Virus record (IMG/VR): IMGVR_UViG_3300039191_000213
Coordinates: 1-43,701 of that record
DNA length: 43,701 bases
Direction: 5' to 3' (one strand)
Source: a virus
The notes beneath the pieces are model-generated. The model was not told the origin of the DNA, searched no databases, and saw nothing but the letters and a program-made list of their open reading frames with translations. This document shows positions 1 to 43,701 of the stretch, piece after piece. The position numbers and the translations under genes are program-made. Each line of letters begins with the position of its first letter. Position 1 is the stretch's first letter.

Positions 1-845
1 CAAGCGGCTATAAAAAGCGGCCACATGCAGTTCTTAGGTCTGATTATAATGTAGAAGCCCCAAAGTTTTGGGTCGGCGGCAAGCCTCCGCCTGACGCTAC
101 CGTTACTAGACTCTACACCCACCCTGCCAGCGCCGCGGTGCCAAACGAACACGGAAAAAACCGCTTCGGCCTTGATATGGCTTATTTTAGAAACCTTTTC
201 AATCGTGAGCTTAACCGGCCGCTGACAGATTTCCGGCCTGACGAACTGGCTCGGGTTTTGGCAAGGGCTGCGCGCACAGCTGACCGTGAAGTGCTGGGCG
301 AGGCTGAATTTAGGACTGATGCGGGAATCCCCGTTTCGGGCCTCGGCCAGCGCAAAGCCGCACAAGTTGGCACGACCATCGGCGTACTGGCGCAGAATAA
401 GGAAGGTAGAGTTTGTGCGGTTACGGATCTTGGGCGGTGTACTTGGCTTAGCGAAGATGTGACTGGGGCGAGTAATGGTGTGTCTTGGTCACCGAATTGG
501 CCAACAAAACCAGCTTCAGGGCTTGGTTTGCCAGATGCTGTGGCAGACGGATTAATGCCTGTGTCTACAGCTTTAATCAAAAAATGGGCAGACGTAGATG
601 CGTTTAACGCACCTCTTGGTGCGGCCATGGAATTAAAAACCATAGCTCAGATGATGTTGCACAGAGGAAAGTCTGACACTTATGAGCAGGCTGTGAGTGT
701 TACGAACAGCGAGTACATCAGAGCACTGCAAGACGCTTTTGACATTATCCAAGCCGATGCCAATACAGAGCAGAATTACTGGTTTCTGTGTCGGATAGGC
801 AAAGTGCTGGCAAAGTTGAAAGCTGGGCAGGAGCAAAGCAAATGA
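1..845 (+). CDS. Hypothetical phage early-region protein, 5' end cut by window
   Basis: The frame is open from position 3 to the TGA at 843-845, so the gene very likely begins before the window. An internal GTG at 138 and ATG at 177 exist, but neither has a good ribosome binding site. The residues just before the GTG (TRLYTHPA) resemble the tail of Ead/Ea22-like early phage proteins, which supports coding upstream of it. The next segment, with a FRPDELARVLARAARTAD-type helix, is typical of small phage accessory proteins, but I recognise no catalytic motif. The gene overlaps the next one by ATGA and belongs to a rightward operon that ends near the attP-like site. In a lambdoid layout this would be the distal part of a pL-type operon. 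Function is unknown. The reading frame is sure; the start is not. Confidence 0.7.
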   Translation, partial: SGYKKRPHAVLRSDYNVEAPKFWVGGKPPPDATVTRLYTHPASAAVPNEHGKNRFGLDMAYFRNLFNRELNRPLTDFRPDELARVLARAARTADREVLGEAEFRTDAGIPVSGLGQRKAAQVGTTIGVLAQNKEGRVCAVTDLGRCTWLSEDVTGASNGVSWSPNWPTKPASGLGLPDAVADGLMPVSTALIKKWADVDAFNAPLGAAMELKTIAQMMLHRGKSDTYEQAVSVTNSEYIRALQDAFDIIQADANTEQNYWFLCRIGKVLAKLKAGQEQSK

Positions 846-1138
846 GCAATATTACTGAAAGACTCAAAGATGCAGTAAATCAATTTCCTGCGATTGAAGA
901 ACACCCACGCAAACTTTTTGTAGATTCTCTTGCTGAAATTGAGCGATTGCAGGTACGGGTGGCTGAGCTTGAATCATTTATCAATCAGGCTCCCGTTGAG
1001 ACCGGGGTGTGTATGTGCGGCGAGGAAATGTATCGGCATAGCAGCCAGCCAAATCATACGCCCATGGATAGCTGGGATTACGAGCGTGATTTGATTCTGC
1101 GCAACGATGCCGGCAAGGCTGGAGGTGATGATGAGTAA
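842..1138 (+). CDS. Hypothetical phage protein with coiled-coil and CxC motif
   Basis: This 98-aa ORF starts at ATG 842, inside the ATGA overlap with the stop of the preceding gene, so translation is probably coupled. A longer frame from 788 exists but would run through the upstream gene. Residues about 10-45 look like an amphipathic helix or short coiled coil (EIERLQVRVAELE), followed by a VCMCGEEM segment that could be half of a metal site. The protein is acidic at its end. It overlaps the next gene, which starts at 1131. I do not recognise the family. Small proteins of this type are common in early accessory operons of temperate phages. Confidence 0.7.
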   Translation: MSNITERLKDAVNQFPAIEEHPRKLFVDSLAEIERLQVRVAELESFINQAPVETGVCMCGEEMYRHSSQPNHTPMDSWDYERDLILRNDAGKAGGDDE

Positions 1139-1517
1139 ATACACGCTAACCCTAACCGCCCGCCAAGCCGCCGAAATCAGTCACGCTTGCGAAATACTGG
1201 CTCGATTGAGAATGGCTCAACTGGACATGGCGCTGCGCGAGTTGCCGCTTGAGGGTTATCTGGATTACGACTTGCAGCGGGCTATAGAGCATCAAATCAC
1301 GCCGCACTTGAAACAAGACCGCAGGCGAGGCGATGAAATAGCCTGGGACTTGTACCAGGTAATCCGGCACCGGCTGGCATGGGATGCGGCAATCGAAGAG
1401 GGGCAGATTGAAAAAGGCGAGCGGCGCAAATGGCCGGAAATGATGGGCGTTTGTTTTGACGAGCCAATGAAGAAGGGTGATGAGCCTTTAGCTGTGATTG
1501 TCGGGGGTGATGTATGA
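1131..1517 (+). CDS. Hypothetical phage protein
   Basis: This is a 128-aa ORF. A strong Shine-Dalgarno sequence (GGAGGT, 1121-1126) lies 4 nt before ATG 1131. An ATG at 1128 is too close to it, and the in-frame start at 1107 would only add residues translated from the upstream gene. The N-terminal half is helical, with the repeating phrase LTARQAAEISHACEILARLRMA. The middle is rich in Arg, Asp and Leu, and a WDAAIEEGQ segment follows. No enzyme motif is visible. It overlaps the 30-codon ORF at 1514 by ATGA. It is probably a small accessory protein of the rightward operon. Confidence 0.7.
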   Translation: MSKYTLTLTARQAAEISHACEILARLRMAQLDMALRELPLEGYLDYDLQRAIEHQITPHLKQDRRRGDEIAWDLYQVIRHRLAWDAAIEEGQIEKGERRKWPEMMGVCFDEPMKKGDEPLAVIVGGDV

Positions 1518-1606
1518 AGCTAATCAAAGCAACCAAGTTTCGAGAAACATATTTTTGCCCCGGCAGAGCTTCAAATCTAATCAAAAACGATAACGTAACC
1601 TTTTGA
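1514..1606 (+). CDS. 30-aa ORF, possible excisionase N-terminal remnant
   Basis: This short ORF starts at ATG 1514 in an ATGA overlap with the preceding gene and has a good GGGGGTG ribosome binding site. Its start, MKLIKATKFRETYF followed by a Pro-Gly-Arg, resembles the first helix of small winged-helix excisionases (pattern A-x-FR-x-x-YF-x-x-G-x-x-P). It stops after 30 codons, where the family normally continues for another 30-50 residues with a DNA-contacting wing. It lies about 90 bp from the tRNA-derived attP-like sequence, where xis and int are usually found. It could be a decayed xis gene, or a very small peptide gene. The family call rests on a short similarity recalled from memory. 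Confidence 0.4.
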   Translation: MKLIKATKFRETYFCPGRASNLIKNDNVTF

Positions 1607-1697
1607 TCTATAACGGCACATTTTACCGATTTTACCCGCGACCAATGAGGTGAGTTTATGAATACAATCAGTAGCTTACTATCGGTAACAGGCTTAT

Positions 1698-1742
1698 ATG
1701 GGGTGCAAGGGGTCGTAGGTTCAAATCCTACCGTCCCGACCA
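1698..1742 (+). other. attP-like site: 3' part of a tRNA-Pro(GGG) gene
   Basis: This segment reads as the 3' half of a proline tRNA. U33 is followed by the GGG anticodon (1700-1702), and the T arm is GTAGG-TTCAAAT-CCTAC (15-bp core at 1715-1731). The 3' acceptor strand CGTCCCG (1732-1738), discriminator A and an encoded CCA (1740-1742) follow. The 5' half is missing; no CGGGACG partner lies upstream. Phages that integrate into tRNA genes carry exactly such a 3' segment in attP, so that the tRNA is rebuilt on integration. Phage genes lie on both sides, which fits attP in a free or circularly permuted genome better than attL or attR. Confidence 0.65.
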
Positions 1743-1754
1743 TATACGTCAATG

Positions 1755-1786
1755 AATCCAATTACTTAACGGTGGTTGGATTTTTT
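1755..1786 (+). terminator. Rho-independent terminator after the tRNA fragment
   Basis: AATCCAA (1755-1761) pairs with TTGGATT (1776-1782), and the hairpin runs directly into a T stretch (1781-1786). It sits 13 nt after the CCA of the tRNA fragment. On integration it would become the terminator of the rebuilt tRNA gene. It would also end the rightward operon. Confidence 0.65.
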
Positions 1787-1836
1787 GCATTCTGGCACAT
1801 CAAAAACAAATCAAATATAAATCAAAAACCCTTAAC

Positions 1837-1939
1837 CCCGTATCGAGGGATTCGAACCCTCGCGCCCCACTGGACAGTGGCAGCCAAGTGCGGAATTACA
1901 GAGTGTTGCGCTATAGTGGACGGACTAGATCGGACACGG
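1837..1939 (-). other. tRNA-like remnant
   Basis: On the minus strand, CCGTGTC (from 1939) can pair with GATACGG (ending at 1838) as a 7-bp acceptor stem with one G-U pair. A consensus T arm, GAGGG-TTCGAAT-CCCTC, stands immediately before the 3' strand. No encoded CCA follows. The middle does not fold as a tRNA. A CTGTAAT sequence resembles a Tyr anticodon loop but has no flanking stem, and a CCACT-GTCC-AGTGG hairpin sits where an anticodon arm should end but has a 4-nt loop. It is probably a decayed or rearranged tRNA gene, or an attachment-site relic. Confidence 0.35.
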
Positions 1940-1992
1940 AAGGCCTGAGAATTGCCCCAATTTTGCCCCAAGCAACAACGAGGGACTGAGCT

Positions 1993-2214
1993 ATGGATAT
2001 GGAAACCGTTTTTGGCCTGGCGTTCATGCTGCCCTTATTTGGGGGCCTAATAATGACCGTAATGCCCAAGGAGTGGCAAAGCCTGTCTGGCTGGCTGATG
2101 GTGAGTTACCTTGGCATTCCGGGCTTTCTCGTGGTGGCGGCGGTGCTGGTCAGTGTTCCAGAGCTTATGTTCGGGGCGCTTTTCTTTCTGGGCGTTGCTG
2201 TTTTTAAGAAGTAA
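1993..2214 (+). CDS. Small membrane protein
   Basis: This 73-aa protein is almost entirely hydrophobic. It has two or three likely membrane segments, at about residues 5-23, 32-53 and 56-70, and ends in a Lys pair. ATG 1993 is preceded by a GAGGGACTGAG stretch that can serve as ribosome binding site. The gene points toward the giant late gene and ends at a bidirectional terminator. It lies between the attP-like region and the distal end of the late operon, a usual site for lysogenic-conversion genes, so it could be expressed from the prophage. Function unknown; a holin role is possible but nothing specific supports it. Confidence 0.55.
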   Translation: MDMETVFGLAFMLPLFGGLIMTVMPKEWQSLSGWLMVSYLGIPGFLVVAAVLVSVPELMFGALFFLGVAVFKK

Positions 2215-2249
2215 ATGAGCCCCTGAGCATTACCTCTTTGGGGCTCATT
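2214..2249. terminator. Bidirectional terminator between convergent genes
   Basis: AATGAGCCCC (2214-2223) and GGGGCTCATT (2240-2249) form a perfect 10-bp stem with a 16-nt loop. It lies exactly between the stop of the rightward membrane-protein gene and the stop of the leftward giant gene. On the minus strand it is followed by a T-rich TTTACTTCTT. It most likely ends the late operon. Confidence 0.75.
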
Positions 2250-2253
2250 GCGG

Positions 2254-5200
2254 CTATGACGACCGAGCTTCTATTACTTTCGTACCCAGTGCGCGCTGGA
2301 TCTGGTTTTTAATGGCTCGCAGTCGGTCGATCCGCTGACGCTTCAGCCCGGCGGGCTGGTCGGACCGGCGTATAACGTCAATGCGACGGTTGATCTTGCG
2401 CAGATCGCTTTGCGCACGGTTTAGCTGGGTCCGAATGCGCAGCATTTCCTGCTTATCCTTCACCACCTCGGCCGCGTCGGCCAGTCGCCCTGCCTCGCGA
2501 AGTTCTTTCACGTCCGCGTGAGCGCGCGCCGCTTCCCGCATACCTTTATAAAAGACAGTGCCGTATTTGGTGTAACGGTCCTCATCCCCCAGGGATTTGT
2601 AGAAGCGGCGAATAGGCTGATACTCATACCAGCGCTGAGCGGGTTTCTCGTTTCCGGTTGCAAAACGCCACGCCACGTCGCCAGCGCCCGTGACCCAGGT
2701 GCCCACTTGCCCGAAATAGCCCCCAATCAGATGATCCATCTGTACCGGGCTGAGCGCAAACGGGTTGGTTTCTGGGGTTCCAATGCCGCCTATGGTGGCG
2801 TTTAAAATCTGGCTACCCCACTCCCCTATTTTGCTGGTACTGGCGCGTTTGCGCAGTTCTGGAGAAAGCCTGTCCATGCCCATACTTTCTACGGGGCGCT
2901 CCGTGAAAGCGTCATAGTTGGAGTATATGTCGAGCAACGGCTGCACCGCCTGCGGTATCGGGCTGAACGAGAATGTGTCCGTTAGCATACTGAGCAGGCG
3001 CTTGCGGAACAGCTCACCAGTGGCCTCGTCGTCAACAAACTGCTCTGTGATCCGCTCTACTATAGTGGATATAGCGCCGACCTCGAACGGCTTAGGAATG
3101 AAATACCCTTGGTCGCCAAAGCGGACAAACCAATAGGTGTCTTTCTGCCAGTCTTCCAGCTTGCGGTATTCCTCGTCGTCTTGGTTGTGCAGGTAAAGCA
3201 TCATGGTGGCTATTGCCAGGGCGCCGGTGACCGACCAAAAACGTCCGGCGGATTGCTTATCCGTAACCCCCGCAGCATCGCCACCAAACAGGCCCTTTAA
3301 GACACTGGCCCCAGGCTTCACACCTGAGCGGTAAATCTTATCCAGGCCCTGAATCCTGGCGTTCAGGAACGGCACTATGTCGATTAGGATACGCACCGCA
3401 GGCCAAGCGCCGTTCGCTGAGAAATCAATCAGGTCGCGGGATTCAAACGCCGCCTTGAGTTTTCCCAGGTCTTCGTTTTGGGTGAATATGGCCGCCCGGT
3501 TGATGTTCTCTGCCGCGTTGTTTACGTCATTCCACCAGGCCCACCCATTGCGCAGTGCGTCCGGTATCGCTTTTGGTCCATCAATCAGATTGACGCCGCG
3601 CATATCCCGCGTGAGCTGGGCGCGCAACTCGTCCGGGTTGCTGCCGTACAGGTGCCCAAAGTTGAACGAGGCGCCGGCAGCCATCATCTGAGCCTTTATT
3701 GTTTCGTCATTGTAGGACCGGGTGCCGCCGATGACGTTGGCAAATACGTTTTTGCTAATGTCGTTGGTAGCAACGGCCTGCAGGCTGTCCCGAATCAGGT
3801 TGGCGACCATGAACTGAGGCGTAATGGTGGTCATGTTGGTGAACAGTCGCTTGAATCCGCGCATCACTTTCATAGCCGTGCCGTTCATCCCGGCGGTGGT
3901 CAGCGCTGTTAGCGACTGGAACACCAGGGGATCGTCAATCTGGTAGTACACCTGCTCGCCGTCCTCAAGTACGAAGGTTGAGTTTTTGGTATCCCGGTTG
4001 CTGGCACTCACTCGATTAGCCATACCCAGAAGCTGGGCATTCTCAACCGCTTGCTGCGCCGCCTGATTTTTCAGGCTGGCATCGAGCAGGTGGTGGAAGT
4101 TCATCATGGTGTTTTGGAGCAGGTCGTTCAGGTTTTGAGTGCCGCCTTTGAGCCGCTTGTACGCCTGCTGGCGCGACAATCCACCCGTGGACAACTGGCC
4201 GGTCGGCTTGTTGTCTTCCTCACTGATTCGATAAAAGGGCACGTAGAACTCATTCGCCCACAGTTCGCGCTGGTCAGTGGTGAGCTGGTCATATTCTAAG
4301 TTAAAGGCAGGGCCTCCAATGTCTGTTTCGATAGCTTCCTGCAGGTCAGCCAGGGCCTTGCCTTCTGCCGCTTCGGCGATTTCCTTCACTTCCACATCGT
4401 CCGCTCGATTGGCCTCTTTGCGGGCTTTCTTGGCGCGCTTTACCAGGTCGCCGCGAATGCCGTGCTTGTCAGCCATGAATAGGATCGCGTCGGCTTCCTC
4501 CATGCCCTTTTTCAGCAGCCCGGATTGATCCGCAATCGCCAGAACGTCGTCCCGATAAGCCTGGAACTCGGTAAACACATCGGCATACGTCTCGGCGCGG
4601 TTGCGACCATCGGCCAGTGTGCCCCGGTCCCAGTTTTCCATGGCGCTGATTTCTGTTTCCGTAAATAGGTTTTCACGGCCCTCGTTCAGCAGCTTGCGCG
4701 ATCGGTTGCCGGCGATCCAGCCCATGAAGCGCTGCACTTCCGCGCTCGCGCTGTCTGGGTCGTTGTTGCTGGCTAATTGTGCAAACACCGAGCCAAGGCC
4801 TTTTGATTCGTCGCCTTTCAGTGTCAGCACTTTCTCCGTCGGGTCCATCTCCAGGCGTCCGGTGTGCAGCATCGCGTTCAGCGCGCCGTTGGCAGCATTG
4901 GCCATGCGGCCCAGCACCCAGGATGAACGGCTAATGTCCTCGTTTAGCATGCGCTCGCCCAGCAGCGCCTCGTCCATGGCCTTAAAGCCGGCGAGGCGGT
5001 CAACCATACCCTGGCGGATCTTGAGGGCTGCGTTGTTCGTGACTTCCTTCCATGCGTCCATAATGCGGCGAGGTGCAGACCGTGGTCCTATCTTCGCGGC
5101 AGCGGTCCGGTCGGCTTCGGTAAAGTCGTCAAACAGGTTGCCGCCACTGATGCGCTCGTTCGAGCCCAGGCTGTAGCGCAGCGCCTTGTCGCCGGTTCCG

Positions 5201-8200
5201 GCCTTGCGTCCGCGCAGGTACTCCCGTGATTGCTCGCCCATTGAGAGAACGTCGGTGTAGGTCCACGCAATGGCGGGAATCAGAGTGCGCAGCAGTTCGC
5301 GGATCTTTGACATAGCGCGCTGCCAGGCTTTGGGGCGAATGCCCTTTTCCAGCAGGTGCGCCACCATCTCTTCAGCAATCTGAATGCGGTCCGAACGCTT
5401 GCTGGTGTCGAGAAATGAATACTCGCGCTTCACCTCGGCCAGCGCTTCGCGGCCCTGTGGTGTGTTTGGCAGGCTGCGGTACAGGCTTAACATGACGTTA
5501 TCAATGCCCTCACCCAGTACACCACGGATGCCCTTGTGACCCACCGCTTCGTGAACGGCCACCCGAATGCCGTCCTCGGCATTAACGATATTGTCAGCCA
5601 CCACGTAAATCTCACCATCCATGTACAGGCCGCGAACCGTGTCAGGCTTTACGCCCTTGCGCTTCATTTCGGCTTGAGCTTTAGCGGGCAGATCGGATGC
5701 CGACTGGATTACGTTGGTGCCGACAAGCTCAGGAACGCCCGAAATAGCAACCTTGATGGAGTCGCCCAGCGCTTTAGTGCCTTCCTTGCTCTTCTCTCGG
5801 CTGTAGCGAATGTCCGGGTTTCCGGAATTGAAGTCGCCGGAGTTGCCGACGGCGGATTTGATTTGATTGGGCTGAAAGGCCACGTACAGATCTCGGCCTT
5901 CCCCGCCAATGTCGCGAAGTATCAACCCGTCAACCCCGCGCAAACGGCTAACGAATCGCTGCGCCCCATCCAGCATGGCGGCTACTTTTTCGTCAGCCTC
6001 GATAATGTCTGATATTCCGTGTTCGGAAAATGTAAATTCTGCCGGCTTTTTAATCGACAGGTAGGCGGGAATTACGTTGCCACCTGGCGCGCTTCCGGCT
6101 GCATATCCACTTGCTTCATCTGGGTCTGACGTAAAGAAAAAGCCGTTTCTAGCCTCGCCACCGACACCATCACCAAACGACTCTGACGAAAAGGTAGAGA
6201 AGTCTGCTCTTGTGCCGTGATAAACAACCAGCGGCGCCCCGCTCTCATCAACCACCTTGCTATCGCCAAACCATTCACGGAATGCGGGAGTGTTGGTCTG
6301 GCTGGTAAGGCTAAACCGAACGTCCGGACTGTCAGAACTGTTGCTAGGACTGTCATCAAAGGTCTTCACGGCCTCGGATGCGGCCTTACCACCGGCTCTT
6401 TCCCATTGCTCGCGCAGGGACGGAAGCGAGTTTAGCGGGGTTAGATCCGCCAATGCTGCAGTCACCTTACCCAGCCGATCCGGGCTAAACGTGGCTTCCA
6501 TGGTCTTGCCACTGCCGTAAAACTCCATGCCCATGGCGGACAGCAGGGCCTGGTTGAACTTCACCTTCCGCGCCAACTCTCCCTTGTTCGCCTTCGGGAC
6601 CGTAATCGACCACTTGCCGTTCGCCTTCGGGATCAGGCGCACGACTTGCTTGGGGTCAAATACGCCCCCGGCCCGGCGAAGGTCGTCCGCGTTGTTCTTC
6701 AGGAACTTGACCAATACCGCCTTGTCGCGCAGCACCATGTACTGTCCGGCGCCGGCCTCGTCGAAATTCTCATCTTCATAGCGGCGCGGCAGCAATTTGC
6801 CTTGGTGCGTCTTACCCGTACTGTCGGTGAACGCAATGATCCGGCCCGGCATGGAGCTGTCCGCTGCCGCTGCAATCAGGTTTCCGGTCGCCACGAACCG
6901 GGTTTCGCGCATATCGCCGTCCGAGCCCTGGCCCTTGAATATCTGATCGAGGTCCGCATCCGTGCCGCGTTTTAGCGGCTGCATGTAGATACCGGCTGAT
7001 TCTTTGAGCTTGCTCAAGGGCAGTTCGATGGTCCGTGCGCCGCTGTTGACCATGAACGACACGCGGGTTTTGGACAGGGTGTAGGGGTCGCCCTTGCCTT
7101 TCGGGTTGATCTTTATGCCCGTAACGACACCGGTTACGACTTCGTCTTTAAGATCCAGCATTACCCGCTCGCCCACCTTGAACGTGCTGTTCACGGCTCG
7201 GGTGGTGCGGTCGCGAGAGTCCATGAGCCGCGCGCTCAGAATTTTTTCAGAACCCTCGGCATCGCGCAGCCGGCCTTCTAGGTTGAGGTATTTTTTCGCA
7301 ATGTCGGCGTCATCGCGCAGCTTGGCCTGTTCCGCGATCTCCTGCGCGGTGCCGCCTTGCAGTCCGTCTTTTTTCGCTTCGGCTTGAAGGGTTGATTCCA
7401 CCTCACGAATACGCTCTTGCGCTCGGTCGGTCATAACCTGTTGGCCGTTGCCGGCTTGCAGCTGTGTCATCAGGTCTGCGGCGTAGGCGTCCGCTGTGGT
7501 GTTCTTTAGAGTTTTGGCTAACTCGTCGCGCACGTCCTTTCCGGTCGGCGGCTTGCCTTGGTACTTGGCGTCAATCTTGTGAAGCGTCGTGTTGCCGCCG
7601 AATATGGTGGTAGGTGCCTTGCCCTCGTAGACCACCTTGGATTCCAGAATCCTGGCATCGAGTTCCACGGTCTGCGGGTCCAGATCGTTCTGGCCGGTCT
7701 TGTTCAGGTACTCGATCAGTTGCGCGTAGGTAGTTTCGACTTCGTCATACGCGGATTTTTGCGTCTCGACGGGCACTCGGGCCATGCGCCCGGTGAACTT
7801 CATCGCCAGGTCTGGCTGGGCGCCTAGCTCCGCACCGTCGTCTCCGGTGGGCATTACCAGATCCAGCTCGCGCGCCAGCTCAGTGTTACCTTGCAGATAC
7901 TCGGCCACCACCTGATCGCCGTATTTGTTGAGGTAGTCCGGCGCGTCAACGCTGGTGTCTGACTTGTCGTTAGCGCTGGTGTTGGCGTTCAACGACTTCA
8001 TTTTCTTGGCCGTGACTGCCAGGGGTCGCTTCTCCGCTGGGATATTAAGGCCCAGCATGGTGTATTCGGGGAGCGCCACTTGGCCTGTGCGGTTAATGCG
8101 CCCGAGCATCTGCATCAGAATATTAATGTCTTTGGGCGCCTGCGCCACAATCATGTGTCGAGGCTTTTGGTCTCTGAACTTGCTCGCGGCGTGAATGGAC

Positions 8201-11200
8201 AAGCCGGTAGAACCGGAGACGTTAAGAACCAGGCCATCGAGCCTGCCCGAATTGAAGCTGTCCACGGTGGAGCGCTTGTCGGTTCGCTCCTTTGCGTCAC
8301 GCTTGGCCAGCGTCGGCGGGTTGGTGCTGTAGTCCAGCGTCAGGTCGCGCCCTGTGATCTCGGACACTTTCATGCCCGCTTGCCCCATGCGGTAGCGCAT
8401 AAGGTCGATGGGTGACATGGGTATATCGGCAATGTCCAGACCTTCGATGATCTCTTGGGCTCCCAGGTACGCCTTGCGGGTCAGGGGGTCCAGTTGGTCC
8501 AGTTGTACCTGAACGGCTTCCTTGTCACCATTTGGCGCCGTGCGCGAGTACCGGCGGCTGCGTTCCAGCGCCCGAAGCATAATGTCGTTGTACGTAGCGT
8601 CTACAGGGTCGCCCACTTCCAGGCCCATATCGGCCACATACTCCGACAAGAACGAGCCCATGGTGTTTTCGAGCGCGATAACAGGCTTAACGCCCTTCTT
8701 GTGCAGTTCAATGGCCTGGATTGCCGCCCGTTCCACTTTCAGTCCCAGTAGAAGCTGACCAATGTAGTTGTGAATGACCGACGAGAAATTGGTGTGGTCG
8801 GCATTGCCGGCGCGGTTGCCTGCGCCAGTGGCAGAGCCGCCTCCGCCTTCCTCGGCTTCTTTGATCCCTTCCATGGCGATGTTGTGAAACAGCTTGTCCG
8901 CCCGGTTAATGGCAGACAGGCCTTGCGCCACGGCATCTGCCAGGCGTTCGTGGGCTGCGGTGTTGTCGGTGTCGATAGACGTGTTGATCTTGATGCCGTC
9001 AAAGCTGCGTTCGCGGCGGAATAACTGCCCGGCTCGCGCCAGCATGTTGGAGATTACCGCTTGCAAAGGTAGCCCGCCCGACGCCATCGCTTCTTCGATC
9101 TGCGAAATATCATCGACCGCTTCTGACAAATCCGTGCGGTAATAGATTGGCAGGTTGTCGGGGCGCTTGGCAAAAGTGGCTGACAAGTAAACCACGGGTT
9201 TGTCGTCAAGCAGTTCAAACATAAAGCCAGCGGCCGTCACGCGCTCACCGCCGCCTTTAGCTGCAGAAATAGGACTGGTGCGAGCGCCGGAGACGTTGTG
9301 CGCCTCATCGAGCACGAAGATGGCGTTTTCGGCCATTTTACTCATAACCTGGCGCTGCAGATTATCGACTTTGATCTGGTGATAGGTGAGAAACAACGTA
9401 TCGGTATCGGTTGGCATTTTTCCAGTTGCAGCCATGGCCTGCAGTGTGGCCTTGTGCTTCTTGCCGCCGGCTCGCGCCTTATAAACTTCTCGTTCCTGGT
9501 AGGTAATCTTTTCGCCGGCGTTCAATACGAACGGCTTAACGTCGTTATCGCCAATATCTTTCAGGTCACTGTACATATCGGAGAACAGGTTGGGCGATAC
9601 GGACATAAAGATTGGAGTTTTACCCACCCGGCGGGCGTAGCGAATGATCGCGGCTGCCTGACGGCCTTTGCCGACGCCAGTTTGGTCGGCAATGATGATG
9701 CCCTTGTTGTTCTCAATGTTGTGGATCGAGGCGGCGACCGCGTCCACCTGCAGGCCCATGAACGACTCGTGCATTTCCGCGATGGTGTCGTAGCCCAGCT
9801 TTTCCTGAACGTAGGTGTCCAGGTTTCCAACGTCTTTTTCCAGATCAGACAGCGCCTGATTCAGCGGCACGGCCATGTTGTTGGGCGTCAGTACGTTGTC
9901 GTTCTTACCAGTGCTGCGAGCCTTGTACGGGGTCTGAAACTCCGAGCCGCTTAGTTCCCCTGGCTTATTCTGTTCAGACTTGCTACCCAGCTTTCCAGTG
10001 TTTGCTCTATTAGCTCCTCCAGCACTTGAGGTTCTCGGGTCGGCTTGCACGTCAGGTCGGCTTGAAATATCAGATTGCTCAGACTGTCCGCTGACAGTGC
10101 GGCTTCCGCCATCGGTCGTGTTTCTGTTAGCGGTCCGATTGCCGCCCTCAGGTCCGGGTCGGTTTGCAGTAGTTCCAGCACGTCCTCGTCCTCCAGTTCT
10201 TCCTCTTGCGCCATCCGCACGATTTTGTTGACGACCGCCAACTGCAGCAGGAACCGGTCCATTTTTTGTGTTTTGCTGGTCGGTACCGCTAGAATCATTT
10301 GCCCCTCTGGGGTTAGATTCTTGGGCATCCAGACCGCGTTCGTATTGCTCATAGACTTCGCTCCAGTTCATGGCTCGCTCGATCACGCCCGATTTGGGAG
10401 AGATGCGGCTGCTGGCTTTGCGTCCTTTGATGGTAATGACACGCACCGGCCACCCGGCGCCCTGTCGGTTGTAAAGATCCCCGTCCACTTCAAAGTGACT
10501 TGTCACGTTATAGCTGCGGTACAGCCAGTTGAAAAAGGTCCGGTCTGCGGTGGAAATGTCGCCGGCGACCTTGCTCGCCCCAATAAGCATAGTGGCCTGG
10601 CCGTCGTCCCGCATTGCTTCTAGTGCTTTTGCGGCAATCAGGTGGTCAATGGCCTTAATGGTGTAGCCATCTATCTTGACAGGCTTAGCGTTTCCGTCCT
10701 TGTCTTTCAATCGCCCGAAGGGCGGATTCATAATAACTGAGTCTACCATATCACCCGGAGCAAACTCGGTTGCGTCTTCCTGCGTTACTTCGATGCCCTG
10801 TTCTTCAAGCAACGCAACGCGACTGCTGTCCAACTCATTGGCCACGATGTTATCCACGGGCGCGCCGATCAGTAGCATGCCGTTGCCGGCGGTGGGCTCG
10901 TAAACGGTGGTGGACTCGGTAATTCCCGCGAGGCGCGAACTCAGGAACGCCAAGGGCGCAGGGGTGCTGTATGCCTGGCGCTGCATGCTGCTGGAACTGC
11001 GCACGTTCAGGTTGGGCTGCGCCGCGTACATGGCCTGCAATTCGTCATAGACCTCACGATCTGATCGACGGGTATCACGCTGGACAATATCACGCGCACG
11101 GTTGACCAATGCGACCTCCAGCGCCTCCTGCGCCTGCTTCATATCTTGGGCGGTCACGTCGGCGGGCTTCTTGCCCAGGTAGTCCGCGACAGCGGCTTTT

Positions 11201-14200
11201 AGTTTGGGGTTATTGGTGATTTCATCAAGGCGCTGATACAGAGTACCGGCCAGTGTGCGCTCGGCTACTGGGGTGGTGACCGGGGCAGTCTCTGCGACTT
11301 CGGCCAAAGCGTCGTCAATGCGGGCATCTTCCACCAGTCCGGCGCCGTCCAGCCCTTCCATACCCGTAGCTCTGGGGTCGAACTTTGCGCCCAAATACCA
11401 CTGTTTCAGGTACGGCTTGGCCATATCGCCCAGATCACCCACCATGGCTTGAGCGTAGGCGCTGAACGTGCGGGCACCTCTTTCGATGTGGTACAGGGTC
11501 AGGGTGATCCCCGCCTGATACATTTCCGGGTCGAGGCCGGTGTTCATCTGTCCGAGCTTGGCTTTCAGAATGGCGCGCGCTTTTTCGGCGGCGTCTTCCG
11601 TGACAATGGTGTTCTCGGAGACTTTAGGCTTGGCCTTGGCAGCTTTCGGTGCGGCTGTAGGCTCCGGGGTTGCTGGCTCGTCGAGCATGCCGCCCTGACC
11701 GGTGAGGTTGTCCATGGCGTTGCCGCCCAGTTCAAAGGTGTCGGCGGCGGCCTCGCTTTGGCCTTTCACAAACGCACGGTCAGCGTCGGCCCTTTCTTTC
11801 TGGTCAGCGTCCCGCTTCGCCTGGGCTTCGGCTTTGTCGGATTCGGCTTTGGCTGCGGCCTGTTCGGCTAGGTCGGTTTCGGTTTGTGCGGCCAGGTCAA
11901 AGTCAGGATCTGCCGCTACGTCTGGGGTTGCGCCTTGCGATTGTCCGCCCTGATCTGCTCCAGCGGCGTCTCCTTGAGGTACTGATTCACCTGCACTTGG
12001 GTTAATCCTTTCGCCAGTAGTCGGTTGCTGGCTCGGTACAGGTGCGTCTCCTTTGCCATTTTCTCTGCCGACTGACGGCTGATTGTTGGATTGCTCATAA
12101 GCGCGTAGCTCCGTTTTCAGGTCGCGCACGACCGCAGCTTTTGTTTCACCATCCACCAAACGGCGGGCAGCCCGGTTAACCATATCGTTCAGCGCCGGGG
12201 TTGTGGATACCCGGTTAATCATTTCCAGCGCCTGGGCGCTTTCTTTCGTGATCTCTTTGTTGGCCTCGGTGGCAATCTGGTTGCCGGCTTCTCCGGCCCT
12301 ACCCGCGTTCTTGTTCAGGCTTCCAAACAGTCTCTTGTCGAAAGTCAGGGCCTCTCGCAATGAATTTAGCACAGACAGACGACTCTGCAGCAGGCTGATT
12401 TCTGCGGGATCATCGCCAAACAAACCGCCCTGGTCGCCCTGGGATTGCGCAAAGCCGGCGACGCGGATCTCGTTCACCAGCATCTGGCGCTCAAAGGCAG
12501 TGCCGGGCTTGCCATTCTGGAAGGCACGAACGGCGGCCTCTTGCTGGGCGTCCCCGTCAAAGCTGACACCAATGGCGCCGCCGTCTTTTTCGCTTAGCTG
12601 GCCGGCCGCAACCATGCCAAAGGCGTTATCGGACAGGTTGGCCAGCGCTTCGCCGTCCAGAGACACCTGATTGCGGGGGATGTCGTACTTCTCCCGGACC
12701 TCACTGTTCGGCATATCCACGTTACGGAACACCTTGGCCACGTCCAGCGCTTCGGCCTTGCTGTCGGCAATGTTCGCCATGGCAGCTTCCACCCGAGCAT
12801 CAGGAACGCTCACGCCCTCGGATTCTTCCATTATGCGCACGTTCACGGATGACTGACCCAGCCGGCGCGCCAGGCCCAAGCGGTGATGGCCGTCCGCGAC
12901 AAACAAAGATCCGTCTGTGCGGCGGTGTAGCAGAATTTGACCCGCTCGGTTTTCGTCCCACTTCTTCACGCCGTCAAGGCGGGTATCTACGCCGTCCTGA
13001 TTTACGCGGCTGCGGAACTGGTACTGCTCTGGATCGACTTGTATCTGGTTTACGGGCACACGGTAAACGCCTGTGCCTAGCTCGGTAAGCTCAGACAGCG
13101 GCTCCTGGCGCTGTCGGTTGGCCGCGTCCAGCCTGGCGAGCGCTTCATTCGTGGGCATATCCCACAACTGCGCGTCGGTTACGCCATAATCGCGCAGCTG
13201 ATTGCGCTGAAACGGGCTTAAATCGTCAGCGGCAAGGCCGGTGGTGCCGTCTTCGTTGACCGGTGGTTGACCGGTGGTTGACCGCTGATCTTCGCCGGCG
13301 ACTGGAGGGTTGCGATTTTCGTCGCGCAGTCCGGGCGGCAAGGCGTCCTCGAAAGGACCGTCATCGAACAGGGGCGCGTCGGGTGCGGCTTCGTCCTCGA
13401 AAGGACCATCCTCAAACAGCGGTCCCTGGCGCTCGGCTTCTTGCGCGGCGCGAATCTGGTCCAGTGCATCGCCGCCTTCGGCTTCGGCCTGACGGCGGGC
13501 AGCTTCAATGCGCTCTACCTGAGTCTGGGCCCGGTTTCGCTCAATGATGCCCGCCGGCGCGCCAAGACCACCACCCATCAGGCCGCCCGCGGCCATTTCA
13601 TCGATGATCTGTTTGTAATTTACTTCGCCAAGGTTCTGGAGCAACGACTCGCCGTTGTTATTAACCCAATAATTGGCGTGTTGATTGATAAGCCCCTGCA
13701 GGCCCTCGGTTGTGGATTCGGTGATAAGCCCCGTCAATGAGCTCTTACCCGCCGCTCGGCGCCCGCTTCGGCCTGCCGTTCTTGTGAGATCGTTCAGTAC
13801 GGAGTCGCTGATCTCGCTTGTGGCCCGGTCGGCCACGTCACCCGCACCCATCTTGCGCAACAACAGAAACGGCGTCAGGGTTTCCATCGCGCCCGCGAGG
13901 GAGCCGTGAGCCAGGGACACATCAAGCACTTCCGTCTCGCCATAGATCGAGCCGGTTTCCATGCCCGCTGACGACGCATAGGCGCCCAGGCCCTGCCCGG
14001 CTTTGATCGCGGTTTGCTTGGCCACTGACCCAGCCAGTAACCGTCCTGCAACACCACCAATACCGCCACCTGCAATGGATACCGCCAAGGTGGGCGCAAG
14101 GTTGCCCGCCGTGTACCGCGCCCAGTTAAAGGCTTCCATTGGCCCGGTGATGTCTGTAAAGCCATAGCCCAGTGAGTTCTCGCCAGCCTCTTCCATGTTG

Positions 14201-14514
14201 CGCTGGTACATATCTTTGCCAGCGTCATACAGGGTATCGCTTTCAAACGCATCGCCTGCCGCCTGGAGTAAGCCGCCGCCCATGGCCTGCACCTGATCGA
14301 CACCTGCCGATAGTCCGCCCATAAAGCCGGGAGATCCTTTTTCTTCAGACGCAGATTTTCCTTGAGCGCCGTAATTGCCAGTCACGAACCGGTCAAACTG
14401 GGCATCGGAGAAGGTAGAAAATTCAGGGGATTTGCGAATAAGTGACTTTATGTCGTCGTCTGAGCTGTCGCGTAGGCTGGGGTTTTTCTGGCGAAGGGTG
14501 TTCAGTATGGACAT
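2254..14514 (-). CDS. Giant polyvalent ejection-type protein (DarB-like)
   Basis: This single 4086-aa ORF fills 28% of the window and is last in the late operon. Approximate domains in order: a Gly/Ala-rich hydrophobic stretch near 130-170; a ParB-like domain near 480-600 with ADGHHRLGLARR; disordered linkers; an adenine-type methyltransferase with EPTAGNG (about 1206) and NPPF (about 1260). Then comes a Strawberry-notch-type SF2 helicase with QTGVGKG (about 1608), DEAH (about 1733) and GRINRTGQ (about 2136). An ART-like module follows (EWFGDSKVVDESG, VVYHGT, about 2745), then a zinc-metallopeptidase-like HEAVGH (about 2985) with a downstream EEMVAH, and a C-terminal LPD38-like region with a hydrophobic segment. 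Proteins of this kind (phage P1 DarB, the 'polyvalent proteins') are packaged and injected, often to counter restriction. That role is inferred here from family and from the neighbouring internal virion genes. Two other-frame ORFs lie in its linkers. Confidence 0.85.
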   Translation of the reverse strand: MSILNTLRQKNPSLRDSSDDDIKSLIRKSPEFSTFSDAQFDRFVTGNYGAQGKSASEEKGSPGFMGGLSAGVDQVQAMGGGLLQAAGDAFESDTLYDAGKDMYQRNMEEAGENSLGYGFTDITGPMEAFNWARYTAGNLAPTLAVSIAGGGIGGVAGRLLAGSVAKQTAIKAGQGLGAYASSAGMETGSIYGETEVLDVSLAHGSLAGAMETLTPFLLLRKMGAGDVADRATSEISDSVLNDLTRTAGRSGRRAAGKSSLTGLITESTTEGLQGLINQHANYWVNNNGESLLQNLGEVNYKQIIDEMAAGGLMGGGLGAPAGIIERNRAQTQVERIEAARRQAEAEGGDALDQIRAAQEAERQGPLFEDGPFEDEAAPDAPLFDDGPFEDALPPGLRDENRNPPVAGEDQRSTTGQPPVNEDGTTGLAADDLSPFQRNQLRDYGVTDAQLWDMPTNEALARLDAANRQRQEPLSELTELGTGVYRVPVNQIQVDPEQYQFRSRVNQDGVDTRLDGVKKWDENRAGQILLHRRTDGSLFVADGHHRLGLARRLGQSSVNVRIMEESEGVSVPDARVEAAMANIADSKAEALDVAKVFRNVDMPNSEVREKYDIPRNQVSLDGEALANLSDNAFGMVAAGQLSEKDGGAIGVSFDGDAQQEAAVRAFQNGKPGTAFERQMLVNEIRVAGFAQSQGDQGGLFGDDPAEISLLQSRLSVLNSLREALTFDKRLFGSLNKNAGRAGEAGNQIATEANKEITKESAQALEMINRVSTTPALNDMVNRAARRLVDGETKAAVVRDLKTELRAYEQSNNQPSVGRENGKGDAPVPSQQPTTGERINPSAGESVPQGDAAGADQGGQSQGATPDVAADPDFDLAAQTETDLAEQAAAKAESDKAEAQAKRDADQKERADADRAFVKGQSEAAADTFELGGNAMDNLTGQGGMLDEPATPEPTAAPKAAKAKPKVSENTIVTEDAAEKARAILKAKLGQMNTGLDPEMYQAGITLTLYHIERGARTFSAYAQAMVGDLGDMAKPYLKQWYLGAKFDPRATGMEGLDGAGLVEDARIDDALAEVAETAPVTTPVAERTLAGTLYQRLDEITNNPKLKAAVADYLGKKPADVTAQDMKQAQEALEVALVNRARDIVQRDTRRSDREVYDELQAMYAAQPNLNVRSSSSMQRQAYSTPAPLAFLSSRLAGITESTTVYEPTAGNGMLLIGAPVDNIVANELDSSRVALLEEQGIEVTQEDATEFAPGDMVDSVIMNPPFGRLKDKDGNAKPVKIDGYTIKAIDHLIAAKALEAMRDDGQATMLIGASKVAGDISTADRTFFNWLYRSYNVTSHFEVDGDLYNRQGAGWPVRVITIKGRKASSRISPKSGVIERAMNWSEVYEQYERGLDAQESNPRGANDSSGTDQQNTKNGPVPAAVGGRQQNRADGARGRTGGRGRAGTTANRPGPEGGNRTANRNTTDGGSRTVSGQSEQSDISSRPDVQADPRTSSAGGANRANTGKLGSKSEQNKPGELSGSEFQTPYKARSTGKNDNVLTPNNMAVPLNQALSDLEKDVGNLDTYVQEKLGYDTIAEMHESFMGLQVDAVAASIHNIENNKGIIIADQTGVGKGRQAAAIIRYARRVGKTPIFMSVSPNLFSDMYSDLKDIGDNDVKPFVLNAGEKITYQEREVYKARAGGKKHKATLQAMAATGKMPTDTDTLFLTYHQIKVDNLQRQVMSKMAENAIFVLDEAHNVSGARTSPISAAKGGGERVTAAGFMFELLDDKPVVYLSATFAKRPDNLPIYYRTDLSEAVDDISQIEEAMASGGLPLQAVISNMLARAGQLFRRERSFDGIKINTSIDTDNTAAHERLADAVAQGLSAINRADKLFHNIAMEGIKEAEEGGGGSATGAGNRAGNADHTNFSSVIHNYIGQLLLGLKVERAAIQAIELHKKGVKPVIALENTMGSFLSEYVADMGLEVGDPVDATYNDIMLRALERSRRYSRTAPNGDKEAVQVQLDQLDPLTRKAYLGAQEIIEGLDIADIPMSPIDLMRYRMGQAGMKVSEITGRDLTLDYSTNPPTLAKRDAKERTDKRSTVDSFNSGRLDGLVLNVSGSTGLSIHAASKFRDQKPRHMIVAQAPKDINILMQMLGRINRTGQVALPEYTMLGLNIPAEKRPLAVTAKKMKSLNANTSANDKSDTSVDAPDYLNKYGDQVVAEYLQGNTELARELDLVMPTGDDGAELGAQPDLAMKFTGRMARVPVETQKSAYDEVETTYAQLIEYLNKTGQNDLDPQTVELDARILESKVVYEGKAPTTIFGGNTTLHKIDAKYQGKPPTGKDVRDELAKTLKNTTADAYAADLMTQLQAGNGQQVMTDRAQERIREVESTLQAEAKKDGLQGGTAQEIAEQAKLRDDADIAKKYLNLEGRLRDAEGSEKILSARLMDSRDRTTRAVNSTFKVGERVMLDLKDEVVTGVVTGIKINPKGKGDPYTLSKTRVSFMVNSGARTIELPLSKLKESAGIYMQPLKRGTDADLDQIFKGQGSDGDMRETRFVATGNLIAAAADSSMPGRIIAFTDSTGKTHQGKLLPRRYEDENFDEAGAGQYMVLRDKAVLVKFLKNNADDLRRAGGVFDPKQVVRLIPKANGKWSITVPKANKGELARKVKFNQALLSAMGMEFYGSGKTMEATFSPDRLGKVTAALADLTPLNSLPSLREQWERAGGKAASEAVKTFDDSPSNSSDSPDVRFSLTSQTNTPAFREWFGDSKVVDESGAPLVVYHGTRADFSTFSSESFGDGVGGEARNGFFFTSDPDEASGYAAGSAPGGNVIPAYLSIKKPAEFTFSEHGISDIIEADEKVAAMLDGAQRFVSRLRGVDGLILRDIGGEGRDLYVAFQPNQIKSAVGNSGDFNSGNPDIRYSREKSKEGTKALGDSIKVAISGVPELVGTNVIQSASDLPAKAQAEMKRKGVKPDTVRGLYMDGEIYVVADNIVNAEDGIRVAVHEAVGHKGIRGVLGEGIDNVMLSLYRSLPNTPQGREALAEVKREYSFLDTSKRSDRIQIAEEMVAHLLEKGIRPKAWQRAMSKIRELLRTLIPAIAWTYTDVLSMGEQSREYLRGRKAGTGDKALRYSLGSNERISGGNLFDDFTEADRTAAAKIGPRSAPRRIMDAWKEVTNNAALKIRQGMVDRLAGFKAMDEALLGERMLNEDISRSSWVLGRMANAANGALNAMLHTGRLEMDPTEKVLTLKGDESKGLGSVFAQLASNNDPDSASAEVQRFMGWIAGNRSRKLLNEGRENLFTETEISAMENWDRGTLADGRNRAETYADVFTEFQAYRDDVLAIADQSGLLKKGMEEADAILFMADKHGIRGDLVKRAKKARKEANRADDVEVKEIAEAAEGKALADLQEAIETDIGGPAFNLEYDQLTTDQRELWANEFYVPFYRISEEDNKPTGQLSTGGLSRQQAYKRLKGGTQNLNDLLQNTMMNFHHLLDASLKNQAAQQAVENAQLLGMANRVSASNRDTKNSTFVLEDGEQVYYQIDDPLVFQSLTALTTAGMNGTAMKVMRGFKRLFTNMTTITPQFMVANLIRDSLQAVATNDISKNVFANVIGGTRSYNDETIKAQMMAAGASFNFGHLYGSNPDELRAQLTRDMRGVNLIDGPKAIPDALRNGWAWWNDVNNAAENINRAAIFTQNEDLGKLKAAFESRDLIDFSANGAWPAVRILIDIVPFLNARIQGLDKIYRSGVKPGASVLKGLFGGDAAGVTDKQSAGRFWSVTGALAIATMMLYLHNQDDEEYRKLEDWQKDTYWFVRFGDQGYFIPKPFEVGAISTIVERITEQFVDDEATGELFRKRLLSMLTDTFSFSPIPQAVQPLLDIYSNYDAFTERPVESMGMDRLSPELRKRASTSKIGEWGSQILNATIGGIGTPETNPFALSPVQMDHLIGGYFGQVGTWVTGAGDVAWRFATGNEKPAQRWYEYQPIRRFYKSLGDEDRYTKYGTVFYKGMREAARAHADVKELREAGRLADAAEVVKDKQEMLRIRTQLNRAQSDLRKINRRIDVIRRSDQPAGLKRQRIDRLRAIKNQIQRALGTKVIEARSS
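9951..10352 (-). CDS. Overprinted ORF inside the giant gene (133 aa)
   Basis: This ORF runs in the +1 frame relative to the giant gene, on the same strand. It starts at ATG 10352, preceded by GGAG 8 nt away. The protein looks ordinary: balanced Leu, Glu, Asp, Ala, Ile and Val, and acidic helices such as QEEELEDEDVLELLQ. The giant protein over the same bases is low-complexity (Gly, Arg, Asn, Ser, Thr; residues about 1388-1521), a linker between methyltransferase and helicase. Other ORFs in this +1 frame along the giant gene read as Ser/Pro/Arg-rich shadows, so this one stands out. It is most likely a real nested gene. Function unknown; co-delivery or regulation of the giant protein would be speculation. 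Confidence 0.6.
   Translation of the reverse strand: MSNTNAVWMPKNLTPEGQMILAVPTSKTQKMDRFLLQLAVVNKIVRMAQEEELEDEDVLELLQTDPDLRAAIGPLTETRPMAEAALSADSLSNLIFQADLTCKPTREPQVLEELIEQTLESWVASLNRISQGN
11916..12098 (-). CDS. Overprinted small ORF inside the giant gene (60 aa)
   Basis: This is a second ORF in the same +1 frame of the giant gene. It begins at ATG 12098 with GGAG about 10 nt upstream. The peptide starts MSNPTISRQSAEKMAKE and is helical, with a plausible LTQVQVNQYLKETPLEQI segment that could be helix-turn-helix-like. The giant protein over these bases (about residues 806-866) is a disordered Ser/Gly/Gln/Pro linker after the ParB-like part. Its start region resembles that of the other nested ORF: both have a GGAGC, then TATGAGCAAT. 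It could be a real nested gene, but being short it is less certain. Confidence 0.45.
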   Translation of the reverse strand: MSNPTISRQSAEKMAKETHLYRASNRLLAKGLTQVQVNQYLKETPLEQIRADNRKAQPQT

Positions 14515-14590
14515 GGGGCGTTGTCTCCCGACAAAGCGAATAAAAGGGTAGCCGTATCACGCGAGGTTCAGCGATTTCGACACTACCCGC

Positions 14591-15544
14591 TTACTGGTTC
14601 AAGTTAAGCGGTACACCGGCTCTCTGAATATCCATTATACGCTGTTTAATGTTGTTGCGTAGGCGCTGCGTAAGTGCTTCAGCCGTTGCCGGGTCATCCT
14701 CTAGCGCCAGTAACCGCTGAACCAAGTCTTGCGCCGCCGCAATATCGTCCTGGCTTACCTGCGGGCGGTTGTTGCCGTCAGGCCTGCCGCCGGCTCCCGT
14801 TACGGTAGGCGGGTTGAGTCTCGCCATGAGATCGTCGGCCTCGTCCTGTAGTCCGTTTATCTGATCCGTCGCAACTGTGACTCGGGCCTGTGTTTCGACA
14901 GTATTCATTGCGCTGCCTACCAGGCCGCCAATGCTTTCGGGTGCAGGTTTTTCCGCTTTGGCTGGGTTTCCGGTTCCGGTTTCGCCGCCTTGGCCGTCAC
15001 CTTTGCCGTCATACAACTCGCTAAAGATGCCGCTCCCTGAGAACAGAGCGTTCAACTGGAGTTCCATGGCATCCCGTCGCTCCATATCCTCTGGCGATAA
15101 CACTCCGTATTCGGTGCTGTCGTCAATGGCTTTGATTCTGTCCGTGAGGGATTGGACTTGAGCTTTCTGGAGATTGGTCAGCGACATATCTTGGCCGGCT
15201 GAGGTCGGGTATGGGGTGTACTGATTACTGCCGGCTTCTCGCTGGCCAACAATGCGACCATTGTCGTCGGTCACGTCTTCGAACGTCCTCCGCCCCAGTT
15301 CGTCGGCGAGCCTGATACGCGCCGTTGCCTGTTCATTGTTTGTGGCGTCCTGCGCAACGCGGCGGCTGTTCTCGGTATCTGCAAGCGTCTGCTCTTGGCC
15401 AAACCGAATGGCCCCCTCTGCCCTGTTATTCATTGTCCGCAACTTCTCCAGCGCCTTTGCACGCTTTTCCTGAATGCGGCCCTCGCTGACCTGGCTTACA
15501 GCCTGCGCGCCGCCTGCCATTGCACTGCCCAATAGTCCCAGCAT
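14591..15544 (-). CDS. Putative internal virion protein
   Basis: This is a 317-aa protein. The N-terminus has a short small-residue hydrophobic stretch (LGLLGSAMAGG), followed by long Gln/Glu/Arg/Ala helices (about residues 20-90). The remainder is mixed and polar, with an acidic helical C-terminus (DDIAAAQDLVQRLLALEDD). No enzyme motif is visible. Its ATG lies just after the stop of the 208-aa gene upstream. It is placed between other low-complexity proteins and the giant ejection-type protein, in the position of internal core or ejection proteins of podophages. Function is inferred from position only. Confidence 0.6.
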   Translation of the reverse strand: MLGLLGSAMAGGAQAVSQVSEGRIQEKRAKALEKLRTMNNRAEGAIRFGQEQTLADTENSRRVAQDATNNEQATARIRLADELGRRTFEDVTDDNGRIVGQREAGSNQYTPYPTSAGQDMSLTNLQKAQVQSLTDRIKAIDDSTEYGVLSPEDMERRDAMELQLNALFSGSGIFSELYDGKGDGQGGETGTGNPAKAEKPAPESIGGLVGSAMNTVETQARVTVATDQINGLQDEADDLMARLNPPTVTGAGGRPDGNNRPQVSQDDIAAAQDLVQRLLALEDDPATAEALTQRLRNNIKQRIMDIQRAGVPLNLNQ

Positions 15545-15545
15545 G

Positions 15546-16172
15546 TTATCGACCCCCGTTCATGGGCTGGCCGCCCATCAGACCTTGCGGTTGTTGCGGG
15601 CCTTGCATCGTCTGGCCTTGCGACTGGCCGCCACTCATGGCTTTTTCACGCCCACTCATAAGCGCTTCAACGATCTGTTTGTACGCCTGGCGCTCTTCGG
15701 GTGACATTGCCTCCTGATCTGCATTTTTACCCAACTTGCCCAGGCCCAACATAAAGGCCGATTCAATGGCCTCGGCGTTGTTCTCGCGAGGCAGGCGCCC
15801 CATTTCCATCGCCATTTCACCCACGGCCTTAGACAGCTCCATGCCGGCTTGAACCATCACGTTCGGCGGTATGGTTTTGCCTTTCTGGGCCATGCCGTTG
15901 TAAACGGTCACCATAATCATACCCAGTATTTCGCCCATCAGATTCGCAATATTGCCTTCACGCTCCAATATTTGGGCAACGGCGTCCGCACCTTTCTCGT
16001 ACAGGAACGTCAGCAAGCGCTCCACGAGTGCGCTGACCATCGGCTTAGCCTCGCCAGGTGAAGCCATAGGGTTTCGTTGCTGGCCTTCCTGCTGTGGCTG
16101 CTGGGGTGCCTGTTGTGGGGGTTGTTGTGGGGGCGCCTGCTGGGGTTGCGTTTGCTGTAATAATCCGGCCAT
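15546..16172 (-). CDS. Putative internal virion protein, Gln/Pro-rich N-terminus
   Basis: This is a 208-aa protein with a near-perfect ribosome binding site (GGAGGCC) before ATG 16172. Residues 5-35 are Gln/Pro repeats. A helical middle follows (residues about 45-130), with a hydrophobic part reading LMGEILGMIMVTVYNGMAQ. The tail, from about residue 180, is Gly/Gln/Met-rich and unstructured. A compact helical centre with disordered ends fits proteins that are unfolded and ejected through the tail, but no family is recognised. It is the second gene of a block of five between the fibre accessory gene and the giant gene. Confidence 0.6.
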   Translation of the reverse strand: MAGLLQQTQPQQAPPQQPPQQAPQQPQQEGQQRNPMASPGEAKPMVSALVERLLTFLYEKGADAVAQILEREGNIANLMGEILGMIMVTVYNGMAQKGKTIPPNVMVQAGMELSKAVGEMAMEMGRLPRENNAEAIESAFMLGLGKLGKNADQEAMSPEERQAYKQIVEALMSGREKAMSGGQSQGQTMQGPQQPQGLMGGQPMNGGR

Positions 16173-16184
16173 GGTGGCCTCCTG

Positions 16185-17372
16185 TTATCCAAAGAAACGG
16201 GTGGCGTAGCTGCCGTAAGCGTTAAAGCCCCGGCTTGAGTCGATGCCGTAATCATAACCGCCTGCAAAGCCGGATATTTTGCCGGTCGTTTGCGCGGGTG
16301 TTGTGCTGGCTATGCCTGCCGGATTGCTTGGCGCACCGCTTGGCGTGTTTTGACCTCGCCCGCCTGTCACGCTTTGGTTTAACCCTGAGGGGTTTGTGCT
16401 GGATGCTGTTGATGGCATATCCCGCATAGCAACGTCGCCGGCTTTTTTGGCCACCTCCGAGCTCATTATACCAGTGACAGCAGGGCCGTATTTTCCAATT
16501 TTAGCGCCCAGCGGGCCAAGCGTATTACTGACCAATCCGCCCACGACGTTATTTACCCCCAAGCCGCGCGCCTGAGTGGCCGCTGATGAACTGAAGCTGT
16601 CATCCAGGTTCATGCCGGTGTTGTTCAGGTCGCTAATCGTATCTGATGCCTTTTTTGCCTTGCTGAGAGATTCGCCGACCTGGCCGACGGCAAAGCCCGG
16701 AATGCCGCCAAAAACAGATAATGCGGCCGAGGCAATTCTTGAAAAGCCGCCCGCCTCCGTCTCTGCGTTGATGGCATTTTCAAGGCTGGCGTCTTCGTCG
16801 CCCAAGATCGACTTGGATAACTGGCTTTGCGTTATCTGCTTATCCAGATCCCGCAGGCTTCTTATGCTTTCTGCTGTGGTCAGGTCGTCATCACCAAACA
16901 TCGAATCCAGCGCGCTTTTAAAGCTATCAACCACGCCTGAGAGCATTCCGTCGTCTTCACTCTCGGTACCTCCCGCAATGGCTGAGACGCCATTCATGCC
17001 GCCGGGGTTGGCCCTGCCGTCTTCGCTTACGCGGTCCCCACGGCGATTGGCGCTTGTGCGAGGGCCGGGCGTGTTATTGCCAGCCCCCGTGGCGGGGTTT
17101 CTATTGCTACCCCTCGGGTTCGATCCAGGCGTATTACTTCCGCGCCCACCGGTGTCGTTACTGATTCGGTCGCCGCGACGGTTGTTGCCCGTCCTCGGCC
17201 CCGGCGTATTGTTACCCGGGCCTACGGACGAGTTAGTGTTGCTGCCGCGAGCATCACGGCCTGGCGTGTTATTGCCGCGCCCGTCGCTGGATGATGACCC
17301 TCCCCCAGAAGATCCACCGCCGCCACCGGTATTCCCTGACCCGCCTGCGTTATCGCTGTCTGCGCGTCCCAT
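16185..17372 (-). CDS. Putative internal virion protein with Gly/Asn-rich repeats
   Basis: This is a 395-aa protein. The first 120 residues are low-complexity, with repeats of GNNTPG/GSNTPG and NRRGDR. From about 120 on it becomes more normal: an acidic part and a small-residue hydrophobic region (AALSVFGGIPGFAVGQVGE), then a GLGVNNVVGGLVSNTLGPLG stretch. The C-terminus is Gly/Ser/Pro-rich and ends aromatic. Its ATG follows directly on the stop of the 120-aa gene (TAAATG). No domain is recognised. Hydrophobic small-residue segments in a disordered chain are seen in phage membrane-penetrating ejection proteins; that role is inference. Confidence 0.6.
   Translation of the reverse strand: MGRADSDNAGGSGNTGGGGGSSGGGSSSSDGRGNNTPGRDARGSNTNSSVGPGNNTPGPRTGNNRRGDRISNDTGGRGSNTPGSNPRGSNRNPATGAGNNTPGPRTSANRRGDRVSEDGRANPGGMNGVSAIAGGTESEDDGMLSGVVDSFKSALDSMFGDDDLTTAESIRSLRDLDKQITQSQLSKSILGDEDASLENAINAETEAGGFSRIASAALSVFGGIPGFAVGQVGESLSKAKKASDTISDLNNTGMNLDDSFSSSAATQARGLGVNNVVGGLVSNTLGPLGAKIGKYGPAVTGIMSSEVAKKAGDVAMRDMPSTASSTNPSGLNQSVTGGRGQNTPSGAPSNPAGIASTTPAQTTGKISGFAGGYDYGIDSSRGFNAYGSYATRFFG
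17022..17279 (-). repeat. Coding repeat: GNNTPG / NRRGDR array
   Basis: The 395-aa protein contains four degenerate copies of a (G)xNTPG motif at residues about 33, 53, 79 and 99, two of which are followed by a copy of NRRGDR. The array at the DNA level spans about 260 bp of imperfect direct repeats. It probably arose by slippage and may vary in length among relatives. Confidence 0.6.
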
Positions 17373-17735
17373 TTAATAGTCTCCCCCGGCAATCATGCCG
17401 TTCGTCAGCAAACCTTTTTTGGCCACGCCGACGTGGGAGCCGTAGTTCTCAATTTCGCCGGGCTTGATCTGGCGTTCGTCACGGCGGCGGTCCATAACAT
17501 CCATCTGGAACCGCTCATTGGATTCCTGAAGCTCCTTGTTCGCAAAGTATTGGCCTGCACCACCGACCACACCGGCAATGATTTGCGCGGTTTCCGGGTT
17601 TTTCTCGACCCAATCAAACGCCTTGGTGCCCCATTTTATCGCGCTTTGGTATAGACTTTTGTCCGCGATAGCTTCGCCGCCATAGTCGAGTACCTGAGCG
17701 GTGCTGTTAAGCGCCTGATCTAAGCTGATAGCCAT
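17373..17735 (-). CDS. Putative internal virion protein, small
   Basis: This 120-aa protein is preceded by a GGAG six bases before ATG 17735. Residues 1-45 are helical; about 50-68 is a Gly/Ala/Val stretch (IIAGVVGGAGQYFA) that could insert into a membrane. A charged helix follows (RFQMDVMDRRRDERQ). The C-terminus, with YGSHVGVAKKGLLTNGMIAGGDY, looks like a short processed tail seen in several phage internal proteins. The gene overlaps nothing and is tightly placed between the 440-aa and 395-aa genes. Assignment is by position and composition. Confidence 0.6.
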   Translation of the reverse strand: MAISLDQALNSTAQVLDYGGEAIADKSLYQSAIKWGTKAFDWVEKNPETAQIIAGVVGGAGQYFANKELQESNERFQMDVMDRRRDERQIKPGEIENYGSHVGVAKKGLLTNGMIAGGDY

Positions 17736-17750
17736 AACTGTCTCCGTTGC

Positions 17751-19073
17751 TTACGCGGTGGTCTGCTGTAAAAGTTGTGCTTCAAGGTCCGCCATGGTGG
17801 CTTGCCCGGACTCAATCGCGGTGCGCCACTGCTCAACGGTGCCCGAATCCGGGGTCTGTCCCGCCCGGCGAAAAGCGGTCACGATGGCGTTGCTAACGCT
17901 GGTTGTGCCTGTGCTGTCGGGGAATAGACCGGTGCTTAAAAGATCGCTGGCCAGGTTCTGATACAGCGCGCCCTGGAACGCTATATCGGTATCGCGGTTT
18001 GATAGGACTTGCTGGATAAGAGCCGCTTTGTCTGCCTGCTCAATGTCCGGGTTCATCTGTATGTTCTGGATTTGCGCGGACGCCTGGCCCACAAGGTCGG
18101 TGACGTTGTTTGCCATCACACCCCAGGCATTGGCATTGCTACTGGCGTAGAGCCTGGACAGCGCTTGGTCGGCTTCCTGAGTGGCTAACTGGCTGGTGTA
18201 ACCAAACTGCGTCTGCATCTTTTGCAGGTCGTAACCTTGGCCCTGTTCGAGAAGGTTGGAGCGAATAGAGAAATCGTTGGCCTGCCGGCGCATATCGTTG
18301 GTTTGGCCAGCGTTGAACTGCGATAGGCTTAGCGCAGACTGGCTATCCTGGCTGGCTATCGGCGTAGCCCGGTCAATCATTGCGCCCTGTGCTGCCTCAC
18401 CGGCCATTGAGCTGTTAAGCAGCCCTCGGTTGTTGGCAACCTGTTTGCCTTGAGTCGCTGCTCGCTGCATCAGCGGCGAATCTTTAGCTAGGATGGTATC
18501 GAGCAGGCCGGCCACGGTCTTGGCTTGTGGTAGCGTGGCCTGTGCGGCCCCTTGCAGTGACGGTGAGGCTGACTCCCTTTGTTCCTGCTGAGGATTGTCG
18601 TAACCGGTGCCCTCCTTGGAGCGGTTGAACGATTCGATCACCTGATCCCGCGTCATACCCCCGGCCATCTGGTTCAGCCAGTAATCGCGCCCGTTCTGGT
18701 CCGCATCGCGCCCTGTTTCGTTCTGATATACCGCGTCCACAAACGACTCGTTGGTGTTCCTGCCCTCATAAGACGCCGCCGGCTTAAAGCCCGACTTCTG
18801 ATAATCCGTCGCCAGTTTCTGGCCTCGGTCGTATCGCTGCTGCTGAGCGGCAACGCTGCTGTGCCCGGCAGGGGCTTGCGGCGCTGACGGAAGCCCGCTG
18901 GACTTGTACTTCTGCGCCTCGTTTGATGAGGCTATAGACTGCCCAATTTGGTCGAGAGTCATCTTCCCGCTGGACAGTTCGTTCTGCCAGTAGGCTTTGC
19001 CCTTGGCGTCCTTGCTGCCGTCACGGCCCAGGTATTGTGAATAAAAATTGCTGATTTCGGCGTTACCGGCCAT
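17751..19073 (-). CDS. Internal virion or tail protein with two DUF4214-like repeats
   Basis: This is a 440-aa protein with AGGAG before ATG 19073. Two copies of a DUF4214-like unit are visible. The first is at residues about 5-55 (FYSQYLGRDGSKDAKGKAYW) and the second at about 108-155 (VYQNETGRDADQNGRDYW, then GMTRDQVIESF). The C-terminal half is Gln/Ala-rich and helical, and ends with an acidic helix (TMADLEAQLLQQ). DUF4214 repeats occur in extracellular and phage structural proteins and have no known catalytic role. The position right after the fibre module and before the internal protein block suggests a virion component. Confidence 0.65.
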   Translation of the reverse strand: MAGNAEISNFYSQYLGRDGSKDAKGKAYWQNELSSGKMTLDQIGQSIASSNEAQKYKSSGLPSAPQAPAGHSSVAAQQQRYDRGQKLATDYQKSGFKPAASYEGRNTNESFVDAVYQNETGRDADQNGRDYWLNQMAGGMTRDQVIESFNRSKEGTGYDNPQQEQRESASPSLQGAAQATLPQAKTVAGLLDTILAKDSPLMQRAATQGKQVANNRGLLNSSMAGEAAQGAMIDRATPIASQDSQSALSLSQFNAGQTNDMRRQANDFSIRSNLLEQGQGYDLQKMQTQFGYTSQLATQEADQALSRLYASSNANAWGVMANNVTDLVGQASAQIQNIQMNPDIEQADKAALIQQVLSNRDTDIAFQGALYQNLASDLLSTGLFPDSTGTTSVSNAIVTAFRRAGQTPDSGTVEQWRTAIESGQATMADLEAQLLQQTTA

Positions 19074-19142
19074 GGTCTAGCTCCTGCTTTTGAAAGGGTC
19101 TACAGCGCCAGCCATAGGTCGCGGGGCACAATCCAGTGTCTT

Positions 19143-19625
19143 TTATAGCGTTGCGGCCAATTCAAACAAATCGTCAAGGTCCGTATCACTAAGCCCAAGA
19201 CTCTGCCCAAGCGTTAAAACAAAAGGCCAGTTACGTTCGACTTCTTGTGCAGTCTGCCAATCAACATTGGCTTCCGACCTTTCAGGCTCAGGAAGCGTGT
19301 CGATAGCACTTTGAACGCCCTCCAGATAACCCGCCTGAAGCAATGCACGACGAGCCTGGCGCAGGGTGACAACCATGGAGCCTCGCTTTTGACTCAGCAC
19401 CGCCCCCGCGTCGGCATCCATTGCAATTGTGCCCAGTTTTACCCCGCCACTGCCTGCATAGACGGGACGAGGATCGCCCGGCGCCTGTGCACCCGCCCAA
19501 AGCCCGGCGGGCGTTTGATAGGCGTGAACGGTGGCGTCAAAAGGCAGCGTGGGTAGCGGAAACTGCTCGCCGTCATAGTCAAGGGCACGGCCTTCACTGG
19601 TAGTGACAATCTGTAAATTCGACAT
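19143..19625 (-). CDS. Tail-fibre accessory (assembly) protein
   Basis: This 160-aa ORF starts at ATG 19625 and overlaps the end of the reverse transcriptase gene by 32 bp. A longer frame to 19760 lies wholly inside the RT gene and is unlikely. The C-terminal 80 residues have the pattern common in tail-fibre assembly proteins: VTLRQARRALLQAGYL, then IDTLPEPER, WQTAQEVERNWP, LGLSDTDLDDLFELAA. The N-terminal half is beta-rich. In other phages such genes follow the fibre gene directly; here the DGR genes stand between them. The likely role is folding or attaching the fibre. Confidence 0.65.
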   Translation of the reverse strand: MSNLQIVTTSEGRALDYDGEQFPLPTLPFDATVHAYQTPAGLWAGAQAPGDPRPVYAGSGGVKLGTIAMDADAGAVLSQKRGSMVVTLRQARRALLQAGYLEGVQSAIDTLPEPERSEANVDWQTAQEVERNWPFVLTLGQSLGLSDTDLDDLFELAATL

Positions 19626-20679
19626 CGGCAAAGTCTCGCTTGAGAATGAGTTGGTCAACAATGTGATTAACGGTATTCCAGCTATCGCAGTGCTTGGCGT
19701 AAGCCAAAAATGCGTGCAGGTGCTGCCGCACTTCGTCAAGCGAGGCGGCGCCTTTGGCATAACGGTGTTGCAGGATTTTTAGCTGTCGCCTGAATCGTTT
19801 AATGTTGCGCTTGCGCGGCAGGATGTGAGTTGACCATATCCGATAGCCGCACCAGTCCACCCCGGCGCTGGCCGGCCTTACCTGTGTTTTTGGGTTGAGC
19901 GATAAGCCGCGGCGAGCCAGACAGTCTTGCAGCTGATAAAGGCGCTCCCAAGCCTCTGATTTGCTGGAACACACAATCACTACGTCGTCCATATAACGCA
20001 CGTACTGTCCTGCGCCGTGCGTGTCCGTCATTTCGTGGTCTACGCAGTCCAAGGTGGCGTTGGCGTTCAACTGGCTGCTGAGCGCTCCCACGGGATGGCC
20101 AATGCCGTCGTCATGCCCGTAACCGCCAATCATTGCTCTCCAAAGCCACAGCGTGTCCGGGCACTCAATGGTTTTTGCGACGCTGTCCAGTACAGCGCTG
20201 TGAGGCAGTGAATCAAAAAACTTTCTGACATCCGCCTGAACCAAATACACCGAGTCCCAGCGTCTTTGAGCTTTTCTGAGCATGTGCTGCAGCGCCAGAA
20301 CGCCCGCCTGAGTGCCTTTTCCCTTTCGGCACGCGTAGCTGTGATGAATGAATCGACGCTCAAATAAGGGCTCGACAAAATCCACCACGGCATGGTGCAG
20401 CACCCGGTCTTTAAAGGGCGGCGCCTGAATCAAGCGCATTTTGGGCTCAATCACCACAAACTCACGGGCGCGGCCCGGGCTCCAAGTCTTGTGAATGAGA
20501 TGGTTGTGCAGATTAAGCAGGTTTTCTTCCAAATTGGCGGTGTACTTGACCACTTCTGGCCGGTACCGCTTGTGCTTTCTGGCCGCGTGATAGGCCTTCA
20601 TTAAATTGTCAAAGTCATATATCTCTTCGTAGAGCGGCACCGCATTATCCTTGTGCAGTAAAGGGTGAGTCACGGCCAC
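19594..20679 (-). CDS. DGR reverse transcriptase
   Basis: This 361-aa RT makes cDNA from the template-repeat RNA with frequent errors at adenines. Visible motifs include the first catalytic Asp in VQADVRKFFDSL (about residue 150), PVGALSSQLNAN (about 196-207, the SQ-containing motif 4 typical of DGR-type RTs) and RYMDDVVIV (YMDD 229-232). There is no maturase, protease or endonuclease domain, and the length suits the DGR family. The first possible start is GTG 20679. A second GTG two codons later (20673) has AAGG spaced better upstream and may be the real start. The gene follows the TR, as in phage BPP-1. The 3' end overlaps the fibre accessory gene. Confidence 0.93.
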   Translation of the reverse strand: MAVTHPLLHKDNAVPLYEEIYDFDNLMKAYHAARKHKRYRPEVVKYTANLEENLLNLHNHLIHKTWSPGRAREFVVIEPKMRLIQAPPFKDRVLHHAVVDFVEPLFERRFIHHSYACRKGKGTQAGVLALQHMLRKAQRRWDSVYLVQADVRKFFDSLPHSAVLDSVAKTIECPDTLWLWRAMIGGYGHDDGIGHPVGALSSQLNANATLDCVDHEMTDTHGAGQYVRYMDDVVIVCSSKSEAWERLYQLQDCLARRGLSLNPKTQVRPASAGVDWCGYRIWSTHILPRKRNIKRFRRQLKILQHRYAKGAASLDEVRQHLHAFLAYAKHCDSWNTVNHIVDQLILKRDFADVEFTDCHYQ

Positions 20680-20797
20680 CTTACGGCCGCCGCGCTCTGT
20701 TTATGTTTCGCCGTGAAGCGAGGAAAGTAGCCCCGAGTGATGTGGCTCTGTCCGCAAACCCTTAAGCGTGCGGCTTCTGGCCGGTAAAACGGTCGCT

Positions 20798-20906
20798 CGC
20801 GAGACGGCCCCCAATGTTGCTGTTCGAGTACGACGCTGCGAAGTTGCAGTTCACGATCCAAAGCCCGGCAATCGCGCCATAGCTCCAGTTGCCGCCGACG
20901 ATGGGG
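20798..20906 (-). repeat. DGR template repeat (TR)
   Basis: This is a non-coding copy of the fibre 3' end, lying between avd and the RT gene in the same orientation as the variable repeat. Read in the VR frame it would encode Asn/Tyr-rich variable positions: GGNWSYG, WIVNCNF, YSNSNIGG. Aligned without gaps to VR (offset 548 bp), it differs at nine positions, eight of them adenines on the coding strand. The 3' part (20801-20822) is identical to VR. It ends with a CTCGCGAG palindrome (20796-20803). Confidence 0.92.
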
Positions 20907-20935
20907 CCATCGAAATAAGCGACTTCCCTTTCTTG

Positions 20936-21334
20936 CTATTTGCTGCGCTCGTGCCGCAGCCAGCCGCCAAGAATGGCGCCGAGATCGTTGATGTGCTGTG
21001 CCCAGTCTCGATATTGACCGCCTGAGATGTGCCCGTACCGCTGGGCTTTGCGCACTTTTCTGCGCAGAACTTCAATTTCTATATCCAAATCAGTGAGCGT
21101 GGTTTTCTTTTGATAGCGCTTCCATGCCGTTAGGGTTAATCGCTCAATGCGATCAATGCACAGCCGCACTTCTGCGGTCAGCAAATGCCGTTCGGCCTTT
21201 GGGAAATTGACCAATGCCCGACGACTATAATCTTCCAATTCCTCCACTTTTGTGAGCATGCCCTCAAAGGGGCGAAGATGCTGATACGGGGCGTTATCAC
21301 GCCCCACTGCTTGAGACTGATCGACATGACTCAT
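20936..21334 (-). CDS. avd: DGR accessory variability determinant (Avd)
   Basis: This 132-aa protein starts at ATG 21334 within the ATGA overlap with the fibre stop, so it is translationally coupled to the target gene. It is all-helical and basic, with MLTKVEELEDYSRRALVNF, then AEVRLCIDRIERLTLTAWKR, IEIEVLRRKVRKAQRYG and AQHINDLGAILGGWLR. This is the four-helix, positively charged pattern of Avd proteins, which form a pentameric barrel that binds RT and template RNA. A longer open frame to 21478 runs back through the VR and is not the start. Its place between the VR and TR matches BPP-1. Confidence 0.88.
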   Translation of the reverse strand: MSHVDQSQAVGRDNAPYQHLRPFEGMLTKVEELEDYSRRALVNFPKAERHLLTAEVRLCIDRIERLTLTAWKRYQKKTTLTDLDIEIEVLRRKVRKAQRYGHISGGQYRDWAQHINDLGAILGGWLRHERSK

Positions 21335-23625
21335 AACACCACTCGCGCGAGACGGCCCCCAATGTTGCTGCCCGAGTACGACGCTGCGAAGTTGCAGAGC
21401 ACGAACCAAAGCCCGGCAATCGCGCCAGCGCTCCAGCTGCCGCCGACGACGGGGTAATACTCGCCAGCATCGCGCCATCGCACATAGTCTGGCAGTGTGG
21501 CAGATGAGTCATTCGCCGTTGAGTACGTGTTAGGAATGAATTCTTGGGGGGCAGAAGGCCGAAACGTGATGGGGTAAGTGAGGCTCCCGGAGTTTGCAAC
21601 GGCCTCGCTTGTGCTGAGCCAGGCACCGCCGTATGCGCGGCGCTCAATTACGCCGTAGAACGTACGCGCGCCGTCCATCCACTGCCAAACATTGCCCCAC
21701 AGCCCAACAATCCCCCGGTAGGTGGCCTGAGCCACGTCATCTGCATCGACGTTTGCAGCGCTCGACTCACTAACGCGCCCTTGGCCGGTTTTGGTCTGAC
21801 TGTCCATCGTTGCGTTTTCGACAAGATACAGCCACTGGATCGCCAGCCACATATCGTAATGATAAAGCCGAAAGCCGGTAACGCCTGATACATTTCGAGC
21901 CGTCGCCTTTGTTAGAAAATCCGTCAGCGAGGTGCTAACAAGCGGCAAGACGCCAGCGACAGATTGCAGCTTTCCGCCGCTCTCGCTGGCCTGATATTTT
22001 CCGCACTGAAATGCAGGGACTTCTGCGCCATCAAAAACGAACGCTGGCATGACAGTAAAGCCGGCAATCGGCTGGTCGCTGATCCACCATGCGGCATCCC
22101 CACCTGCAGTGCCGCGCTTGTAGTAAAACTTTGGCACTTCAACCATTACCTGCCCGTCAACGCTCACGTCTTGCATGCCGCCAAAAATCGGATGGCCGTT
22201 AAACCAGCTTGGGGATGGGGTCGCGATGGTGCTGCCAGCTTCATCAATGTGATCCCAGGTGCCGCCCGGGCCGCCCGTTGCTCGCAGTGCTACGCCGATG
22301 ACCTGAGCCGCCAGGACTGAGATCGTCTTGATGGATGCCGCTGATCGTGCCCCTACGTCATCTTCTGCGGCGACGCTAAAGGCAAAATCGGTATCGTCGG
22401 CGACATCTGGCGCAGTCACTTCTACGATTTCACCTTCTGCAATTCCAATAATCTTCGCGAACACGAAGTCGCCAGTGTCAGTCACAACGTACGTGAATGG
22501 GTCGCCGTCCGGGTCCGTGGCGCCGCTAAAGGACACCTGAAACGTCGAGTTCTTGCCCGTCTGTGTGGGGGCCGCGATGGTGATCGGGCCATTGGGGGCG
22601 TTATTGGCAACAACGCTGGCGCTGACTGTCTCGCTTGCGCTGGCATTGCCAATATCATCCAGCGCTCTGATCGTGGCTGACACCGTGCCGCCCACTGGCT
22701 GATCGACAGCTCGTGCGAGCGTAGCGGTCGCCCCCGTCGCGGAAACTGTTTCCGTGGTGCCGTCCCACCAGTTCACCTCAAACCCAGCGATCGCTCCCCC
22801 GCTATGGCGGCTTGTGGCGCTTGCTTCGATTTCCCAGTCCCCGGAGTCCTTTGTGGTGGGCGGCGCTGTAAGGGATAAGGTTAGCGCTCGCGTTGCCTGC
22901 AACTGCAGTTCGTCGGTAATTTTCTGAGATGACCAGGCATTGTTCGTGTCGGTAACCGCATCATTAATTGTGCCCTCAGCGAGCGTGGCCGCTGCAGCCT
23001 GGGCAATATCCGCGTAATACTTGGATCCTCGCAAGTTATTACCTACAACCGTCTGGCTGGTTGCCCAGTTTTTCGATAGCAACTGCGCTGCTTGCGCCGC
23101 GTCCCGAGCGGCATCCGCTTCCAGTTTCACAGCCTCGGTGTCAGACAGAGTTTGTGCGGCCTCTGCAGCGCTCTCGGAGGCCTGTGTCTTGAACGCCTCA
23201 ACATCTATCAGGTTGATCGCAATAACCGCACTGCCTGCCGCCAGGTCGTCGTACAGCACAGCGGCGGTGTGCCTGATAGCAACGACGTACAAGTTCTTGC
23301 TGACGGCATCGCGGAACACGTCATTCACAAAGTAATCGGTCGTGCTGGCCCAATCCCCTCGATAGTTAAAGCCTGACTGCAGGGCAAAATCACCGTTCTC
23401 GTCAAACCCCAGCACCTTTCGCCGGCGCTGTAGGGTTGTCGCGGTAAACTCCTGGCTGACACCGTTCTCGGTGGGAAACTTTAAGGCACGGTCGGTTTCG
23501 ATGTTGACGGCATCAAAACCGGTCGCCACCTGATCGAACTTAGCGTCCACTTCATCGGATCGCGCCGTGGTGCCGGGCTGGAATCGTTGGGCGCTGTCGC
23601 TGTTGTCGTAAAATTCGTTAGCCAC
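21331..23625 (-). CDS. Tail fibre / receptor-binding protein, DGR target
   Basis: This is a 764-aa protein. Residues 1-120 form the likely virion-attachment domain (MANEFYDNSDSAQRFQPG, then a short NYRGDWASTTDYFVNDV module). About 155-240 is an Ala-rich coiled coil (ESAAEAAQTLSDTEAVKLEA). About 260-440 has Ig- or fibronectin-like beta domains (DPDGDPFTYVVTDTGD). The C-terminal 300 residues form a C-type-lectin/formylglycine-enzyme-like fold with GLWGNVWQWMDG and a final WRDAGEYYPVVGGSW to GGRLARV. The last 40 residues are the variable repeat. The gene overlaps the tail-hub gene upstream by 8 bp and avd downstream by ATGA. The fold and role follow known DGR targets such as Mtd; the exact receptor is unknown. 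Confidence 0.88.
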   Translation of the reverse strand: MANEFYDNSDSAQRFQPGTTARSDEVDAKFDQVATGFDAVNIETDRALKFPTENGVSQEFTATTLQRRRKVLGFDENGDFALQSGFNYRGDWASTTDYFVNDVFRDAVSKNLYVVAIRHTAAVLYDDLAAGSAVIAINLIDVEAFKTQASESAAEAAQTLSDTEAVKLEADAARDAAQAAQLLSKNWATSQTVVGNNLRGSKYYADIAQAAAATLAEGTINDAVTDTNNAWSSQKITDELQLQATRALTLSLTAPPTTKDSGDWEIEASATSRHSGGAIAGFEVNWWDGTTETVSATGATATLARAVDQPVGGTVSATIRALDDIGNASASETVSASVVANNAPNGPITIAAPTQTGKNSTFQVSFSGATDPDGDPFTYVVTDTGDFVFAKIIGIAEGEIVEVTAPDVADDTDFAFSVAAEDDVGARSAASIKTISVLAAQVIGVALRATGGPGGTWDHIDEAGSTIATPSPSWFNGHPIFGGMQDVSVDGQVMVEVPKFYYKRGTAGGDAAWWISDQPIAGFTVMPAFVFDGAEVPAFQCGKYQASESGGKLQSVAGVLPLVSTSLTDFLTKATARNVSGVTGFRLYHYDMWLAIQWLYLVENATMDSQTKTGQGRVSESSAANVDADDVAQATYRGIVGLWGNVWQWMDGARTFYGVIERRAYGGAWLSTSEAVANSGSLTYPITFRPSAPQEFIPNTYSTANDSSATLPDYVRWRDAGEYYPVVGGSWSAGAIAGLWFVLCNFAASYSGSNIGGRLARVVL
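21346..21454 (-). repeat. DGR variable repeat (VR)
   Basis: This is the last 109 bp or so of the fibre gene (about residues 725-760). Codons that differ from TR change Asn to Gly, Leu or Ser, Ile to Phe or Val, and Tyr to Ala, all at positions that TR encodes with adenine-bearing codons. Its 3' border, identical to TR over 22 bp (21349-21370), is the likely initiation-of-homing segment. A perfect 10-bp palindrome, CTCGCGCGAG (21342-21351), overlaps its end. Confidence 0.92.
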
Positions 23626-25072
23626 GTCTCAATCTCCGTTCGCTGTAGGTCAGGTCATAGCCCAGCAGCTCGTGTGGCTCGCTGACGCCGTTGCTGTAGA
23701 TGGCAAAGTTTATTGCCGTACCCGAGCCGGTCACGTCGCCGGCTTCTTGAGCGACTACGGGCGCGGACCAGGCTATCTCTCCCCACTTGCCAACGCCCCA
23801 TAGGCCGCCACCCAGCAAAAAGGTCAGCGTCTGTCGTAGGCTTGCCGCTGTTTCTCCGCCGCCGAAGTCGAAGTCAGGGCGAAAGGTGATGTTGGCACTG
23901 GAGCCGGAGCGCACGTCCCAGAACACGCGACGAAAGCGCTTGCGTACACTGGGCTGCTTGAGGTCGGTGTAGGCCAGGGTCAGGAAGGCCCGGATAGGCT
24001 CTCCGGCAAAGCCCTGCGCTCCGCTGCCAAGGCGATAGACGTTGCCAACATCGTCACCGAACAGCACTGATTCTTCGCCGCTGTCGAACTCGCCGGCGTG
24101 CATCACTTGGGGCTTGTTTAGAAAGGAAACGGTGGTCGCCCCCGTAGGGCTCAGGTAAACGCCGCTGCCGTCGTCAAAGAAAACCCGGTACTGCGCCCGC
24201 CGCTTGCTGATTGAGCTGCACTGGACGCGCTCAGCGTAGCCTTCATCGGTGAACAACGGCTCGATCTGCGCCCCGGCCTGCATTTGCCGGAAGTCGCCAA
24301 ACTCTTGCGCGCTTTGCAGGTTTGAAATGCCACGCTCGGCAACGTAATAAGGTTGGATCAAGGACTGCAGCGAGTAGGGCTTGGCCCCGGAGTTGGGAAT
24401 GGTGGTGCGCAATTCAAAGTTTGCGCCGCTGCTGCCGTACAAAGTCTTGATGTTGTCTCGGCCGGTGACGTGAAGAACGCCGCCTGTGCCGTTGATTAGG
24501 CCCGTTAGCGCGCCACTGGTGCCAATTTCGCCCGCACCACCGGTTGACGCATCCCAGTTGAGCGGATCGCCTATGCCGGAGTGCTGCAAGCTGCCCTGCG
24601 GATAGCCCAGCATCAGGTGATTTTGATGAATGGCGATGTATTTCGCGCCCGTCATAGCGCCGGCAATCTCGCTCAGTGTGCCGTCCTTGAGCTGATAAGG
24701 CTTTGCGCCGCCAACCATGTGCAGCGCCCGCCCGGCCTCGGTCGCCAGAAAGTTGCCCTCGGCAAACTCATAGCGCCCCGTCGCCAGGGTTCCGATGCTG
24801 GCCCAGGCCCCGCCAATCAGCTTGTACAGGTCAGACGTGGCGCCGTTCTCGCGGATCGCGTAATGCTCGTCCTTGAACGTACACACGCCCAGTATCGGCC
24901 CGGTCCCTGGCAAGGTGTCGCCCAGCTTGGTGTAGCCACTGATTCGACGGTAACCCCCGGTCACAGGGCATTCGTAGTTCACAGCAAACAAACATTGTCC
25001 TGGCTTGGCCTGTCGGGGCGGTGTCATCAGATCAATACCGCCGCCCAGGCCGACATACGCGGTCCGGTTCAT
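23618..25072 (-). CDS. Tail hub / nozzle structural protein
   Basis: This 484-aa protein is beta-rich throughout, beginning with GLGGGIDLMTPPRQAKPG, a start typical of podophage tail proteins that plug the head-tail channel. It has repeated short sheet-forming units (GTGGVLHVTGRDNIKTLYGSS, DDGSGVYLSPTG, FGDDVGNVYRLGSG), as expected for a beta-propeller-like nozzle. The C-terminus is YDLTYSERRLRRG. It overlaps its upstream neighbour by ATGA and the fibre gene by 8 bp. It lies between the head-tail adaptor and the fibre, matching the order of P22/N4-like tails. The exact homolog cannot be fixed without a search. Confidence 0.7.
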   Translation of the reverse strand: MNRTAYVGLGGGIDLMTPPRQAKPGQCLFAVNYECPVTGGYRRISGYTKLGDTLPGTGPILGVCTFKDEHYAIRENGATSDLYKLIGGAWASIGTLATGRYEFAEGNFLATEAGRALHMVGGAKPYQLKDGTLSEIAGAMTGAKYIAIHQNHLMLGYPQGSLQHSGIGDPLNWDASTGGAGEIGTSGALTGLINGTGGVLHVTGRDNIKTLYGSSGANFELRTTIPNSGAKPYSLQSLIQPYYVAERGISNLQSAQEFGDFRQMQAGAQIEPLFTDEGYAERVQCSSISKRRAQYRVFFDDGSGVYLSPTGATTVSFLNKPQVMHAGEFDSGEESVLFGDDVGNVYRLGSGAQGFAGEPIRAFLTLAYTDLKQPSVRKRFRRVFWDVRSGSSANITFRPDFDFGGGETAASLRQTLTFLLGGGLWGVGKWGEIAWSAPVVAQEAGDVTGSGTAINFAIYSNGVSEPHELLGYDLTYSERRLRRG

Positions 25073-25683
25073 GCCAGGCTCGGGGGGAGTTCGACGCGCG
25101 GTAGCTGGGATTCCATCAGAAGGATCTCCATTTTCACAGCGTTACGGCCGGCCTGTTGCGCGACTTCTTGCGCATTTTCGTACAGGGCGTACTGCATCAT
25201 GGCCCGGTACACCACGCACAAATGGAAACGCGAGGGCATACGCGGTTGATCCGCGTTATTGACCAGCTCTTGCGGGGTGCGCCAATACTCAAACGTCAAG
25301 TTGCCCGCGCTCGCAGGGGGTGCATTCAAGTGCAGCACTCCATCCGGCGCAATGGCCACGCGACCAAAGGTGCCCGCCACGTCCTTTTCCAGCTCATACC
25401 AAGGCACTACCTTGATTCTTTCGCCTGCAAACTGCAGTGTTTCCGACTCCCACACATCAAAGTCGGACGGCAGCGAATACTCGGTGTCCAAAGCTGTCAG
25501 CTCAACCTCGCCCCGAGCCCAATCAAACGCCCAACGTCGCTCGTTCTGCAGCTCGCGCCATGCCGTTGCTGTCCAGCCGACAAAGCGGGCGTACTCCCCG
25601 GACTGACTGACCACGTTCGCAGGTCCATTACCTGCAGCGCCCACTTCCTGGCGCAAGCGTTGGCAAAGCTCCAAGAAGGTCAT
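25069..25683 (-). CDS. Head-tail adaptor protein
   Basis: This is a 204-aa protein. It has the pattern of podophage adaptors that bind under the portal: a first helical domain MTFLELCQRLRQEVG, then SGEYARFVGWTATAWRELQNERRW. A middle region with YSLPSDFDVWESETL and a YWRTPQEL strand follows, and then a long C-terminal helical part. Adaptor proteins with this N-terminal helix plus WxxLQxxxxW signature usually precede the tail nozzle gene, as here. It overlaps the next gene by ATGA. The call rests on the N-terminal pattern and on gene order. Confidence 0.7.
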   Translation of the reverse strand: MTFLELCQRLRQEVGAAGNGPANVVSQSGEYARFVGWTATAWRELQNERRWAFDWARGEVELTALDTEYSLPSDFDVWESETLQFAGERIKVVPWYELEKDVAGTFGRVAIAPDGVLHLNAPPASAGNLTFEYWRTPQELVNNADQPRMPSRFHLCVVYRAMMQYALYENAQEVAQQAGRNAVKMEILLMESQLPRVELPPSLA

Positions 25684-25686
25684 CAG

Positions 25687-26103
25687 TTAAACCTCGCCGG
25701 TGACTTCGCGGACGATCTGGAACGGGTAGCTCTGAACTTCCGTCATGTTCATTTCTGAGTCGTAGTGGCGCTGCATGGCGCACCTCAGATTTTCTACAAT
25801 AGACTCCGACACGATGACTTTTTGACCGCGTTTGATAACGAAGCTCTTACCATTCACACCGCCCTGAACCGGCTGCTTGTCCTGCTCATGGGTGGAAATG
25901 ATGATCTCGAACTGCCGCTCTTTGGCGTTGCCGGTAATAACGGGAGCCGCTTTTGATAGAGCCACCGGTTCGTTACCCAAGGCTGCGTTAATTTTCTTTC
26001 GCAAGTTTTCAGTGCCGATCTTGTCTGGATAGTCCACCCCAAGGGTTTGGGCCATATCTACCAGCTCTGCACGGCTCATTGCTTCAGTATTGATGTCACT
26101 CAT
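25687..26103 (-). CDS. Small head protein with N-terminal LEM/SAP-like helical domain
   Basis: This is a 138-aa ORF. ATG 26103 is preferred over an in-frame start at 26127 that would lie inside the terminator hairpin. Residues 10-40 (MSRAELVDMAQTLGVDYP, then GTENLRKKINAAL) resemble the two-helix HeH/SAP/LEM fold often found in phage head-completion proteins. The rest has beta strands (FEIIISTHEQDKQPVQGG, KSFVIKRGQKVIVSESIVE), and the end is conserved-looking: MTEVQSYPFQIVREV. It sits between the capsid and adaptor genes. It is probably a head decoration or completion factor. Confidence 0.6.
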   Translation of the reverse strand: MSDINTEAMSRAELVDMAQTLGVDYPDKIGTENLRKKINAALGNEPVALSKAAPVITGNAKERQFEIIISTHEQDKQPVQGGVNGKSFVIKRGQKVIVSESIVENLRCAMQRHYDSEMNMTEVQSYPFQIVREVTGEV

Positions 26104-26125
26104 GACTGCGTACCTTCGATCAGAC

Positions 26126-26151
26126 AAAGAAAACCCCGGTAGGTGCCGGGG
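26126..26151 (-). terminator. Rho-independent terminator after the capsid gene
   Basis: On the minus strand CCCCGG (from 26151) pairs with CCGGGG (to 26134) around a CACCTA loop. TTTTCTTT follows. It stands 18 nt after the capsid stop. It probably limits read-through so that capsid mRNA exceeds downstream tail mRNA. Confidence 0.75.
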
Positions 26152-26168
26152 CTGTTGGGGTTGCTGGC

Positions 26169-27164
26169 TTACAGAGCAGAAGCAGCTGTCTCGATCCTAG
26201 CTTGCCATCCCTCGTTAAGAATCTTCGCAACGTAGTAAGCCTTCCAAGCCACAGATCCACGTTGGCCCAGCGGGTCACCACCGCGGGGTGTGCTTGGGTT
26301 CAGTACCATCGGCGTGATTGCGCCGGCGCCCTTGAGCGGGATCAAACCGTAAGACTCTTTACCGATAATGACGATGGGGTACACGTCAGAGCTTGTGCCA
26401 TCGGTTGAGATTGTGCCGTTGGTGGATGCGGTACCGCCGGCACTGGCAAAGCTGTCCAACACCGGGCTCAGGCAGTAACGCACGTCTTCTACCTTACCGA
26501 TTTCATACGGCAAAGCCGCCATGGTTCCGTACTTCTCAGTAGGAGTGAAGCCGGGAATGTCGCGAATGTCCGCTTCCAGGTCTGTGTGCGCAAACGCGAT
26601 GAACGCGGCCGCGACAGGCTCGGTTGAGTAGTTCGGAGAAGCACCGACCATGCTGGTGATCTTCTTGGCACGATTGCCTTTAAGTGACCGAGTGACGGCG
26701 CGCTGCTTGGCCAGGCCATAGACAGAGTTAACAGCACTGCGCTGGCTGCCATTTGCGAAAAACACGTTAGTGCCCGCACGAATCGCGCCCCAGGTTGCAT
26801 ACTCAATGGTTTCGGCGGCTTGCTCGCCGCACAACATTGACGCATCGGCAAGAACGGGATCTTCCGCCAAATCTGCAATAACGTCCGTGATTTCAGTCCA
26901 GGCGCCCCACTGCTTAATCTGAACAGTCACGTCTTCGTAGACCATTTGCTGAGCTGATGGTGTAACGCCTTCGCTCAGGACTGAAGTGATGTTTGTGAAG
27001 GGGACGGGCCGGCGAAACTTAACCGTATCCGCCTTGTTTTTGGGCAGAGGCTTGGACTGTCCGAATTTTGACAGAATAAGAATTGGCTCTGCGTGAGAGA
27101 GCATTTCAGCCGCTGCGTATGCTGCAGTACGCTGGGAAATATCGCCGTAGGTGGTGATAGGCAT
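26169..27164 (-). CDS. Major capsid protein (N4-gp56 family)
   Basis: This is a 331-aa protein. It begins MPITTYGDISQRTAAYAAAEML, then LILSKFGQSKPLPKNKADTV and KFRRPVPF, which is the characteristic opening of the N4-gp56 capsid family (a HK97-like fold). Later landmarks include PVAAAFIAFAHTDLEADIRDIPGF and TPRGGDPLGQRGSVAWKAYY, common near the C-terminus. The length suits the family. ATG is preceded by GGAG at about 9 nt. It follows the scaffold gene and is itself followed by a terminator, as expected for the most abundant virion protein. Confidence 0.88.
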   Translation of the reverse strand: MPITTYGDISQRTAAYAAAEMLSHAEPILILSKFGQSKPLPKNKADTVKFRRPVPFTNITSVLSEGVTPSAQQMVYEDVTVQIKQWGAWTEITDVIADLAEDPVLADASMLCGEQAAETIEYATWGAIRAGTNVFFANGSQRSAVNSVYGLAKQRAVTRSLKGNRAKKITSMVGASPNYSTEPVAAAFIAFAHTDLEADIRDIPGFTPTEKYGTMAALPYEIGKVEDVRYCLSPVLDSFASAGGTASTNGTISTDGTSSDVYPIVIIGKESYGLIPLKGAGAITPMVLNPSTPRGGDPLGQRGSVAWKAYYVAKILNEGWQARIETAASAL

Positions 27165-27193
27165 TGTGTCTTAACTCCAATCAAATTTTTGAG

Positions 27194-28093
27194 TTACCGC
27201 GCTTTCTTTTTCGCGGCGTAGTGTTCAAAGGCCGCGTCAAACTCTTCTGGCGCTCCGCTGCGCGACGCCGCTCCACGGCGGCTGACGGTTTGGGCGTTCG
27301 CCAGTCGGGCTTTTCGCTTGTCGTGCTTTTGGGCACGGCTGTTTTCGTCACTCGCGGCGTTCGTTGCCTTGTAAAAATCCAGTAGTGCGGACGCATCGTC
27401 GGCGCTGTCGGACTCTTTGAGGGCTTGAATGCTGGAGTTCTGAGTGTTTAGCCATGAATCAAATTCGGGCGCATTGACCACTTCTCGCCAATCGGCATGC
27501 CGGCCTTCTAAGCGGGCATACTCGGACTGAAGTTGTTGCTGATGGGCCTGTTCTTGCATGGGCTGCACAGCGGATCTCAATTCTGAGACCTGCTGCTCTA
27601 GTTGCGTCTGCTTTGCCTGGTCTGCTTTAAGACGAGACTCGAAGGCGCGGGCCATATCGGGAAAGTCCTCTTTAAACTCCTCCCAGTCATCAACTCCCAT
27701 GGAGTCGGCCAAATCTTGGCGCTGCTGGTTGTCGTCCTGAGACTCCCCGTTCTGGTTTTTGGGTTTGGCGGATTCGATCTCTTGCGACTTGCGTTGCAGA
27801 TCGTTTATCTGCCGCTGGTATGCGCCTAGTCGTCCGCGCTGTGAGGCGTCGGAATGGCGTAGGCGCTCGTTCTCTGTCTCCAGAGTCTTTAGCTTTTCAG
27901 ATAGGTCGTCGGGCTGGCCTTCTTCCGCTTCGTCGTCGGCATCTTCAGCCGGCTCCGCGTTGCGGTCGTACTCGTCGCGCTCGTCAGCGGGCGTTGATGA
28001 TTTTGAATATTCCGCAAAGGCGCTTTCAAAATCCTGATCTTCGCTGGCGATGGCATCATCATCCTGCGGCTTGTTCAGCGGCTGGTCTGTCAT
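27194..28093 (-). CDS. Capsid scaffolding protein
   Basis: This 299-aa protein is highly charged and helical. The first 90 residues are acidic and disordered (EDADDEAEEGQPDDLSEKL). Long coiled-coil helices follow (LKTLETENERLRH, then KADQAKQTQLEQQVSELRSA). The C-terminal end is basic (APEEFDAAFEHYAAKKKAR), as in scaffolds that bind the capsid protein by a basic tail. No enzyme motif is visible. The position between portal and capsid genes is the classical one. Scaffold is the family expectation; sequence alone shows composition and order. Confidence 0.75.
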   Translation of the reverse strand: MTDQPLNKPQDDDAIASEDQDFESAFAEYSKSSTPADERDEYDRNAEPAEDADDEAEEGQPDDLSEKLKTLETENERLRHSDASQRGRLGAYQRQINDLQRKSQEIESAKPKNQNGESQDDNQQRQDLADSMGVDDWEEFKEDFPDMARAFESRLKADQAKQTQLEQQVSELRSAVQPMQEQAHQQQLQSEYARLEGRHADWREVVNAPEFDSWLNTQNSSIQALKESDSADDASALLDFYKATNAASDENSRAQKHDKRKARLANAQTVSRRGAASRSGAPEEFDAAFEHYAAKKKAR

Positions 28094-28117
28094 AGCGGTT
28101 CTCCCGAACGGCTGGGG

Positions 28118-28318
28118 TTAGTAACTTGGATTCGGCTGGTTGCCCGGCTCCAGTTCTTCGCTGGCGTGTGCCAGTAAATCGTCAATCAAGCGGATCTCTC
28201 CGCGTAATTTGTCATCTTTAGCTGAGCCATTAATCAAGGACAGGACGCTGTTTTCTCGGCGATCCTGCAGCCACTGCTCAATGTCCCGCCAAGTATCGGC
28301 GTGTTTATCAATGGCCAT
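28118..28318 (-). CDS. Small helical protein between portal and scaffold
   Basis: This is a 66-aa protein. ATG 28318 overlaps the portal stop (TGATG), so it is coupled to portal translation. It is mainly one long amphipathic helix (WRDIEQWLQDRRENSVLSLIN), then LRGEIRLIDDLLAHASEELE and a Pro/Asn-rich tail. Small genes at this site in podophages often encode head-assembly helpers, but I know no family for this one. Function unknown. Confidence 0.6.
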   Translation of the reverse strand: MAIDKHADTWRDIEQWLQDRRENSVLSLINGSAKDDKLRGEIRLIDDLLAHASEELEPGNQPNPSY

Positions 28319-30588
28319 CAGTAGCTATCAAACCCCATTTTTTGATTCTCCTGCCGAGCCAGGCGATCATTTTGCTTTTCACTGAGTTCTGCGGCCTTCT
28401 GATCTCGGTCCGCTTGGATTTTGGCGGCGGTTTGTCGCATCTGCACCTCCAGGCTCTGGCTTTCAAGGCCCACTTTGGCCTCAAGCTCTGCCATGGTGAT
28501 ACCTTCTTTCAAGGCGAGCCCTGCGCGCTGGTGCTCCTGTTCACTCTGTAGCTGGGCAGCCTTGTATTCCCGCTCCCATTCTTTGTGATCCAGCTCTGCT
28601 TCCAGTCGCTTACCGGCGAACTCGTGCTCTTCTTGCTTGAGCTTCATCTCAAACATGGCCATTTTTTCTTCAACGCTTGGCCCTTCGCCTTCCTCGGCTT
28701 CCCGCGTCTTGATTTCTTCATCCGTGTACGTGACCGTATCGACCTGCACTTGCATCGTTCGTAAGATCTCGCGATAAAGTCCGGCCCAGTTGGTCAGCTT
28801 GGCGAAAACGGGGTTCTGTGCCGCGACCTGGGACAGCATCATCAGCTTTTCCTGCTGCTCTTCGCGGGCAATCAGAACGGACGTGCCGCGGGCAACGATG
28901 TCAAAGTCGCCCTTTATCTCGGGTCGGTCGGTGTACATCATGTGGTAATCGTAAAAGCGGCGAACGGTAGGCGCTGTAACACCATCGTCAAAATTCTTGA
29001 CCGCGGACCGCAGCACAAGGTTGGAGTTGTTCATCAGCATTTGCATGCCGCCAAACGTCTTGCCGCCGGCACCGGAACTCATGCCCTCGCCCTGCAGCAA
29101 TATTGGCAGGTTGGTTTCCGTGTCGGCCAGTTTTTGGGCGGCTTCAAAGATCGCGAACAGGCCGCCTTGGTTGTTTTCTATCTGGTAGACCTGAAAGACG
29201 CTGCCCACAGGCTCGTCCCCGGTATCGAGCCACACTTTGTTCGGTCGGAGCGCCCAAGATCCATCCTGCGGGACCACGGAGCGCTTTTTCATCACGATCT
29301 GCGGACCGGCCGACACTGCAGCGTTGTCCATCATCATCCGCCACGAGGCGTTAACCACTTTCTGTGGCTGGCGCATCAGGTACGGGATACCAAAACCGAA
29401 TATGCTGGAATCGTCTTTTTCCCAATTAAACACGCTGTACGGCAGGTCGCCGGATTCCAGGGGATTGATGGCGGCCTTAATGACGTGCCCGCCGACCATC
29501 AGCACGCAGCCCGTGTACTCAACCAGCACATCATCGTCGATGTCTTCGCAGCCGCACGCCTTTAGCTCGTCTTTATCCAGCGGTCCCCAGTATTCCCACA
29601 GCTCGTATTTTCTGTCGTTGGTGACCGTATCCACACCCGTAATGGCGCGCAGCTCCTGGCGACGGTCGTTTGAGATGTAGTGACTGCCATCGCTTTCGAG
29701 GGCTCGGCGTAGCTGGCCTTCAATAACGCCCGGCAAGTCGGCTAGTTCTCGCAGCTGCTTGCGGTTGAGCAGTTTGCGCTCAAACCAGAACTCGGCCTCT
29801 GCTGCGCTGGAGGCGGACATATCAGGGAAAACATCCCAGGGGTCCACCCGCTCAAGCCCTGCGCGCAGCTCGTCCTGTACTTCAATCGTGCTTTGGCCTG
29901 TTTGCGGGTCAGTGATCCAGGCCCTGCGGGTGCGGTTGACGACCTTCGGCCCCTTGAGCACGCCGAGGCCCAGCTTGCACGCATCTTCAATAACGTCGCG
30001 GGCATGGGCGTTGTAGTTGGCCTCTGCAAAATCATCCTCAATTTGCTGCTGCATCTGTCGAGCGGCTTCATCAGCCTGCTGTTTGGGCTCATTCTTTTCG
30101 GCTTGCGCCCCTTGCCCCATAACCTGCATAGCCTTGGCATGGGTTTCAGGGTCCATCGACTGGTGCGACTCGGGCATACCGTTCACCATGCCCTGGCCAT
30201 GCATTAGCGGATCACCCTGCTGCTGCATATCCGCCTGCATTGGCGCGCTGTTGGTCGCGCTCATCGCCGGGACGGGTGTGCTTTTGATTCCAAAATTCGT
30301 GTCGTCATTCGGCAGCAGCATATCGCTCATGCGCGCGATGCCGGCGCGGGTTTTGTTGCGCGTGATATTGACAAAAACCTGGGAGCTGCTGTTGTAACTC
30401 ATCCGTTTTGTTTCTTCCGGTGTGTACTCACCGTGGTATTGGCGCAGATCCTCCAGCCACCGGGTTTCGATCATCTGACGCCCAGCTACCTGCTCTTGTG
30501 CTAATCGATCGAGCTTGGAGCCCAGCATGTTGAGGTTTTCTTCCTGCAGAATCCGCTCTTCTTCCGATGTCTCTTCGGCGTAGTCCAT
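28318..30588 (-). CDS. Portal protein
   Basis: This 756-aa protein would form the dodecameric portal at the packaging vertex. ATG 30588 has AGGA 7 nt upstream; a TTG start five codons earlier is possible but less likely. Recognisable features include SSSQVFVNITRNKTRAGIAR and MSDMLLPNDDTNFGIKSTP near the N-terminus, as in portals of P22/N4-like podophages. A Gln/Met-rich insert follows, then WDVFPDMSASSAAEAEFWF and YHMMYTDRPEIKGDFDIVA. The C-terminus is a long charged helix (about 630-745), like a barrel domain. The gene follows terminase directly. Confidence 0.88.
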   Translation of the reverse strand: MDYAEETSEEERILQEENLNMLGSKLDRLAQEQVAGRQMIETRWLEDLRQYHGEYTPEETKRMSYNSSSQVFVNITRNKTRAGIARMSDMLLPNDDTNFGIKSTPVPAMSATNSAPMQADMQQQGDPLMHGQGMVNGMPESHQSMDPETHAKAMQVMGQGAQAEKNEPKQQADEAARQMQQQIEDDFAEANYNAHARDVIEDACKLGLGVLKGPKVVNRTRRAWITDPQTGQSTIEVQDELRAGLERVDPWDVFPDMSASSAAEAEFWFERKLLNRKQLRELADLPGVIEGQLRRALESDGSHYISNDRRQELRAITGVDTVTNDRKYELWEYWGPLDKDELKACGCEDIDDDVLVEYTGCVLMVGGHVIKAAINPLESGDLPYSVFNWEKDDSSIFGFGIPYLMRQPQKVVNASWRMMMDNAAVSAGPQIVMKKRSVVPQDGSWALRPNKVWLDTGDEPVGSVFQVYQIENNQGGLFAIFEAAQKLADTETNLPILLQGEGMSSGAGGKTFGGMQMLMNNSNLVLRSAVKNFDDGVTAPTVRRFYDYHMMYTDRPEIKGDFDIVARGTSVLIAREEQQEKLMMLSQVAAQNPVFAKLTNWAGLYREILRTMQVQVDTVTYTDEEIKTREAEEGEGPSVEEKMAMFEMKLKQEEHEFAGKRLEAELDHKEWEREYKAAQLQSEQEHQRAGLALKEGITMAELEAKVGLESQSLEVQMRQTAAKIQADRDQKAAELSEKQNDRLARQENQKMGFDSY

Positions 30589-30589
30589 A

Positions 30590-31312
30590 TCAGTATCCTG
30601 CAATTGGGTCGCCTGGTAAGTAGCTGCTAATCGAGTTTTCAGCAGGGCGTGTGACAGCGACTGAAACCTTCATCACTCCGTAGCGCATAGCATCCATGAG
30701 GTGGTCGTTTTTCTTCACGACTCGGCCCTTCTCATCACGCCGGTACAATCGGATTTCACTCAGAGTGTGCTGCAGGGTTCTGAAAATCTTGAGTCGACCC
30801 GTTGAAAGGCGGTCTAGCGTTTCCAACAACCCTGATTCAATGGACTTGTTGGCCTTGTGAAGAATTAATCCCTCAGCGATGTACAGCTTCCACAGGTCTT
30901 TTCCATCAATCTGGGACCGACCGCGCGCTGCGGTATCAATAACCCCAGGTATCCATTTGCCTCGCAGTTGAATGCCCTTTGAATGTATCGGTGGCTCAGC
31001 TTCGCCCCGGTAATGCTCGGAGTAAGCGTAAATGATGTCGGTGTCGCGATCGTGAGCAATCCAGATAGCGGCGGTTTTATTCCAGCCAACATCCATGCCG
31101 TACATGCGCGGGAACCAGGGCGGGATCTGGAAGGGATCAATAACAAAATCTTCTTCGGGCACTGGGTATATCGCGCCGGCGCCAAGGCTTGGGTTGCCGT
31201 TCATCCGTGCGTCAACCAGATGTGGGCTGATGCTTTTTGCCATATCATCGATGTCCGTCTGCTTGAGGTGTGGGACGTGTGACCAGCCGGCTTGCACAAC
31301 GTATCGACTCAC
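30590..31312 (-). CDS. Terminase large subunit, nuclease half
   Basis: This is a 240-aa protein starting at GTG 31312, which overlaps the TAG of the small ORF upstream (TAGTG). It begins YVVQAGWSHVPHL, the segment that normally follows the ATPase domain in one polypeptide. RNase H-fold acidic residues are visible: MYGMDVGWNKTAA, PGVIDTAARGR and NDHLMDAMRYGV. This is the DNA-cutting domain. No ATPase motif is present; that half is encoded at 31518-32228. All three catalytic aspartates are kept, so it looks active and not a pseudogene. The separation occurs at the domain linker. Confidence 0.85.
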   Translation of the reverse strand: MSRYVVQAGWSHVPHLKQTDIDDMAKSISPHLVDARMNGNPSLGAGAIYPVPEEDFVIDPFQIPPWFPRMYGMDVGWNKTAAIWIAHDRDTDIIYAYSEHYRGEAEPPIHSKGIQLRGKWIPGVIDTAARGRSQIDGKDLWKLYIAEGLILHKANKSIESGLLETLDRLSTGRLKIFRTLQHTLSEIRLYRRDEKGRVVKKNDHLMDAMRYGVMKVSVAVTRPAENSISSYLPGDPIAGY

Positions 31313-31521
31313 TATTTACCTATGACGAAGGTTGCTCCGGCAATCTTCATTTCGTCACCGGTGCGAGATTTTGGATAGATATGCCGAGCAATGTTCAGGG
31401 ACAGCATGCCCCGCTTAATTTTTCTTTCTGCAACCAGGTCAGTGAGATTGCGCAACACCAAAGAATTGCAGGTGTCGGCCGGTACGTTCACTTTGGTTTC
31501 TGGCCGTTGGATGCTAGTCAT
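31312..31521 (-). CDS. 69-aa ORF between the terminase halves
   Basis: This small gene overlaps both neighbours: ATGA with the ATPase half and TAGTG with the nuclease half. It is basic, with NSLVLRNLTDLVAERKIKR and KIAGATFVIGK, perhaps two helices and a final strand. It has no HNH, GIY-YIG or LAGLIDADG motif, so it is not a recognisable homing endonuclease. The neat overlaps imply a coupled three-gene unit. It could be a bridging or regulatory subunit of the packaging motor, or a neutral insertion. I do not recognise a family. Confidence 0.6.
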   Translation of the reverse strand: MTSIQRPETKVNVPADTCNSLVLRNLTDLVAERKIKRGMLSLNIARHIYPKSRTGDEMKIAGATFVIGK

Positions 31522-32228
31522 AAGGGAACCTGCTCGTGTCTTGCTTCCAGAAAATCAATAACCAGCTCGGTGAGGCCCGCCAGTGGTGTGAAAGTGATTG
31601 CCACTAAACCCTGAGTAGTCATCGTTCGGATGAGGGCTTCGTCGTACACGTTTTTTGGAACTTCTTCATCCAGCCAGATGAAATCCTGCTCAGTGCCTTG
31701 AAAGATCTTCCGGCCCTGTTCGTAGCTGCGTAACATCAAGCGACTTGTACCGCCGCTTGTGTGCTCAACGGTAATGCCTTCGTAAAGGTTGGCAACGCCT
31801 CGTGCTGGGGTCGGCTTGCCCAGCTTATCGCCAGGCAGTAGGCCGGAACCGAACTCCGGGGTACCCCAAAGACCGCCAAGCAGCTTGTTCTGAATAATGT
31901 CTCGCGTGGTTGTGCTGGTGTCGCCTGCAGCAAGGCACTGCACTGGCCTGTCAAAGCGGTGGCCTTCCCACCAAACCGGATACTCACCCGTCATGTGGTA
32001 GGTCAGCTCACAACCACCCGCCACGGTCTTGCCAACCCGGTTCGCGGCCATAAACAGCCGTTCCCGGTGAAGGCTGCCGGCCCGGAAAAACTCAAGGTGC
32101 TTTGGGTACAGCTCGCGCCGGTAAGGCCCGGTGTCTGGAAAAAGCTGCTTGATGAGGGTGTAGCGCCTGCGTCTGGCCTTTTCCTCCAGCGCCTTTAGTA
32201 GCTCCCGCTTGGCGCTGTCACTTTCCAT
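31518..32228 (-). CDS. Terminase large subunit, ATPase half
   Basis: This is a 236-aa protein with the full ATPase domain of TerL. It has Walker A AANRVGKT at 61-68, the typical CLAAGDTSTTTRDIIQNKLL stretch, Walker B DFIWLDEE at about 182-189, and the coupling motif TFTPLAGLTE at about 212-221. It ends at ARHEQVPL with TGA, where related terminases run on into the nuclease domain. It overlaps TerS upstream by 11 bp. Motor function in DNA packaging follows from the family; the split is seen directly. Confidence 0.88.
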   Translation of the reverse strand: MESDSAKRELLKALEEKARRRRYTLIKQLFPDTGPYRRELYPKHLEFFRAGSLHRERLFMAANRVGKTVAGGCELTYHMTGEYPVWWEGHRFDRPVQCLAAGDTSTTTRDIIQNKLLGGLWGTPEFGSGLLPGDKLGKPTPARGVANLYEGITVEHTSGGTSRLMLRSYEQGRKIFQGTEQDFIWLDEEVPKNVYDEALIRTMTTQGLVAITFTPLAGLTELVIDFLEARHEQVPL

Positions 32229-32757
32229 TCCCTACCTGCTTGCTTAGCTCGGCAATGCGGGCGTCAAGGTCATCGTCTGCCAGTGCTCGCTCTGGGCCCT
32301 GCTCGGGGTTGTCGTCATCCATGCCGAACGCTTGGCGCTCCAGCTTTATACATTTACCAAGGGCGTCAACGCCGGAATTGAGCGAGCGAGCAAACTCGTT
32401 GTGGTTTTCCTCGTCCACGGTCATGCCTGAAAGCGTGACGGCCAGCTTGGTTGAAATGCCCTGCCACTTGGAAATAAGGGTTCGATGACCCCTGACAACC
32501 TGGGCGATTTCATCCGATGCAGAATCAATAATGTCGGAGTCGGTACGAATGCCAGAGTCCGTACCAGTAGTTCGTACCAACTTCGACTTAACCGCACTAC
32601 GAACGCTGCCGCTTAGGTCTCTCTGCCAGCCGTCGCGCTTGGCTCGCTTCCTGATTGCTCCCTCAGTAATGCCGTGCTCTTTGGCAATAGCCATAACGCT
32701 TTTTATGCCAGCGCTGAACTTCGCCTCTATCTCATCCCAGTCGTTCTTTGTAGCCAT
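32218..32757 (-). CDS. Terminase small subunit
   Basis: This is a 179-aa protein. Residues 5-55 form a helix-turn-helix of the type that recognises the packaging site (WDEIEAKFSAGIKSVMAIAK, then HGITEGAIRKRAKRDGW). The middle is an oligomerisation helix region (TLISKWQGISTKLAVTLSGM). The C-terminus is acidic (DDLDARIAELSKQVG) and overlaps TerL. The ribosome binding site is poor. Upstream there is a 129-bp gap with repeats that could be the packaging site. Confidence 0.8.
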   Translation of the reverse strand: MATKNDWDEIEAKFSAGIKSVMAIAKEHGITEGAIRKRAKRDGWQRDLSGSVRSAVKSKLVRTTGTDSGIRTDSDIIDSASDEIAQVVRGHRTLISKWQGISTKLAVTLSGMTVDEENHNEFARSLNSGVDALGKCIKLERQAFGMDDDNPEQGPERALADDDLDARIAELSKQVGNGK

Positions 32758-32886
32758 AAATCAGATACGCGGCCCTTGGGCGGCGCCTCCTTTGAATAGG
32801 TGCCGGGCGTCTCACGACGTGCCATCGGTGGTTGGCGGTGCCTCACGGCATGGCCTGGGCGGCGTCTCTCGACGGGGCCAAAAGGT
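32758..32886 (-). other. Non-coding repeat block ahead of terminase small subunit
   Basis: No convincing gene lies in these 129 bp. A 13-bp motif occurs twice in direct order with one mismatch (GGCGTCTCACGAC 32806-32818; GGCGTCTCTCGAC 32861-32873), and a degenerate copy lies between (GGTGCCTCACGGC, 32837-32849). Iterated sites next to terS are typical of pac or cos regions, but function here is inference. Confidence 0.4.
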
Positions 32887-33168
32887 TTACTGGTTGGATC
32901 TCTCTTGATAGTTGCGGGCCTCAGTAAGCCGCTTGTTCGCTTGCCGTATCGCTTCCACCATTCGGCTCTCCCACTCCAGCGCATCGCGCTCAGTCGGCCC
33001 AGTCAGGAACGGCACGTCAATATCGCTAATCAGCCGATCCGGTATCGCCACACATTGCTGCACGGGCGGCGGGGTCGATATAGCCGGCGAGGCACAGGCG
33101 CTCAATAACAGCGTCAGGCCGGCGGCTGTCAGCCCACTCCCGAACCTCTTCGCTGTCGTTGATAGCAT
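32887..33168 (-). CDS. Outer-membrane spanin lipoprotein (Rz1-like)
   Basis: This is a 93-aa precursor starting at ATG 33168, five codons after an alternative ATG. The N-terminus is a lipoprotein signal: basic TTAKRFGSG, hydrophobic LTAAGLTLLL, and lipobox LLSAC, followed by a Pro-rich segment (SPAISTPPPVQQC). It overlaps the 3' part of the Rz-like gene in another frame, the classical Rz/Rz1 nested arrangement. After cleavage it would be anchored in the outer membrane and fuse it to the inner membrane with Rz at the end of lysis. Confidence 0.8.
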   Translation of the reverse strand: MLSTTAKRFGSGLTAAGLTLLLSACASPAISTPPPVQQCVAIPDRLISDIDVPFLTGPTERDALEWESRMVEAIRQANKRLTEARNYQERSNQ

Positions 33169-33472
33169 CGCGTAGCCCTGCATTGAGTGCGTTTAATCGG
33201 CTTGTGGATTGCTTTGAGGATTCGGATAGGCGCCGGTCAATGGCGTTTAGTTGCGCGGCATTGGCTTTGATTCTTGCTTGCTGGTCTGTCCAGGCTTGCT
33301 GCCAGACGGTGTTCGCGACTTCAGCAGTCTCGGCGCGGGATTCGGCAGCGCCTTGATCTTGTTTTGCGTCAAGCAGCAGCCATGTGAGGGTGCCGACGGA
33401 TGCAACGGCGGCGAAGATCACGCCCAACAAGATGCGAGGGCCAGCGATTTTGGTTAGCAGTTGGGCGATCAT
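33026..33472 (-). CDS. Inner-membrane spanin (Rz-like)
   Basis: This is a 148-aa protein. ATG 33472 overlaps the holin stop (ATGA) and has AAAGGA upstream; the longer frame to 33658 lies within the holin gene. It has one N-terminal membrane anchor (ILLGVIFAAVASVGTLTWLLL), then a long periplasmic coiled coil (AESRAETAEVANTVWQQAW, ARIKANAAQLNAIDRRL). The end, with CLAGYIDPAARAAMCG, carries two cysteines that may form disulfides. This architecture is that of Rz proteins. The partner Rz1 is nested in its 3' half. Confidence 0.8.
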   Translation of the reverse strand: MIAQLLTKIAGPRILLGVIFAAVASVGTLTWLLLDAKQDQGAAESRAETAEVANTVWQQAWTDQQARIKANAAQLNAIDRRLSESSKQSTSRLNALNAGLRDAINDSEEVREWADSRRPDAVIERLCLAGYIDPAARAAMCGDTGSAD

Positions 33473-33687
33473 TTTCCTTTCATGGCCTCCACTGCATTGC
33501 CGCCGTAGTAACAAAGCAGATTCGCAGAGAACACCCAGGCCAGCGTTTGAGCCAGCGGCACAATGTCGGCGCCGATGCTGCCAATTAAGGTCTGGGCGAG
33601 GATGATGTAAAGGCCAACCAGACTGGCGTAGGCCATCATTCGGCGATGGAACCACCATTGGTTCGGATTCGGATGTTCAGCGGTCAC
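33469..33687 (-). CDS. Holin candidate
   Basis: This is a 72-aa protein with two membrane helices (MMAYASLVGLYIILAQTLIG and LAQTLAWVFSANLLCYYGG) and a short charged tail (NAVEAMKGK), a class II-like holin plan. GTG 33687 is chosen because it comes right at the end of the preceding gene and gives a sensible N-terminus with a QWWFHRRM amphipathic turn. The ATG at 33777 would add 30 residues read inside the upstream gene. It lies between the endolysin and spanin genes. Holin function is inferred from topology and context. Confidence 0.65.
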   Translation of the reverse strand: MTAEHPNPNQWWFHRRMMAYASLVGLYIILAQTLIGSIGADIVPLAQTLAWVFSANLLCYYGGNAVEAMKGK

Positions 33688-33961
33688 TTTCAATGACTCG
33701 ATCCAGCTTGCTCTCAATGCGAAGCATGTAGCCCCGGATCTCGTCAAACTTCTTGTCTGTGCGCACTTGGTCGTCATCTCGCGTAGTTTGCAGATGCTGG
33801 ATGCTCAGTGCGTTGCTGTTTACTCGGCCGTTTACATCCGAAAAGTAGATGAACAGCGCACCGATAATGGTGACGGTCGAAAGAATGTGAGTGAGGCTGA
33901 CAGCGCGGCTTATGTGCCACGGCTCTGAACGACTTTGATCGTCGCGGTTTGGGTCTGTCAT
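33677..33961 (-). CDS. Small membrane protein of the lysis cassette
   Basis: This is a 94-aa protein starting in an ATGA overlap with the endolysin stop. One membrane helix (ILSTVTIIGALFIYF, about 27-42) is followed by a coiled-coil periplasmic or cytoplasmic part with RTDKKFDEIRGYMLRIESKL. This layout resembles XhlA-like or holin-associated proteins that accompany holins. It could act as antiholin or second holin. Function inferred from place and topology only. Confidence 0.6.
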   Translation of the reverse strand: MTDPNRDDQSRSEPWHISRAVSLTHILSTVTIIGALFIYFSDVNGRVNSNALSIQHLQTTRDDDQVRTDKKFDEIRGYMLRIESKLDRVIESDR

Positions 33962-34359
33962 GCTTCACCCTTGGCTGACTTCGGGTGCGTAGACCATGGC
34001 AGCTGGTAATGAGGCCCATCTTTCAGGCTCTGCCAGTCACCACCCCACTCAATCGGTATCTCCAGCTCGCCAGATGCCTGCTTCATGGCGTGAGCCATCT
34101 TGTGGTACAGCGGCCAATCCCAGCGAATCGTGCCATCTACCCATGCACCAAGGTCAACGGCATGGCCGGTCAAGTGGCGTGAGTTCATGGTCTGGGATGC
34201 CCCGGCCTTGAACAGCTCTTTCTGCCGGCTCTCGCTGCGCAAACCTTCCAGCACGGCAAAGTCTACAGTGGTGATTTTGATAGCTCGGCCAACAACGGCA
34301 ATCAGGTCAGGATGCACGCCGGACAGCCGGTGCAATGATCTTTGGCTTAATCCGAACAT
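33958..34359 (-). CDS. Endolysin, M15-type peptidase
   Basis: This is a 133-aa protein. A GGAGGT ribosome binding site lies 4 nt before ATG 34359, so the longer frame to 34455 is rejected. It begins MFGLSQRSLHRLSGVHPDL. Zinc-site residues of the VanY/L-Ala-D-Glu peptidase fold are visible: SRHLTGHAVDLGAW (H and D) and GPHYQLPW (H). It would cut the peptide stems of peptidoglycan. There is no signal peptide, so release depends on the holin. It is first in the lysis cassette and first behind the pR'/tR'-like control region. Confidence 0.85.
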   Translation of the reverse strand: MFGLSQRSLHRLSGVHPDLIAVVGRAIKITTVDFAVLEGLRSESRQKELFKAGASQTMNSRHLTGHAVDLGAWVDGTIRWDWPLYHKMAHAMKQASGELEIPIEWGGDWQSLKDGPHYQLPWSTHPKSAKGEA

Positions 34360-34456
34360 ACTGACCTCCAGATGATTAGGGTTGCCCGCCAGGTTATGGC
34401 GTACCAGTGAGCCCGTTTGGTCGGGGTTGACATAGGCTTGGCGGGCAAAATTCAAT

Positions 34457-34480
34457 AAAAAAAGCCCTCACGTGGAGGGC
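34457..34480 (-). terminator. tR'-like terminator ahead of the lysis genes
   Basis: On the minus strand GCCCTC and GAGGGC form a 6-bp stem around CACGT, followed by seven T. It lies about 80 nt after the predicted start of the leftward promoter (34558-34586) and 98 nt before the endolysin. With no gene in between, it would stop late transcription unless antitermination occurs. Confidence 0.75.
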
Positions 34481-34557
34481 AAAGGTGCGGGGTAGCAGAC
34501 CGCTGGGAATAGGGGTGGACTGCGGGCTGCTTCGGTAACTTTCACTAATTAGCCGAT

Positions 34558-34586
34558 AGGCTACTCCACAATCAGAAAGCTGTCAA
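34558..34586 (-). promoter_or_regulatory. Candidate late promoter (pR'-like)
   Basis: Minus strand: perfect -35 TTGACA (34586-34581), 17-nt spacer, and a weak -10 TAGCCT (34563-34558). It faces the tR'-like terminator and the whole late operon. A TAGCC-GATA-GGCTA inverted repeat overlaps the -10. Assigned by pattern; transcription start not shown. Confidence 0.5.
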
Positions 34587-34644
34587 TATATACTGGCTGG
34601 ATGGATTAACAGTTAAATAAATCAGTTTTGTGTGTAGATAACTG

Positions 34645-34672
34645 TTGCAGGGTTTAGTTATGTGTGTATAAT
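34645..34672 (+). promoter_or_regulatory. Sigma70 promoter of the two-gene rightward cassette
   Basis: TTGCAG (34645-34650) and a perfect TATAAT (34667-34672) are separated by 16 nt. An 8-bp inverted repeat, AACAGTTA (34608-34615) and TAACTGTT (34639-34646), touches the -35 and may be an operator. Confidence 0.7.
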
Positions 34673-34714
34673 AGTATCCATAGAGTAACAACAACCCAGA
34701 AAAAGGAAATCACC

Positions 34715-34963
34715 ATGACCACATTAACTATCAATACCCGCGACCACGGAACCGTTGAATTTTTCATGCAAGGCGCTGAAAGCGACGAATCCCGTTACGT
34801 GTATCTAGGCAACAGCACCCTCGGCAAGCAAATTTGTGCAGGCGGCTCTTTCGGCGGCGAAACCGTACGGGCCACGCCAGAAACATTTGAGCGTGAATGC
34901 CGCAAGTGGCACAAGCAGCATTTGGCGGAAATCAATTCTTACGGTGGCAACTATGGAAGTTAA
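34715..34963 (+). CDS. Hypothetical protein of the rightward cassette
   Basis: This is an 82-aa protein. ATG 34715 follows AAGGA at good spacing; the in-frame start at 34664 overlaps the promoter and is rejected. The sequence is polar, with short strands (TLTINTRDHGTVEFFMQ, SRYVYLGNSTLGKQICAGG) and a basic helix (TFERECRKWHKQHLAEIN). It resembles small host-modulating or 'moron' proteins but no family is known to me. It is the first gene behind the cassette's own sigma70-type promoter and overlaps the ribbon-helix-helix gene by 11 bp, so both are co-expressed, apparently also from the prophage. Confidence 0.65.
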   Translation: MTTLTINTRDHGTVEFFMQGAESDESRYVYLGNSTLGKQICAGGSFGGETVRATPETFERECRKWHKQHLAEINSYGGNYGS

Positions 34964-35126
34964 AATCAAAAAGCGCTCTAACCATCGGCCCAAGGAAATG
35001 GAGGGCGGCAAGCGTCGAAACGTTTACATCGACGAAGCAAGCTGGCTGCTGGCTCAAAAGTTAGGCGAGGGCAATGGCAGCGAAGGCATCCGCCACGCCC
35101 TCAGGATTGCGAGTGAAGCGGCTTAG
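34953..35126 (+). CDS. Ribbon-helix-helix small DNA-binding protein
   Basis: This is a 57-aa protein starting at ATG 34953, inside the end of the preceding gene. A basic head (VKIKKRSNHRPKEMEGG) is followed by one beta strand and two helices (KRRNVYIDEASWLLAQKLG, then SEGIRHALRIASEA), the ribbon-helix-helix plan of Arc/MetJ-type repressors and many antitoxins. It could autoregulate its promoter at the inverted repeat near the -35. Its stop codon lies in the loop of a terminator hairpin shared with the convergent Q-like gene. Confidence 0.65.
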   Translation: MEVKIKKRSNHRPKEMEGGKRRNVYIDEASWLLAQKLGEGNGSEGIRHALRIASEAA

Positions 35127-35137
35127 GCCGCTTTTTT
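35116..35137 (+). terminator. Terminator overlapping both convergent stop codons
   Basis: AAGCGGC (35116-35122) and GCCGCTT (35127-35133) form a perfect 7-bp stem with loop TTAG, followed on the plus strand by a T run (35132-35137). The loop contains TAG of the rightward gene (35124-35126) and, on the other strand, TAA of the leftward gene (35125-35123). Confidence 0.8.
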
Positions 35138-35620
35138 AAACCCCTCCTGACTTTCGGATAGCCAGCGTTCCATCCTCGTGTACCCGTCAACAATTCGCTG
35201 CCTGAACGTGCCCACTGTGCAGTCCAGCGTATCGGCGCATCGCTTGTCATCCCACAGTATCTCAATCCTGCGCTCTGGCACGAACGGATCAATCGCTACT
35301 TTGGTGCGTCCCCGGTACGTCTGATTGCATACCACGGCGTCGTGCTGTCGATCTGACAAGCTGCGCAGAATGTAGCAGGCCATGAGGTGCGTATCGCCGA
35401 ACTTCTTCATTCGGTCAATCTTGCCAGCCAACTTGCAGAATCCGCTGAACCCCGACGAGCGCGGGATCTCGCCACGGAAATCCACCAGCGCACCAATGAC
35501 GCTGCGTGACTCCCGCGCTATGTCGTCATTACCGGACATCGCGACATCGATGTACAGCTCAACGCACATCATTGCCTGCTGTCTCAGTATAAACTTCTGC
35601 TTTTTCTGGTCGTCCGCCAT
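35123..35620 (-). CDS. Q-like late regulator candidate
   Basis: This is a 165-aa protein. It is basic and helical, with a C-terminal sigma-like helix-turn-helix (DDKRCADTLDCTVGTFRQRI, then VDGYTRMERWL). The middle has a Leu/Arg-rich helix (HLMACYILRSLSDRQHDAVV). It is the last gene of the leftward early operon, immediately upstream of a promoter plus terminator ahead of the lysis genes, exactly where lambda Q lies. Lambdoid Q proteins are diverse and many have such a terminal helix-turn-helix. Antitermination of late transcription is therefore inferred from context and fold, not from a sequence match. Confidence 0.55.
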   Translation of the reverse strand: MADDQKKQKFILRQQAMMCVELYIDVAMSGNDDIARESRSVIGALVDFRGEIPRSSGFSGFCKLAGKIDRMKKFGDTHLMACYILRSLSDRQHDAVVCNQTYRGRTKVAIDPFVPERRIEILWDDKRCADTLDCTVGTFRQRIVDGYTRMERWLSESQEGFKKAA

Positions 35621-35622
35621 TC

Positions 35623-35886
35623 TTAGCCCCGCAATTTGTTAAAATACGCTCTGATTTCTTGCTCGTCGTCCTGCCCGCCCAGCCAAGCGTCCAATTCCGC
35701 CCGGCTTACATCACCCGCCTTAAACTCTGCCCACTTGCTACGCGCCACTATCTCAACCGGTATCGGCGCAAAGCCTTGGAACCGGTTGCCAAACCTATCG
35801 CGGCAGCTCCTTGACGCTTCTGCGATCGGCTCGCCGGTCAACATGGTGGCTCGCTTGTTGTCGATGATTGCGGTGAGCTGGATCAC
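35623..35886 (-). CDS. Hypothetical early protein
   Basis: This is an 87-aa protein ending two bases before the Q-like gene and starting in an ATGA overlap with its neighbour. It opens with a strand (MIQLTAIIDNKRATM), then a DRFGNRFQGFAPIPVEI segment, and a helical acidic end (SRAELDAWLGGQDDEQEIR). No motif is recognised. It belongs to the nin-like block of small genes. Function unknown. Confidence 0.65.
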   Translation of the reverse strand: MIQLTAIIDNKRATMLTGEPIAEASRSCRDRFGNRFQGFAPIPVEIVARSKWAEFKAGDVSRAELDAWLGGQDDEQEIRAYFNKLRG

Positions 35887-36155
35887 CCAAACTCGTCGGG
35901 CAAAGAATTTGTTGATTCTCTAGCTCTAGCCCAACATCCGCACTCATACTGGCGATAACCCCTTTGCTCTTTGAGCGTGTAATCCGATACTGAGTGGTCT
36001 CCTACTTGCCATTCTTGGTGCGTGTTGACTTTCTCGGCATTCCGTATCGGGGTTATGCTCGATATGCGGCGAGTGCATCCAGACTTACCTGTTTCGTGCG
36101 GATAGTGAGTAGCCTTTCCACAGCTACATAAATGTTCTTTATTGCAATTTTTCAT
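35883..36155 (-). CDS. Cys-rich small protein
   Basis: This is a 90-aa protein with CNKEHLCSCGK at the start (three Cys), one Cys in KSGCTRR, and a final YECGCW pair; a zinc site is likely. The middle is polar. It overlaps genes on both sides by ATGA. The third codon and the early Lys/Asn composition are a little more AT-rich than the neighbours, which hints at recent acquisition. I recognise no family. Confidence 0.6.
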   Translation of the reverse strand: MKNCNKEHLCSCGKATHYPHETGKSGCTRRISSITPIRNAEKVNTHQEWQVGDHSVSDYTLKEQRGYRQYECGCWARARESTNSLPDEFG

Positions 36156-36730
36156 CGCCCCAACTCCATAGCAACCATGCGACCACCGAAGTGATAGACC
36201 TTTTCCGAGTTCCGCAGCAACGTATCGCCAGGCTTCCCGTTACCAATCCGCATCTGGCCTTTGCGCCACAGCGCTTTAAACGCCTCACCCTCTTGAAAGG
36301 TCATCTGGAACAGCTCAATCAGATCCTCACACTCGGCGGAATACGGCTCAAGACGCTTCGGGCTGTTGATTCGCGCAATCCAGTAATCGTTATCGCTGCC
36401 TGATGAGTAGTGCTCACCCGTTGACCCGTTCTGCCCTATAGCGTCCATGCGCCGCTCGATCTTTTCCCACTCTTCATCTTCCTCCGGCGTCGAGAACGGG
36501 CTGCCCAGAAATCTCTCCACCACACCAATCATAGGCGCCAGGAGTTCATCGCGGGCGGCTTGCCATTGGGATCTGCTAAATGACTGCCGGCCGGCGCGCA
36601 GTTCTTTGTGGTCCAAGTTTACATAATGCACATATGAGGCTTTGCCGTTGTGCTTGGTGATTTTGTAATTGTCGTCATCCATTGCCCACTGCGGCTCGTT
36701 TATCGCCAGCCAGTAAAGATCCTGATTCAT
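36152..36730 (-). CDS. Hypothetical early protein (192 aa)
   Basis: ATG 36730 lies in an ATGA overlap with the ninG stop; an in-frame start at 36811 would lie inside ninG and is rejected. The protein opens MNQDLYWLAINEPQWAMDD, has basic-aromatic DNA-binding-like SFSRSQWQAARDEL, then acidic helices. A well-structured end follows (AECEDLIELFQMTFQEGEAF, then IGNGKPGDTLLRN). It lies in the nin-like region between ninG and the Cys-rich ORF. It may act in recombination or regulation, but no motif shows that. Confidence 0.6.
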   Translation of the reverse strand: MNQDLYWLAINEPQWAMDDDNYKITKHNGKASYVHYVNLDHKELRAGRQSFSRSQWQAARDELLAPMIGVVERFLGSPFSTPEEDEEWEKIERRMDAIGQNGSTGEHYSSGSDNDYWIARINSPKRLEPYSAECEDLIELFQMTFQEGEAFKALWRKGQMRIGNGKPGDTLLRNSEKVYHFGGRMVAMELGR

Positions 36731-37329
36731 GCCGCTTCCCTCTGCCGTTGAAGTTCCCGAAACTGCTCGTTCCATTCTTTCCGCAAATCCTCCATTTCCT
36801 GCCAGTACCACTTAACCGGTGCGGTTCTCGATTCGCAGTGTTCAATGATGTCCTTCGCTTCATGCTCACCAAACCGTTCAGCCAGGCCGCGCTTATAGCC
36901 CCTCGTGTTCTTGTTGCCGTCCAGATTCGCGCTTAGTGCCTGATTGCAGTACCGATTGCACTGTAGAAATGTATTTCGCCGGTCATACCGAAGGCCGGAC
37001 TGGGCACCAACGCTTTTGAAGTGGCCGCAACACCAGTCCATATTCTTCTTTCCGCACGATATGCACTCAGGTTCAAGGCCGCGTTCAGCGAACCACAGGA
37101 ACTCTTCCTGCACTCTAAGCCGGTTGAACGATGTCTTGCACTGCTCGTGCTGCCAAGGTAGGTGGCGGCGATTAAATTCCAGCCGCTCTTTTTTGGCCTG
37201 CTTGGTTTTCCTTTCTGCATCCTTAATTTTTTCTTTCTGCACATACTGCAAGGCACACGATGCACCGCAGGCAATCTGCAAGCTGTTGAACGGCTCAAAC
37301 GGACTCTTGCAAACCTTGCACTTTTTCAT
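36727..37329 (-). CDS. ninG: NinG-like recombination protein
   Basis: This is a 200-aa protein. ATG 37329 has GGAGGGAG upstream; the open frame to 37509 covers a different small gene. Residues 1-35 form a zinc finger (MKKCKVCKSPFEPFNS, then CGASCALQYV). The middle is basic (AERKTKQAKKERLEFNRRH). The second half has ECISCGKKNMDWCCGHFK and FLQCNRYCNQALSANLDGNK, with HNH-like spacing of Cys, His and Asn. This is the pattern of lambda NinG/Rap, a Holliday-junction structure-specific nuclease. It sits in a lambda-like nin block. Confidence 0.85.
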   Translation of the reverse strand: MKKCKVCKSPFEPFNSLQIACGASCALQYVQKEKIKDAERKTKQAKKERLEFNRRHLPWQHEQCKTSFNRLRVQEEFLWFAERGLEPECISCGKKNMDWCCGHFKSVGAQSGLRYDRRNTFLQCNRYCNQALSANLDGNKNTRGYKRGLAERFGEHEAKDIIEHCESRTAPVKWYWQEMEDLRKEWNEQFRELQRQREAA

Positions 37330-37502
37330 TCCGACTCCCTCCAGGCTTCGCGTATGTGCTCTTCCTTTGCCGCTCGCTCTTTTCTGCGCGTCAGCCACTT
37401 GTTGTAAGCCGTATAGCAGGCTCCGGCGCAAGGTCTGCGGCTCCACAGGTCTTGGCCTACGTGCTGATTTTTCTGATCGCGGTGGTGGCTGGCTCGGCTC
37501 AT
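37326..37502 (-). CDS. Small conserved-looking phage ORF (58 aa)
   Basis: This ORF is hidden in another frame upstream of ninG. It starts at ATG 37502 (ATGA overlap with the preceding gene) and ends in ATGA with ninG. The protein has HHRDQKNQHVGQDLWSRRPC, then AGACYTAYNKWLTRRKERAA, a basic helical sequence of the kind seen in short nin-region proteins. Two chained overlaps and a sensible composition make it real. Function unknown. Confidence 0.65.
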   Translation of the reverse strand: MSRASHHRDQKNQHVGQDLWSRRPCAGACYTAYNKWLTRRKERAAKEEHIREAWRESE

Positions 37503-37672
37503 TCCTCATCCCTCCCCGTACCCGCGTAATACCGAAAGCTCAAATCAACATGCTTGCCCCGCCGTATCTCCTCTTCGCTGACCTTGCCGCCTTTTGCCAG
37601 ATATTCAGCCGTTTTACGTGCAATTTCGGCCTGTTTTTGGCGGTTCTTGGTTTTGATCGTGGGTGTATTCAT
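37499..37672 (-). CDS. Small basic protein (57 aa)
   Basis: ATG 37672 lies in an ATGA overlap with the NinB-like gene; the longer open frame to 37915 lies inside that gene and is rejected. The sequence has a basic helix (KTKNRQKQAEIARKTAEYLA), then GGKVSEEEIRRGKHVDLSF and an acidic end. It could bind nucleic acid. It ends in ATGA with the next small gene. No family is recognised. Confidence 0.6.
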   Translation of the reverse strand: MNTPTIKTKNRQKQAEIARKTAEYLAKGGKVSEEEIRRGKHVDLSFRYYAGTGRDEE

Positions 37673-38112
37673 GATGCAGTCGCCTCTTTTGGAAACTCTA
37701 CAATCACGCCTTGCTGCGCGTAGCTCATCTGTATGTGCTCCAGGTATCGGGATAGCTGCGGCTTGGTCATGTTGCTGGTGACGGGCAGGTAGCGCATGGC
37801 GACCAGCTTCCGCTCGTAGCTCAGGTGATTTTTTATGGCCAAATCGTACATGCCGCGAAAGTCGGGATCTTCTGCCCGCAAGATCGGCACACCAAACCGC
37901 AACTTGCATTCGCACTTCACGTTTTCGGGCGTGTCGGCCATCTGTACAGCGATTTCGTTGTACCAGGCATGGGCAATAGAGTTTTGCGGGATGCTGCGCC
38001 CCATGCCTTCCTTGGTCGTTACTCGCAGAAATTTGTGCTGACGGTATGCTGCGTCGGTGTCGCGCATGTGCTTGCGCAGACTGGCTTCGGAGTTAATGAC
38101 GGTTTCGGTCAT
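37669..38112 (-). CDS. NinB-like recombination protein
   Basis: This is a 147-aa protein starting at ATG 38112 in an ATGA overlap. It has a core shared with phage NinB-type/DUF proteins: SIPQNSIAHAWYNEIAVQM, then ECKLRFGVPILRAED, and a C-terminus with MTKPQLSRYLEHIQMSYAQQ. NinB of lambda is a single-strand DNA-binding recombination helper (Orf). The order NinB-like, small ORFs, NinG equals the lambda nin region. Assignment is by pattern and context; another phage DUF with the same core is possible. Confidence 0.6.
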   Translation of the reverse strand: MTETVINSEASLRKHMRDTDAAYRQHKFLRVTTKEGMGRSIPQNSIAHAWYNEIAVQMADTPENVKCECKLRFGVPILRAEDPDFRGMYDLAIKNHLSYERKLVAMRYLPVTSNMTKPQLSRYLEHIQMSYAQQGVIVEFPKEATAS

Positions 38113-38249
38113 TTTTGCCCCCAGTCGGTCCATATCACCCAGATCACAGCCAGCGCCCACAGCCCTTGTGCTGGGTCGCCGTTTACCTCAAGTATTGCGG
38201 CACCAACGCACAGGCCAGCGAACGCAATACCTTCGCCAACGCCCTTCAT
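38109..38249 (-). CDS. Small membrane protein (46 aa)
   Basis: This short ORF (46 aa) begins at ATG 38249 and is chained by ATGA overlaps on both sides. It has two short hydrophobic segments (IAFAGLCVGAAIL and LWALAVIWVIW) and ends TDWGQK. It looks like a small inner-membrane peptide, a kind common in early phage operons. Function unknown. Confidence 0.6.
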   Translation of the reverse strand: MKGVGEGIAFAGLCVGAAILEVNGDPAQGLWALAVIWVIWTDWGQK

Positions 38250-38452
38250 GCTGCACTCTCCGGGTCCGGGTTATACCCGCCATGCGCAAGCTCATACTTC
38301 CCGCCTTTCACCGCCCGCACTTCGTCGTCTTGTATCAGCGCATAAACTTTTCGGCGGGTTGTTAGCTCGTCTGTGCCGATTATTAGCGCGATTTCTGGCA
38401 TCGACAGAGTTTGGCCGGCAAGTGCATAGAGAATCGTTTGTGCTGTGGTCAT
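38246..38452 (-). CDS. Small winged-helix DNA-binding protein
   Basis: This is a 68-aa protein with a helix-turn-helix (GQTLSMPEIALIIGTDELTT, then RRKVYALIQDDEVRAVKGG) and a beta wing. It resembles short MarR/ArsR-like or phage DNA-binding modules. ATGA overlaps join it to both neighbours. It may regulate the early operon. The target is unknown. Confidence 0.65.
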   Translation of the reverse strand: MTTAQTILYALAGQTLSMPEIALIIGTDELTTRRKVYALIQDDEVRAVKGGKYELAHGGYNPDPESAA

Positions 38453-38610
38453 TCTGTAAGCCCCCTCACGGCGTTTATTCGCTCACCTACCCACTCGCTC
38501 CACTTAACGTCGTTATGGTTAGCCAGCGGTGCGACACACGTCTTTAACGGGCATCCCTTGCATAGCGGGTGACTTTTGCAGTGATCTATCACGTCTTGCG
38601 GAATTTTCAT
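38449..38610 (-). CDS. Small Cys-rich protein (53 aa)
   Basis: This ORF is short and lies between two recognised small genes, sharing ATGA overlaps with both. It contains HCKSHPLCKGCPLKTC, four cysteines with zinc-finger-like spacing, then SEWVGERINAVRGLTE, a helix. It is likely a zinc-binding peptide of the nin-like block. Function unknown. Confidence 0.65.
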   Translation of the reverse strand: MKIPQDVIDHCKSHPLCKGCPLKTCVAPLANHNDVKWSEWVGERINAVRGLTE

Positions 38611-38792
38611 GCGCTATCTCCCACAACAAACGGAACTTCGACCTTTAGCCGCTTCTCCGGCTGGTGCCAGGTGTCGTGCGTCATCGGCTCAAGCGTCAAC
38701 TCAGGCCGGGTGCAGGCAATCATTTCGAGTTCTGCGGTGTGAATGCCGGCGTGAAGGGGTAAGCCTCGGGCGCAACCTGGGCAGGGGTTCAT
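38607..38792 (-). CDS. Small zinc-ribbon-like protein (61 aa)
   Basis: This ORF starts MNPCPGCARGLPLHAG, a CxxC half site, and continues with a Glu/Thr-rich polar middle and KRLKVEVPFVVGDSA. It overlaps the next gene by ATGA and follows the coiled-coil ORF by the same overlap. Composition is normal for a coding region. No family recognised. Confidence 0.55.
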   Translation of the reverse strand: MNPCPGCARGLPLHAGIHTAELEMIACTRPELTLEPMTHDTWHQPEKRLKVEVPFVVGDSA

Positions 38793-38959
38793 TTCCCACC
38801 TCCCGTATTCCGCAACAGCCGCATCACGCCAGCCTTGAAATGCTTCAGCTCGTCAATTTCCTGCTTTGCGTGCAGTAACTCTTTCAGCAGATCATCAGCG
38901 CGGGCTTGTGCGTCGTCGCGCTGCTCTGAGAGTTGTTTGATTGTTTGTGCGGTGGTCAT
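38789..38959 (-). CDS. Small coiled-coil protein (56 aa)
   Basis: ATG 38959 has AGGA seven bases upstream. The protein is nearly one helix (TIKQLSEQRDDAQARADDLL, then KELLHAKQEIDELKHF), ending in a Gly-rich tail. It overlaps both neighbours by ATGA. Short coiled coils of this type may dimerise; no function is known. Confidence 0.6.
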   Translation of the reverse strand: MTTAQTIKQLSEQRDDAQARADDLLKELLHAKQEIDELKHFKAGVMRLLRNTGGGK

Positions 38960-39237
38960 GCTGCAATCCTCCGGCTCATTTCTTCATACAGCGCATCCCG
39001 AATCACCCGGGGCATGTAATCAATCCGGTAGAGCCACAGCTGCTTGCCGTCACCCTGGGGGACGCTGTAGCAATCCGCGAGGCAGCCCAGCTTTCGGATG
39101 TCGCGGATTCGTGCGGTGATTTCGGTGTCTGTGCTGAAATTGGCCTTGCGGCGAATGGCTCCGGCTGTCATTGGGCCGGCGCCGTGCATGGCTCTTAACG
39201 CTCGGCCAAGGTTGGTTGTGCTTGCGGGTAGAGTCAT
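38956..39237 (-). CDS. Winged-helix-like early protein
   Basis: This is a 93-aa protein. Its N-terminal 50 residues fold as helix-turn-helix (LGRALRAMHGAGPMTAGAIR, then TEITARIRDIRKLGCL) with a following wing (CYSVPQGDGKQLWLYRI). The end is helical. Similar small proteins in early phage operons modulate replication or transcription. ATGA overlaps on both sides. No partner can be named. Confidence 0.6.
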   Translation of the reverse strand: MTLPASTTNLGRALRAMHGAGPMTAGAIRRKANFSTDTEITARIRDIRKLGCLADCYSVPQGDGKQLWLYRIDYMPRVIRDALYEEMSRRIAA

Positions 39238-39548
39238 ACCTCCACCCCCATTAGCTCAATCTCAACCCGAACCGCTGAAGGTGTCACCCCATGCCGATAA
39301 GCGGCCGCGGCCAGGGTGTTCCGGCGCTGAATCGTTAGCAGTCGCTGTTGCTCGCGTTTCAGGTCGAGAATTACCTGGCGTTCATCATCGGTGACCAGCC
39401 GTGTAGGTAGGCCGGCCCAAAGGCGCTCAACAACGCTGCGGTGAACTTCACACTTGCGGGCGATTTTGGTGTCGCTGCTGATCGGCTCGATTTCTTTGCG
39501 GGCCTGGCGTCCGTCGATTACGTCTTGTGCGGCTTGGCGTAGGCTCAT
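39234..39548 (-). CDS. Helix-turn-helix early protein
   Basis: This is a 104-aa protein with two possible helix-turn-helix units: SSDTKIARKCEVHRSVVERL at about 24-43 and AAAAYRHGVTPSAVRVEIE near the end. It overlaps the loader gene by ATGA. It may bind the phage origin or an operator. No family is recognised. Confidence 0.6.
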   Translation of the reverse strand: MSLRQAAQDVIDGRQARKEIEPISSDTKIARKCEVHRSVVERLWAGLPTRLVTDDERQVILDLKREQQRLLTIQRRNTLAAAAYRHGVTPSAVRVEIELMGVEV

Positions 39549-40393
39549 GACGCACCCCCAACACGGTATGATTTCCAGTCGAAGTCCAGCGCACGACCGC
39601 CGCCCTCGCGCAAACGGTCAACCACGCGCTCACCGACACACAAGGGCAGGTCTGCAACTTGCAGGTTGGTGATTAGTACGGTTGGCTTTTCGGCCAGGTA
39701 GCGAGCGTTTATGGCTTCGTATGCAACGGCTTGCTCAAAGCCGGTGAAGTTCTGCAAACCTACCTCGTCCAGCACCAGCAGGCGTGGCGCGGCAAAGTCG
39801 CTGTAAACGCTTTCTTCGGTGTAACCGGATTCCCTTGAGAACGAACCCTTCACTTCGCGCACAAGCTGCGCAAACGTCCAGTAATGGCATCCTTGGCCGG
39901 TAGCGCGGATTGTGTGAGCCAGTAGCGCACAGCCGAGGTGAGTCTTGCCGGTGCCGACTTTGCCCAGCAGAATCAATGAGCGCCCGCCGTGATCTTCGGA
40001 ACTGACCAATTCGGCGTATTCGCGCAACTTGCGCAAGTTATTGGCAGGCTTCTGGCTGCTGGCGTCAAAGTTTTCAAATGACTTGCCTTGGAAACGCTCG
40101 GGTATGCCGGAGTTTTTAACCTTGCCCTCGATGCGGTCCCGGTACATTTGCGCTTGGCGGTTGCGCTCTTCTTCGTCCTGCTTTTTTTTATAAGCAATGC
40201 GCGAACACTCAGGGCAGCCCTTCCAGCCTTCCGGCGCGTTTCTCTTGCCTGAGAAGTGAATATCAACGAAGTCGCCATGCTGGTCGCAGGTGCCTGGCTG
40301 ACGCTCGTCTACGCCGAACATGCGATCAAACGATGCTTCGCTAAACATTGGCTCTTTTGCTTCACCGCTTCTTTGCTCAGAAATTGGCTGCAT
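39545..40393 (-). CDS. DnaC-like helicase loader
   Basis: This is a 282-aa AAA+ ATPase. Cys pairs near residues 35-90 (CDQHGDF and GCPECSR) form a zinc site, then GIPERFQGKSFENF, the usual DnaC entry segment. Walker A is GKVGTGKT, Walker B LLVLDEVG, and sensor-like VLITNLQ follows. It would load the host DnaB helicase onto phage DNA. It overlaps the replisome organiser gene by 17 bp, as lambda P follows O. The first ATG (40393) is used; a second, MFSEASFDRM, is 15 codons later. Confidence 0.85.
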   Translation of the reverse strand: MQPISEQRSGEAKEPMFSEASFDRMFGVDERQPGTCDQHGDFVDIHFSGKRNAPEGWKGCPECSRIAYKKKQDEEERNRQAQMYRDRIEGKVKNSGIPERFQGKSFENFDASSQKPANNLRKLREYAELVSSEDHGGRSLILLGKVGTGKTHLGCALLAHTIRATGQGCHYWTFAQLVREVKGSFSRESGYTEESVYSDFAAPRLLVLDEVGLQNFTGFEQAVAYEAINARYLAEKPTVLITNLQVADLPLCVGERVVDRLREGGGRALDFDWKSYRVGGAS

Positions 40394-41267
40394 TATCAGC
40401 TACCCCCTCGATTAACCCTTTGCTGTAATCGCGATCTTCGAAACCGGCGTGGCGGCTTTGGACCGGATGAATTTCAGCGGTTGGCTTTTGGTTGTTCATC
40501 CAGTTATTCAGAAAGCGGGTCATGTCCTTCGGCGTCTTCTGCCTGGAAGGGTTGGCGATTAGCCAGAGGCGGGCTTTCTGAAGTTGGTGGGCAACGTCAA
40601 TTCTCGGGTAGGTGTTGCGAAGCTCTAAGGCAAACGATTCGTCTAGCTGGAATATTTCACCGCGCTTTGTCGGAAACTCAAGTGACGATTCAGCCTTTGC
40701 GCTTGGCGATTCGCCGGAAGGCGCTGAGCCTAAATCGTTCGGGCTGGCATCAGGTATCAGGTATCCGGAATCAGGAATCAGGGATAAGGAATCAGGAATC
40801 AGGGATAAGGAATCAGCAGGATCAGTTCCGTTCTGTGACGGTACTTGTTCCGTCTTTGTCGCGATCTTTCCCGAATCCTCTGTATCACCCTGTTTTATTG
40901 AGGCTTTTTCTTTTGGCTCTTTGCTCGCTTTTGACTCATCGAACACAGGAATATCACTGCCGCGAGTGATTTCATTCTTGTGCGGATTCTGGTGTTTTTT
41001 GAAGTTGCAGATGTGCATATAACGCGAACCGTTCTCGTCATACCTTTTAACGAAGCCGGACCGTTCCAGTTCCGTCACGAGCCCGTCAATGTCTACGTCG
41101 TCGTATGGGAGCGTTTGAACCTTCAGCTTTACCGGCTTGTATTCAAGGTTGCCGTTGTAGTCGGCCAGCATCCACGAATAGATGAAGACCAAGCGGGCGA
41201 GCGGGCTTGTTGCTGCCAACTCGTCGTTAGTGATTATTCCCGGCTTGATATTTCTTGATCTGGCCAT
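40377..41267 (-). CDS. Replisome organiser (DnaT/O-like)
   Basis: This is a 296-aa protein from ATG 41267, which overlaps the Rha-type stop (TAATG). The N-terminal winged-helix region (NIKPGIITNDELAATSPLAR, FIYSWMLADYNGNLEYK) is that of phage replisome organisers. Cys, His and Lys follow (MHICNFKKHQNPHKNE). A disordered middle with LSLIPDS repeats leads to a C-terminal loader-contact-like helix (TPKDMTRFLNNWMNNQ). It probably binds the origin and recruits the loader encoded just downstream. No origin iterons were identified; the internal 21-bp repeats might take that role. Confidence 0.8.
   Translation of the reverse strand: MARSRNIKPGIITNDELAATSPLARLVFIYSWMLADYNGNLEYKPVKLKVQTLPYDDVDIDGLVTELERSGFVKRYDENGSRYMHICNFKKHQNPHKNEITRGSDIPVFDESKASKEPKEKASIKQGDTEDSGKIATKTEQVPSQNGTDPADSLSLIPDSLSLIPDSGYLIPDASPNDLGSAPSGESPSAKAESSLEFPTKRGEIFQLDESFALELRNTYPRIDVAHQLQKARLWLIANPSRQKTPKDMTRFLNNWMNNQKPTAEIHPVQSRHAGFEDRDYSKGLIEGVADNAANF
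40768..40809 (-). repeat. Two tandem 21-bp repeats in the replisome organiser gene
   Basis: Two exact 21-bp units (40768-40788, 40789-40809) encode LSLIPDS twice; partial copies flank them on both sides (about 40748-40767 and 40810-40816). Iterons inside an O-like gene mark the origin in lambda, so this could be an origin; slippage alone is the alternative. Confidence 0.75.
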
Positions 41268-41962
41268 TACGCAGCCTCCTGAATGTTGTGGATTGCCCAT
41301 AAGCCACAAATCCAGTTCACGCCTTTGGCGGTAAACTTGGCCTCGCTAAAGGCATGACCGTTATCGGCAACGTCTGTTTTTGTCTCAAATCTTCCCGCGT
41401 CGATGTGGCCCTGGTATGCCGTCCACTCACTGCCAAGCCGGTACATAATCTTCTTGCTGACTAAAAAGGCGCGGAACTCTGGCTGCTTGGCTTTTAATAG
41501 CTTGCACACCTGGCGGAACCCTCGGCTGCCGCTGTCGGCTGACACGTAGCGCTCGACAAACTCAACGGCTGGCTTTGATTGCTCAATAAGGAGTTGTTGC
41601 TGCTCGATCTGTTCGGCTTGGTCTGCGGCAAGTCTGAGGGCGCTGGAAAGGGTTGTTGGTACTTTAGGCTGACTGGACTGCTCAAGCTCAAGCCAGCGCT
41701 TGATAATCGCTGAGCGTCGCTTTACGTCATATCCCGTCACCAGTAACTCGCTGTTGAAGCGGTCAAGGTGATATTCAGAGGTGTATCCGCGAGAGTCTCT
41801 TTCCTCAATTACATGACGCATCTCTGCGTCATCTCCAAGTTGGTCGAACATCGCCCGTATATCCCGGATAACGTCGCCGTGACGCTTGCCGGTCAAGCTT
41901 GCAATTTCAATACTGCCCATGGTTATCGGGCCGCTATTCACATTTACTATTAAGTCCTGCAT
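41267..41962 (-). CDS. Rha/Ant-type phage regulatory protein
   Basis: This is a 231-aa protein. Residues 1-100 are a Rha-family domain (VNSGPITMGSIEIASLTGKR, HGDVIRDIRAMFDQLG, YHLDRFNSELLVTGYDVKRR). A coiled-coil linker (DQAEQIEQQQLLIEQSKPAV) follows. The C-terminal part (KLLKAKQPEFRAFLVSKKI) is a KilA-C/ANT-like domain. Such proteins act as antirepressors or early regulators. The place, second after cro-type genes, fits. ATG is followed downstream by the replication genes. Confidence 0.8.
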   Translation of the reverse strand: MQDLIVNVNSGPITMGSIEIASLTGKRHGDVIRDIRAMFDQLGDDAEMRHVIEERDSRGYTSEYHLDRFNSELLVTGYDVKRRSAIIKRWLELEQSSQPKVPTTLSSALRLAADQAEQIEQQQLLIEQSKPAVEFVERYVSADSGSRGFRQVCKLLKAKQPEFRAFLVSKKIMYRLGSEWTAYQGHIDAGRFETKTDVADNGHAFSEAKFTAKGVNWICGLWAIHNIQEAA

Positions 41963-41983
41963 AATATTCCTCGTTATCTGATT

Positions 41984-42024
41984 AACCGCCGAGGTGCTTG
42001 CTACACCGTTCGAGGCGGTTTTTT
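41984..42024 (+). terminator. Rightward terminator inside the leftward early operon
   Basis: AACCGCC (41984-41990) pairs with GGCGGTT (42014-42020), with an inner GGTG/CACC stem and a T run to 42024. It reads on the plus strand, against the flanking genes, so it would stop antisense RNA over the Rha-type gene. Confidence 0.55.
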
Positions 42025-42064
42025 GGTTTCTGGCTGTTGTTCAGCCACTCCCGGTTACTGCGCG

Positions 42065-42145
42065 TCACTCACAGTTCTGTTCACTTCCAAATACTTTCTT
42101 CATACCTTCGTATTCATCACGCTTCTTTCGGAGGTAGCAGGCCAT
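42065..42145 (-). CDS. Tiny ORF (26 aa) after the cro-linked ORF
   Basis: This 26-codon ORF starts at ATG 42145, five bases after the stop of the 36-aa ORF, with a GGGGGTG stretch upstream. The peptide, MACYLRKKRDEYEGMKKVFG, is basic and helical. A further GTG-started ORF (41982-42068) overlaps its end. Leader peptides and small early peptides occur here in lambdoid phages, but the evidence is weak. Confidence 0.3.
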   Translation of the reverse strand: MACYLRKKRDEYEGMKKVFGSEQNCE

Positions 42146-42149
42146 GACT

Positions 42150-42260
42150 TCACCCCCCTAATTCAGAAACAGTTGTTTGCCCAAGCTCTGCCAGTGCTCG
42201 AATCTGCGCGGCAGTGGACTCGGTAACGTGGAGGACTATTGTTTGTGTGCGCTTTTCCAT
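42150..42260 (-). CDS. Small ORF (36 aa), possibly ribbon-helix-helix-like
   Basis: This ORF starts at ATG 42260, two bases after the end of the Cro-like gene. The peptide is MEKRTQTIVLHVTESTAAQI, then RALAELGQTTVSELGG, a strand followed by a helix as in the first half of a ribbon-helix-helix protein. It is too short for a full domain, but dimerisation could complete one. It is co-transcribed with cro. Function unknown. Confidence 0.45.
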   Translation of the reverse strand: MEKRTQTIVLHVTESTAAQIRALAELGQTTVSELGG

Positions 42261-42261
42261 A

Positions 42262-42501
42262 TCACGCAGCCTGCTGTCGGCTTTCTCGGATCAGTGCCGA
42301 CTTGAGCCAGTCCCCGCTGAAAGAGCCACCAGCGGCATCTGCAAGGCGTTCTGCGTAATTGGTTTCCCCAGTGTACTCGGTGCGAGGCAGCATTCCACGG
42401 TCAATCCACTTGTAAACAGCGCGAACACTCACGCCACAAGCTTTTGCCGCAGCCGGTACCTTGCCTGGGATCTTGTCAATGGAGCTTTTCAGCACGGTCA
42501 T
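42262..42501 (-). CDS. Cro/YdaS-like repressor
   Basis: This is a 79-aa protein with a Cro-type helix-turn-helix (IPGKVPAAAKACGVSVRAVY, then KWIDRGMLPRTEYTG). It is the first gene of the leftward early operon and diverges from the CI gene across an 80-bp control region with repeated AATGAACT elements. It would repress the cI and early promoters and so support lytic growth. The ribosome binding site is weak. Confidence 0.8.
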   Translation of the reverse strand: MTVLKSSIDKIPGKVPAAAKACGVSVRAVYKWIDRGMLPRTEYTGETNYAERLADAAGGSFSGDWLKSALIRESRQQAA

Positions 42502-42530
42502 AGGGGTATCTCACAATGAACTTTGGGTAC

Positions 42531-42560
42531 ATCTTACAGAATGAACTGACTCTTCCGCAA
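42531..42560 (-). promoter_or_regulatory. Early leftward promoter with operator-like repeats
   Basis: Minus strand -35 TTGCGG (42560-42555), 18-nt spacer, -10 TAAGAT (42536-42531), driving cro. Two exact direct copies of AATGAACT (plus strand 42515-42522 and 42540-42547) lie around it, and an inverted GTTCAT is at 42585-42590. These are likely CI/Cro operator half sites. Confidence 0.5.
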
Positions 42561-42581
42561 GCTTTAAGCGAAAATGCACTT

Positions 42582-43268
42582 ATGGTTCATACAAGCGAAG
42601 AAGAACGACTGGCGGAATTTGCAAAACGACTCGGTGAAGCCTTGGAGTTTGCGAAGATAAATAAATACGGCTCAGGTATTCTCCTGGCCAGGCTGACGGG
42701 CAAGACCGGCAAGGCCGGCAACAAGTGGGTTAATGGTGAATCCTTCCCCCGAAAAGGGAATATGGAAATGATTGCCGACAGGCTTGGAGTGAGGGTTGAA
42801 TGGCTTGAGTATGGCGTCGGCCCAATGAAGACCGATGGAAACGTGGAGATTGACGCAACCCACAGAACGCGAAGGAGAGCACCAGTGATCTCGGATATAC
42901 AAGCCGGCCAGTGGGCTGACTGCAATGACTCGCTGCCACTGGGTATGGGTGATTCGTGGGAAGACGTGCCAGACAATACAAGCCCGAACGCATTCTGGCT
43001 GAGAGTAACAGGGGATAGCATGACCAGCCTGGCAGGTACCAGCGTCCCAAACGGCTCACTGATCCTGGTCAATCCTGATACATCCGCAGACAGTGGCCGC
43101 TTGGTTGTAGCCAAGTTGACGGACAGCGAACAGGTCACATTCAAGAAGCTGGTTATAGATGGCGGCCGTAAGTATCTGAAGCCGCTAAACCCCGCTTACC
43201 CTGTTATAGAGATTACCGCAAACTGCCGGATCGTCGGTGTGGTAACGGACGCAAAACAGAAGCTTTAA
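42582..43268 (+). CDS. CI-type repressor with S24 autocleavage domain
   Basis: This is a 228-aa protein. ATG 42582 is preferred to an in-frame ATG at 42516 because residues from MVHTSEEERLAEFAKRL match family N-termini and the upstream stretch holds operator repeats. The N-terminal domain (20-85) is helix-turn-helix-like. The cleavage site Ala-Gly is in ISDIQAGQW; the Ser nucleophile in VTGDSMTSL; the Lys base in GRLVVAKL. It maintains lysogeny and is lost on RecA-stimulated self-cleavage after DNA damage. A terminator follows directly. The dominant uncertainty is the start codon. Confidence 0.88.
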   Translation: MVHTSEEERLAEFAKRLGEALEFAKINKYGSGILLARLTGKTGKAGNKWVNGESFPRKGNMEMIADRLGVRVEWLEYGVGPMKTDGNVEIDATHRTRRRAPVISDIQAGQWADCNDSLPLGMGDSWEDVPDNTSPNAFWLRVTGDSMTSLAGTSVPNGSLILVNPDTSADSGRLVVAKLTDSEQVTFKKLVIDGGRKYLKPLNPAYPVIEITANCRIVGVVTDAKQKL

Positions 43269-43285
43269 CCAACAGCTGCAATCAT

Positions 43286-43310
43286 GCCCGCCACTGAGCG
43301 GGCTTTTTTT
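43286..43310 (+). terminator. Rho-independent terminator after cI
   Basis: GCCCGC (43286-43291) and GCGGGC (43298-43303) form a 6-bp stem with loop CACTGA, followed by seven T (43304-43310). It lies 18 nt after the repressor stop. Confidence 0.85.
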
Positions 43311-43341
43311 CGTCTGCATGAAAATAATGTACTTTCAGTAC

Positions 43342-43378
43342 TTGACGAGAATGTACTGATGGTTCATAGTTCGTTCAT
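43342..43378 (+). promoter_or_regulatory. pL-like rightward promoter with operator half sites
   Basis: TTGACG (43342-43347) and CATAGT (43365-43370) with a 17-nt spacer. The segment ATGGTTCATA (43359-43368) is identical to one at the cI start (42582-42591), and GTTCAT recurs at 43362 and 43373, one helical turn apart. GTAC is repeated three times just upstream and in the spacer (43329-43356). Confidence 0.55.
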
Positions 43379-43405
43379 CGAATCACGAAACGGACGGACG
43401 CCAAC

Positions 43406-43651
43406 ATGAACACACTAGATACCCACTTCCACCACGCTCAAAACCTACTGCGAGGCAACGCCCTGTCGCGCCAGCCAGCAGCTCAGAAAGCTGTCGCGCC
43501 GATCTTCTACCAGCTGGCAGTAGGCGATGGGGCGATGTACGAGATCCCGACTTATATCCGCAACCGGATTTCACAGTACGACTTCGATAACCGGTGCAGG
43601 GCTGTGGCTTACACGGATCGAGTCCGAGCAATGTTAAGGAGTGCAGCATGA
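43406..43651 (+). CDS. First gene of the pL-like operon, hypothetical
   Basis: This is an 81-aa protein starting at ATG 43406. It is mostly helical (HFHHAQNLLRGNALSRQPAA, then NRISQYDFDNRCRAVAYTDR) and slightly basic. The ribosome binding site is weak. It is the first gene behind the promoter opposite CI, where lambda has N, but it lacks the Arg-rich N-terminus of N proteins. It overlaps the next gene by ATGA. Function unknown. Confidence 0.6.
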   Translation: MNTLDTHFHHAQNLLRGNALSRQPAAQKAVAPIFYQLAVGDGAMYEIPTYIRNRISQYDFDNRCRAVAYTDRVRAMLRSAA

Positions 43652-43701
43652 ACACAGTAACGGTTCACCATCCAGTGCCAGGCGAAACCAGCTCATTCAC
43701 C
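43648..43701 (+). CDS. Partial ORF running off the window
   Basis: ATG 43648 in an ATGA overlap with the preceding gene opens a frame of 18 codons (MNTVTVHHPVPGETSSF) that continues past the window end. It belongs to the pL-like operon. Too short to assign. Confidence 0.5.
   Translation, partial: MNTVTVHHPVPGETSSFT

Follow-up and report, generated by a model that had tools for sequence, protein, structure and literature searches.

The window analysed here is a 43,701-nucleotide stretch of viral DNA (IMG/VR record IMGVR_UViG_3300039191_000213, positions 1 to 43,701). On its minus strand, a tail-fibre gene with a variable repeat (VR) at its 3' end is followed by the gene of the accessory protein Avd, a template repeat (TR) and a reverse transcriptase (RT) gene, the order known from phage BPP-1. 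An earlier note on this DNA had described a complete diversity-generating retroelement (DGR) with its four parts in this order on one strand, and this description was borne out.

The target gene (21331..23625, minus strand, GTG start) encodes a fibre of 764 amino acids that matches a tail protein family (PHROG 5302, 7.7e-40). Its C-terminal ~324 amino acids correspond to a C-type-lectin DGR variable domain, with a profile match to TaqVP of Thermus aquaticus (5vf4, E=8.6e-12) and a Foldseek match to the same protein (8.4e-6) obtained with a low-confidence model as query (pLDDT 54.5). TaqVP, a DGR variable protein with a solved crystal structure, adopts a C-type-lectin fold (PMC6328139). Profile and fold matches run along the window domain, VR included, which agrees with the lectin-like fibre end proposed in the earlier note; compared with TaqVP, the window domain forms the end of a 764-residue phage fibre. 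The VR lies in the 3' end of the gene of a target assigned to the C-type-lectin fold on a strong profile match and a weak structure model. The fibre tip may bind a receptor, and its diversification may change the host range. The ~205 nucleotides directly before the VR resemble the tips of the L003 type, and three contigs (L002, L007 and L042) carry a different tip allele in a background otherwise near-identical to the window. A short patch of the gene that precedes the fibre gene (24273-23973) differs by ~7% from four close relatives in an otherwise identical background.

The VR (21346..21454, minus strand) is the last coding part of the fibre gene and is 92% identical to the TR (20798..20906, minus strand), which has IMH* at its 3' end; the pair shows the IMH/IMH* difference. 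Over 109 nucleotides there are nine mismatches, eight of them at TR adenines (8/19, against 1/90 at other bases; Fisher P=1.6e-6). No other direct repeat in window positions 17500-25500 comes near this pair in length. No second VR was found elsewhere in the window, where the next best match reaches 45%, and the window holds no further TR copy.

Avd (132 amino acids; 20936..21334, minus strand) was recognised by Pfam (bAvd, 3.3e-18), PHROG (3.1e-26) and NCBIfam (3.8e-22, at 78.6 bits slightly below the 80-bit cut-off). Its ATG overlaps the fibre stop in an ATGA, as noted previously. Within avd, about 40 nucleotides downstream of the VR, lies a hairpin or cruciform, GGGGCGT-GATA-ACGCCCC (21288..21305, minus strand), with a 7-bp stem and a GRNA loop; its chance expectation in 60 nucleotides is 0.0014. 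The spacing is equal in relatives, in which the stems vary by paired changes (GGGGCGT/ACGCCCC, GGGGCGC/GCGCCCC, CGCGGCC/GGCCGCG and others), the stem of L014 keeping 6 bp, while the loop is GRNA in every relative compared. Guo and colleagues described DGR hairpins of 7-10 bp with a GRNA loop, 4-34 bp from the VR (PMC3240598); the window hairpin fits this rule, although its spacing slightly exceeds that range. Other layouts occur among the loci examined. The TR-VR distance in L040 (5151-6752) is 1441 nucleotides against the usual ~550, with space for an extra gene between target and Avd, and one 32-kb contig (L062 1398-3556, together with L054) has two tandem VR target genes with GAAA hairpins, far from the avd-TR-RT core.

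The RT (19594..20640, minus strand; PHROG 1423, 2.9e-112) has 348 amino acids when read from GTG 20640, and its open frame extends to GTG 20679. The later start is more likely because the last conserved RNA hairpin of the preceding spacer covers GTG 20679; GTG 20640 is preceded by AAGGA, and the relatives fit the later start. The motifs YMDD and GHPVGALSSQ, the first and the SSQ of the second already seen in the earlier note, agree with the DGR signature ([IVL]GxxxSQ plus YxDD). The best solved-structure match is to entry 8ub7 (E=4.9e-49), which we take to be the BPP-1 RT complex. The earlier note had also proposed placing the RT in a tree. In a tree of 23 RTs with three group II intron RTs as outgroup, the window RT is nested among phage DGR RTs, apart from BPP-1 and separated from the group II intron RTs (100/100). 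The outgroup is small and long-branched, which makes this a rough test of the separation from other RT classes. It groups with RTs of viral contigs and one from an Ideonella plasmid (100/100). Identity as a group II intron RT was rejected, the score for the maturase family TIGR04416 being 129.5 bits against a cut-off of 300. The Ideonella dechloratans plasmid (L064 9702-13101) carries two tandem avd-RT pairs beside phage tail genes, a double DGR whose RTs are placed well apart from each other in the tree.

Between TR and RT lies a structured spacer of the DGR RNA (20650..20803, minus strand) with five helices supported by covariation across relatives. Two-sided changes occur in 16 of 34 pairs and 95.7% of cells are paired, a level reached by none of 500 shuffles; slid controls did not come close to the real score. 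One of the helices pairs IMH* with the spacer. An Rfam search with the spacer RNA gave no match. RT, Avd and spacer RNA are predicted to function in the window DGR.

Variation among relatives is adenine-specific. Pooled over 18 loci, the window among them, 214 of 428 TR adenines were changed in the VR compared with 7 of 1462 other bases, a rate of 0.5% (Fisher 2e-149), and the adenines were replaced by G (110), T (78) or C (26). Six matches to the TR 3'-end pattern (L008, L013, L016, L017, L021 and L022) have no TR/VR pair and were excluded. The VRs of near-identical phages differ while Avd and spacer are identical: L002 and L007 have 17 VR differences with 0/403 in Avd, and L003 and L005 have 11 with 0/421. 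These comparisons show that the DGR was active in the recent past of this phage group, and it may be active at present in the window sample. The RT of L007 (6001-7082) has a 1-nucleotide frameshift in the contig, either real or a sequencing error.

The carrier is almost certainly an uncultured temperate phage with a complete standard DGR acting on its tail-fibre tip. It encodes a CI-type repressor, an anti-repressor, an SU10-like portal and a protein of 4086 amino acids in which helicase and ADP-ribosyltransferase domains are present. None of the genes scanned was recognised as an integrase. Judged by the capsid, the nearest isolate is Pseudoalteromonas phage vB_Pun_Y3 (46%). A pattern search of a species-genome collection for the host found no relative. 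The large terminase (30590-32228, minus strand) reads as two open reading frames, an ATPase part (31518-32228) and a nuclease part (30590-31312), with a 69-amino-acid frame between them.

The carrier had been described as unlike BPP-1, and indeed the RT and the CI-like repressor are its only matches to BPP-1 proteins (E<=1e-3); membership of the BPP-1 phage group (Rauchvirus) was rejected, since structural genes are not shared. The DGR itself resembles that of BPP-1 (mtd-avd-TR-brt) in part order, Avd, IMH/IMH*, a hairpin with a GRNA loop, a structured TR-RT spacer, adenine-specific VR changes and a tail target. It differs in that target and Avd overlap by ATGA (separate genes in BPP-1), the hairpin lies inside avd, the target is of the TaqVP type, and the RTs share 36.7% identity and occupy different parts of the DGR tree. 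The DGR of Chromohalobacter phage YPCBV-1 is similar in that a target resembling formylglycine-generating enzyme overlaps Avd by 4 nucleotides and is followed by the RT, but its RT lies elsewhere in the tree and its context is a baseplate.

Downstream of the RT is a fibre-associated accessory gene (19143..19625, minus strand; 160 amino acids). Its position, and the tail-fibre families that match the C-terminal part of the L003 counterpart, suggest that the product is a fibre chaperone. The adjoining gene (17751-19073, minus strand) encodes a protein with two DUF4214 stretches that has a homologue in the L018 backbone. Viral contigs L003-L005, L010, L014, L018, L019 and L023-L025 have fibre tip, Avd, TR, structured spacer, RT and accessory N terminus as in the window, and in most of them the neighbouring genes are unlike the window's. 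For L003, L004, L005, L014 and L024, the part in common runs from fibre residue ~245-259 through Avd, TR and RT to accessory residue ~101-121, and the flanks read gave no match to other window proteins (tblastn 1e-4). L018 has window backbone genes and a more distant RT (68%). The major head proteins of L003 and the window belong to different families (phrog_267 and phrog_1357), but a protein encoded before the capsid gene matches phrog_13678 in both, so the two backbones are distant and not certainly unrelated. By these sequence comparisons, the exchangeable unit consists of fibre residues ~245-764, Avd, TR, RT and the first ~110 accessory residues, and it has moved between phage backbones.

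The earlier note had proposed an older fibre/chaperone pair as the site into which the cassette was inserted. Adjacent pairs without the DGR core do exist, in Pseudomonas phage HHBS14_1 and in L058, but loss of the core would explain them equally well, and L058 retains a VR-like sequence, so that its core may be elsewhere. Moreover, the module boundaries in relatives fall inside the fibre and the accessory gene, not at the ends of the core. The direction of change is therefore not polarised and the moving unit is larger than the core; insertion of the core between fibre and chaperone is possible, though we consider it somewhat improbable.

One feature of the window departs from its closest relatives. 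Against the close relatives L002 and L007, its Avd, spacer and RT are almost the same, but its TR is changed at 9/109 positions. Compared with L002, the window is nearly unchanged in the fibre N terminus (3/735), Avd (0/398), the gap (0/29), the spacer (0/118) and the RT (3/1086), whereas 9 of 109 TR positions are changed: seven A-to-T, one T-to-A and one T-to-C. At the flanking rate, nine changes have a probability of 1e-12, assuming independent point changes, and this improbability argues for replacement of a tract. That all seven adenines became T has a probability of 8.5e-4 under the VR spectrum (post hoc). Elsewhere TRs are stable, with 0 differences among L003, L004, L005, L010 and L019 while Avd differs at up to 66/421, and 0/134 between BPP-1 and vB_BbrP_003 against 33/1652 in the block. 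The literature holds within-species TR variants in Treponema denticola (PMC4891356); a report of such an adenine-to-T change over identical flanks was not found in it. A search for additional members of the L054 group, made to gauge the frequency of TR change, returned the same four contigs only.

The window VR was probably written from the changed TR, because it shares with it T at six of the seven sites and C at site 57; had the older TR been the source, the probability of this would be about 2e-4 (post hoc). The sole non-adenine TR/VR mismatch is the seventh changed site. This agreement, together with an RT, Avd, spacer and hairpin that are intact and nearly unchanged, makes it very improbable that the DGR is decaying, with its parts persisting, VR rewriting lost and the TR eroding in its adenines, even though adenines number 19 in the window TR and 25 in the TRs of L002 and L007, a nominal protein diversity of about 10^14.2 has shrunk to 10^10.7, and the RT of L007 contains a frameshift. 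That TR and VR reads were joined into a chimera during assembly or amplification deserves more weight but is still unlikely. The virus contig was derived from a metagenome, and a second contig with the window TR was not found in a search from which records very near the window were possibly left out. The TR of L006 (1514-1624), moreover, has seven changed adenines in its 3' half, where it equals the VR of L006 itself, while the same phage in L010, where Avd and VR are identical, has a TR of the usual type; the L006 TR may be a chimera or a real conversion. The window TR, in contrast, has none of the eight bases by which the VR departs at adenines, its changed adenines became T only, and T25 and A49 (numbered from CCCC) occur neither in its VR nor in relatives' TRs. 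TR-like and VR-like bases alternate within a few nucleotides, and this alternation of changed and unchanged sites rules out a single-crossover TR/VR chimera. We consider that a whole tract of the window TR was probably replaced; candidate causes are VR-to-TR conversion, cDNA homing into the TR, the import of a tract from a foreign TR, or artefact.

Taken as a whole, the locus is, with very high confidence, a complete BPP-1-type DGR that diversifies the tail-fibre tip, with fibre tip, Avd, TR, RT and the start of the accessory gene forming one exchangeable module. By analogy with work on BPP-1, an RNA spanning the end of avd, the TR and the spacer would be bound by RT and Avd, and cDNA would be primed near IMH*, with errors opposite template adenines. 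The mutated cDNA would then be substituted for the VR in the last part of the fibre gene, beside the hairpin, the TR remaining as source. In its relatives, hairpin and RNA are preserved by compensatory change, and the block that transfers across phage backbones unites the fibre tip with the mutator and a part of the accessory gene.

The DGR is ordinary and well formed, and its lone unusual feature is that the normally constant TR is altered, mostly at adenines, relative to near-identical phages. A bolder reading, which we hold to be doubtful, is that DGR templates are rewritable, mutated sequence being occasionally copied into the TR from the VR or by the element's own cDNA homing. If so, TR rewriting would have been caught twice, in the window and in L006, and a rewritable TR would hard-wire residues that diversification had found (Ile, Tyr and Phe in this case) and narrow the later search. 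If confirmed on real DNA, the changed TR would bear on the rarely asked question of how the constant DGR template evolves, and on whether residues selected in the VR could return to the TR.
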